A stretch of DNA of 44,855 bases, from NCBI GenBank assembly GCA_900315065.1, contig OMXQ01000007.1, forward strand, positions 1 through 44,855, written 5' to 3'. This DNA comes from an uncultured Erysipelotrichaceae bacterium. GTDB lineage: Bacteria; Bacillota_I; Bacilli_A; Erysipelotrichales; Erysipelotrichaceae. Below are positions 1 through 44,855 of this stretch, one piece after another. The stretch's first letter is position 1. Every line of letters starts with the position of its first letter. A program made the position numbers and the translations under genes. Under the pieces are notes generated by a model that worked only from the letters and a program-made list of their open reading frames with translations, was not told the DNA's origin and did no database searches.

Positions 1-137
1 ACGCTTACCTCATTTACATATGTGAGTATAGCTGAAGGTCAGAGAAGGGCTGTACGTTCCAAGGTACAACGCCAACACTTAGCTAGAAAAGAGCGATTAA
101 AAATACATTTTCAGAAATACGTAATCATGCACGCATA

Positions 138-165
138 TAAAAAAAGAAGGACCATCATCCTTCTT
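138..165 (-). terminator. Rho-independent terminator of the hydrolase-like gene
   Basis: An 8-bp perfect stem (158-165 with 144-151, loop CCATCA) is followed on the minus strand by a U-rich run. It lies 10 bases after the stop codon of the hydrolase-like gene. Confidence 0.8.
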
Positions 166-175
166 TCTATGTGCC

Positions 176-1117
176 TTATGCTTCAATGTACTTGTCAATA
201 AATTCAAACGCTGCCTTGAAGAACTGCGGATCACCATCCAGCTGGGCAAAGCCGGCTGTCTCACTGACAAACAGATCCTTCTCACTGGCACAGGCATAAT
301 AATTATCGAATACCATACTGGTCGGAACTACTTCATCACGATTGCCATGTGCAAACAGTATTGGAGTTCTGCTCTGTTCCAGCTGATGCTTCATGGAAAC
401 ATCATCCATGGAGAAATGCAGGAACTTTCTGACAAGAGCATCCACCATCGGGAAGAAGACTTTGCCTTCCACCTTGATTTCCTTGCGGACAGCAGAATTC
501 AGCATTTCCTTAATACCGGAGAAGCCGCCCTCTTCGACTGCACACTTCACATTGGAAGGAATATAATCACCAACTGCATTCATGACAGCGGCTGCACCCA
601 GATTGACACCCCAGAGAACTATTTCAGCAGATGGATCCAGGTTGATCAGGTAGTTGATCCAGCTGATCAGATCATAATGTTCATTCCAGCCCAGGGAACC
701 ATATCTGCCTTCACTCATGCCGCAGCCTCTTTGATCAACTGCCAAGACGTTGAAGCCCCTGTGATCAGCTTCATAGAGATAATTGATCATGGAAGCACTA
801 TACTGGCCAAGACCATGTACCAGGATGATCCACTTATGTGAATCATTGTTATCCAGTCTTAATGCATGGAGCTTGAGACCATCAAAAGAATCCAGGAATT
901 CATCTTCCCGTTTGGAATGGGCATACCATTGTCTGACTTCTCCATCCAACGGCAATGCCTTATGCGGTGCCTTGCGGGCAAGGTAGGAACTATTCTGGAT
1001 ATCGAATGCTTTTTCAAAGATCGTATAGCCTAAACCTGCATAGGCAGCTGCCCCTGCAGCGGCACTGACGCCGAGCACTTTCAGCAGCGTATGATTATTT
1101 TTCTTTTCTTCGCTCAT
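176..1117 (-). CDS. Membrane-anchored alpha/beta-hydrolase-fold protein, probable pseudoenzyme
   Basis: This 313-aa protein starts at the ATG at 1117, behind AGGAGGAAAGTTCA; an ATG 18 bases upstream lacks such a site. Residues 10-31 are a hydrophobic, Ala/Gly-rich anchor. The rest has the alpha/beta-hydrolase layout: the HGLG oxyanion loop at 101-104, AVDQRGCGMSEG at 126-137, and an acid at D261 in HGNRDEVVP. Two catalytic positions are changed. The nucleophile elbow reads G170-V-N-L-G174, with Asn where the family has Ser, and the expected His near the C-terminus is F290 (TAGFAQ). It is therefore unlikely to hydrolyse esters by the usual mechanism. A binding or scaffold role at the membrane is possible but unproven. 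It follows valS, separated by a terminator with no room for an ordinary promoter, so readthrough may supply its message. Confidence 0.85.
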   Translation of the reverse strand: MSEEKKNNHTLLKVLGVSAAAGAAAYAGLGYTIFEKAFDIQNSSYLARKAPHKALPLDGEVRQWYAHSKREDEFLDSFDGLKLHALRLDNNDSHKWIILVHGLGQYSASMINYLYEADHRGFNVLAVDQRGCGMSEGRYGSLGWNEHYDLISWINYLINLDPSAEIVLWGVNLGAAAVMNAVGDYIPSNVKCAVEEGGFSGIKEMLNSAVRKEIKVEGKVFFPMVDALVRKFLHFSMDDVSMKHQLEQSRTPILFAHGNRDEVVPTSMVFDNYYACASEKDLFVSETAGFAQLDGDPQFFKAAFEFIDKYIEA

Positions 1118-1135
1118 TGAACTTTCCTCCTGCAT

Positions 1136-1177
1136 AAAAAAGAAATCTTCACAGAAAATTCTACTTCTGTGAAGATT
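1136..1177 (-). terminator. Terminator between valS and the hydrolase-like gene
   Basis: A 13-bp perfect inverted repeat (1165-1177 with 1144-1156) is followed by UUUCUUUUUU on the minus strand. It ends 19 bases before the next start codon. Confidence 0.85.
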
Positions 1178-1189
1178 ATAACATGATTC

Positions 1190-3799
1190 TTATTTCTGCA
1201 AAACAGCGAGTCGATCGACAATAACCTGATATTGTTTCTGATAAGCTGCCTGTTTTTCCTTTTCAGAATCAACTTTGGCCTTCGGTGCCTTTGCCAGGAA
1301 CTTTTCATTGGACAGGATTCCCTTTGATCTTGCCAGTTCCTTTTCCAATCTTTCCTTTTCAGCACTCAGCTTTCTGATCTCCTCTGCCGGATCAGACAAT
1401 TCATCGGAAGGAATATAGAGAGACCCATTGTAAATGGTTTCAACGGTAAGATTGCCTTCCAATGTATCAGACCAGTCAGCCTTTGCCATTCTCTGCATAA
1501 TGTCCGCAAGCTTTTCATCACGAGGAATGACATTGCCGTCAAGATCCTTCAGCATGACATGAATCGGTGCGCTCGGCTTCAGATCATTTGTGTTCTTGAC
1601 TTCTCTGATCTTCTGGATTGCCGAGATTACTCTGTCCATCGGTACCAGATCAGCATTTTCAACATCAACCTTTGCCGGCCATGTTTCCAGGCAGATGGAT
1701 TCCTTAGTGTGCGGAAGCGTCAGATAGATTTCTTCCGTAACAAACGGCATGAACGGATGCAGCAATCTGACAATGGCATTCAGAACCGTAAACAAGGTAG
1801 ACTGAGCAGCCTTCTTTGCCTGTTCATCATTGCCGTTCAGGGCAGCCTTGGACATTTCTACATACCAGCTGCAGAAATCATTCCAGGTAAACTGATACAA
1901 TTCATTGCCAACCAGAGAGAATTCATACTTCTCCATGTTGGCAGTCACAGAATCAATTGTCTTGTTGAGCTTGTTGAGAATCCAGGCGTCAGTTACAGAC
2001 AGATGGGAAAGATCAACATCTTCTTCCTTCATGCCTTCCGGCAGATTCATCAATACAAAACGGGAAGCATTCCAGATCTTGTTGATGAAGTTCCAGGCAG
2101 CTTCTACCTTTTCCGGAATATAACGCATATCCTGGCCTGGCGTAGAATTTGTGGTCAGGAAGAAACGCAATGCATCAACGCCATATTCATCAATGACCTG
2201 CATCGGATCAATGCCGTTGCCTAAAGACTTGGACATCTTTCTGCCCTGGGCATCTCTGATCAGACCATGAATCAGAACATCCTTGAATGGCCTGTTGTGT
2301 GTGAAGTGACGGGCCTGGAATGCCATTCTGGCAACCCAGAAGAAGATGATGTCGTAGCCGGTAACCAGTGTGCTGGTTGGATAATAACGCTTGAAATCAT
2401 CGGTTTCTTCCGGCCAGCCTAATGTTGCAAACGGCCAGAGAGCGGAAGAGAACCAGGTATCCAGGACATCTTCATCCTGCTTCCAGTTTTCCTTATCTTC
2501 CGGATCTTCTTCACCAACATAAGTCTCGCCTGTTTTGATATTGTACCAGGCCGGAATTCTGTGACCCCACCAGAGCTGTCTGGATATGCACCAGTCTTCA
2601 ATGTTTTCCAGCCACTGGGTAAAGGTCTTTTCAAATCTCTCCGGATAGAAGTTGATCTTTTCATCCGGATTCTTCTGATGATTCAGAACATCTTCTGCTA
2701 ACGGCTTCATTTTCACGAACCATTGCTGGGAAAGATATGGTTCAACAACGCAATGCGTTCTTTCAGAATGCCCTACCTGATGGGTGATCTCTTCGATATG
2801 ATCCATGACGCCTTCCGTCTGGAACTGTTCAACCAGAGCCTTGCGGCAGTCATATCTGTCCATGCCTTCGTATTTGCCGCACTTGTCATTCATGGTGCCG
2901 TCCGGATTCATGCAGATGATCTTCGGCAGATTATGACGCTCCGCAATTGCATAGTCGTTAGGATCATGGGCAGGCGTACACTTCATAATGCCGGTGCCAA
3001 AACCGATTTCGATATAATCATCGCCGATGATTTCAAGTTCCTGTCCATTTGCCGGATTGATGCAATGCTTGCCGATCAGGTGCTTTGTCTTGTCGTCATT
3101 CGGGTTTACCACAACGCAGACATCACCGAACATGGTTTCAGGTCTGGTTGTAGCAACAACAAACTGTTCATTGTCTTCGACTGTATGATAGTTCATGTAA
3201 TACATGCAGCCCTTGTCTTCCTGATAATAAACTTCAATATTGGACAGGGCAGTACGTGCTTCCGGATCCCAGTTGATGATTCTCCAGCCTCTGTAAATCA
3301 GACCTTCGTTGTACAACGTAACAAAGACATGACGAACAGCCTTGTTGAAGCCTTCATCCATGGTAAAGCGTTCTCTGGAATAATCCAGGGAATTGCCGAG
3401 CTTTGCCCATTGCCTGCGGATGGTTGCGGCATATTCTTCCTTCCATTCCCAGGCTCTTTCCAGGAACTTTTCACGGCCGATGTCGTATCTTGAAATGCCT
3501 TCGCTCTTCAGACGCGCATCAACTTTTGCCTGGGTTGCAATGCCGGCATGATCCATGCCTGGCAGATACAGCATGTCATAGCCCTGCATTCTCTTATAGC
3601 GGGCAATGATATCCTGCAGCGTATTGTCCCATGCATGTCCGATATGCAGAATGCCGGTAACATTCGGCGGCGGAATGACAATCGTATAGGCTTCCTTGTC
3701 TTTTTCACCGGCAGTAAAGTAGCCTTTCTTTACCCAGTTGTCATAACGCCCTTCTTCAACAGCCTTATGATCGTACTTCTGTGCGAGATTCTTTTCCAT
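1190..3799 (-). CDS. valS: Valyl-tRNA synthetase
   Basis: This class I aminoacyl-tRNA synthetase charges tRNA-Val in the cytoplasm and edits mischarged threonine. The 869-aa product has PPPNVTGILHIGHA (HIGH motif) near residue 50 and GRKMSKSLGNG (KMSKS motif) near residue 520. The CP1 editing domain lies between them, followed by an anticodon-binding domain and a C-terminal coiled coil ending in LAVLQK. The start at 3799 is chosen because AAAGGAG lies 6 bases upstream; a longer in-frame reading from 3838 would begin inside the leader's terminator hairpin. Expression is governed by the T-box leader just upstream. Length is normal for Bacillota (about 870-880 aa). Confidence 0.97.
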   Translation of the reverse strand: MEKNLAQKYDHKAVEEGRYDNWVKKGYFTAGEKDKEAYTIVIPPPNVTGILHIGHAWDNTLQDIIARYKRMQGYDMLYLPGMDHAGIATQAKVDARLKSEGISRYDIGREKFLERAWEWKEEYAATIRRQWAKLGNSLDYSRERFTMDEGFNKAVRHVFVTLYNEGLIYRGWRIINWDPEARTALSNIEVYYQEDKGCMYYMNYHTVEDNEQFVVATTRPETMFGDVCVVVNPNDDKTKHLIGKHCINPANGQELEIIGDDYIEIGFGTGIMKCTPAHDPNDYAIAERHNLPKIICMNPDGTMNDKCGKYEGMDRYDCRKALVEQFQTEGVMDHIEEITHQVGHSERTHCVVEPYLSQQWFVKMKPLAEDVLNHQKNPDEKINFYPERFEKTFTQWLENIEDWCISRQLWWGHRIPAWYNIKTGETYVGEEDPEDKENWKQDEDVLDTWFSSALWPFATLGWPEETDDFKRYYPTSTLVTGYDIIFFWVARMAFQARHFTHNRPFKDVLIHGLIRDAQGRKMSKSLGNGIDPMQVIDEYGVDALRFFLTTNSTPGQDMRYIPEKVEAAWNFINKIWNASRFVLMNLPEGMKEEDVDLSHLSVTDAWILNKLNKTIDSVTANMEKYEFSLVGNELYQFTWNDFCSWYVEMSKAALNGNDEQAKKAAQSTLFTVLNAIVRLLHPFMPFVTEEIYLTLPHTKESICLETWPAKVDVENADLVPMDRVISAIQKIREVKNTNDLKPSAPIHVMLKDLDGNVIPRDEKLADIMQRMAKADWSDTLEGNLTVETIYNGSLYIPSDELSDPAEEIRKLSAEKERLEKELARSKGILSNEKFLAKAPKAKVDSEKEKQAAYQKQYQVIVDRLAVLQK

Positions 3800-3819
3800 T
3801 TTTTCTCTCCTTTGCAAAT

Positions 3820-4028
3820 AAAAAACGCCCTGATGCACAGGACGTATAATAACGTGGTACCACCTTTGCTTGCTTCTCCAACAGCGTAACGTGCTTATGC
3901 GTCTTCTCCTACTCTTCTTTCAGAAAAGAAAGCTCCCAGACGACTTCACTGCCCGCTGACATCCGTTTCCACCATTTCCGGACTCTCTTGAGAATAACTG
4001 CAGCAGCTACTGCTTCTGTTCTTCGCTT
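3820..4028 (-). promoter_or_regulatory. T-box riboswitch controlling valS
   Basis: The conserved T-box AAAGGTGGTACCACG lies at 3853-3867 (minus). It is followed by an intrinsic terminator (3820-3845; a CGTCCTG/CAGGGCG stem, then six U). Upstream is a stem-I-like region with the GAGAGTCCGGA and CTGGGAGC blocks. A GUC valine codon in GAAGUCGUCUGG (3942-3944) is the likely specifier. Uncharged tRNA-Val should pair there and favour the antiterminator, so valS is raised when valine runs short. The specifier assignment is from position, not a folded model. Confidence 0.92.
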
Positions 4029-4035
4029 CATGAGC

Positions 4036-4063
4036 ATTATAGCAGAAACAGGATGAAATTCAA
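4036..4063 (-). promoter_or_regulatory. Promoter of the valS T-box transcript
   Basis: On the minus strand TTGAAT (4058-4063) and a perfect TATAAT (4036-4041) are spaced 16 bases apart, just upstream of the T-box leader. Confidence 0.75.
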
Positions 4064-4069
4064 TCACTA

Positions 4070-4315
4070 TCAGGCACGATGAATCCAGCTGTGAATCCGC
4101 GGCAGACGCACAAGCCGCTTGGTCAATCCGTTTGCCAGCAGAAAGGAAGCAAGATAGCAGACAAGTCTGACATAGGCACCGGCATCAACCATCAGAAAGA
4201 AACAATACCAGAGGAAAGTCAGAAGGATCGTACAGGCCATAAAGATGAACATCACACTGATGAAATAGCGGAAATACATCTTGTTCTGTTTTTTTCTCAA
4301 TTTGTTTTCTGACAT
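4070..4315 (-). CDS. Small hypothetical membrane protein (81 aa)
   Basis: I do not recognise a family. The protein has a basic N-terminus (SENKLRKKQNK), two hydrophobic segments at about 15-40 and 46-62, and a basic C-terminal tail, so it would be a two-pass membrane protein. There is an in-frame stop two codons upstream of the ATG. The only purine-rich block, AAGGG, abuts the ATG, which is too close for normal initiation, so translation may be weak. It sits between the ruvB terminator and the valS promoter. The opposite strand is also open here, but its product has no membrane or domain pattern. Reality of the gene is moderately supported. Confidence 0.5.
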   Translation of the reverse strand: MSENKLRKKQNKMYFRYFISVMFIFMACTILLTFLWYCFFLMVDAGAYVRLVCYLASFLLANGLTKRLVRLPRIHSWIHRA

Positions 4316-4330
4316 CCCTTATATTTTATC

Positions 4331-4360
4331 TGAAAACAGGAGATGCGCAATTGCATCCCC
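4331..4360 (-). terminator. Probable terminator of the obg-ruvAB operon
   Basis: On the minus strand GGGGATGC (4353-4360) pairs with GCATCTCC (4339-4346), 8 bp with one G-U, followed by a short TGTTTT tract. The U-run is modest, so termination may be partial. Confidence 0.55.
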
Positions 4361-4408
4361 TGAGATCATCTTTGTTTTGTTTCTTTTATACTGTTTTTTT
4401 CAGGCAGA

Positions 4409-5422
4409 TCAGAACAAAGTATCCTGTCTTCTGATCTTCAGATGCTCATAGGCCTTTTCCGTTACTTCGCGGCCTCTGCTGGTACGATTGACAAAACCGA
4501 TCTGGATCAGGTACGGTTCATACACATCTTCAAGCGTCGTTGTTTCTTCGGAAATGGAATTGGCCAGAGCCTCAAGACCAACCGGACCGCCATGGAATCT
4601 TTCAATGATTCCCTTCAGATAACGGATATCCACTTCATCCAGTCCCAGTGAGTCAACGTGCAGTCTTTCCAGAGCATCATCTGCAACCTTCTTTGAAATG
4701 ACGCCGTTATTAAGAACCTGGGCAAAGTCGCGGATTCTTCTTAAAAGACGATTTGCAATACGAGGCGTCCCTCTGGAACGTCTTGCAATTTCAAGCACTG
4801 CTTCCGGTTCAATCTCTACATTCAGAACTCTTGCACTTCTGGTAATAATCTGAGCAAGCTGCTCGGTATTGTAATACTCAAGCTTGGAAATAATGCCGAA
4901 ACGATCACGCAGCGGGGCACTCAGATCGCCTGCTCTGGTAGTTGCGCCAACCAGGGTAAAAGGCGGCAGATCCAGACGCACAGAATGACTTGCACTCCCG
5001 TTTTCGCCGCCGACCATAATATCAAGTTCAAAATCTTCCATGGCCGGATAGAGAACTTCTTCTACCACTTTCGGCAGACGATGAATTTCATCGATAAACA
5101 AAACATCCCCCGGCTCCAGCACTGTCAGAATAGAAGCCAGATCTCCTGGTTTGGAAATAGAAGGACCGGTCGTAACCCGGATATTGGTATGCATTTCATT
5201 TGCAAGAATATAGGACAAAGTTGTTTTGCCAAGTCCTGGCGGACCATAGAGAAGAACATGGTCCAGGGATTCATTTCTCTGCAGGGCAGCTTTGATATAT
5301 ACCCTGAGATTTTCCTTCAGCTGATCCTGGCCGACATATTCGTCAAGCGTGCGGGGACGGATTGTTTCTTCTTCGTCACCTGCTTCCGCCTCAGCTGACA
5401 TCAGACGCTCATTATCTTCCAT
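4409..5422 (-). CDS. ruvB: Holliday junction branch migration ATPase RuvB
   Basis: This hexameric AAA+ motor drives branch migration of Holliday junctions with RuvA in recombination and fork repair. The 337-aa protein shows Walker [10 protein letters not shown] at 60-68, Walker B LFIDEIH at about 108-114, sensor 1 in [19 protein letters not shown], and a C-terminal winged-helix with RTSRGREVT. The N-terminus has the usual [19 protein letters not shown] entry motif. The gene starts 3 bases after ruvA stops, a normal translationally linked pair. No ruvC is nearby, as is usual in Bacillota, which use RecU instead. Confidence 0.98.
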
Positions 5423-5425
5423 GCA

Positions 5426-6022
5426 TTATCCTCCGATTTTTTGTCTGGCAAGATATCTTAAGGCAAACTGCAGATATTCCTTGGTCGTCAATCCCGGCTG
5501 TTCACTCATGGCTCTTGCGCAGCCAGTCAATTCTGCCGGCTTGTAACCGAGGCTCTTCAGACCGTTCAATGCTTCCTGGATTTCCTTTGGATATGTTTCT
5601 GAAGCCTGTGCCTTTACCGGCGTATTAACCGGTACCAGTTTTCCCTTGAGATCAAGCACAATCTGGGAAGCGGACTTGGCCCCGATGCCCGGCATTTTTT
5701 TCAAGGCAGCAACATCGCCGCTTTCAATCGAAGCCACAATAGCATTATAGCCTGCTTTTGCCAGCATGTTCATTGCCGTCTTGGGGCCCAGGCCCTTGAC
5801 CGAGATCAGCCGCATAAACAGATCTTTTTCATCAGGCGACTCAAAACCGAATAAGCTGGTTTCATTTTCAGTAAAATGCATATAGGTATACACCTGTACT
5901 TCATCATTGAGATGAACATGCTCAGGATGAGCATATGCAATCTGCCAGCCGATGCCGTTCTGGTCAACAACAATCCAGTCGGTTCCGTAGGCAGCAATCT
6001 TTCCCCGGATAAATGCGATCAT
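5426..6022 (-). CDS. ruvA: Holliday junction DNA-binding protein RuvA
   Basis: RuvA forms the tetramer that holds the four-way junction and loads RuvB. The 198-aa protein has the N-terminal OB fold (MIAFIRGKIAAYGTDWIVVD), a helix-hairpin-helix block around LISVKGLGPKTAMNML and MPGIGAKSASQIVLDLKGKL, and a C-terminal domain III (KEIQEALNGLKSLGYKPAE) that contacts RuvB. It lies 11 bases after obg and directly before ruvB, so the three genes form one transcription unit. Confidence 0.97.
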   Translation of the reverse strand: MIAFIRGKIAAYGTDWIVVDQNGIGWQIAYAHPEHVHLNDEVQVYTYMHFTENETSLFGFESPDEKDLFMRLISVKGLGPKTAMNMLAKAGYNAIVASIESGDVAALKKMPGIGAKSASQIVLDLKGKLVPVNTPVKAQASETYPKEIQEALNGLKSLGYKPAELTGCARAMSEQPGLTTKEYLQFALRYLARQKIGG

Positions 6023-6033
6023 AGTATTCCCTT

Positions 6034-7308
6034 CTAGTCTCTGAAATCAAGAATATGGTTGTTGACGATAACCTGGTCTCCGTCTTTGGCACCTGCTTCC
6101 CGCAGCGCATCATCGACGCCCATCTTATTGAGAGCCAGGGCAAGCTGATAAGCCTGATCAGGATCAGAAATATCATATTTATCAGAGAGATTGTCAACCT
6201 TGCGGGAAACAATCTTCCATCTGTGCGGACCATCTTTTTCAACATAGAAATCCGGACGCGTCGGCTGATACCGGTAGACAATTGTTTCTTCGATTGGTTC
6301 AGCATTTTCTTCTTCATTGCTTCTGGAATTTTCAATTTCAGCCATCGCTGCATAAAGAACCGGATCCAGTCCCTTCTTTTCCAGGGCACTGATTTCAAAA
6401 ATCTTCAGATCCGGATAAGCTTTGCGGAATTCTTCCAGGTTGATGGAACTATATTCGTCATCCATCTTGTTGGCAACGACGATCTGCGGCTTCTTTTCCA
6501 GATCCGCATCATATTTTTTCAATTCATCATTGATGATCCGGTAATCATCAACCGGATTTCTTTCTTCTCCGGCCATATCAATGACATGAATCAGAACTCT
6601 GCATCTTCTGATGTGACGCAGGAACTCATGCCCCAGACCTTTGCCGTCACCTGCTCCTTCAATTAAACCAGGCATATCTGCCAGGACAAAACCTCTTCCA
6701 TCCGGCAGATTTACTACGCCGATATTCGGTTCAATGGTCGTAAAAGGATAAGCAGCGATTTCAGGTCTGGCCGATGTGACAATGGAAAGGAATGTTGATT
6801 TTCCGACTGACGGATAGCCGATCAGGCCTGCATCAGCCAGCAATCTCAATTCAATCTGCAGATCCAGAGCTTCCCCGATTTCACCCGGCTGAGCGAAATC
6901 AGGCGCATCATTCTTTGAAGAAGCAAAATGATAATTGCCTAAGCCGCCCTTGCCGCCATGAGCAATCAGAACTTTCTGTCCAGGCTTGGTCAGATCTACT
7001 AACAGATCATTGTTTTCCGCATTGCGGATCATGGTTCCTAGCGGTACGGGAATGATCACATCATCACCGCTCTTGCCGTGCATTTTTTTGATCAGACCAG
7101 GCGCGCCATTGCCTGCCTTGACGCTTTTTGTATATCTTAATTTGGAGAGAGTTGTCTCGTTTGTATCTACCGCAAACCAGATATCTCCGCCCTTGCCGCC
7201 GTCACCGCCGGCAGGTCCCCCGTTCGGATAGAACTTTTCACGCCGCCACGCAACAATACCGCGGCCGCCGTCACCAGCTTTGACGTGCATACGAATCAAA
7301 TCAATCAT
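6034..7308 (-). CDS. obgE: Obg/CgtA ribosome-associated GTPase
   Basis: Obg is a GTPase that acts in late assembly of the large ribosomal subunit and in stress signalling. The 424-aa product has the Gly-rich Obg fold (1-158, with GGPAGGDGGKGGD), then the G domain with P-loop GYPSVGKST at 164-172, switch/G3 DMPG at 211-214 and NKMD at 280-283. A C-terminal OCT domain covers about residues 340-424. The site GAAGGAGG lies 7 bases before the ATG. A strong terminator separates it from rpmA upstream, and only about 25 bases remain for a promoter (a TATATAG block is the sole candidate), so transcription may rely on readthrough from the rplU-rpmA unit. Confidence 0.98.
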   Translation of the reverse strand: MIDLIRMHVKAGDGGRGIVAWRREKFYPNGGPAGGDGGKGGDIWFAVDTNETTLSKLRYTKSVKAGNGAPGLIKKMHGKSGDDVIIPVPLGTMIRNAENNDLLVDLTKPGQKVLIAHGGKGGLGNYHFASSKNDAPDFAQPGEIGEALDLQIELRLLADAGLIGYPSVGKSTFLSIVTSARPEIAAYPFTTIEPNIGVVNLPDGRGFVLADMPGLIEGAGDGKGLGHEFLRHIRRCRVLIHVIDMAGEERNPVDDYRIINDELKKYDADLEKKPQIVVANKMDDEYSSINLEEFRKAYPDLKIFEISALEKKGLDPVLYAAMAEIENSRSNEEENAEPIEETIVYRYQPTRPDFYVEKDGPHRWKIVSRKVDNLSDKYDISDPDQAYQLALALNKMGVDDALREAGAKDGDQVIVNNHILDFRD

Positions 7309-7334
7309 ACGGGATCCTCCTTCCGTCTATATAG

Positions 7335-7364
7335 AGAAAAAATGCTCCTGAATCATCAGGAGCA
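7335..7364 (-). terminator. Terminator after rpmA
   Basis: A perfect 9-bp stem TGCTCCTGA/TCAGGAGCA (7343-7351, 7356-7364) with a 4-base loop is followed by six U on the minus strand. It lies between rpmA and obg. Confidence 0.9.
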
Positions 7365-7376
7365 GTTTACATGCGA

Positions 7377-7664
7377 TTAAGCTTCTTCAGGATAAACAGA
7401 AACCTGCTTCTTATCCTTGCCTACACGCTCGTACTTGACAATACCTGCTGCAGTAGCAAACAGAGTATCATCGCCTGCGCGCTTGACATTCTTGCCCGGG
7501 AGAATTCTTGTTCCTCTCTGACGATAGATGATAGAACCGCAGTTTGTAAACTCACCGTCTGCCTTCTTGGCACCAAGTCTGCGACCAGCAGAATCACGGC
7601 CGTTCTTTGTGGAAGAAACACCCTTCTTGGATGCGAACAGCTGCATATTCAGTGTGAACTTCAT
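7377..7664 (-). CDS. rpmA: 50S ribosomal protein L27 precursor
   Basis: L27 lies near the peptidyl transferase centre, with its N-terminus reaching the tRNA acceptor ends. The 95-aa protein carries the Bacillota-type extension [11 protein letters not shown] before the mature start [14 protein letters not shown]. In this phylum the extension is removed by the protease Prp, encoded immediately upstream. The usual cleavage block is LQFF|A; here it is MQLF|A, a mild variant. GGAGG lies 10 bases before the ATG. It is the last gene of rplU-prp-rpmA and ends at a strong terminator. Confidence 0.98.
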
Positions 7665-7669
7665 AGTAT

Positions 7670-7981
7670 TTACACCTCCATTACTCTTATTGATACAAAA
7701 TCCTTGTTTACTTCTTCGGCTGTAGCAAGCATGATCAATCCGGTATTCATGATTGTGTCTGTTTTCTCATTGAGATCATGGATCACAATCTTTGCATAAC
7801 CTTCTTTCAGCTCCATATCATTTTCATTGCTGAGCTGGTCCAATGCATTGCACAACCCTGTCACAATCCCGCTTACAATGGCACAGACAAGATCATGTCC
7901 ATAAGTTCCGGAACCGGCATGGCCCTTCACTTCAAGTTCTCTGATCTTTCCGTTTTCTTTCGAAGCGGTAATGCGAATCAT
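7670..7981 (-). CDS. prp: Ribosomal-processing cysteine protease Prp
   Basis: Prp (YsxB family) cuts the N-terminal extension from L27, an essential step shown in Staphylococcus. The 103-aa protein keeps the two catalytic positions in their motifs: H21 in [13 protein letters not shown] and C33 in DLVCAIVSG. Length matches the family (about 105 aa). It lies between rplU and rpmA with gaps of 3 and 5 bases, the standard order, so enzyme and substrate are made from one message. Confidence 0.95.
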
Positions 7982-7984
7982 AGG

Positions 7985-8296
7985 TTAACCCTCGATTGCT
8001 GTGACTGTCAGCTTTGTATATGGCTGACGGTGTCCCTGTCTGTGACGGGTAGAACCCTTCTTGGCATGGTACATGAAGATTCTTACCTTCTTTTCCTTGC
8101 CCTGCTTTTCTACCTTGGCAGTAACTTTGGCACCTTCAACATATGGTGTGCCGATCTTTGCTTCACCATCGCTGATGAGGCAAACCTTGTCAAATACTAC
8201 TTCTTCGCCTGCTTCTGCATTGAGCTTTTCAACGTAGATTTCCTGGCCGGCTTCAACCTTCAGCTGCTTTCCGCCTGTTTCGATAATTGCGTACAA
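7985..8296 (-). CDS. rplU: 50S ribosomal protein L21
   Basis: This primary 23S rRNA-binding protein is 103 aa long, the family norm. The start is a TTG at 8296, giving [17 protein letters not shown], with AGGAGG 9 bases upstream. A longer reading from 8335 would add 13 residues that other L21 proteins lack and would run over the ribosome-binding site, so I reject it. The signature block of L21 ([18 protein letters not shown]) is present near the C-terminus. It is the first gene of the rplU-prp-rpmA operon and follows a leader RNA. Confidence 0.97.
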
Positions 8297-8402
8297 ATGA
8301 ATACACCTCCTGACATTTATCATAAGACGCGCCATTCAGGTGACCTTGCGGTCTTAAAACCTTTACTGAGCGGTTACAGACCTCTTCAAGAGGGCTGATA
8401 AC
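8297..8402 (-). promoter_or_regulatory. rplU 5' leader, L21-leader-like RNA
   Basis: About 105 bases between the promoter and the rplU start contain consecutive small hairpins: CCTCT-TGA-AGAGG, and GACC-GCAA-GGTC with a GNRA-type loop. Bacillota rplU operons often carry a conserved L21 leader thought to mediate feedback by L21. I assign it by position and hairpin content, not by covariance. Confidence 0.55.
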
Positions 8403-8408
8403 GTAGAT

Positions 8409-8437
8409 ACTATACATGCAAGTAAAATTGAAGTCAA
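8409..8437 (-). promoter_or_regulatory. Promoter of the rplU-prp-rpmA operon
   Basis: On the minus strand TTGACT (8432-8437) and TATAGT (8409-8414) are separated by exactly 17 bases. It lies just beyond the stop of the 79-aa gene. Confidence 0.85.
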
Positions 8438-8441
8438 TCTT

Positions 8442-8681
8442 TTATTTCAATGCACGTGAAATTTTTCTGGCAATCTTCTTGCGCTGCTTCCCTTCTGAAT
8501 TGCTCAAAGTTGAAATCAGCGAATAAATCTTCAATTTCTGATCTGTATTATACGAATTGTCCAGTTCAACCGTGACGATTGTCTTGTTGAGCCTGTCCAG
8601 CAGGGTCTGTTCATCAAAGTCTTCCAGGCCCTTCATATTTTCATCAAACTGACTTCTGTTCTGCGGATTGTGTTTTGCCAT
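8442..8681 (-). CDS. Small hypothetical protein (79 aa)
   Basis: I do not recognise a family. The protein is soluble, charged and probably mostly helical, with an acidic middle (GLEDFDEQTLLDRLN) and a very basic end (EGKQRKKIARKISRALK), which hints at nucleic-acid contact but does not show it. GAGAGG lies 6 bases before the ATG. It is 10 bases after thiI, so it is the last gene of the ezrA-nifS-thiI unit; the rplU promoter begins right after its stop. The good ribosome-binding site and tight spacing argue that it is real. Confidence 0.7.
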   Translation of the reverse strand: MAKHNPQNRSQFDENMKGLEDFDEQTLLDRLNKTIVTVELDNSYNTDQKLKIYSLISTLSNSEGKQRKKIARKISRALK

Positions 8682-8691
8682 AAATTACCTC

Positions 8692-9879
8692 TCAAAGGAA
8701 ATCTTCTTCCTTCTTTTCCGGTTCCGTCATAACCGTCTCTTCATTTGCCAGAGCTTCTTCGATCAGCTTCTGATAATCAAAGTGGGATTCATAATGCTCG
8801 CACTTTTCCAATGACGGCCTGGTGACCGGATTCTTCGGATCAAAGATTGTGCAGCAATCTTCATATGGAAGAATGGAAGTTTCAAATGTACCGATCTTTC
8901 TGGCCAGATCAATAATTTCAACCTTGTCGTAGCAGACCAGAGGTCTTAATACCGGCATTTTGATCGTTTCATTGATTACGCTGATGGATTCCAGGGTCTG
9001 GGAAGCTACCTGACCGACGGACTCGCCTGTCCCTAAAGCCAGGCACCCGTTTGCCAGTGCTACTCTTTCTGCCAGTCTGTACATCATTCTTCTCATCAAT
9101 GTAACTGCATATGGATCCCCTGCCGTCTTGTAGATTTCAAGCTGCAGGTCCGTAAAGTTGATGACATGTACCTTCATGTGTCCCTGATATTCAGAAACCA
9201 TGCCGGCCAGGGTCAGCACTTTCTGTTTGGCAGCTTCGCTTGTATAAGGCGGTGAAGAAAAGTGAACTGCTTCTACATACAGGCCTCTCTTCATCAGCTG
9301 ATACGCTGCGACTGGCGAATCAATGCCGCCTGACAATAACAATAATACCTTACCATTGATGCCGGCCGGATAACCGCCTGCACCTGGAATCTTTTCAGAT
9401 GTAATGTAAGCATCCTGTCCGTGCACTTCAATCCGGATCGGAAGCTCAGGATTATGCACATCTACTTTCAGATCAGTATGATGCAGAATTCTCGATGCAA
9501 CCTGACGATTGATCTCATCAGAATGCAGCGGATATGTCTTGTCATGACGTTTGGTGATGACTTTGAAGGTTTTCTTATCCGTTTCCTGTGCTATGCGCAG
9601 GCAGGTATCCATGATTGTATTAATATCATTCGGTACTTTTTCTGTAAATGAGAAAGAGGAAATCCCGAAAACCTTTTTCAATTTTGCGGAAATCTCATCC
9701 GGATCCTCATCACCAAGCTTTACATAGATGCGGTCATACGTCTTGGTATATTCAAGATCATCATAATCACGCAATGCATATTTAATATTGCGGTAAAGAC
9801 GGGTAATGAAGTCCTTTCTGTTTTTTCCTTTTGTACTCAGCTCGCCATAGCGGATGAGAACTGTATCGTATTTAACCAT
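8692..9879 (-). CDS. thiI: tRNA sulfurtransferase ThiI
   Basis: ThiI adenylates U8 of tRNA and transfers sulfur to give 4-thiouridine; it may also serve thiazole synthesis. The 395-aa protein (start MVKYDTVLIRYGELSTKGKN at 9879) has an N-terminal ferredoxin-like plus THUMP region (about 1-165) and a PP-loop domain with SGGIDS at 183-188. There is no C-terminal rhodanese domain, normal for Bacillota, where a dedicated desulfurase supplies the sulfur. Its ATG overlaps the last 8 bases of the NifS-like gene, which fits coupled production of donor and acceptor. An upstream in-frame extension inside that gene is rejected because ThiI homologues do not have it. Confidence 0.96.
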   Translation of the reverse strand: MVKYDTVLIRYGELSTKGKNRKDFITRLYRNIKYALRDYDDLEYTKTYDRIYVKLGDEDPDEISAKLKKVFGISSFSFTEKVPNDINTIMDTCLRIAQETDKKTFKVITKRHDKTYPLHSDEINRQVASRILHHTDLKVDVHNPELPIRIEVHGQDAYITSEKIPGAGGYPAGINGKVLLLLSGGIDSPVAAYQLMKRGLYVEAVHFSSPPYTSEAAKQKVLTLAGMVSEYQGHMKVHVINFTDLQLEIYKTAGDPYAVTLMRRMMYRLAERVALANGCLALGTGESVGQVASQTLESISVINETIKMPVLRPLVCYDKVEIIDLARKIGTFETSILPYEDCCTIFDPKNPVTRPSLEKCEHYESHFDYQKLIEEALANEETVMTEPEKKEEDFL

Positions 9880-11002
9880 AATGCGAAATAATCTCCTTGA
9901 GCGCAGCCAGGAAGGCATCAACTTCCTCTGCAGTGTTGTGGTAAGAAAGTGAAATGCGGATGCAGCAGGAAGCTCTTCTGGAAGAAAAACCCATCGCTGT
10001 CAATACATAAGAAGGATCATCGCTTCTGGAAGCACACGTGCTTCTTGCACTGACCATAAATCCTTTCCGGTTCAGGGCATTCTGCATCACTTCACTAGGA
10101 ATCTTTTCGTAAGACCAGTTGATCGTCGACACAACTGCATCGTCCGGGCTGTTGATTTCAATGCCTTCGATCTGATGCAGACCATCCAGCATTCTTTTCT
10201 GCAGGGAAGCAATGTAATCGTGATACTTCTTTCCGTTTTCCAAAGCAAGCCGCAGGGTCTTGGCAAAGACCATATCAGCCGGTGCATTGGCAGTGCCTCC
10301 GCGTAAGCCATATTCCTGTTCACCCCCGTTGATTAACGGAATAAAAGGCACAAAGGTCTTCTTCATCAGAATTCCGCTGCCTTTCAATCCTTCCAGCTTG
10401 TGAGCAGAGATGGAAGCCATGTCAACATTGGTCAGATCCAGCGGTACTTTGCCGATGGACTGGGTCAGATCCGTATGGAAATAAGCATGACTATGCTTTT
10501 TCACTAATTCTGCAATTTCCCCGATCGGATTGATTGCGCCGCTTTCATTATTGACATACATAACGGACACAAGCGCAGTATCTTCGTCCAGGGCATTCTT
10601 CACATCTTCTACGCTGACTTTGCCATCTCTTCCTACCGGAAGATAGGTAATCCGATAGCCGAACACCTTTTCCAGCTGATCACAGGCATTGAGGATAGAA
10701 GAATGTTCCACAGCAGAGGTAATAATGTGCTTCCTGTTTTTCTGCGCAAGCGCGCATCCTTTCAAAGCTGCACTGTTGGATTCAGAAGAACCCGACGTAA
10801 AGATGATATCGGCAGGATGAACCTGCAAAAGCCCGGCAATGGCACCCCGGGCTTTTTCCATCATACGATGAACTTCACTGCCTTCATCATATAATGATTC
10901 ACTGTTTACATAATATTTCTCCAGCAGGGATTCATACGTTTTCAATACTTCCGGATGAATTGCTGTTGTTGATGAGTTATCAAAATAGATTCTATGCTGC
11001 AC
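9872..11002 (-). CDS. NifS/IscS-like cysteine desulfurase (partner of ThiI)
   Basis: This PLP enzyme takes sulfur from cysteine and, in this gene order (nifZ-thiI in Bacillus), passes it to ThiI for tRNA 4-thiouridine. Seen here are the PLP lysine in ISAHKLEGLKG (K202 from the GTG start), the H/D pair in YFHTDLTQS, the GGTAN block, and the sulfur-carrying cysteine in SARSTCASRSD (C323). I prefer the GTG at 11002, 10 bases after AAGGAG; an ATG at 11011 sits only one base from that site. The start overlaps the ezrA stop and the end overlaps the thiI start, so the three are a coupled unit. Confidence 0.93.
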   Translation of the reverse strand: MQHRIYFDNSSTTAIHPEVLKTYESLLEKYYVNSESLYDEGSEVHRMMEKARGAIAGLLQVHPADIIFTSGSSESNSAALKGCALAQKNRKHIITSAVEHSSILNACDQLEKVFGYRITYLPVGRDGKVSVEDVKNALDEDTALVSVMYVNNESGAINPIGEIAELVKKHSHAYFHTDLTQSIGKVPLDLTNVDMASISAHKLEGLKGSGILMKKTFVPFIPLINGGEQEYGLRGGTANAPADMVFAKTLRLALENGKKYHDYIASLQKRMLDGLHQIEGIEINSPDDAVVSTINWSYEKIPSEVMQNALNRKGFMVSARSTCASRSDDPSYVLTAMGFSSRRASCCIRISLSYHNTAEEVDAFLAALKEIISHYG

Positions 11003-12722
11003 TATCTGCATTCTCCTTGATCACGGATTCGTAGTTGCCCGGATGAATCTTTTCAACGGTGCTGATGGCTGTCTGCAAAGCTGCCGTATATTCGCCATTG
11101 CGGAAATTCAGCTCACTTCTGGTCAGTTCATCATCGATATCCGGATACGTAGAACGATACCGGTTGCCGAAAACAATCGTATTTTCAACCATGACTACGG
11201 TACCGCAGACATTGTTGACGTTATTGAAGAGCTTATAGATGAAATCAAGAGCTTCCTGCAGCGTTGCATTCAGGGTCTGGATATTGAGCGGAGATGCATT
11301 CATAAGCCCCTGCAGCTTTGCAATATAATCTTCCGCATGTGCCATATCTTCCTGATAATTATGAGAAATATTCGGCAGCTTGTACTTGCGGATCTTGACC
11401 TGCATCTGGTTCATGATGATCTGCAGCTTGAGCAGCTGTTTCTTTGCACGATCTTCATCAGAACATGCATCATCCATAGCTTTTCTCATATTATGGAGCT
11501 TATCGCCGATTTCACTATAATCCTGGTTCAGCTGCTTGAGCGATACAAGCACTTCACTGGCTGGTGAAGAATATGCTCTGACGGTAGAAATCACTTCCGG
11601 CTTGAGTCCATTGAGATGAGCAAGCTTGCCGTCAGCTTCTTCCAGTACATCCGTCATATTGGAAATGCCGTACTTGGCAAGAGCTTCATCACTCTTGCTG
11701 GAAAGATAAGAGAAATCGCCGTTGACTTCATCTGCCAGTTTTTCTGTTTCCTTGGTAAGAGAACGCATTTCATCATATGCTTCCCCTTCCTTTCTGACAG
11801 CTTCATCCATCTGGCCAAGACGCACCTTATAGTCATCCAGATGAGCCCCGACACCATCCTGCCTGCCGACCTTCAATAACTTCAGATCTTCCTTCAGGGA
11901 AGCAGTCAGCGCTGCCAGATTGGTTTCAATATTCAGATGCTTGACAAAAACGCCTCTGTTCTTTTCACGCAGATAATCACGATGCAATGTTTCAGCCATG
12001 CTTGGAATGACACCGCGGGCATCTTCCAGCAATGCCGGCATAGTATCGATCATCTTTTCAAGATCGCTCATGGAACGACGGATCATATCCAGTTCAGCAT
12101 TTGCTTTTTCAAAATCAGAAGAAAGCATCCATTCTTCAAATGTTGCAAACATCTTGTCAGTATCATCGAGCTTCTGTTCAATCGTAGCCCAGTTGTAGGA
12201 AAGACGGGATGCGTTTTCCTGGGCGGAAGCACGAATGGCACGGAAACGATTCTTCAAAGTAATGACTTCCTGTCTCTGGGCAGTTTCCTTGGCAAGAATA
12301 TCATCCAGCAGGATATCAAGATTCTTGACTTCTCGGTGGGTGTCATTGATTAATGGTTCCAGAGCTTTCATGTAAACGTCAGCCTTTTTCAATTTGCCGA
12401 CGAGAATACAATCTTCTGCATTTGCAAGATCATCGGAAATCTGCTTCAGATCTGCCTGTGCTTTTTCATAATCCTTCTTGGCTTTTTCTACTTTGTCTAC
12501 TGTCTCCTGATCAACGCGGCTGATGGCAACTGCCTTGTTCATCTTGAAGAAAAGCGGAACATTTTTAATCGTTGTATACTTTCCTTCCAGAGCAGCAAGA
12601 TCATTCTTATGACGCTTGGTACGGATCTGGGTTGCAATGAGCCAGGCTGTCAGTAATACAACAACTGTTATAAGAAACGCAATTATGCGGATATCAGATA
12701 TTACACTAAGAAATTTATTCAT
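10992..12722 (-). CDS. ezrA: Septation ring formation regulator EzrA
   Basis: EzrA is a membrane-anchored spectrin-like protein that restrains FtsZ ring assembly and helps coordinate division in Bacillota. The 576-aa protein has one N-terminal membrane segment (about 12-32, IIAFLITVVVLLTAWLIAT), a basic stop (TKRHK), and then long heptad-rich helices to the end, matching EzrA topology (N-out, long cytoplasmic coiled coil) and length. AAAGGA lies 11 bases before the ATG. It heads the ezrA-nifS-thiI-79 aa unit and is divergent from rpsD; the synteny supports the name. Confidence 0.92.
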   Translation of the reverse strand: MNKFLSVISDIRIIAFLITVVVLLTAWLIATQIRTKRHKNDLAALEGKYTTIKNVPLFFKMNKAVAISRVDQETVDKVEKAKKDYEKAQADLKQISDDLANAEDCILVGKLKKADVYMKALEPLINDTHREVKNLDILLDDILAKETAQRQEVITLKNRFRAIRASAQENASRLSYNWATIEQKLDDTDKMFATFEEWMLSSDFEKANAELDMIRRSMSDLEKMIDTMPALLEDARGVIPSMAETLHRDYLREKNRGVFVKHLNIETNLAALTASLKEDLKLLKVGRQDGVGAHLDDYKVRLGQMDEAVRKEGEAYDEMRSLTKETEKLADEVNGDFSYLSSKSDEALAKYGISNMTDVLEEADGKLAHLNGLKPEVISTVRAYSSPASEVLVSLKQLNQDYSEIGDKLHNMRKAMDDACSDEDRAKKQLLKLQIIMNQMQVKIRKYKLPNISHNYQEDMAHAEDYIAKLQGLMNASPLNIQTLNATLQEALDFIYKLFNNVNNVCGTVVMVENTIVFGNRYRSTYPDIDDELTRSELNFRNGEYTAALQTAISTVEKIHPGNYESVIKENADSAA

Positions 12723-12796
12723 TCCAGATTAATTCCTTTCCTACATTTGTTATAATTTTACCACAGAATATCTTATTGAAATAGTGCACAAATAAA

Positions 12797-12825
12797 TTGA
12801 CATGCCCACGCTGATCTGCTAATAT
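12797..12825 (+). promoter_or_regulatory. Promoter of rpsD
   Basis: A perfect TTGACA (12797-12802) and TAATAT (12820-12825) are spaced 17 bases apart on the plus strand. Confidence 0.88.
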
Positions 12826-12831
12826 CTTCCT

Positions 12832-13002
12832 TGCGTCAAATGATAGCAGCATGCGGAGTCATGCCCAAAAGCGTTGTTAACAGAGAAATCTGCTGGTCAA
12901 GTAACTGAGCTGCAATCAGCGAAAAACACAATAACAACACCCGGCACTGATGATCCACACCTGTTGTTGTTTCTCAGCCATATTATTAGGAGGAAACAAA
13001 AC
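12832..13002 (+). promoter_or_regulatory. Long rpsD 5' leader (probable S4 autoregulatory RNA)
   Basis: The roughly 170-base leader contains several inverted repeats, including AACAACA (12933-12939) with TGTTGTT (12962-12968), just before the ribosome-binding site TTAGGAGG. In Bacillota S4 represses its own unlinked gene by binding such a leader. I infer the same here from position and length. Confidence 0.55.
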
Positions 13003-13605
13003 ATGGCACGTTACACAGGACCTGTTTGGAAGAAGTCCAGACGCTTGAGCTTCTCCATTCTCGAAACAGGCGAAGAGCTTAAGAAAAGAACTTATGCTCC
13101 TGGTCAGCATGGACCAACAAAGCGTATCAAGCTGAGCGGCTACGGTCTTCAGCTTCGTGAAAAGCAGAGAGTCAGAAACATGTATGGTCTGAACGAAAGA
13201 CAGTTCAGCAACCTGTTCGTCAAGGCTTCCAAGATGGAAGGCATGGCAGGTGTTAACTTCCTGGTTCTGCTGGAAAGCAGACTGGACAATGTTGTCTACA
13301 GAATGGGCTTTGCAAGAACACGTAAGGCAGCAAGACAGCTGGTTAACCACGGTCATATCGAAGTCAATGGCAAGAAGGTAGACATCCCTTCCTACCATGT
13401 ATCCGCTGGCGACGTTGTTGCACTGCGCGAAAACAGCCGTAACATGACAGTTGTCAATGAAGCTCTTGAGAGCGCCATTGCAACACCGGCATTCGTTGAA
13501 GTTGATAAGGAAAACAAGAAGGGTACATTCGTTCGTATCCCTGAAAGATCTGAACTCAACCAGGAAATCAACGAACAGCTCATCGTTGAATACTACAACA
13601 GGTAA
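13003..13605 (+). CDS. rpsD: 30S ribosomal protein S4
   Basis: S4 is a primary 16S rRNA-binding protein that nucleates the small subunit and can act as a translational repressor. The 200-aa protein begins [19 protein letters not shown] at the ATG at 13003, 8 bases after TTAGGAGG; the open frame extends further upstream but only through the leader. The S4 RNA-binding domain is at about 92-150 ([25 protein letters not shown]). As in Bacillus it stands alone, away from the main ribosomal protein operons. It ends in a GNRA-capped terminator. Confidence 0.98.
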
Positions 13606-13619
13606 GTCAACACTGAAAG

Positions 13620-13650
13620 GTCATTCCGCAAGGAATGGCTTTTTTGTTTT
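13620..13650 (+). terminator. rpsD terminator
   Basis: An 8-bp stem GTCATTCC/GGAATGGC (13620-13627, 13632-13639) with a GCAA loop is followed by TTTTTTGTTTTT. Confidence 0.93.
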
Positions 13651-13701
13651 TACGGATATTTCTGTTTGTTCATGTCTTACATCCCTGTCAGATTCAAAAA
13701 G

Positions 13702-13728
13702 AACATTGCCATTTTTTTGGACAATGTT
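13702..13728. terminator. Bidirectional terminator between rpsD and the 141-aa gene
   Basis: AACATTG (13702-13708) pairs with CAATGTT (13722-13728). A T-run follows on the plus strand and TCTTTTT on the minus strand, so it can end the galactoside operon and back up the rpsD terminator. Confidence 0.7.
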
Positions 13729-13741
13729 TTTTTTCTTCTAC

Positions 13742-14167
13742 TTACTTGTACAAGGGCGTTGCTTTCACCTGTTCAATAAAATTGAGACAGGCATCATTTT
13801 CATTAGAGAAACTTTCCGTATTATAACGAACCCCGTGCTCCTGATAAAATACATTCCAGCCCATCAGGGACTTTACAATACAATAGGCATTATCGCGGGC
13901 AATGCCGATTGCACAATTGCTTCTGCCGTCAAACAATCTGCCAAGCTCTTCCAACGTCATATGCCCTCCCTGCTGCATCCATTCATGCAGACTTTGTTCA
14001 TTTATAAAGAAAGAATAGTTCGCAAATATGACAACGTCAAGCGCATCCTCTGCAAAAGGACAGACCGCAATATATTGTGATCTGCCCTTTCTTTGCATTT
14101 GATTGTTATGATTCCAGTCAGAAGTCAACCGCTCTTCGTTATATCTGCTATCTGATTCTTTCAGCAA
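13742..14167 (-). CDS. Hypothetical protein (about 141 aa), last gene of the galactoside operon
   Basis: I cannot assign a family. The C-terminal block GWNVFYQEHGVRYNTESFSNE followed by DACLNFIEQV resembles a pattern seen in some small Bacillota immunity-type proteins (a W-x-V-Y-Y-E-G strand pair followed by an acidic A/C-containing helix). That is a weak likeness only. No signal peptide or membrane segment is seen. The start is uncertain: a TTG at 14167 overlaps the upstream glycosidase by 20 bases and lacks a clear ribosome-binding site. Other candidates are a TTG about 14 codons in and an ATG at residue 24. The product may depend on translational coupling. It ends just before a bidirectional terminator. 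Confidence 0.6.
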   Translation of the reverse strand: MLKESDSRYNEERLTSDWNHNNQMQRKGRSQYIAVCPFAEDALDVVIFANYSFFINEQSLHEWMQQGGHMTLEELGRLFDGRSNCAIGIARDNAYCIVKSLMGWNVFYQEHGVRYNTESFSNENDACLNFIEQVKATPLYK

Positions 14168-15743
14168 ACAGATGAACGCTTTCAGTGCGGCCGTCCATTG
14201 TATAAGTGATATTGATACCGTGATCTGTTGAAATATCTGTCACCTCTGCTCTTTCAGAAAGATCTCTCAGTTTCTGATATTTCTGCTTCATAGCATCCGT
14301 ATAAGTACCAGGATCATCCGAAGTCAGGAAGACACCGCCCAGCAGGGCATCCAATGTCGCCAGATCCATCTTTTCCTGATCTGTCAGCTTGATGTTGTTT
14401 TCCCGTAAGAAGAAGACATCCGGATCAGAAAGATATGCTCTTCCATTGAGTTCTCTTCTGGAAAGAATATTGGTAATCGCATTCTTTGTAGAAACACGTT
14501 CCCTGTGGAACATCTTCATGTACCAGACATCATCCCAATCCAGGGAAACATCACAGGAGATGCGGCAATAATCAACATACCCGAAAGCAGGCATGACCGG
14601 TACGCCGCAGCCAAGGATCAGATGATCGCCGCAAAGCTCCCTGAGAAACTTCATCGCCCGGATCATCCTTCCGGCTCTGGTTTCCTTTTCATTGCCGAAT
14701 GGAGCTGCTCCATAGACAAAGTCCAGCTTGACAAGATCATAGCCCCATTCATCAAAGACCTGATGGAAGACCTGTCTCAGATATTCCTGCACTTCAGGCT
14801 TGTCTATGTCAAGTGCATAGAAACCTGACCAGTTGGATCCCAGCCACCAGTTGGCATGATTGACTTTCAGGAACCAGTCCTGATGTTTCTGATAAAGTTC
14901 AGACTTTTCTTCAGCTACAAACGGTGCCAGCCAGAGACCCGCTCTGAAGCCAGCAGAATGAATTTCATCAGCGATCTTCTTCATGCCGGCAGGGAATTTG
15001 CTCTGATCTGCCCCAATCCAGTCGCCGACAAAAGTTTCCCAGCCGTCATCGACCTGGAAAAGGTCATTCGGCTTGAGAATAGATCTGCAGCCGGCAAGAT
15101 CCTGTTCAATAGCAGTCTCATTAATATCCTGATACCGGTTGTACCAGGAAGAATAACCGTAGATCTTATCGGTTGTCTTGCGTTTGAGATCAAGTACCTT
15201 GAACCAGGCATCAAAAACTTCCTGCTCGCTGCCTTCCGCAAAGAAGAGATCAAAGAGTTGGTAATTTCCGTTTACGACAAGACCTGCGCAATCTCTTTCG
15301 ATCGTCAGAATGCCAAGCTTTGCGTCATAACGGAACATGGTATAGCCAGGTTCTTCATTCAATGAAGCGAAGAGACGGAAGTTCTTCCCATTGCGGAAAT
15401 AACACCAGGAATAGCCGTGGCTGACGCCTCTTTCATACGGATAGTCATAGAAATGATAATCTCCGTATCGGTCAAATCCGTATTGATCAAGAAGCTTCTT
15501 CGGAATCTTATGCATGCCCCGGATCCTGTCATCCTTTGTCATTTCCGGACAAACTGTCCAGGTCTGATACCCGTTCATGAAGATCTTCTCATCCGGATTG
15601 ATTGCAAGATCCATCGTGCCGACAACCTTTGTCAGTTTTGCGGAGGCAAGATCAGTACTTACATGAAGTTCTCCGCCCTTCCAGTCTTCATGACCAACAG
15701 TATGAATGTTGTTTTCTGCTTCCAGGGTCCAGTCGAATTTCAT
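14148..15743 (-). CDS. GH36-type alpha-galactosidase
   Basis: The 531-aa enzyme is expected to remove terminal alpha-galactosyl groups from melibiose or raffinose-type sugars in the cytoplasm, as it has no signal peptide. An N-terminal beta-sandwich (about 1-185) precedes a TIM barrel with LFQVDDGWE (229-236) and GLWLAPFVAE. The nucleophile is in YDLVKLDF (D341) and the likely acid/base in CRISCDVSLDW (D398), both typical of clan GH-D. It is shorter than the roughly 730-aa GH36 enzymes but similar to the compact GH36 group. It lies 2 bases after the GPH symporter gene in the same operon. Substrate preference beyond alpha-galactosides cannot be read from sequence. Confidence 0.9.
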   Translation of the reverse strand: MKFDWTLEAENNIHTVGHEDWKGGELHVSTDLASAKLTKVVGTMDLAINPDEKIFMNGYQTWTVCPEMTKDDRIRGMHKIPKKLLDQYGFDRYGDYHFYDYPYERGVSHGYSWCYFRNGKNFRLFASLNEEPGYTMFRYDAKLGILTIERDCAGLVVNGNYQLFDLFFAEGSEQEVFDAWFKVLDLKRKTTDKIYGYSSWYNRYQDINETAIEQDLAGCRSILKPNDLFQVDDGWETFVGDWIGADQSKFPAGMKKIADEIHSAGFRAGLWLAPFVAEEKSELYQKHQDWFLKVNHANWWLGSNWSGFYALDIDKPEVQEYLRQVFHQVFDEWGYDLVKLDFVYGAAPFGNEKETRAGRMIRAMKFLRELCGDHLILGCGVPVMPAFGYVDYCRISCDVSLDWDDVWYMKMFHRERVSTKNAITNILSRRELNGRAYLSDPDVFFLRENNIKLTDQEKMDLATLDALLGGVFLTSDDPGTYTDAMKQKYQKLRDLSERAEVTDISTDHGINITYTMDGRTESVHLFAERIR

Positions 15744-15745
15744 AT

Positions 15746-17167
15746 TCAGGCCTCTTTTTCTTTCTTTTCCTGCAAAGCTCTGTTCATGGCTTCGATATTG
15801 TCATCCGTCATTGTGAACTTGGATTTGAAGACAAGCATTGCACAGACTAACAAAGCAATCGGGATCAATGTCATTAACATACGCAGACCATTGATCGTAG
15901 AAGCAGACTGCTGAACGATTTCCGTGGAATCGGAAGAACCTGTAAACCTGATGAGATCAAGACCTACGCCGGCAAGGAATACGGCAAAGCCGGAAGCTGC
16001 CTTGACGACAAATGTCTGCATGGAGAAGATGACAGATTCTTCTCTCTTGCCTGTCTTCAATTCCCCATAGTCAACGGAAGCAGACAGATAGACAGTTGTC
16101 AATACGGTCAGAATACCATTAGCAATAAAGACGAACAGACCGCAGATGCAGATGAGAACCATGTTTGTAGAAAGACCTGTAAAGCAGGCAAGCAGAATCA
16201 ATGCATAGCCGATCATCTCCATGGAAAGGCAGAGCTTGAAGATTGCCTGGTTGGTCATCTTCTTATGAAGAAGCGGATAAATAGCCATCATGGCAAGAAT
16301 CTGGGAACCGCCGCCGACTGCGTTGAACAATGAGTTATTGGCTGCCCAGTTGGCACCGCCGACATCATACTTGAAGAAATAAATCAATAAGTTGGAAGTG
16401 ATATACAAAGCAGTATTGATCAGAATGATGCAAAGTACGACTGCCATTGCCTGGTCGTTTCTGAAAAGAGCCTTGAACATATCCTTGACATGCATGTTGG
16501 CCGCATCGTTTTCCTGCTTCTGCAGCTCTGCAGATTCATTTGTGCTTTCCTTCAGACCCATGACCGTTACTGCTTCAAAGACAACGAAGAGAATGGCAAC
16601 AATCAATGCCAGGAAGGAGAAACCCTTTGTTTCTGCAGCTGCACTTGCGCCGCCGCCGAACATATGAACTAACGGCATGGCAAAGACAGTGATGATCGCA
16701 TTGCCGAAGCCTGCACAGGTTCTGCCGACAACAGACATGCTTTCACGATCCTTCGGCTCATGCGTTGCAGCCGGGATAATGGACCAGAAAGGAATGTCCA
16801 TCATGGTATAAGTGACACCCCAGAGAATATAGATGACAGCAAAGAATGCATTCAGACCAGCACCCTGGGCAAAAGAAGCGTTGAATAAAGCATAGAGGAC
16901 AAATGCATTCAGAATTGTACCGGAAAGAATCCACGGTCTGAACTTGCCCCACTTTGACTTTGTCTTGGCAACGATAATACCCATGAACGGGTCATTGGCC
17001 GCATCAAAGATACGGGCAATCAGCAGGATAAGACCGACGAAGGCAGCATCAACGCCGAGCACATCCTGGTAGTAGTACATGACATAGCCTGAAGATAAGG
17101 CATACACCATGTCTTTGCCTACGGCACCAATACCGTAAGCGGCAGTTTGTTTCTTGGAGAATTTCAT
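15746..17167 (-). CDS. GPH-family glycoside:cation symporter
   Basis: The 473-aa integral membrane protein belongs to the glycoside-pentoside-hexuronide:cation symporters (MelB/LacS/XynB kin; MFS fold). The start MKFSKKQTAAYGIGAVGKDMVYAL and the motif DAANDPFMGIIVAKTKSKWGKFRPWIL in the first loop region are diagnostic, and about twelve hydrophobic segments follow. There is no C-terminal IIA domain of the LacS type. Sitting between a GH2 and a GH36 glycosidase, it probably imports the intact galactoside that those enzymes cut in the cytoplasm. Confidence 0.93.
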   Translation of the reverse strand: MKFSKKQTAAYGIGAVGKDMVYALSSGYVMYYYQDVLGVDAAFVGLILLIARIFDAANDPFMGIIVAKTKSKWGKFRPWILSGTILNAFVLYALFNASFAQGAGLNAFFAVIYILWGVTYTMMDIPFWSIIPAATHEPKDRESMSVVGRTCAGFGNAIITVFAMPLVHMFGGGASAAAETKGFSFLALIVAILFVVFEAVTVMGLKESTNESAELQKQENDAANMHVKDMFKALFRNDQAMAVVLCIILINTALYITSNLLIYFFKYDVGGANWAANNSLFNAVGGGSQILAMMAIYPLLHKKMTNQAIFKLCLSMEMIGYALILLACFTGLSTNMVLICICGLFVFIANGILTVLTTVYLSASVDYGELKTGKREESVIFSMQTFVVKAASGFAVFLAGVGLDLIRFTGSSDSTEIVQQSASTINGLRMLMTLIPIALLVCAMLVFKSKFTMTDDNIEAMNRALQEKKEKEA

Positions 17168-17182
17168 GATTCATTCCTTTCC

Positions 17183-19516
17183 TTATTTCTGAATTTCAAA
17201 TTGTATCTGGACCGGTTCTGTCTGTCCGGTTGTAAGGGTGACAGCAGCTTTGCCTGTTTCCCCTGTGGTTCTGATATAAGTGCCGCTCATGCCGCCTTCC
17301 AGCGCAGCAACATGCGGACCGACGATTTCAACTGGCCCTTCCACTTTGATTTCTACAGGGAGCTGGGCATAGGAAGCCAGGTTATCCAGCTCATCCAGAA
17401 GCCGGATGCGGATGGATGCCATATCATAGGTATCTCCTTCATGCAGAAGCGTATGGGAAACTTTTGTTTCCAGATGCAGCTTTGTGCGTGGTGACTTGAC
17501 GACTGTCTTTACGACTTTGCCATCCTTGACGGCTTCAAACTTCCACACCGTTGCGTCGCCGCCCCAGGAACCTACATATTTGCTGTAAAGAGCAACGCCG
17601 TCGCTGTACTTCAGGTGATACCGCAGCATCACCCATCCCAGCATGGCAACGTACTTTGCCGGAAGATTGGCCATGCCGTACCGGCCGGCTGCATTCATTG
17701 CTTCCCGGATCAGCTTTTCCTTCTGACCGGTAAAGCCTTCATTATTCTGCAGCAATTCACCGATCATATCATCGATCAATATCGGCGGATGTTTCAGCCC
17801 CTTCCACTTTTCATGATCTGGTCTGAATTCCTTCACGAAATCATCATTCTTATAAAGTCTTACGCAATCAGCATTGGTGAAGGCATAGGTTTCCTGAATG
17901 GTGCCGCCGTCATAATCACCGATATCCATGGAAGAACCGATTTCAAGAACCGGTGTTTCTTCCTGCTGGGATGCATAGACACTTGCCGCAAGCTTCGGGT
18001 TGCGGAAGCTGTCCAGGACACCGTGATAGCAGATTCTGTCGCCGGAGCCAAAGTCCTTGTGGGTTGCGTAGTCAAACATGCACCACTGGAAGCAGCCTGC
18101 ATGTTGTCCGTCTGCGATTGCATCATTGAGCACTCTTGCATGCCTTAAAGCATGTTCCTGTCTTCTTTCCCACTTGTCATAGGACTTGGTCGGAAACATA
18201 TGTCCGTTTGCTTCGGAAACAATCAGCGGTTTCTTTACATCAGGCGTAACATCCTTCTTGGCTTTGACACCCTTGTTTGTACCGATATGGGAGAAGTCAT
18301 TGTAAGCATAGACATCTTCCTTCAAAGAACTCTTTTCCAGATATCTGACGCCGGAAGTAGGCCGGGTCGGATCAAGACGACGGGCAGCTTCATTGGTTGC
18401 CATATAGAGGGCATCATCATCGAGAGATTCATTAACCCGCACACCCCACATAAAGATGGAAACGTGATTCCGATATTCTCTGACCATTTCTTTGGTATTT
18501 TCAATGGCCTGCCGCTTCCAGGCATCATCGCCCAGATGCTGCCAGCCCGGTATTTCCGTAAAGACCAGAAGACCCAATCTGTCACAGGCATCCAGGAATG
18601 CATGAGATTGCGGATAATGAGAAGTTCTGACCGCATTGACGCCCAGTTCTTCTTTCAGAATCCTGGCATCTTCCACCTGTAAGGCATCCGGTACTGCGTA
18701 TCCTGCATACGGGAAGCACTGATGGCGGTTCAGACCTCTGACAAAATATGGTTCTCCGTTTAACAGAAAGTGATTTTCATCAACTGCAATGGTGCGGAAA
18801 CCAAATGTATATTCCTGTACGTCTTTGCCATAAGTAAGACGGCATGTATATAAAGCAGGATGCTCTGGTGACCATGGTTCAGCCCCGTCCACAATCAGAG
18901 AGACGGTTCCGTTTTCACCCTTCTTCTCTTTTTCTGCCAGAACTTTTCCGTCTTTGAGAAGTTCCACTGTAATGGTTTCTTCTTTTCCTTCCACCTGCAC
19001 ATCAATATCCAGCGTGTGAAGATTTGGTGTTTTCAGGAAAGCATCTTTGATGTAGTTCTGTTCTCTTTCTTCAAGAATGACATTGCGGTAAATCCCGCCG
19101 TATGTCAGATAATCAATCACAAAACCGAACGGCGGCACGGAAGGATTTTCCGTTGTATCCAGACGAACAGTGACAACATTGTCTTTTTCAAAATCAACCA
19201 GGCCGGTAATTTCATAGCGGAAAGAAGTATAGCCGTTACAATGAGTGCCGAGTTCTTTGCCGTTGAACCAGACGGTTGCGATATGGGCAGCTGCTTCAAA
19301 GATCAGGAAATATCTCTTGTTTTTATCCTTATCTTTGAAGGAAAGCGTCTTCCGGTAGCCGGCGATCATCTGATAAGAATCAGGATCTGCATAATGCAGA
19401 GGCACTTCTTTTACTGTATGAGGAATCCGGACAATTTCCTCGCCTTTTGCGCCATGCAGGAATGCATCGCTCCAATGACTTGTGAATTCCCAGTTGTTAT
19501 TGATAATTTCTCTCAT
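17183..19516 (-). CDS. Glycoside hydrolase family 2 (beta-galactosidase/beta-glucuronidase type)
   Basis: This 777-aa retaining glycosidase shows the GH2 sugar-binding domain (about 10-150), an Ig-like domain (about 155-245) and a TIM barrel beginning NGEPYFVRGLNRHQ. The acid/base is E363 in GVRVNES and the nucleophile E435 in LIVSEANGH. The region after about 545 holds extra C-terminal beta-rich domains. No signal peptide is seen, so it acts inside the cell. With a GPH symporter and an alpha-galactosidase beside it, beta-galactosidase is the likelier activity, but other GH2 specificities (for example beta-glucuronidase) cannot be excluded. Its ATG overlaps the TetR stop in an ATGA. Confidence 0.9.
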   Translation of the reverse strand: MREIINNNWEFTSHWSDAFLHGAKGEEIVRIPHTVKEVPLHYADPDSYQMIAGYRKTLSFKDKDKNKRYFLIFEAAAHIATVWFNGKELGTHCNGYTSFRYEITGLVDFEKDNVVTVRLDTTENPSVPPFGFVIDYLTYGGIYRNVILEEREQNYIKDAFLKTPNLHTLDIDVQVEGKEETITVELLKDGKVLAEKEKKGENGTVSLIVDGAEPWSPEHPALYTCRLTYGKDVQEYTFGFRTIAVDENHFLLNGEPYFVRGLNRHQCFPYAGYAVPDALQVEDARILKEELGVNAVRTSHYPQSHAFLDACDRLGLLVFTEIPGWQHLGDDAWKRQAIENTKEMVREYRNHVSIFMWGVRVNESLDDDALYMATNEAARRLDPTRPTSGVRYLEKSSLKEDVYAYNDFSHIGTNKGVKAKKDVTPDVKKPLIVSEANGHMFPTKSYDKWERRQEHALRHARVLNDAIADGQHAGCFQWCMFDYATHKDFGSGDRICYHGVLDSFRNPKLAASVYASQQEETPVLEIGSSMDIGDYDGGTIQETYAFTNADCVRLYKNDDFVKEFRPDHEKWKGLKHPPILIDDMIGELLQNNEGFTGQKEKLIREAMNAAGRYGMANLPAKYVAMLGWVMLRYHLKYSDGVALYSKYVGSWGGDATVWKFEAVKDGKVVKTVVKSPRTKLHLETKVSHTLLHEGDTYDMASIRIRLLDELDNLASYAQLPVEIKVEGPVEIVGPHVAALEGGMSGTYIRTTGETGKAAVTLTTGQTEPVQIQFEIQK

Positions 19517-20085
19517 TTTTTATCCTCCGCAATACCGTTCATGATGATGTCCATCATCTGATTCAGAGCATCGTTGTATTGAATGCCTTCAGATTTCAGC
19601 ACATTAGTAGAAAGAAAAGTTTCAAAGGAAGCCGTGACCATCGTTCTTAAGACCGGGATGGAAATGTTCCTCACAACCCCGGCATCGATCCCCTTCTGGA
19701 TTTCATTGATGACCGGTTCCCAGTCGGTTTCCAGGTGCCTGCGCAGCCTGGCGTAAACCTTCGGATATTTTTCTTTCAGATCGGACAGCTGGCGGAAGTC
19801 AATGACTTCAAAGGAATCCGGCATGGCAATCATGACCTGCTGGATTTTTTCCGGAATGGAAATGTCCTGGTCAAGAATTTCTTTCTTGCGGGCATGGATT
19901 CTTGCAAAACCGGTATCCAGCATGGCAGTCAGAAGTTCTTCCTTGCCGCTGTAGAACTGGTAAATTGTTTTCTTGGCGATGTGGAGATCATTGGCCACAT
20001 CGAGCATTGTAAATTTCAATCCCGATTTCTGGAATTGTCTGGCAGCTGATGCCAGTATTTCTTCTTCATTCATTTGGAAACCCAT
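19513..20085 (-). CDS. TetR-family regulator of the galactoside operon
   Basis: The 190-aa protein has an N-terminal TetR helix-turn-helix (about 8-55: ILASAARQFQKSG, LDVANDLHIAKKTIYQFYSG, KEELLTAML) and a helical ligand-binding domain. It is the first gene of the operon, with a 4-base overlap into the GH2 gene, so it is probably an autoregulated local repressor that senses a sugar or derivative. AGAAAG lies a few bases before the ATG. A second in-frame ATG four codons on is possible. Confidence 0.9.
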   Translation of the reverse strand: MGFQMNEEEILASAARQFQKSGLKFTMLDVANDLHIAKKTIYQFYSGKEELLTAMLDTGFARIHARKKEILDQDISIPEKIQQVMIAMPDSFEVIDFRQLSDLKEKYPKVYARLRRHLETDWEPVINEIQKGIDAGVVRNISIPVLRTMVTASFETFLSTNVLKSEGIQYNDALNQMMDIIMNGIAEDKK

Positions 20086-20103
20086 TTATTCTTTCTGGTT
20101 TCC

Positions 20104-20132
20104 AGTATAGATGAATGTAACCGCTTTCGCAA
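20104..20132 (-). promoter_or_regulatory. Promoter of the galactoside operon
   Basis: On the minus strand TTGCGA (20127-20132) and TATACT (20104-20109) are spaced exactly 17 bases apart, upstream of the TetR-GH2-GPH-GH36 genes. Confidence 0.82.
20116..20129. promoter_or_regulatory. cre-like operator (CcpA catabolite repression)
   Basis: TGTAACCGCTTTCG matches the cre consensus TGWAANCGNTNWCA at every fixed position except the last base. It lies across the promoter spacer and the edge of the -35 box, so CcpA bound here should block transcription when preferred sugars are present. Confidence 0.75.
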
Positions 20133-20179
20133 GTGCCCTGCAGAAGTTTTTATTACAATCTGATGAATTTGTATGACGG

Positions 20180-20212
20180 AAAATAAAAAAAGGACACACA
20201 GAAGTGCATCCT
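20180..20212 (-). terminator. gmk terminator
   Basis: A 9-bp stem (20204-20212 with 20191-20199, two G-U pairs) and a UUCU loop are followed by a U7 run on the minus strand, 28 bases after the gmk stop. Confidence 0.85.
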
Positions 20213-20239
20213 CTCCGATCTGAACTGTTTATGAAATGC

Positions 20240-20815
20240 TCAGACGTTGGCAGCCATGTACCGCTTGATAATGACACGGATAATGTCTGCGGCAAGCTTA
20301 GGATCATCGTTGCAGACAACATACTTGTACTGAGAGATGAGTTCCATTTCCTTGCTGGCTTTGGCCAATCTTTCCTGAACAATTTCTTCCGGTTCTGTAT
20401 TGCGGCCTCTGATCCGCTTTTCCAGATCTTCCATGCTCGGCGGTACAATGAAAATTGTCAAAGCATCAGCGACCTTTTCGCGCACCTGCTGGCAGCCCTG
20501 TACTTCAATTTCAAGCAGAACATTTCTGCCTTCTGCACGCAGCTTTTCAACTTCCTTCAACGGTGTACCGTAGTAATTGCCGACAAATTCTGCTGATTCC
20601 AGCAATTCACCGTTATCTCTTGCTCTTTCAAATTCTTCCCTGGTAACGAAATGATAATTGACACCGTCAACTTCACCTGGTCTCTGCTTGCGGGTAGTCA
20701 TGGAAACAGAGTAGGCAAGCTTCAGATCCGGATCATTTACAAATTCCTTTAAAATTGTTCCCTTGCCGACACCGGATGGTCCGCTTAATACAATCAAAAG
20801 CCCCTTTTTTGTCAT
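20240..20815 (-). CDS. gmk: Guanylate kinase
   Basis: Guanylate kinase phosphorylates GMP to GDP with ATP, an essential nucleotide step. The 191-aa protein has P-loop SGPSGVGKGT at 11-20, the GMP-binding SMTTRKQRPGEVDGVNYHFV, and the lid RIRGRNTE. Length is normal. It has its own promoter and terminator and is divergent from rqcH. The more usual rpoZ/dinG neighbour is not here. Confidence 0.97.
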   Translation of the reverse strand: MTKKGLLIVLSGPSGVGKGTILKEFVNDPDLKLAYSVSMTTRKQRPGEVDGVNYHFVTREEFERARDNGELLESAEFVGNYYGTPLKEVEKLRAEGRNVLLEIEVQGCQQVREKVADALTIFIVPPSMEDLEKRIRGRNTEPEEIVQERLAKASKEMELISQYKYVVCNDDPKLAADIIRVIIKRYMAANV

Positions 20816-20833
20816 GTGAATCCTCCTGAGATT

Positions 20834-20862
20834 AATTTACACTTCCGATCAATCTACGTCAA
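20834..20862 (-). promoter_or_regulatory. Promoter of gmk
   Basis: On the minus strand TTGACG (20857-20862) and TAAATT (20834-20839) are spaced 17 bases apart. A plus-strand TATACT pair (20868-20878) in the same gap probably serves rqcH. Confidence 0.65.
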
Positions 20863-20897
20863 CATGATATACTATACTACTGTGAGGTAAAACTTGT

Positions 20898-22568
20898 ATG
20901 GCTTTGGACGGAATTCTACTGCATAAAATCATTCCTGAAATCTCTGCGGCAATGCCCTTAAGGATTCAGAAAATCTGGCAGATTTCCAATACGGAAATCC
21001 TGTTTCAGGCGCATGGTACGCCAGGCAAAGTCCAGCTGCTGGTTTCCTGTCACTCCGTTTACAACCGCCTTCTGTTTTCAAAAAGAGACTATCCTACCCC
21101 TGCTGAGCCGGGCAATTTCGTCATGGTTCTCAGAAAATATCTGGAAGGTGCAACAATGGAATCCATTGAACAGGCAGGTCTTGACAGATGGTGTAAGATC
21201 ACCCTGCGTCATCATAATACAATCGGGGATCTGGAAAACCTGTATCTGTATATTGAACTGATGGGCAAGTATGCCAATATCATTCTGGTTTCCGAAGAAG
21301 GAAAAATCATTGATGCCCTCAAGCGGATTCCGCCTTTTGAAAATTCCAGGCGCATCATTCAGACTGGTGCGATGTTTGTTCCCGCCCCATCTCAGAATAA
21401 AAAAGATCCATTCGTGGAGCAGACCATTGATCCTGAATTGTCATTGACGAAGCAGTTTGCCGGCTTTTCTCCATTCCTTGCCAAAGAGTGCGAATACAGA
21501 ATGGCACACGGCCAGTCCTTTTCTGATTTCATGAAGGAAATTGAAGCTTCCCGTTCCTTATATATAGCTGATGATGAAAACGAACCTGTCTTCCACTGTA
21601 TTCCTTTACAGAGTGTCGGCAAGTGCGTTTCCTATCCTTTGTTTGAAGGCTTTGATGTTCTTTATTACCATCGGGAAGAAAAAGACAGAATCAGGCAGAT
21701 CACAGGCGATGTGTATCATGTCGTCTCCCGTAATTTGAAGCATCAGCAGCAGAAACTGCCGCGATTGTTAAGTGAACTGGATACCGCTATGGATTGCGAC
21801 AAGTACAGACTCTGGGGCGATCTTCTCTATACTTATAATGTTCGTGATACCAAAGGACAGAATTCCATCAATCTGGTCAATTATGAAGATCCGGACCAGA
21901 AGGAAATCAGAATTCCGCTGGATGTAAAGCTGGATGGACCAGGCAATGCCAGAAAATTCTATGCCCGTTACAACAAACTGAAAAAAGGCCAAACTTATGT
22001 TCAGGAACAGATCGATCTCTGCAAGAAGGAAATTGATTATCTGGAAGGAATGATTGAACAATTGGATCAGGCTGATTTTACAACTGCATCAGAAATCCGT
22101 GAGGAACTCAAGGAACAAGGCTATCTGCGCAATGAACAGAAGAAGGTCAGCAAGTCCAAGGCAAGAAAAAAGAAGAAGGATGCCCTTCCTCATATTACCG
22201 AAGTGAAATTCAGGGACTCTCTGATTTCCTTCGGCCGGAACAACCTGCAGAACGATGCCCTGACATGGCATATTGCCAGACGCAGCGATCTCTGGCTTCA
22301 TGCCAAGGATTACCATGGCGCTCATGTCGTGATTCATAGTGAAAGTCCGCAGATTGATGAAGATACCCTCCGTTTTGCGGCAAATGTCGCTGCCTATTTC
22401 TCCAAAGGCAGAAATTCTTCTTCCGTTCCGGTCAACTACTGCCCAGTCCGCAATCTCAAAAAAATTCCCGGCGCAAAACCGGGAATGGTACAGCTTGGTG
22501 CTTATAAAACAATTTACATTGATCCGGACGGGGAGCAGCTGGAAAAAGCCGGGATCAATTGTGATTGA
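20898..22568 (+). CDS. rqcH: RqcH, ribosome-associated quality control factor (NFACT/FbpA family)
   Basis: RqcH binds stalled 50S-peptidyl-tRNA complexes and recruits tRNA-Ala to add C-terminal alanine tails that mark the chain for decay. The 556-aa protein has the NFACT-N domain from MALDGILLHKIIPEI, the DR pair at D96-R97 needed for tRNA binding, a long coiled-coil middle (about 360-410), a Lys-rich linker (SKSKARKKKKD), and the NFACT-R domain with RRSDLWLHAKDYHGAHVVI and KKIPGAKPGMV. GTGAGG lies 10 bases before the ATG. TATACT repeats 20-30 bases upstream give a very short leader. Its 3' end overlaps convergent rluB by 14 bases. Confidence 0.95.
   Translation: MALDGILLHKIIPEISAAMPLRIQKIWQISNTEILFQAHGTPGKVQLLVSCHSVYNRLLFSKRDYPTPAEPGNFVMVLRKYLEGATMESIEQAGLDRWCKITLRHHNTIGDLENLYLYIELMGKYANIILVSEEGKIIDALKRIPPFENSRRIIQTGAMFVPAPSQNKKDPFVEQTIDPELSLTKQFAGFSPFLAKECEYRMAHGQSFSDFMKEIEASRSLYIADDENEPVFHCIPLQSVGKCVSYPLFEGFDVLYYHREEKDRIRQITGDVYHVVSRNLKHQQQKLPRLLSELDTAMDCDKYRLWGDLLYTYNVRDTKGQNSINLVNYEDPDQKEIRIPLDVKLDGPGNARKFYARYNKLKKGQTYVQEQIDLCKKEIDYLEGMIEQLDQADFTTASEIREELKEQGYLRNEQKKVSKSKARKKKKDALPHITEVKFRDSLISFGRNNLQNDALTWHIARRSDLWLHAKDYHGAHVVIHSESPQIDEDTLRFAANVAAYFSKGRNSSSVPVNYCPVRNLKKIPGAKPGMVQLGAYKTIYIDPDGEQLEKAGINCD
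22458..22486 (-). terminator. rluB terminator embedded in the rqcH coding region
   Basis: On the minus strand ATTCCCGG (22479-22486) pairs perfectly with CCGGGAAT (22464-22471) across a 7-base loop, followed by seven U (22458-22464). It lies 69 bases past the rluB stop, wholly inside rqcH. Confidence 0.88.
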
Positions 22569-23277
22569 CCAGAGCTAGTAATTTACGCACTTCAAAGGAA
22601 CGCAGTTTTCTATACTGCCCCTGTCTCAGATTGCCCAGATCCAGGAATGCATAGGCAATCCGGTTGAGTCTTGTCACTTCACAATTGAAATATTCCATCA
22701 TGCGCCGTACTTCGCGGTTCCTTCCTTCCTGGATGGTAATCTGCAGTACGGTTTTATTTTTCTTTTCGCTTCTTTCAAGCAATACAACTTCAGCCGGAAG
22801 AGTCATGCCGTCTTCTAACGGTACGCCTTTTTCAAGTCTGGCGCACATACTGTCTGTCAGAACACCGTTGACTGCAACTTCATATGTCTTCCTGATATGA
22901 GAGCGCGGATGCATCATGGCATTGGCAAAGTTTCCGTCATTGGTCATTAATAAAAGACCAGTAGTATCATAATCCAGTCTTCCGACCGGGAAGATTCTTT
23001 CCTTCACGTCAGGGAAGCAGTCCATGACGGTTGGTCTGTCCTTGTCATCTTTGACAGCTGAAATTGTGTGCTTCGGCTTGTTCAGAAGGAAGTATACCTT
23101 CTCTTCTTTGCCGATCTTCTGTCCGTTAACGACAACTTCATCTTCCGGGCCTACCTGTACGCCCATTTCCGTAACGGTCCTGCCGTTAACCTGGACTTTG
23201 CCCTGGGCAATGAGTTCTTCTGCTTTTCTTCTTGAGGCAATGCCTGCCTGCGCAATGACTTTCTGCAGTCTTTCCAT
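22555..23277 (-). CDS. rluB: Ribosomal large subunit pseudouridine synthase (RluB/RsuA family)
   Basis: This enzyme converts a uridine in rRNA (in RluB, 23S U2605) to pseudouridine. The 240-aa protein has an N-terminal S4-like RNA-binding domain (MERLQKVIAQAGIASRRKAEELI) and the catalytic Asp in VGRLDYDTTGLLL, plus the RNREVRRM motif in the C-terminal half. The choice between RluB and the close RsuA paralogue rests on overall likeness and is less certain. GGAGAA lies 5 bases before the ATG. It follows the small ParB-domain gene by 9 bases and is convergent with rqcH. Confidence 0.9.
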   Translation of the reverse strand: MERLQKVIAQAGIASRRKAEELIAQGKVQVNGRTVTEMGVQVGPEDEVVVNGQKIGKEEKVYFLLNKPKHTISAVKDDKDRPTVMDCFPDVKERIFPVGRLDYDTTGLLLMTNDGNFANAMMHPRSHIRKTYEVAVNGVLTDSMCARLEKGVPLEDGMTLPAEVVLLERSEKKNKTVLQITIQEGRNREVRRMMEYFNCEVTRLNRIAYAFLDLGNLRQGQYRKLRSFEVRKLLALVNHN

Positions 23278-23286
23278 ATATTTCTC

Positions 23287-23562
23287 CTAGTGTAAATTCT
23301 GTGTATTGCCCCAGAAGGAGCTGCCGGCTTTGGAAAAATCATTGAGGATCATGATCGGAATCCTGTCAAACTTCGGATTTTCTTTCTTCAGTGCGGCACA
23401 GGCACTTAGTCTTCTATTTCCATCTACGCATTCATAATAGCCGTCCCTGGCCTTGACCTGAACAGGAATGGCGACGCCTCTTTTACGGATGGATTCCAGT
23501 AAGTCCCCGGGATCTTTTGTTTGATAGTGAATTTCTTCCAGGGTAACAATGGTATTAATCAT
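23287..23562 (-). CDS. Standalone ParB/sulfiredoxin-like domain protein (91 aa)
   Basis: The protein is little more than a ParB N-terminal-type domain: LLESIRKRGVAIPVQVKARD at about 24-43 and YYECVDGNRRLSACAALKKE at about 45-64, the latter being the GxRR-type nucleotide-binding box. It lacks the helix-turn-helix and dimerisation parts of chromosome-partitioning ParB. A role in segregation is unlikely; similar minimal domains bind nucleotides such as CTP or ATP. I chose the ATG at 23562, behind AGAAGG; an upstream extension overlaps the promoter. It is co-transcribed with rluB from an extended -10 promoter. Function is unknown. Confidence 0.75.
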   Translation of the reverse strand: MINTIVTLEEIHYQTKDPGDLLESIRKRGVAIPVQVKARDGYYECVDGNRRLSACAALKKENPKFDRIPIMILNDFSKAGSSFWGNTQNLH

Positions 23563-23592
23563 TTCTTCTGCCTTCTTTTCAATAGCGGAACT

Positions 23593-23601
23593 ATTGTAAC
23601 A
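23593..23601 (-). promoter_or_regulatory. Extended -10 promoter of the ParB-like gene and rluB
   Basis: The minus strand reads TGTTACAAT, a TGn-extended -10 box, 31 bases before the start codon. No convincing -35 is seen. The same TGTTACAAT string occurs upstream of the tocopherol-cyclase-like gene. Confidence 0.6.
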
Positions 23602-23609
23602 TACTGAAA

Positions 23610-23641
23610 CAAAAACAGCAGTCATACTTTGACGACTGCTG
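23610..23641 (-). terminator. Terminator of the Nudix/C39-like pair
   Basis: CAGCAGTC and GACTGCTG (23616-23623, 23634-23641) form a perfect 8-bp stem followed by TTTTTG on the minus strand, immediately after the stop codon. Confidence 0.88.
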
Positions 23642-24508
23642 CTATTTCCAGATCAATGCTGCTCCAGGTACCATCGCAAATCTTTCCAGAAAACTCTCTG
23701 CCTTTTCTTCATGATCCTTCTTCCCATAAGCGGCATTATAGAAATGAAAGGTACCATTCTTCAGATTTTCATAAGCAACATAATGAGCACCTTGCGAATG
23801 AACATAGAGTAGTATGCCGCACTGGCTTTGTGCCATGGTCCTGGCAAGATTCTTTTTGAACTTATAGGTATAGTGACAAGGCACCTTCCGGTTCAGCCAG
23901 AGATACAGAGAACCGATCTCCTGGCCTGCAGCTTTTCCAAGTAATGAGTGCCGGCTGAGACTTTGTTCAATTTCCTGCATGTCGGTTTCTTTGCCAAGCA
24001 GGCGGAGAAAGTTGTATGCCGCGATCCAGCCGCATCCCTTGTCTCTGGTATTGAACCAGCCGAACGGAATCTTTTCCATCCTGCCCTGGTTGATGAGATA
24101 GCCTTCTTCATCAAAGCAGGCATCCGGCACAACAAACTTCCATGGTTCATAGATTTTCTGGAAAGCCTGTCCTTTTGGATAAAAACCGCAGCCGGAAAGA
24201 AGACGCCCGTATTGGCTGCCATCTTTCACGACGACTTTCTTTTCTCTTTCCTTGCGGAAGATATTTTCCAATAATCTCTGCACAAGATGAAGGGAAGACA
24301 AAGAAGCAGGATCCGTTAAATAGAGAGAAAGAAAAACTGTATCTTCTTCTCTTCGGTAAGCATAGACGCCGATTGCGTCTGCGTGATCAATGAGATAGCC
24401 GCTCTCCTTCTTCCCTTCAAAGAAAGAAGCCGGGAAATCTCTGGTCAGATCATACATATCCGCATAGCGGTCATTAGCTGCTTCTGAAAAGGATACCAGT
24501 CTTCTCAC
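23642..24508 (-). CDS. Fusion of a GNAT-like domain and a C39/papain-like cysteine peptidase domain
   Basis: The 288-aa protein appears to have two parts. Residues about 1-118 have the strand-helix pattern of a GNAT acetyltransferase, ending in the typical YGRLLSGCGFYPKG segment. Residues about 145-288 look like a papain-like/C39 domain: C159 in RDKGCGWIAAYNFLR, H242 in QGAHYVAYE, and N258 in FHFYNAAYG form a plausible Cys-His-Asn triad. There is no signal peptide or transporter, so it is not an ordinary bacteriocin-exporting C39 protein. It starts with GTG in a GTGA overlap with the Nudix gene, behind GAGGAAG. Function is unknown; deamidase, transglutaminase or peptidase are all possible. 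The domain calls are by eye. Confidence 0.7.
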   Translation of the reverse strand: MRRLVSFSEAANDRYADMYDLTRDFPASFFEGKKESGYLIDHADAIGVYAYRREEDTVFLSLYLTDPASLSSLHLVQRLLENIFRKEREKKVVVKDGSQYGRLLSGCGFYPKGQAFQKIYEPWKFVVPDACFDEEGYLINQGRMEKIPFGWFNTRDKGCGWIAAYNFLRLLGKETDMQEIEQSLSRHSLLGKAAGQEIGSLYLWLNRKVPCHYTYKFKKNLARTMAQSQCGILLYVHSQGAHYVAYENLKNGTFHFYNAAYGKKDHEEKAESFLERFAMVPGAALIWK

Positions 24509-24933
24509 ATTGCTTCCTCAGGATCGCTGTGAACCTTCAGGAATCTGGCTGCTTTCTTCAGAATAGCAGCGTCATTTTCATAAGTGACGGCCGGCAGAGC
24601 ACGGACATATTCAGCCCACTGCATATCCTGCAGCTCTTCCTTCTGGACCTTTTCCTTGCCGCCGATCGGACGGGCAAGGAAGTAAACAACTTCCTTGATG
24701 ACACCAGGTTCCGGAGAATAGCTTGTGACAGTCCTGAAACCATCCAGAATGGCAACATCCAGTCCTGTTTCTTCTCTGATTTCACGCAAAGCTGTTTCAG
24801 TTTCTGTTTCGTCTTTTTCAACATGGCCCTTCGGGAAGCACCAGTGTCCCTGTACCTGATGAATGACCAGAAACTCAGGTTTATCGTCTGTTATCCTGAA
24901 TACGACTGCACCGCATGATTTTTCCTTCTTCAT
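24505..24933 (-). CDS. Nudix hydrolase (diadenosine polyphosphate hydrolase type)
   Basis: The 142-aa protein has a complete Nudix box, GHVEKDETETETALREIREETGL at residues 36-58, with the metal-binding REIREE core at 50-55. The preceding WCFPKGH and the N-terminal CGAVVFR pattern fit bacterial Ap4A or NDP-sugar-cleaving Nudix enzymes. GAAAGGAG lies 9 bases before the ATG, and a TATAAT (24962-24967, minus) lies just upstream. It shares 4 bases with the downstream C39-like gene, so the two are translationally coupled and may share a nucleotide-linked substrate or signal. Confidence 0.88.
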   Translation of the reverse strand: MKKEKSCGAVVFRITDDKPEFLVIHQVQGHWCFPKGHVEKDETETETALREIREETGLDVAILDGFRTVTSYSPEPGVIKEVVYFLARPIGGKEKVQKEELQDMQWAEYVRALPAVTYENDAAILKKAARFLKVHSDPEEAM

Positions 24934-24981
24934 AAGCTGTTCTCCTTTCGATATATGGATAATTATAGCAATCTTTCATAG

Positions 24982-25007
24982 AAAAAGACGAAGTTTTGTC
25001 TTCGTCT
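24982..25007 (-). terminator. Terminator of the pepF-M42 peptidase unit
   Basis: AGACGAAG and CTTCGTCT (24986-24993, 25000-25007) form an 8-bp stem with a 6-base loop, followed by U5 on the minus strand, right after the M42 stop. Confidence 0.9.
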
Positions 25008-25008
25008 C

Positions 25009-26043
25009 TTATTTCTGCAGATACAGATCAAGTAAAGCCAGCGTATTCTTTACCCCGTCCACATGGCTTCTTTCATAACCGTGGGAAGCATAAACGCCTG
25101 CTCCGATCAGGCCGTGCTTCACATCATACCCTGCTCCTAAAGCTGCCTCAGCATCACTGCCATAGTGAGGATAAATGTCTACTGCATAGTCCAGTTTTCC
25201 TTCCTGTGCGCATTTCACCAATGCATTGACAACCGAGTAATCATAAGGACCGCCGGAATCCTTGGCACAGATGGATACCTGTCTTTCCGTACACTTCAGA
25301 CCTTCACCAACGCATCCCATATCGACAGACATGAATTCAACGGCATCTGCCGGTACTGCGCCTTTGGCACCATGGCCTACTTCTTCATAGACGGAAATAA
25401 AGAGATAGGTCTTTCTGGCAAGCTTCACTGCACCATCCTGTACCTTCTTTGCCAATGCCAGCAGCATGGCAACGGATAATTTATCATCCAGATATCTGGA
25501 CTTGATATAACCGGACTTTGTAATGACAGTCCGCGGATCAAAGCAGACGTAGCAGCCGTTATCAATGCCGAGCGCTTCCGTTTCTTTTTTTGAAGAGACA
25601 TTTTCATCAATGACGACTTCCATGTTGTCGTAGGAACGAACTGTCTTGTTCAATTCTCCATTGACATGCAGGGAAGCATTGCACAGCTGGAAGGTTCCTT
25701 CATAAACCCTCTCATCTCTTGTATAGATGCGGCAGGTTTCTGTTTCAACCACGCTTGCTGGAAGACCTCCGACAGGAGAAAGTCTCAATCTTCCGTTATT
25801 TTTTATTTCTGCAACCTGTGCACCGAGTGTATCAATGTGAGCAGACAGGACAATCGGATTTCCCTTGCCGCCAAGATTGCAGACAATGCAGCCCTTGTTG
25901 GTAATTTCCGGCACAAAGCCCAGTTCCTTCAGCTTTCCGGCTGTATAGTCAATGACTTTGCGGGTAAAGCCGTCCGGGGAATCAATAGCTGTCAGTTCCT
26001 TCAGCCTGTCGCATGCGTATTGTGTATAAGTTTCCATTTTCAT
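25009..26043 (-). CDS. M42-family metallo-aminopeptidase
   Basis: The 344-aa protein belongs to the M42 glutamyl aminopeptidase/FrvX group, tetrahedral cytosolic aminopeptidases that finish off short peptides. Metal-binding landmarks are H69 and D71 in SAHIDTLG, D186 in RYLDDKLS, the E220-E221 pair in YEEVGHGA, D241, and H321 near ASHGYERS. Length and order match the family. It follows pepF by 22 bases, so an endopeptidase and an aminopeptidase are made together. The ribosome-binding site is poor (AGAGAAAAAG), and a second ATG two codons on is possible. Confidence 0.9.
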   Translation of the reverse strand: MKMETYTQYACDRLKELTAIDSPDGFTRKVIDYTAGKLKELGFVPEITNKGCIVCNLGGKGNPIVLSAHIDTLGAQVAEIKNNGRLRLSPVGGLPASVVETETCRIYTRDERVYEGTFQLCNASLHVNGELNKTVRSYDNMEVVIDENVSSKKETEALGIDNGCYVCFDPRTVITKSGYIKSRYLDDKLSVAMLLALAKKVQDGAVKLARKTYLFISVYEEVGHGAKGAVPADAVEFMSVDMGCVGEGLKCTERQVSICAKDSGGPYDYSVVNALVKCAQEGKLDYAVDIYPHYGSDAEAALGAGYDVKHGLIGAGVYASHGYERSHVDGVKNTLALLDLYLQK

Positions 26044-26065
26044 TTTTTCTTATTCTTTTTCTCTG

Positions 26066-27865
26066 TTATAACCCCAGCTGGTCAGCGATCTTTTCAGCTT
26101 CATCCAGGACTTTGTCAAACTTGTCGATTGCTTCCAGAACCGGCTTTTCAGTATTCAGATCAACCCCGGCATGAGCTAATTCATCCAGCGGATATTGGGA
26201 AGAGCCCATCGACAGGAATTCAAGATACTTCTTCACTGCCGGTGCCCCTTCATGCAGAACCTTTTCCGAAATGGTGACTGCAGAAGAATACCCTGTCGCA
26301 TAGACATATACATAGAAGTTGTAATAGAAATGCGGAATTCTTGCCCATTCATACTGTACTTCATCATCGATGACAAGATCCTTGCCGAAGTAAAGGGCAA
26401 TCAGCTTCTTATACAAAGCGTTCAGGGCTTCAGCATTGAGAGCTTCTCCTCTTTCCATCATGGCATGGGCTTCCTTCTCAAATTCGGCAAACATGGTCTG
26501 TCTGTAGACAGTACCCTTGAAGCCTTCCAGATACTGGTTGAGCAATGCCAGTCTCATCTGCGGATCTGTCTCCTTCTGCAGCATCTGTTCAATCAATAAA
26601 TTTTCATTCACCGTCGAAGCGACCTCGGCAACGAACATGGTATAGCCGGAATACTGGGCAGGCTGGTTATGGTTGGTCAGCCAGGTATGCTGGGAATGGC
26701 CCATCTCATGAGCCAGGGTAGAAACAGATTCCAGAGTTCCTGTGAAGTTCAGCAGAATATAAGGATTGGAATCATAGGAACCGGAAGAATATGCACCGGA
26801 AGTCTTGCCGGCATTCGGATAGACATCAATCCATCTTTCATCAAATGCCTTCTGAACTCTCTTTACATACTCATCACCTAACGGGGCAACAGCAGAAAGA
26901 ACCATCTTCTGGGCTTCTTCATAGGTATAGTGACGCGGATCCGCCTTTACAAGCGGCGTGTAGAGATCATAGTAATGAAGTTCATCAACGCCAAGCAATC
27001 TCTTTCTCAAGCGGACATATCTGTACATGGAATCCATTCTCTTATGGACAGCATCGATCAATCTGTCATAGACGGCAGTCGGAATGTGATCTGCACTCAT
27101 TCTCATCTCAAGCGAAGAATTGTAGTGTCTGATTCTGGCTTCGGTTGTCTGGGCCTTGACATCACCGCTGTAAGTTTGGGCAAAAGTATGAATGTGCTGC
27201 TTATAGCCTTTGTATAAAGAACGGAAGGCATTTTCTCTTAAAGTTCTGTCCAGGGAATTCTGCAGAAGAATATAGCTGGCAGAAGATACCTGATGCTTTT
27301 CTCCTTTGGAATCCAGGGCATCATCGAAGACAAGATCCGCATCCATCAAAGCTTCGGAAACATGTTCCGGATTGGCAAAAACTTCACCAAACTGGGAAAG
27401 AAGACTTTCTTCCGCTGCACTTAAAGTATGCGGCTTCATGTCTTTGATATTGAGTAAATAGAAATGATAGTCCTGCAAAGATGCATCATTCAGAATGGCA
27501 TTGAACGTTTCTTCATCCAGACCTAACAATTCCGGTTCCGCAAAAGAAACTGCAGATTCTGCTTTGACTGCCTTGGCGCCGGCTCTTGCAAACATGGAAA
27601 CAGCCTGGCCGTCTCTGGTATCTTCACTTCTTCTTAAAGAAGCGTAGCAGTAAAGATCATTCATATGCCGCATCATCAAAGTCTCTGCTTCCAGGAAGGC
27701 AAGAACATCTTTGGCATTGTTCAGCTTTCCTGCATACGCGCCACAGGCATCGATTTCATTGTCAATCTCAGCCAGGGCAGTCTCAAATGCTTCATCGTTT
27801 TCAAATAATTCCGTGGTATCCCACATGAAAGCAGGATCCATGTCTTTACGTTCTTTCAGACTCAT
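26066..27865 (-). CDS. pepF: Oligoendopeptidase F (M3B)
   Basis: PepF is a cytosolic zinc endopeptidase cutting peptides of about 7-17 residues. The 599-aa protein has the zinc motif HEMGHSQH at 386-393 (ligands H386 and H390) and the third ligand E414 in FVAEVASTVNE, plus the N-terminal MWDTTELF typical of PepF. Length fits the family (about 600). AAAGGAG lies 12 bases before the ATG; a second ATG nine codons in is less well placed. No signal peptide is seen. With the downstream M42 enzyme it forms a peptide-recycling pair. Confidence 0.95.
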   Translation of the reverse strand: MSLKERKDMDPAFMWDTTELFENDEAFETALAEIDNEIDACGAYAGKLNNAKDVLAFLEAETLMMRHMNDLYCYASLRRSEDTRDGQAVSMFARAGAKAVKAESAVSFAEPELLGLDEETFNAILNDASLQDYHFYLLNIKDMKPHTLSAAEESLLSQFGEVFANPEHVSEALMDADLVFDDALDSKGEKHQVSSASYILLQNSLDRTLRENAFRSLYKGYKQHIHTFAQTYSGDVKAQTTEARIRHYNSSLEMRMSADHIPTAVYDRLIDAVHKRMDSMYRYVRLRKRLLGVDELHYYDLYTPLVKADPRHYTYEEAQKMVLSAVAPLGDEYVKRVQKAFDERWIDVYPNAGKTSGAYSSGSYDSNPYILLNFTGTLESVSTLAHEMGHSQHTWLTNHNQPAQYSGYTMFVAEVASTVNENLLIEQMLQKETDPQMRLALLNQYLEGFKGTVYRQTMFAEFEKEAHAMMERGEALNAEALNALYKKLIALYFGKDLVIDDEVQYEWARIPHFYYNFYVYVYATGYSSAVTISEKVLHEGAPAVKKYLEFLSMGSSQYPLDELAHAGVDLNTEKPVLEAIDKFDKVLDEAEKIADQLGL

Positions 27866-27943
27866 GGTTGTTTATATCTCCTTTTGAACTCAACAATGAT
27901 ATTGTATCTGTTACCTGGAAATCCTGCACGTATTTATGGAAAA

Positions 27944-27964
27944 CAAAAAGGAGCGGATGCTCCT
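27944..27964 (-). terminator. Terminator of the GH1 gene
   Basis: AGGAGC (27959-27964 on the minus strand) and GCTCCT (27949-27954) form a short stem with a 4-base loop followed by U5-6, 8 bases after the GH1 stop. Confidence 0.75.
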
Positions 27965-27971
27965 CGAATGT

Positions 27972-30202
<2,231 letters not shown>

Positions 30203-30217
30203 GAAACAGAAAGAAAA

Positions 30218-30245
30218 ACAGTCTCAATATATCTTGTGAGACTGT
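30218..30245. terminator. Terminator between the RpiR gene and tdk (inner hairpin)
   Basis: A perfect 9-bp stem ACAGTCTCA/TGAGACTGT with a 10-base loop starts 16 bases after the RpiR stop. The U-run (TTTTTC) is on the minus-strand side, so it best terminates minus-strand transcription from tdk. Confidence 0.7.
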
Positions 30246-30254
30246 ATAGTTAAG

Positions 30255-30290
30255 AAAAAGAAGGAACTTTTCTGATCCGCTCCTTCTTTT
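30255..30290. terminator. Bidirectional terminator next to tdk
   Basis: AAAAGAAGGA (30256-30265) pairs with TCCTTCTTTT (30281-30290) across a 15-base loop. The stem ends are A/T-rich on both sides, so it can act in either direction. Confidence 0.7.
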
Positions 30291-30292
30291 GA

Positions 30293-30889
30293 TTAATCAC
30301 AGAAACCGACTGCCTTATCCTCTTCATCCGGACCAAGCTTGCCCTGAATGAAGTGCTTGCGGCACAAGGCAATATAATCATCATTGGCACCAAGCATGAC
30401 CTGTTCCCCCTGGCGGATAATCCCATGTTTGTTATAGCGGGCATTGCAGGTAGCTTTTCTCCCGCACCAGCAGACTGTCTTGACTTCCTTGATTTCATCT
30501 GCGATTGCCATCAGCCTTTCGCTGCCTTCAAACAGATTCAGCTGGAAGTCAGTACGCAGACCATAGCACATGACCGGAACACTGAGATCATCGACAACAT
30601 GCGCCAGGAAATCAATCTGGGTTCTGGTCGCAAACTGGATTTCATCGACAATAACAGCATCATACTTTGCAATCTCATCATCCTTCATTGCCAGTATATC
30701 TGTTAATAATACGCACTCTTTTTCCAGTCCGATGCGGGAATGGATCACATTTTTGCCGTCTCTTGTATCGAGATTTGTTTTTGCCAATAATACTTTCTGA
30801 CCTCTTTCACGATAATTATATTCAGCCATCAGGGCATTAGCGGACTTGGAACTTCCCATTGCCCCATAATAGAAATAGAGTTTTGCCAT
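30293..30889 (-). CDS. tdk: Thymidine kinase
   Basis: This type II thymidine kinase salvages thymidine to dTMP. The 198-aa protein has the P-loop GAMGSSKS at 9-16, the catalytic VDEIQF with E83, the lasso substrate loop (CYGLRTDF), and a zinc site made from C140/C142 in VCWCGRKATC and the CRKH pair near the C-terminus. It lies 20 bases beyond the terminator of the ABC/M20 operon, so it needs readthrough or a promoter hidden in that hairpin region. Possible ribosome-binding sites are GAGGAG and AAAGG. Confidence 0.96.
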   Translation of the reverse strand: MAKLYFYYGAMGSSKSANALMAEYNYRERGQKVLLAKTNLDTRDGKNVIHSRIGLEKECVLLTDILAMKDDEIAKYDAVIVDEIQFATRTQIDFLAHVVDDLSVPVMCYGLRTDFQLNLFEGSERLMAIADEIKEVKTVCWCGRKATCNARYNKHGIIRQGEQVMLGANDDYIALCRKHFIQGKLGPDEEDKAVGFCD

Positions 30890-30910
30890 CCTTTATTTAC
30901 TCCTCAGATA

Positions 30911-30943
30911 AAAAATCACTTTCTTGATTGTATCAGAAAGTGA
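30911..30943 (-). terminator. Terminator of the lysine-regulated ABC/M20 operon
   Basis: TCACTTTCT and AGAAAGTGA (30916-30924, 30935-30943) form a 9-bp stem followed by UUUUUU on the minus strand. Plus-strand T5 after the hairpin makes it weakly bidirectional. Confidence 0.88.
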
Positions 30944-30971
30944 CTTTTTCGTATACGGATTATATCAGGGA

Positions 30972-32372
30972 TCAAAGATCAGAAACATGCGGCTTGACAT
31001 CATCCGGAATCAGGCACTCATACTTCTGTCCGTCCATCCGCTTGTCAAATTCAGCTCTGGCTGCCTGCAGAATTTCCGGATGTTCATTCAGACGAACGGC
31101 AGCTTCGCAGAGAATTTCAGCGGCATAGAGCTCAGCCTTATGGGCGATGGAACTCTTGCCCTGGGCAACCCATTGCCAGGAATGTCCTCCTGCTCCATAA
31201 GCGAAGCAGGCGGTATTGATGGTTGCGGTCGGCACAACCCAGGAAACATCACCGACATCAGTAGAACCCATTCTGACCTGGTCGCTGCATGTCTTATCGA
31301 CAAAAATCGTACATAAAGGAGACTTGCGGATGTTTTCAATGACTTCGTCCTTGTTCTGAATCAGGGGATCAAGATCATGAATCATCGCATCAACGCCATA
31401 TGTGTCTTTGAAACTCTGGGCATAAGCCAGTTCTCCCTGTGTAAATTCCGGTTTCGGCTGGGAAAGGAAGACATCACGGAAGAGCTTCTCCAGGGTGAAG
31501 TTGTTGACGGTATTGGAAAGTCCTTCATCAAAAAGAACGTCTACTGTTGTCCCGGTCATCAAAGCAGCACCCTTTGCGCAATTGATGACTCTGTCCATCA
31601 GCTTCAGGCAGGTCGGATTGTCTTTGGAGCGGATGAAGTACTTGAGGGTAGCTTCACTTTGGACAACGTTAGGTGCCTTGCCGCCGGCATTGGTATATGC
31701 GTAGTGGACTCTGTCACTGTCTTCCATATGTTCACGCAGATAATTGACGCCGACGTTCATCAATTCACACCCGTCCAGGGCACTTCTGCCTAAATGAGGA
31801 GCCCCTGCAGCATGCGAGGAAACCCCATGGAACTTGAAGAACATGCTGATACAGGATTGGCTGGAAGCTGTGCAGACCTGATTGAAGAGACCTGGATGCC
31901 ATGTCAAAGCAGCATCCGTGTCTGCGAAATATCCGCCTCTGGCCAGATATACTTTGCCAGAGCCTGATTCTTCGGCAGGACAGCCGTATAACCTGACTGT
32001 TCCGCTTCGGCCGGTTTTCTGCAGATATTCCTTATAGAGAATTGCTGCGGCAGCAGCACCTGCACCCAATAATTCATGCCCGCATCCGTGGCCTGTATCT
32101 TCTGCCGTTGTGATCGGATGAAATTCTGTACAGTCAGCCGTCTGGTTCATGCCGAACAAGGCATCATATTCAGCCAGGAAAGAAATTACCGGCCTGCCGG
32201 ATCCGTATTCGGCAACAAAAGCAGTCGGCATATCAGCTATTCCCACAGTGACGGTAAAATCGTTATTGCGCATGACGTCTTCCAAAGCTTTGGCAGACTT
32301 TACTTCCGTAAAGCCTGTTTCTGCATATCCCCAGATGGCATCTGACAAATTGAATATTTCCTGATCATTCAT
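30972..32372 (-). CDS. M20-family amidohydrolase (AbgB-like)
   Basis: The 466-aa protein is like AbgB, the p-aminobenzoyl-glutamate hydrolase subunit, and related M20D carboxypeptidase/amidohydrolases. It shows the metal-binding blocks LAEYDALFGM and DTGHGCGHELLGAGAAAAA, the CPAEESGSGKVYLA pair, and a lid domain with VSSHAAGAPHLGRSALDG. No signal peptide is present. Its start is 3 bases after the ATPase stop, so it belongs to the amino-acid ABC operon under the lysine riboswitch. It may release lysine or a related amino acid from an imported N-acyl or peptide conjugate. That substrate is an inference; the AbgB name alone would suggest folate breakdown products. Confidence 0.87.
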   Translation of the reverse strand: MNDQEIFNLSDAIWGYAETGFTEVKSAKALEDVMRNNDFTVTVGIADMPTAFVAEYGSGRPVISFLAEYDALFGMNQTADCTEFHPITTAEDTGHGCGHELLGAGAAAAAILYKEYLQKTGRSGTVRLYGCPAEESGSGKVYLARGGYFADTDAALTWHPGLFNQVCTASSQSCISMFFKFHGVSSHAAGAPHLGRSALDGCELMNVGVNYLREHMEDSDRVHYAYTNAGGKAPNVVQSEATLKYFIRSKDNPTCLKLMDRVINCAKGAALMTGTTVDVLFDEGLSNTVNNFTLEKLFRDVFLSQPKPEFTQGELAYAQSFKDTYGVDAMIHDLDPLIQNKDEVIENIRKSPLCTIFVDKTCSDQVRMGSTDVGDVSWVVPTATINTACFAYGAGGHSWQWVAQGKSSIAHKAELYAAEILCEAAVRLNEHPEILQAARAEFDKRMDGQKYECLIPDDVKPHVSDL

Positions 32373-32375
32373 AGC

Positions 32376-33119
32376 TTATTCTTTCACTCCGTTAATATAT
32401 CTGCTTAAGAATTGTCTTGTTCTTTCATTCTTAGGATTGGTAAACAATTCCTCAGGCGTTCCTTCTTCAGCTATAACGCCCTTGTCCATAAAGACAACCC
32501 TGTCGCTGACTTCCCGTGCAAACTGCATTTCATGGGTAACGACAATCATAGTCATGCCTTCCCTGGCAAGATTCTTCATAACATCAAGAACTTCACCGAC
32601 GATTTCCGGATCCAATGCACTGGTCGGTTCATAAAACAACATGATTTCCGGTGACATGCAAAGAGCTCTTGCGATTGCAACACGCTGTTTCTGGCCGCCT
32701 GAGAGATTATCGCTCAAAGCATTGGCAAACTTGTCCATATTGACTTCTTTCAGTCTCTGGTGAGCAATTTCCTCTGCTTTTGCCTTATCCATCTTCAGAA
32801 CAGTCGTCAGCGGCAGCATGCAGTTTTCCAAAGCCGTGCGATGATTGAACAAATTGAAGGTCTGGAAAACCATCCCGATTCTTCTGCGCAAAGCCGGAAC
32901 ATCAGTATGCAGATCACAGAGATCTGTACCATCCAGCAGAATCTGACCGGAATCCGGTTCTTCCAGTAAATTGATGCATCGTAACATGGTAGACTTGCCG
33001 GAGCCGGAGGAACCGATCACCGTAACAACATCGCCCTGGTTGACATCCATGTTGATGCCCTTCAGTACCTGCAGACTGCCGAAGGATTTTTCAAGATTTC
33101 TGATTGATATCAAACTCAT
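32376..33119 (-). CDS. Polar amino-acid ABC transporter ATPase with altered Walker B
   Basis: The 247-aa ATPase (GlnQ/HisP type) has Walker [10 protein letters not shown] at 36-44, Q-loop VFQTFNLF, signature LSGGQKQR at 139-146, and switch H196 in VVTHEMQF. The Walker B region reads [16 protein letters not shown]163 replaces the conserved Asp before the catalytic E164 (codon TAT at 32631-32633, one base from GAT). That Asp holds the Mg2+ water shell, so activity may be reduced. I chose the ATG at 33119, behind GAGG; an upstream extension would overlap the permease gene. The neighbouring permease and binding protein look intact. Confidence 0.93.
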
Positions 33120-33129
33120 TGTGATTACC

Positions 33130-34221
33130 TCAGTTGGAACTTGGCAGGGATACAGACTTGCTGCTGCCAAGCAATCTGCCGATCAAAGCCAAAAGACGGG
33201 TCAGCGTCCATGTCAGAATCAGGTAGATGACAGCAGAAATGCAATAGGAAGTCAGATACTGATAGTACTTGCCGGCAACCGTAGCAGTCGCAAACATCAA
33301 TTCGACAAAACCGATAATGTTCAATACGGAAGTATCCTTGATGTTGATGATAAATTCATTGCCGATAGCCGGTAAAGAATTCCGTACCGCCTGCGGAAAG
33401 ATGATCTTGATCATAGCCTGCCAGTTGGTAAAGCCCAGGGAAGCAGCTGCTTCCTTCTGTCCTTTATCAAGAGATTCCACTGCCCCTCTCAATACTTCCG
33501 CAAGGTAAGCAGCAGAGTTCAAAGTAACTGTGATCAGGCCGGCGGTATAGAAAGACCAGGTATTATTGATTTCCGTGATAGATGCACCTGCCATAAGTGA
33601 TTTTGTCAGACCGAAACCTGCATAATAGATGACGGCTGCCTGAACCATCATTGGTGTGCCCCGGATGACAGTGACATATACTTTTTCAAAGGTATTGCCG
33701 ATCAGCTTCAGCAGCTGCATGCCTTCATGGTCCCTTTTCTGCGGTTCATTGACCCGCATGAAGAGAAGCAGAATACTTAACAGGAAGGCAAGCAAAGTAC
33801 CAAGCGTGGAAACCTTCAGGGTACCAAGAATACCATTGAGCCATATTTTTCTTTCTTTGATGACCATGTACAGCATTGTTGCCAGGAAACCATCAGGTCT
33901 GGCCGTCATGTTGGCACAATCAATCCAGAGCGAAATAAAATTCAGAACAATACGATCTGCGTATATAACAAGCAGAAGGCCCCAGATGATCTTTTCGATC
34001 ACCTGCCGGCCTTTGTATAACTGTTTGCCATGTACGATCAGAAGAAATACACCGCAGATCACTAACAAACCCATCAATCCATATATCAGGACATTCGGGA
34101 ACAGGTGGAAGAGGGAAATCAGCTGGTTATAGGACGGCGATAAGGCCGGAACCAGAATCCAGACTGCCAGGAAACACAGGATGCTTTCCCAGAACCACAG
34201 GAATTTACGATAATAATTCAT
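33130..34221 (-). CDS. Polar amino-acid ABC transporter permease (HisM-type)
   Basis: The 363-aa membrane protein carries the HisM-family core in its C-terminal two thirds ([24 protein letters not shown], then [16 protein letters not shown]). The ATPase-coupling EAA loop reads [21 protein letters not shown] and then [17 protein letters not shown]. About 130 N-terminal residues add roughly three extra membrane segments, making it longer than the usual 220-aa permease. It is the only permease in the operon, so it may work as a homodimer. Lysine or a similar cationic amino acid is the likely cargo, inferred from the upstream riboswitch. Confidence 0.9.
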
Positions 34222-34239
34222 ACTGAACGCTTTGAATCC

Positions 34240-35127
34240 TTACTGAGGCATCTTTGCTGTAGCTGTATCCATCATCTTCTGTCTTGTTTCTGTATCCAGA
34301 GATGCAAGAGCAGCATTGACCTTGTCGAGCAGATCGGTATCACTCTTTCTCAAACCTACGCAGGCACCGGTGAAGCCGAGTTCAAAGCCCTTGCCGTCTT
34401 CGAAGCTGACAACCTTCAGATCAGGATATGTCTGCAGATAAGCCTGGGCGGAGTTTTCATCAATGACGATGCCGTCAACTGTACCGGCATTCAGTCTGTC
34501 GATCATATTCGGAACGGAAGCAACCGGAGATACATGATTGACACCAGGAATCTGATCAATAACTGTATCCAGCAATGTATCCTTCTGGCCCAGAATGGAA
34601 GCACCCGAGAAATCAGACAACTGGGTTGCATTTGCATACTTGCTGTCACTCTTCAGCATGATCTGGTATTGTGTCTTCTTGACGTTATAAGTTGTGGAGA
34701 AGTTGACGCTCTGCTTTCTTTCTTCGGTATCCGCCATGCCGGCAATGATCATATCGATCTGGCCGTTATTCAAAGCTTCAATCAGGCCGTCCCAGCTGAG
34801 CTTGACGACCTTCATTTCAGCCCCGACCTGATCAGAGATATACTTGGCAACCTGGACGCCGTACCCTTCTGCATAGAATCCAGGGTTGTTTTCTTCTTCA
34901 ATATTCGTATCTGTCTTTGTGCTTTCTTCCCAGTTATCCGGTGCATAGGCACATTCCATGCCTACCCGCAGAACCTTGTATTCCTTCTGATCGGAGGAAG
35001 CAGAAGCTGAAGCAGCGGAAGAAGATGATGATGCAGCTCCAGCCGGAGCTGTGGAGGATGCGCGGCAGCCTGTCAATGAAATTACAGCAGCAGCCGCAAG
35101 AAGCGTTTGAACCATTCTGAATGACAT
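34240..35127 (-). CDS. Amino-acid ABC transporter substrate-binding lipoprotein
   Basis: The 295-aa protein has a short lipoprotein signal peptide with lipobox LTGC (acylated C21), then a Ser/Ala-rich linker (about 22-46), then a periplasmic-binding-protein type 2 fold (VLRVGMECAYAPDNW, then LNNGQIDMIIAGMADTEERKQSVNFS). The D/E-rich segment at about 70-85 (TDTNIEEENNPGFYAEGYG) sits beside the first lobe and is longer than in many homologues. AAAGGGA lies 9 bases before the ATG. It is the first gene after the lysine riboswitch, so lysine is the likely ligand, though no binding residues prove it. Confidence 0.92.
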   Translation of the reverse strand: MSFRMVQTLLAAAAVISLTGCRASSTAPAGAASSSSSAASASASSDQKEYKVLRVGMECAYAPDNWEESTKTDTNIEEENNPGFYAEGYGVQVAKYISDQVGAEMKVVKLSWDGLIEALNNGQIDMIIAGMADTEERKQSVNFSTTYNVKKTQYQIMLKSDSKYANATQLSDFSGASILGQKDTLLDTVIDQIPGVNHVSPVASVPNMIDRLNAGTVDGIVIDENSAQAYLQTYPDLKVVSFEDGKGFELGFTGACVGLRKSDTDLLDKVNAALASLDTETRQKMMDTATAKMPQ

Positions 35128-35153
35128 AATCTATGTCCCTTTCCGCACCAAAT

Positions 35154-35366
35154 CAAAACGCCTCTTTTTCAAGAGACGTCAGTTTTCTGCAGGAAGGCCT
35201 GCCAACATAAGCGCCTCTTCATTACTGAAGGAGTATTGAAGATATTGTCTTCAATCCCACGTAAGTTCCATGCCTGGAAATAACGTTCGGCGATGGTTGC
35301 CTTTCTTTCCTTTCTCTGCCTGCCGGCTCCGGGAAATACTCATCTGCATCGCTACCTCTTACCGTT
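35154..35366 (-). promoter_or_regulatory. Lysine (L-box) riboswitch with transcription terminator
   Basis: The minus strand carries the conserved lysine-aptamer blocks in order: AGAGGUAGCGAUG, AGAUGAGUA, AAAGGCAACCAUCGCCGAA (P2 GCGAUG/CAUCGC), a P3 hairpin bounded by ACGU/ACGU, GUGGGAUUG, a perfect P4 AUUGAAGA/UCUUCAAU, P5 CUUCA/UGAAG, and AGAGGCGC. P1 is formed by AACGGUAAG with CUUAUGUU (35358-35366, 35204-35211). A terminator follows (35154-35179; ACGUCUCUU/AAGAGGCGU, GAAA loop, U4). High lysine should therefore switch off the ABC/M20 operon. The rest of the 361-base gap up to 35488 is AT-rich with a possible CATAAT -10 but no clear -35. Confidence 0.93.
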
Positions 35367-35488
35367 CTGATTTAGATGTCGCTATTATGACTACACAGTC
35401 CGCAAATATTTTCAATACTTATTTTCATTTTTTTCATATGGTGAAAACTGTTTTCATACATTCACAAAAAATGCACAATTTACAGAAA

Positions 35489-36613
35489 TCACACAAATTC
35501 TCCATACTCACAGCCGACATGACCTGTCTTCAGCACATCGATTTTTATTAATTTTCCGCCCTTCTTTTCATACAGATGAATGATGCCGGTACCATTGCCC
35601 CCGTTGAAAAGATGCCGATGCTTTCTGGTACCGTCCGGTGCTTCATAATTGACAAACAACATGTCTTCTTTCTTACAGATGATATCTGTTTCCATCACAT
35701 ATCTGTAATTCTCCTGCCGCACATGCCAGTAGACATAGTCACTGCCTTCTTTGAAAGAAAAGTCTGTATGAACGATCTGCCAGAATTTGGCAAAGTTGAA
35801 TTCCATCTGCCTGCCTTCATAGCGCATGACGCCAAGCAGCTTCCTGTCTAAAGGAAAGAAGAAAACTTTAGGCCTGCCGCCGCCGATATCAAAGACGCTG
35901 TCATTCAGACGGTTTCCTTTGTTTTCGGACACCAGGTCAGAAGAAGCCAGCCAGACCCATGGAGAAGTAAAATCACTGCCCCAGTTCTTGTCCGCATAGC
36001 CATAGCTGCCTGCTTTGGAAACAGTATAAGATTCCCCATTCAAAGTAACTGAACCCTCAAACAAGGTCTTCATGCCTTCCGCATGCCAATACATTTCAAA
36101 GGCATTGAGACTTCTGAATAACCTGCCTGCTCCATAGCCGACATTGAAGGTATTCTTCTTTTCAAGGGAAAGATCAAAGGACATCTGGCCATCATCACAC
36201 ATCCATTCCGGATGCTCTGCACTGTCTTTTACAACAACGCTGCCGCGCAGGTGCGTCTCACTGGCAAGACAGTCACCGGCTTTGATTTCATACGGCACGC
36301 CCTCATAAATGGTTACCTCATCCCAGCCGAAGAATCTGTGCAGCTGAACGTGTTCTTTTCCCCAGCAGCCGCACTTGACCATCAGGTAGGAAGGTTTTAT
36401 GCCCTTTTCCTTGTTTGCAGGCAGCTGGCCGAAGACAGGTTCTTTTCCGCCCAGAGCCGGATTGATCGTATAGAACTCAATGAAAAATTGTCTTTCTTCA
36501 CCAGTCCTGTCATTGATGCCGGTAAAACAATGCCACCACCAGTCATAGCCCTTCTTTGCCAAAGCTCCCTTCAGCATAAAAGCATCACGGGAAATATCAG
36601 ATTGATCAAACAT
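35489..36613 (-). CDS. Tocopherol-cyclase-like family protein
   Basis: The 374-aa protein resembles the Tocopherol_cycl/lipocalin-like beta-barrel family seen in anaerobic Bacillota: the diagnostic stretch SYGYADKNWGSDFTSPWVW lies at about residues 200-220, with repeated aromatic-rich strands throughout (YDWWWHCFTGIN, MYWHAEGMKTLFEG). Plants use this fold to cyclise tocopherol precursors; here there is no quinone pathway, so the role is unknown, perhaps binding a lipid or hydrophobic metabolite. No signal peptide is present. The start ATG at 36613 follows GAGGTGA; a GTG three codons earlier overlaps that site. It has its own extended -10 promoter. Confidence 0.75.
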   Translation of the reverse strand: MFDQSDISRDAFMLKGALAKKGYDWWWHCFTGINDRTGEERQFFIEFYTINPALGGKEPVFGQLPANKEKGIKPSYLMVKCGCWGKEHVQLHRFFGWDEVTIYEGVPYEIKAGDCLASETHLRGSVVVKDSAEHPEWMCDDGQMSFDLSLEKKNTFNVGYGAGRLFRSLNAFEMYWHAEGMKTLFEGSVTLNGESYTVSKAGSYGYADKNWGSDFTSPWVWLASSDLVSENKGNRLNDSVFDIGGGRPKVFFFPLDRKLLGVMRYEGRQMEFNFAKFWQIVHTDFSFKEGSDYVYWHVRQENYRYVMETDIICKKEDMLFVNYEAPDGTRKHRHLFNGGNGTGIIHLYEKKGGKLIKIDVLKTGHVGCEYGEFV

Positions 36614-36634
36614 AATCGTCACCTCATTTTCTGC

Positions 36635-36643
36635 ATTGTAACA
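36635..36643 (-). promoter_or_regulatory. Extended -10 promoter of the tocopherol-cyclase-like gene
   Basis: The minus strand reads TGTTACAAT, identical to the promoter core upstream of the ParB-like/rluB unit, 22 bases before the start codon. No good -35 is present. Confidence 0.55.
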
Positions 36644-36695
36644 TTTCCATGCTTTGCTCCACTACGACACATTTCAGCTGCTGTAAAAGAAGCAG

Positions 36696-36721
36696 AAAAA
36701 AGAAGACCATTTCTGATCTTC
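36696..36721 (-). terminator. MATE gene terminator
   Basis: GAAGATC (36715-36721 on the minus strand) and GGTCTTC (36702-36708) form a 7-bp stem followed by U6. It begins at the base next to the MATE stop codon. Confidence 0.85.
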
Positions 36722-38086
36722 TCACAACAACATCTTCAGATGTTTTCTTAACAACGGCACTTCAAACAGCAGCATGAAGATCCAGCCGACGAAATTTGCA
36801 ATTGCAAAAATATAGATATGGAGACTTTCCGTCAGGTGCAGACCATATACCAGCAAAGCGGCACAGGCAACTCTGGCCAGCATATTCATGAAGGTGGAAG
36901 CCAATGTTACCTTGAGATCCCCGATGCCCCGGAAGTAGCCCTGGACGCCGTTAGTCAATGAAGGCAGCAGATACAGGAAAGCCATAGCCTTCAGATACTT
37001 TGTTCCCAGATCCATGACATGCGCATAATTGGCATCTGCTCTGGATACAAACAGACCCATGAAGAAGCGGGCACAGATGAAGGAAACAATGCCGAGGATG
37101 CAGGCATAGGCAAGTTCAATCAGAATGCCTGTCCGGAAGCCTTCCTTCATTCTCTTCCTGATACCGGCGCCCTGGTTCTGGGCAACGAAGGTTGTCATAG
37201 CATGGCCGATATTCTGTTCAGGAGTATAAGCGAAGTCATCGATCTTATTGACGGCATTGAAGGCAGCAATAATAGAAATACCCAGAATTCCGCCCATTTC
37301 ATTGACGATAGCCTGAATCATGACCTTGCCGATCTGCAGGACTGCCTGCTGCATGGCACTGGTGAAGGAATAGGCAACGGTTGTTTTAAATAGTCCTTTA
37401 TCAAAGACAAACCATTTCTTTCCAAGATTGAGGACTGGTACTTTGTAATGAACATACACAGCACAGAACAAAGCCGATAACATTTCAGATAAGGCAGTTG
37501 CCAAAGCGCAGCCGAAGACACCCAAATGGAAGACGATGACTAACAGCAGGTCTCCGAAAATATTGAATGCGGCTGAAATACCAAGGAACAGCAGCGGGGT
37601 TTTGGAATCTCCCAGAGACCGCATCGTATTGGCATAGAAGTTATAGAGGAAGGTAAAGCAGATGGCACACATAATAATGCGAAGATAAGAAGTGCTCTCT
37701 GCCATGATTTCTTCCGGTACATTGATCAGATGCAGAATAGCAGGCACTAACGGAATCAGAATGATCGTCGCAGCCAGTGAGAATACAATACCGCCCAGGA
37801 AGGTCGTAGAAACCTGTCTTTGCAGCTTTTCTTCGTTCTTTTCTCCATACTGGTGGCTCATCAGAATGGAAGCTCCCATGCACATACCGGAAAGGAACAG
37901 AATTGCAATATTCATGATCGGGTTGCAGGTGCCGACGGCAGCCAATGCCGAAGAAGACACAAAGCGGCCGACAATCATGGAGTCAGCAGCGTTGTAAGTC
38001 AGCTGCAATAAGTTGCCTAATACCAGCGGAATCGTAAAGCCTATTAATAAGTGCGCGGTATTGCCCTGCGTCATGTCTTTTGTCAT
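36722..38086 (-). CDS. MATE-family multidrug/metabolite exporter
   Basis: The 454-aa membrane protein has the MATE layout of twelve hydrophobic segments in two halves, beginning LLIGFTIPLVLGNLLQLTYNAADSMIVGRFVSSSALAAVG, the classic N-terminal MATE signature. It likely exports cationic organic compounds using Na+ or H+. Its ribosome-binding site GGAG is followed by nine U and then AUG, so the SD-to-start distance is set by a homopolymer. The promoter upstream is overlapped by an 18-base palindrome. Cargo cannot be deduced. Confidence 0.93.
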   Translation of the reverse strand: MTKDMTQGNTAHLLIGFTIPLVLGNLLQLTYNAADSMIVGRFVSSSALAAVGTCNPIMNIAILFLSGMCMGASILMSHQYGEKNEEKLQRQVSTTFLGGIVFSLAATIILIPLVPAILHLINVPEEIMAESTSYLRIIMCAICFTFLYNFYANTMRSLGDSKTPLLFLGISAAFNIFGDLLLVIVFHLGVFGCALATALSEMLSALFCAVYVHYKVPVLNLGKKWFVFDKGLFKTTVAYSFTSAMQQAVLQIGKVMIQAIVNEMGGILGISIIAAFNAVNKIDDFAYTPEQNIGHAMTTFVAQNQGAGIRKRMKEGFRTGILIELAYACILGIVSFICARFFMGLFVSRADANYAHVMDLGTKYLKAMAFLYLLPSLTNGVQGYFRGIGDLKVTLASTFMNMLARVACAALLVYGLHLTESLHIYIFAIANFVGWIFMLLFEVPLLRKHLKMLL

Positions 38087-38099
38087 AAAAAAAAACTCC
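38087..38099 (-). promoter_or_regulatory. MATE ribosome-binding site with T9 spacer
   Basis: On the minus strand GGAG (complement of 38096-38099) is separated from the ATG only by nine T (38087-38095). Slippage of this tract would change SD spacing. Confidence 0.7.
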
Positions 38100-38123
38100 A
38101 GTTTCTGTAAATCGTACTGTTTA

Positions 38124-38151
38124 ATTCTATCACCGTTCCTTGTACAGTAAA
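38124..38151 (-). promoter_or_regulatory. Promoter of the MATE gene
   Basis: On the minus strand TTTACT (38146-38151) and TAGAAT (38124-38129) are spaced 16 bases apart. Confidence 0.65.
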
Positions 38152-38162
38152 GCGGTTTACTG
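38145..38162. promoter_or_regulatory. Palindromic operator over the MATE -35 box
   Basis: CAGTAAAGCGGTTTACTG is a perfect inverted repeat (7-base arms around GCGG) that includes the -35 hexamer, a layout typical of a repressor site. No regulator gene is adjacent except the TetR genes elsewhere in the window. Confidence 0.65.
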
Positions 38163-38179
38163 CAACAATGAATGAAACA

Positions 38180-38212
38180 AAAAAAAGTGAAGAAACTCAG
38201 GATTCCTTCACT
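38180..38212 (-). terminator. Terminator of the PfkB/PNPOx-like unit
   Basis: AGTGAAG (38206-38212, minus) pairs with CTTCACT (38186-38192), followed by a U-run of about eight. The upstream arm lies in the last codons of the PNPOx-like gene. Confidence 0.82.
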
Positions 38213-38676
38213 TCTTTGCCTGTCATATGATCAATGATAAGTTCCAGCATCTGGATTCTGGAACCTGCTCTCTGAATTTCATACTCGATTTCTTCTTCAC
38301 CAGGATAATACCTTCGGGCAAGTTCTCTGACCAGTTCAACTGTTTTTTCCGGATCATCGATAAACCGGATTCTTCCATAGATGATTACACTGCGGATATG
38401 AAGCGGCCATTCCCCTTCGATTTTGTATCCCTTGTCCATGACACAGAAAGAAACTTTGTTGTTCTGTTTCAGAAGATCAATCTTGTTTCCTTCTTTTGCA
38501 CCATGGAAATAAATTTTCCCGTTTTCAGGATTGTACCAGAAATCAACCGGCAGTGCATACGGATAGCCGTTTTCACCATTCACAGCAAGTACTCCTCTTG
38601 GTTCTTTTTCCAGAAGCCTGATGCAGTCGCTGTAGCTGATCTGCTGGTTGAATCTTCTCATACCGCGGAATTCCAT
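38197..38676 (-). CDS. PNPOx-like (split beta-barrel) flavin-binding protein
   Basis: The 159-aa protein belongs to the pyridoxamine 5'-phosphate oxidase-like superfamily, close to the NimA/nitroimidazole reductase-like group: FRGMRRFNQQISYSDCIRLLEKEPRGVLAVNG, then YPYALPVDFWYNPENGKIYFHGA and KVSFCVMDKG. These proteins bind FMN or heme; nitro-drug reduction or simple flavin storage are both possible. The ATG at 38676 follows GAGGGAA; an upstream GTG in frame overlaps that site. It starts 1 base after the PfkB gene ends, so the two are co-expressed. Confidence 0.85.
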   Translation of the reverse strand: MEFRGMRRFNQQISYSDCIRLLEKEPRGVLAVNGENGYPYALPVDFWYNPENGKIYFHGAKEGNKIDLLKQNNKVSFCVMDKGYKIEGEWPLHIRSVIIYGRIRFIDDPEKTVELVRELARRYYPGEEEIEYEIQRAGSRIQMLELIIDHMTGKEVKES

Positions 38677-38677
38677 C

Positions 38678-39640
38678 TTATTTTCCCTCACTTTCAGTCA
38701 GGCATTTCTGCAATTCTGCCGGCAGATCCAGATCAAATTCCTGCGGCTGGAAACGCGGACAGACATTTTCCGTAGTTGCAATAACGCTGGAAGCCAGACG
38801 CGTGCCGATTTCACATGCCTTGGCTAAGCTCTTGCCGTAAGTAAGGCCTAAGGTAACGCCGGCAAAGAAGGCGTCCCCCGCTCCGGTTGTATCTACGACT
38901 GCAGTATCCTGCGGCGGACATACTCCGCAGCCATCATCCATCTCAGCCCAGACAGCTCCCTTATCCCCCATGGTGACAACCATCTTCGGGTATTTAGCCT
39001 GCTTTACCTTTTCATTGATGCGCTTGGCAAGCTGCTCCGGGGTTGTATTCCGGTAATCTTCAGAGAAGAGAAGACCTGCTTCCTGATCGTTGCAGACAAC
39101 ACAGCCTGTATGCTTCATCAGGTCCCGTCTTTCCAAAGCAATGGACATATTGGAAACAACGGCATATACTTTCTTGCCATACTTGTCAGCCAGGGCAAAT
39201 ACCTGTTTGAGGATATCGGCATCCATATCGATTTCAACGACAACACTGTCTGCCCTGGAGATGATCTCATCCCCGTATTCTTCCAGAATTCTGGAAACTT
39301 CACTCAGATCAGGACGCTGGGAAATAGAACCGACGACATCCCCTTCATGATTGAACAAAGCCAGCCAGGTGCCCAGACCCGTATCTGTTCTGCGGATGTA
39401 TTTTGTATTGACCTTATGACGATTGAGTTTTTCTATGACATCTGTGGAAATACCGGAATGATCGACGACGGAAATAAAAGTCGGTCTCAATTCAACATTG
39501 GCAATGTCTTCGGCAACGTTTCTGCTCACGCCTCCATGAACCTGGGAAACACGGCCGGCATTTCTGCCTGCCGGTACATATTGTCCGAAAGGATATCCCT
39601 TGATATCTACAAAAACAGCTCCGATTACTACAATGCCCAT
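38678..39640 (-). CDS. PfkB-family carbohydrate/nucleoside kinase
   Basis: The 320-aa protein is a ribokinase-fold sugar kinase with the N-terminal GGVSRNVAEDIANVE (PfkB signature 1, 36-50) and the C-terminal DTTGAGDAFFAG (250-261, with catalytic base D256). The short RPDLSEVSRI lid region resembles pseudouridine kinase (PsuK) or adenosine kinase-like members, but without a pseudouridine glycosidase beside it the substrate is open. AAAGGAG lies 8 bases before the ATG. It is followed directly by the PNPOx-like gene; both end at one terminator. Confidence 0.9.
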   Translation of the reverse strand: MGIVVIGAVFVDIKGYPFGQYVPAGRNAGRVSQVHGGVSRNVAEDIANVELRPTFISVVDHSGISTDVIEKLNRHKVNTKYIRRTDTGLGTWLALFNHEGDVVGSISQRPDLSEVSRILEEYGDEIISRADSVVVEIDMDADILKQVFALADKYGKKVYAVVSNMSIALERRDLMKHTGCVVCNDQEAGLLFSEDYRNTTPEQLAKRINEKVKQAKYPKMVVTMGDKGAVWAEMDDGCGVCPPQDTAVVDTTGAGDAFFAGVTLGLTYGKSLAKACEIGTRLASSVIATTENVCPRFQPQEFDLDLPAELQKCLTESEGK

Positions 39641-39672
39641 AGCGGTATCTCCTTTTGTTTAATATGTCATCT

Positions 39673-39700
39673 ATTGTAACTTATTTGTAAAGAAATTGAA
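39673..39700 (-). promoter_or_regulatory. Promoter of the PfkB/PNPOx-like unit
   Basis: On the minus strand TTCAAT (39695-39700) and TACAAT (39673-39678) are spaced 16 bases apart. Confidence 0.65.
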
Positions 39701-39726
39701 GCTTTTATTCAGCCGCAAGCGGATTA

Positions 39727-40410
39727 TCAGATTGTTTTTCTGGCACGGGCTTGTACCAGCACCATCATCGGTCTGCATATCTCATCTTTCATGCCCGGCA
39801 TTGCAGGCATTTCCTCTGACGGCTGTACGTCTTCAACTGCCAGCAGTTCAAAATTGTTCTGCAATAGTCCGCTGAGAATCCGGGTGAGAGTGTGATGCTG
39901 CCTGGCTACCTGACAGTAAAGAGGCCTGCTCTCCTGGTCATAAATCCACTCCTGATGAATTCCTGCTGTAAAGACCGGATGTTCTATGTAGAAAAGAAAG
40001 ATGACCTCTTTCTTCAATGTCCGGTAAACTTTCCGATAAACTGCATCCAGATTTTCAATATAATGCAGGGCAAGATTGGAAATGATGCAATCCCATGTGT
40101 TTGCAGGATAAGCATATTCTTCAATGCCGCAGATCCTGTATTCAATTGTTTTACTGCCGTTGATTTCTCTGGCTTTTGCGATCATTTTCTGACTGAAATC
40201 CAGGCCAGGTACCTTATCCGCGCCATGATCTGCCCCATACCGGCAATGCCGCCCGTACCCGCAGCCAGGATCCAATATCTTCTTTCCTTTGACATCCGGA
40301 AACAAAGGTTCCAGCTGATGCCATTCGCCAGAGGCGGAAAGGCCGCCTTTACTGCGGAACATTTTTTCATATTCTTCAAAAAAACGGGCATCATCGAATT
40401 CACTTTTCAT
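39727..40410 (-). CDS. Class I SAM-dependent methyltransferase, probably degenerating
   Basis: The 227-aa protein still shows the class I methyltransferase frame: KKILDPGCGYGRHC (motif I, about 43-56), GLDFSQKMIAKARE, WDCIISNLALHYIENLD (motif II/III), YIEHPVFTAGIHQEW and GMKDEICRPMMVLV. Compared with the family as I know it (about 240-245 aa), motif I carries unusual Pro and Arg residues (DPGCGYGRHC rather than DLGCGYGWHC). A stretch of about 20 residues before HHTLTRIL is missing, and the Pro-Gly-Gly after the third helix is lost. The frame is intact. AAGGAG lies 7 bases before the ATG. No partner gene is evident. Confidence 0.75.
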   Translation of the reverse strand: MKSEFDDARFFEEYEKMFRSKGGLSASGEWHQLEPLFPDVKGKKILDPGCGYGRHCRYGADHGADKVPGLDFSQKMIAKAREINGSKTIEYRICGIEEYAYPANTWDCIISNLALHYIENLDAVYRKVYRTLKKEVIFLFYIEHPVFTAGIHQEWIYDQESRPLYCQVARQHHTLTRILSGLLQNNFELLAVEDVQPSEEMPAMPGMKDEICRPMMVLVQARARKTI

Positions 40411-40448
40411 GTTGCAGCTCCTTCCCGATTATCATCGCACCTGGAAAG

Positions 40449-40470
40449 AAAAAAGCCGGTTTCACCCGGC
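40449..40470 (-). terminator. Terminator of the downstream TetR gene
   Basis: On the minus strand GCCGG (40466-40470) pairs with CCGGC (40455-40459), followed by U6, 8 bases after the TetR stop. Confidence 0.85.
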
Positions 40471-40477
40471 CGTAAAC

Positions 40478-41020
40478 TTACTTTTCATACGATGCAGTCA
40501 GAATTCTGTGAATCAGTTCTGCATAATCATATTCATCAATATCATGGGAAGCAGATGTGATGGTTGTTTCGGCGATCAATCTCAGGAAAGATTCAGATTC
40601 ATGAATACCATACTTGCGGACAATGGACTTGAGACGCTTAGTCAGATCTTTGGCAAAATCATCGTAATGCTTATCAAGCAGATCTATTCTGACACTCTGA
40701 TGACGACGGAGAATGGAAATGCCGCCGTAGTTTTCGTAAAAGTTGTAAATTGCCTGATAAATATTCCGGAATGCTTCCTCAAGATCTTCAGTCTCAGGAT
40801 CTGCCTGATCCAGATCCTTCATGGCTTCTTCCCAATCGCTTGTAATAATTGCATTGACCAGTTCTTCCTTGGAATTGAAGTAATTGTAGGTTGTGCCTAC
40901 CGCAATTGCACAATCTTCTGCTACGCCTCGCAATGACAAGCCGGCATAGCCTTTTTCTTTCAACTGAACCTTGGCAGAAGTCAGGATTTTGTTGCGGATA
41001 TCAGATATAATCTTTGGCAT
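40478..41020 (-). CDS. TetR-family transcriptional regulator
   Basis: The 180-aa protein has the TetR helix-turn-helix at about 8-55 (ILTSAKVQLKEKGYAGLSLRGVAEDCAIAVGTTYNYFNSKEELV) and a helical C-terminal domain. The start MPKIISDIRNKIL at 41020 follows GGAGAG; the upstream extension of the frame is AT-rich non-coding DNA. A roughly 250-base AT-rich gap upstream holds repeated inverted sequences that may be its own operators. It could control the flanking methyltransferase or MATE gene; no target is proved. Confidence 0.9.
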   Translation of the reverse strand: MPKIISDIRNKILTSAKVQLKEKGYAGLSLRGVAEDCAIAVGTTYNYFNSKEELVNAIITSDWEEAMKDLDQADPETEDLEEAFRNIYQAIYNFYENYGGISILRRHQSVRIDLLDKHYDDFAKDLTKRLKSIVRKYGIHESESFLRLIAETTITSASHDIDEYDYAELIHRILTASYEK

Positions 41021-41228
41021 ATATTTCTTTCTCTCCCCCGATGAATTGAAATCTATTTTGGTTTTGTAATGTAAATATACTATCTTATGCTCAAATATGA
41101 AAGTGTATTTTTCCAACTTTTAAATGAAAATTTGCGTAATTTATTATGATATATATTTTATATAAAAATATTATGAGCATAGAATACACGGATTCATTTC
41201 AAATCATTTTTACAAATTTTTCAGCAAA

Positions 41229-41262
41229 TAAAAACTGCCGGATCAGAATCTGATCACGACAG
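41229..41262 (-). terminator. Terminator of the cls-HAD-RNA methyltransferase unit
   Basis: A 12-bp stem with one bulge (41235-41262; GATCAGA/TCTGATC core) is followed by U5 on the minus strand, 11 bases after the stop codon. Confidence 0.9.
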
Positions 41263-41272
41263 CTCATCAATT

Positions 41273-42541
41273 TCAGGAATTCTTATTGTTTTTTCTTCTG
41301 TTATCCGGTTTGTGAGACCCGTTTGTTCTGCTTTTGTCTTTGTGCGGCTGGAAGTCTTTGGCAGTACGATAGGGAGCACGGCCTTTCTTTCCTTCATGAA
41401 AGTTTCTTCTTTCCCTGCTCTTTTCAAGCACAACGATATTTTCAATATGCTTTGTAAAAGGAAACATGTCGACCGGAACAATGGCTTTGATCCGATAGCC
41501 GTGCAGGCAGGCAATATCATCTGCCTGGCTTTTCGGGTTGCAGGAAATATAGACAATTCTGCGGCTGCCAAGCCTGGACAAAGAAGACATGAAATGATAA
41601 CCCATGCCGGCGCGCGGGGGATCGAGAATGACGACATCCGGCGTATCCATGAGTCTTTCCAGGAATGTTCTTGCATTGTCACAATAGAAAACGGCATTAT
41701 CAATCCGGTTTTCCTTTGCGTTGAAAACGGCATCCCGGATGGAAGATTCATTGATTTCGACGCCGACTACTTCCTTTGCTTTCTTTGCCGCAAACAAGGA
41801 GATTGTACCGATGCCGCAGCAGGCATCAAGCACTGTATCCCTTCTGGTAAGGCCGGCAAGTTCAATTGCTTTGGCATAGAGCTTTTCCGTCTGTACAGGA
41901 TTTACCTGATAGAAAGAACGGGACCCGATCCTGAACTTCAGACCGCCGATTTCATCGGTGATAAAGCCGGAACCATAGATGACTCTTTCTCTTGGGCCGA
42001 GAATCATGGATGTATTTTCACTGTTCCAGTTGAGCACGATGGAATCTACCTGCGGGCAGTCCTTCAGAAGATCCTGAACCAGTTCGCGCGAAGAAGGCAA
42101 TTGCTTTGCCCCGATGACAATCACGACCAGAGCCTTTCCGGTAGAATGAGAAACTCTGATGTAGCAGTGTCTCAATACCCCTTTGCCAGTATCTTCATTG
42201 TAAGGTTCGATCTTCATCCTGCCGGCATTCTTCACTAAAGAGGCAACAATCTGATTAGCCGTATCATTCTGAATCAGACAATCCGGCACAAAAACAAGAT
42301 CATGGCTGTTTTCTTCATACATGCCGGCAATCAGGTTTTCATCCTTGTCATAACCGAAGGTCGCATAGACCTTGTTGCGATAGTGATATGGATCTTCCAT
42401 GCCGACAACCATGCCCACTTCTTCCTTTGGAAACAGGGACTGAATATATTTTCTTTTTTCAAACAGCTGTTCCTGATAGGCAACTCCCATATAGGTACAG
42501 CCGCCGCATGTCTTATATGCGTGGCAGATTTCTTTTTTCAT
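41273..42541 (-). CDS. rlmCD: 23S rRNA (uracil-5-)-methyltransferase, TrmA/RumA family
   Basis: The 422-aa enzyme makes m5U in 23S rRNA with SAM. It has the [4Fe-4S] cysteines C6, C12 and C15 in CHAYKTCGGC plus C88 in VPDCLIQ, the SAM-binding VLDACCGIGTISL, VVILDPPRAGMG, and the catalytic-Cys block YISCNPKSQADD. It lacks an N-terminal TRAM domain, starting directly at the cluster motif. A very basic tail (about 380-422) is an additional RNA-binding-like feature. The ATG overlaps the HAD stop in an ATGA. Which uridine it modifies (747, 1939 or both) cannot be read from sequence. Confidence 0.9.
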   Translation of the reverse strand: MKKEICHAYKTCGGCTYMGVAYQEQLFEKRKYIQSLFPKEEVGMVVGMEDPYHYRNKVYATFGYDKDENLIAGMYEENSHDLVFVPDCLIQNDTANQIVASLVKNAGRMKIEPYNEDTGKGVLRHCYIRVSHSTGKALVVIVIGAKQLPSSRELVQDLLKDCPQVDSIVLNWNSENTSMILGPRERVIYGSGFITDEIGGLKFRIGSRSFYQVNPVQTEKLYAKAIELAGLTRRDTVLDACCGIGTISLFAAKKAKEVVGVEINESSIRDAVFNAKENRIDNAVFYCDNARTFLERLMDTPDVVILDPPRAGMGYHFMSSLSRLGSRRIVYISCNPKSQADDIACLHGYRIKAIVPVDMFPFTKHIENIVVLEKSRERRNFHEGKKGRAPYRTAKDFQPHKDKSRTNGSHKPDNRRKNNKNS

Positions 42542-43170
42542 AATAACGTTATTTCCCGTAAAGAATGCACGACGTGTTGTGTGCGTTTCTTCAATACATC
42601 ATAGGCCTGGTGGCCGTTAGCAACCAGGAAGCAGTTGGTGATGCCGATTGCCTGAGCAGTGTCCAGATCATGTTCCGTATCACCCAGATACATGCAATCA
42701 TCCGGATTGACGCCGGAGCGGATCATCCAGTGCTTTGCCATATCTACTTTGGATCCGCCGAGTATATTGTCAATGCCGAGAATTTCCCGGAAGTACTGAT
42801 CAATGCCAAGCTGCCGGCATTGTGCGTTGAGCTTGTTATGCTCGCAAGCCGAAAGAATCACATTCTGATATCCCTTCTTCAATGACAATTGAATCAGTTC
42901 AGTAAAACCGTCAGCCAGCGTACATTCATCAAACATCTGATCATACAGAGCATTGTATTCCACTGAAATGTCTTCGTATGTCTCATTTTCAAAGGTATAG
43001 CCGACCTTTTTGTAGTAATCGATAATCGGGAAGCAGAAAAGCTCCCGGTATTCTTCCATGGTAATGGTTTTGTTCATATGACGGCGGGCCATCATCATAT
43101 TTTCAAGTTTTACGGACATTCCGACATCATTGAGAATGGTTCCGTTATAATCCCAGATCAAAGTTTTCAT
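42538..43170 (-). CDS. HAD-superfamily phosphatase
   Basis: The 210-aa protein has HAD motif I as WDYNGTILND (nucleophile D7), the S/T of motif II in ILSACEHN, a conserved Lys in GGSKVDMAKHW, and motif IV in CMYLGDTEHDLDTAQ. A four-helix cap follows motif I, as in the phosphoglycolate phosphatase-like group. The second Asp of motif I is Asn (DYNGT); the DWNGT variant is known in related proteins, so this is not a defect. The start ATG at 43170 has no ribosome-binding site but lies 10 bases after a TATAAT, suggesting a leaderless or near-leaderless message. It overlaps the downstream methyltransferase by 4 bases. Confidence 0.88.
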   Translation of the reverse strand: MKTLIWDYNGTILNDVGMSVKLENMMMARRHMNKTITMEEYRELFCFPIIDYYKKVGYTFENETYEDISVEYNALYDQMFDECTLADGFTELIQLSLKKGYQNVILSACEHNKLNAQCRQLGIDQYFREILGIDNILGGSKVDMAKHWMIRSGVNPDDCMYLGDTEHDLDTAQAIGITNCFLVANGHQAYDVLKKRTQHVVHSLREITLL

Positions 43171-43195
43171 AACGCTGGTATTATAGCAGACTTCT

Positions 43196-44719
43196 TTACA
43201 TCTGCGGGGCAATGATCCTTAAGAAAGAACGGAAGAGAGAACGGAAGAAACCGGTTCTGCTTTCTTTCTCACTGACCAGATGACTCTTTGTGAAGGCTTC
43301 TTCCAGATCAGCCCGGATCTTTGCAATTTCCTTTGAACCATATAAATATGTCCCGTTTTCAAAATGCAGATAAAGAGAACGATAATCGAGATTCAATGTA
43401 CCCACCGCCGCATACTGATCATCTGAAACAAAGACTTTGGCATGATCAAAACCAGGTGTGTATTCATAGATTTTCACGCCGCCTCTGATCAAAGTATTGT
43501 AATAGGATCTCGTCACTTCCCAGACAATCTTCTTATCCGGAATGCCTGGTGTGACCAGCCGCACATCGACGCCTCTCTGGGCCGCAAGAATCAGAGCATT
43601 CACCATGGTTTCATCAATGATCAGATACGGGGTATAAATGTACACATAGTTTTCAGCGGTATTGAGTATATTCATATAAACATTCTGACCGACGTTGGAA
43701 TTTCCCAGCGGTGTCTGTCCATACGGAATGATATAGCCGTCTTCCCCGTCTTCTTCTGCAGATCTTCTATAAATGGAATAATCCTTGTCTTCCTGCGTAA
43801 CACCGTTCCAGTTCTTCAGAAAAAGTACGCAGTATGACCATACTGCCGGTCCCTGGATGCGAATGATGTTGTCTTTCCAATAGCCGTGTTTTACGATGGC
43901 ATTGATGTACTCATCTGCTAAGTTGACCCCGCCGGAGAAAGCAACTTTTCCGTCGATGACCATGATCTTTCTGTGATCCCTGTGATTCATAAAGACTGAG
44001 ACTAACGGATGGAGACGATTGAAGGAAACACAATGAATGCCTTCTTTTTCAAGGGACTGGGCAAAATCAGATTTGACAGTCATTAAGGAACCCATGTCAT
44101 CATACATGACTCTGACCAGAACGCCTTCCTTGGCTTTCTGCTTCAGGATATCATGAATGCCGTCCCACATCTTTCCCTTTTCAATGATGAAGTATTCCAG
44201 GAAGATGTATTCCTTTGCTTTCTTCAATTCTTCCAGCATAACAGGGTATCCTTCTTCCCCGCATTTGTAGTAATCAAATTGAGAATTGCGGTAAGCCGGA
44301 TAGCCGCAGTGATCAGAAAGATAGCGGGCCTGTAAATACGCAGCTTTATCTTTCTGCCTGATTTCCGGAAGAACTGCCTCATCCTGGATCAGATATGCCT
44401 CAGACTTCTTTTCTTCCTTCATAACCCGGTAGAACAGGCGGTTGGATAACATGGACGTGACTGTAAACAAAAGGAAGATCGCACCCATGACCGGGAATAA
44501 AAGACAGATTAACATATACAGGATGTCAGACGAAAGATGGGTGGAATCCCGGATCGTCGTCAATACAAACACAAAGCTGATCAGACGCAGGATGCCGTCA
44601 ATCCACCCGTAGGCATCTCCTAATAAAGTAAAGGCAGAAAAGATAAAGAGAATTTCCAATACAAACAACAATGCAATAACAGTTATTCTGCTGAAGAGAA
44701 TACGGATTATTTTTTTCAT
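43196..44719 (-). CDS. cls: Cardiolipin synthase
   Basis: The 507-aa membrane enzyme joins two phosphatidylglycerol molecules to make cardiolipin. Two N-terminal membrane segments (about 12-33 and 65-90) precede two phospholipase D catalytic HKD motifs: H249-x-K251-x4-D256 in HRDHRKIMVIDG and H426-x-K428-x4-D433 in FDHAKVFVSDD, each followed by the usual G/N residues. Length matches Bacillota Cls (about 480-510 aa). AGGGAGG lies 6 bases before the ATG and a TATAAT (44752-44757, minus) lies upstream. It is followed by the HAD and rRNA methyltransferase genes. Confidence 0.95.
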   Translation of the reverse strand: MKKIIRILFSRITVIALLFVLEILFIFSAFTLLGDAYGWIDGILRLISFVFVLTTIRDSTHLSSDILYMLICLLFPVMGAIFLLFTVTSMLSNRLFYRVMKEEKKSEAYLIQDEAVLPEIRQKDKAAYLQARYLSDHCGYPAYRNSQFDYYKCGEEGYPVMLEELKKAKEYIFLEYFIIEKGKMWDGIHDILKQKAKEGVLVRVMYDDMGSLMTVKSDFAQSLEKEGIHCVSFNRLHPLVSVFMNHRDHRKIMVIDGKVAFSGGVNLADEYINAIVKHGYWKDNIIRIQGPAVWSYCVLFLKNWNGVTQEDKDYSIYRRSAEEDGEDGYIIPYGQTPLGNSNVGQNVYMNILNTAENYVYIYTPYLIIDETMVNALILAAQRGVDVRLVTPGIPDKKIVWEVTRSYYNTLIRGGVKIYEYTPGFDHAKVFVSDDQYAAVGTLNLDYRSLYLHFENGTYLYGSKEIAKIRADLEEAFTKSHLVSEKESRTGFFRSLFRSFLRIIAPQM

Positions 44720-44801
44720 ACAAGCCTCCCTGCTCTCATCAATTAATTTTTATTATAAAACGTTCATTTGCAGAGGGGACCTAAAACACACCCTTAAATC
44801 A

Positions 44802-44855
44802 ACTCGTAGTATAATGTTCCAGTCCGAGAAAGGGACACCAGGAAGTTTCTACGAG
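44802..44855 (+). promoter_or_regulatory. Start of a structured RNA resembling a purine riboswitch (cut by the window edge)
   Basis: On the plus strand TATAAT (44810-44815) follows CTCGTAG, and GGAAGTTTCTAC (44841-44852) ends just before the window edge. In guanine riboswitches the same two strings (UAUAA and the J2/3 GUUUCUAC) flank the P2 hairpin. Here the hairpin between them would be TTCC/GGAA and GTCC/GGAC with a GAGAAAG loop, which is not the usual P2-L2. CTCGTAG is also exactly complementary to CTACGAG (44849-44855), which allows a plain hairpin. The rest of the element lies outside the window. Confidence 0.4.

Follow-up and report, generated by a model that had tools for sequence, protein, structure and literature searches.

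A stretch of 44,855 nucleotides from an uncultured Erysipelotrichaceae bacterium (referred to throughout as the window) raises the question of what is done by a protein that joins a GNAT-shaped half to a papain-like half, and of whether it belongs with the Nudix hydrolase encoded directly ahead of it. Both genes lie on the reverse strand. The Nudix gene occupies positions 24505 to 24933 and encodes 142 residues; the second gene, at 23642 to 24508 with a GTG start and a TAG stop, encodes the 288-residue protein whose family is here called FAM. The two open reading frames, their strand and coordinates, and the GTGA (24508-24505, reverse strand) in which the Nudix stop overlaps the FAM start were all found to be as claimed by the initial annotation of this DNA.

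Judging from signals in the DNA, the pair looks like a closed bicistronic unit in this genome, because it has an extended -10 to itself and is flanked by terminators on both sides. The putative extended -10, TGCTATAAT, lies 5' of the Nudix gene at 24962 to 24970 (reverse strand) and is one of 6 copies in the window against 1.25 expected. On the same strand, AAAGGAG precedes the Nudix ATG (24948-24942), and GAGGA at 24519-24515, six bases 5' of the GTG, is a possible ribosome-binding site of FAM. The predicted terminator hairpins, also on the reverse strand, are found 3' of the upstream M42 peptidase gene (24986 to 25007; -13 kcal/mol, z -4.2) and over the FAM stop, ahead of a ParB-like gene (23614 to 23643; -20.4 kcal/mol, z -5.7). 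Downstream of FAM, expression of the ParB-like and RluB genes seems to be independent of the pair in the window; in several relatives FAM reads straight on into the ParB-like gene. Neighbouring genes called RluB, NFACT, Gmk, M3_PepF and GH1 are so named, presumptively, from our own reading of their sequences.

With regard to the location of the protein, a transporter and a signal peptide had both been said to be missing. The scanned window genes include no transporter closer than 6-8 kb, the nearest being an MFS gene (15.7-17.2 kb) and a set of amino-acid ABC genes (32.4-35.1 kb), and no signal-like N-terminal segment was seen in FAM when the sequence was judged by eye. A cytosolic site for the cysteine-enzyme domain, as first proposed, is likely.

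No match to FAM was found in Pfam, NCBIfam or PADLOC, and PDB sequence searches with FAM and with two alignments of its relatives, A1 (38 of 53 long members, window included) and A3 (34 rows), gave either nothing or chance matches alone. For structural comparison, an AlphaFold2 model of the 288 residues was built from an alignment of 70 proteins, with a mean pLDDT of 93.2 and a pTM of 0.91. Both proposed folds were recovered, GNAT in residues 1-121 (24146 to 24508, reverse strand) and C39/papain in residues 135-288 (23645 to 24106, reverse strand). In VIA-align 2, absences from whose list carry no weight as evidence, the C-terminal half resembled the ComA peptidase 5xe9 (Z 12.2, 2.9 Å, 129 aligned) and the C39-like protein 3erv (Z 11.3); PeiR, a toxin/immunity pair and the ubiquitin clippase BpJOS were tied with these C39/papain-type matches.

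Model and alignment together place Gln, Cys, His and Asn of a papain fold in order in FAM. A third alignment, A2, was made of 57 of 58 long members (window included; L139 was left out because its start is over-long) together with 13 of 19 proteins of the stand-alone kind, the open-ended reading frames L138, L147 and L149 being excluded. Here 70 of 70 rows share Q141, C159, H242 and N258, and likewise G136, G158, G160, W161, L205, G231 and Y235. The first alignment, with 53 of 53 long members, shows the same invariance of Q141, C159, H242 and N258. The cysteine, histidine and asparagine singled out by the initial annotation hold up, and an invariant glutamine joins them. In A3, the wider set, the His is invariant, as are three residues of GCGWIAAYN (Cys, Ile and Asn); L058-L060 have Ser where FAM has Asn258. 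The C39 family PF03412 was weakly matched by 10 of the 38 A1 members (best E 1.6e-5), the window protein having no match, and by 2 of 34 in A3 (best 0.011).

Compared with the C39 domains of ComA, PCAT1 and LahT and with 3erv, FAM 135-288 has the same fold (Z 11-12), Cys/His catalytic residues and a Gln ahead of them. It differs in its third residue, Asn in FAM and usually Asp in C39 proteins, in the weakness of the PF03412 match and in that no peptide precursor was noticed nearby. Unlike C39 exporters, it is not fused to an ABC transporter; the protein stops after the domain, and the nearest ABC gene found is about 8 kb off.

The N-terminal half follows the GNAT order beta-alpha-alpha-beta-beta-beta-alpha-beta-alpha-beta-beta in the AlphaFold2 model and aligned with the GNAT 5ix3 (Z 12.1, 2.6 Å, 118 aligned; VIA-align 2); the best Foldseek rows for the FAM model were likewise GNATs (E 4e-5). 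The acetyl-CoA loop of GNATs has the pattern Q/RxxGxG/A after beta4. A relaxed form, [QRK]xxGx[GA], was found in none of 57 members at residues 55-85, and the beta4-alpha3 loop, which lacks it throughout, has no conserved residue; six matches fell elsewhere in the N half, at other positions. The claim of a GNAT shape was correct as to fold, with the correction that this half, lacking the motif, is not a normal acetyltransferase. An absent loop motif does not prove that CoA binding has been lost.

Both halves of FAM are under purifying selection: in the 14 closest pairs (dS 0.12-0.65), dN/dS was 0.01-0.22 for the N half and 0.01-0.15 for the C half. A further 14 pairs (dS 0.73 to 1.2), with N-half ratios up to 1.85 among the 11 listed, were set aside as divergent and unreliable. 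Mean identity to the window protein is 45% in the C half and 19% in the N half, which, with the low dN/dS, marks the N half as fast-evolving but kept; because its identity is just 19%, its sequence gives no evident sign of a conserved binding role. The N half reads as a maintained pseudo-GNAT rather than a normal acetyltransferase, and these data support a probably active cysteine enzyme with a GNAT-shaped companion lacking the cofactor motif.

The partner gene was identified by PF00293 (E 7.5e-19), as had been claimed, and its best PDB relatives are CT771, the AP4A hydrolase 3i7u, the bis(5'-nucleosyl)-tetraphosphatase 3u53, Ndx1 and a diadenosine tetraphosphate hydrolase. By sequence kinship its product is a predicted Nudix of the NUDT2/Ap4A (ApnA-type) hydrolases, with which it shares the Nudix domain and these relatives and from which it differs by its overlap with FAM. 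There are eight NUDIX matches in this genome, one of them paired with FAM. A PADLOC match of the Nudix protein (PDC-S07, E 2.5e-11) was taken as a general Nudix match.

To what extent the two genes stay together was seen from 294 genomes of the order, 61 of which contain FAM. Most of these belong to the window's own genus, where 53 of 62 genomes (window included) are carriers. The two-half form also occurs in 3 genomes of genus g9; C-half-only proteins of 152-170 residues were found in 4 genomes (g22 and g28), and g35 gave one weak match inside a 946-residue frame. Within the own genus the Nudix gene lies directly upstream of FAM in 47 of the 53 carriers, with the 4-nt overlap in 23; leaving out the window, the figures are 46 of 52 and 22. 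For G134 and G225, where the longest FAM reading frame begins inside the Nudix gene, the gap figure is not real. The six exceptions are two at contig edges (G139 and G209) and four, G119, G176, G219 and G278, in which no Nudix match was found at 1e-10. Of the 53 genomes of the genus with FAM, 48 have Nudix, against 3 of the 9 that lack FAM (Fisher p 5e-4, kinship ignored), and in one of the latter (G140, L183) the Nudix and ParB-like genes are 69 nt apart with FAM absent.

The pairing in the own genus is beyond chance. In genus g9, by contrast, Nudix adjoins FAM in none of the 3 genomes; the expected adjacency, stable in the genus, did not extend to this one, and the coupling is a lineage trait. 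Since 47 of 53 stands against 0 of 3, and Nudix genes are scarce beside other relatives, co-expression is evidenced, and a general two-enzyme system is not. By neighbourhood, FAM has a rival partner in a probably secreted glucosaminidase, found at most 200 nt downstream in 27 of 57 rows, all 3 of g9 included (e.g. L046:3786-6503 and L064:1063-3912). A functional link was rejected: the glucosaminidase looks exported and FAM does not, and it is absent beside FAM in the window.

Outside the genus, a first contig scan with the single window protein as query gave no match. Using A1 instead, 136 relatives were retrieved and 79 loci kept, including 19 C-half-only proteins in Clostridia; in the order of G637, 15 of 394 genomes had a match at 1e-10, small stand-alone cysteine-domain proteins among them. 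Apart from the query genome, these 15 also include fusions of the domain. In L198 it forms the C-terminal part of a 499-residue protein, and in L199:683-1840 and L202:1498-2625 it accompanies what appear by eye to be multi-span membrane proteins, with CGP replacing CGW. L203:1-2004 is an RHS-repeat protein with the GCGWIA cysteine domain at its C-terminal tip, followed 16 nt downstream by a 176-residue gene product without a Pfam match.

Around 37 loci whose relatives stand alone or are fused differently, 40 close co-directional neighbours included, among the 25 families listed of 50, one Nudix, two GNATs and three response regulators, the rest being mixed. The Nudix is MTH1-like and lies directly upstream of a stand-alone relative that overlaps it (L160:2369-3432); one GNAT gene has a 4-nt overlap with another stand-alone relative (L170:5977-7061). 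Both cases are suggestive, and common gene families could give as much by chance. No partner shared among the clostridial neighbour clusters was found. A general Nudix/C39 system was rejected because this MTH1-like gene was the single Nudix among those 40 neighbours (25 families listed of 50). Phage or plasmid origin was likewise rejected, no relative having been found in viral contigs, in plasmids (window protein as query) or in phages (stand-alone relative as query).

The reading that we favour, at a rough probability of 0.45, is that FAM is a cytosolic C39/papain-fold cysteine hydrolase with a pseudo-GNAT half that recognises or positions the substrate, co-made with an ApnA-type Nudix. One promoter would serve both genes, with FAM produced by translational coupling. 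C159, H242 and N258 would form the triad, with Q141 as the oxyanion-hole residue, and the protein may cleave a peptide or amide bond. The N half, having kept the GNAT fold and lost the acetyl-CoA loop, would now act as a substrate-recognition or positioning domain; we infer this, and the hydrolase activity, from the fold and from the way conservation is divided between the halves. As either gene can be found where the other is missing, the Nudix protein would be a co-expressed helper rather than an obligate complex partner. It is a long shot that the two act one after the other on a single nucleotide-linked metabolite or tag, the Nudix splitting a dinucleotide or nucleotide-capped compound and FAM, with its pseudo-GNAT half as receptor for a nucleotide-like ligand, removing or transferring the acyl or peptidyl part by its cysteine. 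If true, this would be a previously undescribed cytosolic two-enzyme clearing system.

Papain folds also perform acyl transfer and deamidation. FAM could be an acyltransferase that passes an acyl or aminoacyl group from a C159 thioester to an amine, as BtrH and phytochelatin synthase do, its GNAT-shaped half binding a pantetheine-bearing donor in another way. The retained GNAT fold would suit this, as would PMC10318531, which calls BtrH, an acyltransferase of papain fold, a close relation of C39 and lists phytochelatin synthase beside it; with the CoA loop motif missing in 57 of 57 members and neither an acyl-carrier nor a biosynthetic gene in the annotated surroundings, however, we consider it unlikely. 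The same paper states, citing Iyer et al. 2009, that a GNAT domain is often found fused to DUF3335. FAM has these two kinds of domain in one chain and might be a diverged branch of such fusions, whose GNAT part has been suggested to be a peptide ligase; it differs from them in its degenerate GNAT without the CoA loop and in having a Nudix gene as partner. Against this, PF11814 (DUF3335) is missing from the 15 families listed for the 38 A1 members (E up to 10) and from those listed for the 34 A3 members, though in both sets HMMER filters could mask a weak kinship; it had no match in 11 relatives and one sub-threshold match across 245 genomes of the phylum. Many homologues also lack the N half, which suggests that the fusion arose within the FAM family. 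A branching from the DUF3335 fusions is quite improbable.

A further reading makes the cysteine domain part of a toxin, or a derivative of one, retained as a resident protein. It is brought to mind by the RHS tip of L203 and by VIA matches to a papain-like toxin/immunity pair (9l5u, Z 11.8, which we guess to be the Cpe1 toxin) and CdiA-CT (8ssm, Z 10.7). According to PMC12136450, Cpe1 is an interbacterial cysteine protease toxin that, like FAM, has a fold resembling ComA and LahT, and its family a Cys-His-Asp/Asn triad; toxins of this type travel with T6SS or CDI carriers. No carrier domain (Rhs, CdiA, PAAR, VgrG) was found in the window protein, most members of the genus retain FAM, and at one location, and the toxin fold matches are tied with C39 peptidases, so that a toxin origin appears very unlikely. 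Least of all would we expect a two-headed enzyme in which a working GNAT acetyltransferase accompanies the cysteine enzyme: a GNAT fold at Z about 12 and purifying selection speak for it, but the loop motif is found in 0 of 57 and the beta4-alpha3 loop is unconserved. A plain bifunctional acetyltransferase-protease was rejected for the absence of motif A.

The initial annotation had not recognised the combination as a described system. No description of a Nudix, GNAT and papain-like operon was found in the portions of the literature searched, and to this extent the claim stands; the fusion of GNAT and papain-like domains is, however, a published architecture (PMC10318531), and the combination here is a new variation on known parts. 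Taken by sequence, the cysteine domain defines what appears to be a conserved papain-fold family of Erysipelotrichaceae and Clostridia, with no Pfam or NCBIfam match above a weak level, that spans proteins standing alone, what look like membrane proteins and one or more Rhs tips. Its member in the window combines a GNAT domain, without the cofactor motif yet under selection, with a stable pairing to an Ap4A-type hydrolase gene. Its function is testable, since it is also carried by cultured bacteria such as Lactimicrobium massiliense (L141).

Two minor observations concern the surroundings of the pair. The small ParB-N-like protein (23287-23625, reverse strand), with a PF02195 match below the cut-off, lies between FAM and RluB in many relatives from the genus, and its true start is likely to be the ATG at 23562-23560, behind AAGAAGG. 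The six copies of the extended -10 TGNTATAAT (1.25 expected) are at 1175, 4036, 12748, 24962, 30959 and 43180, several of them close to gene starts.
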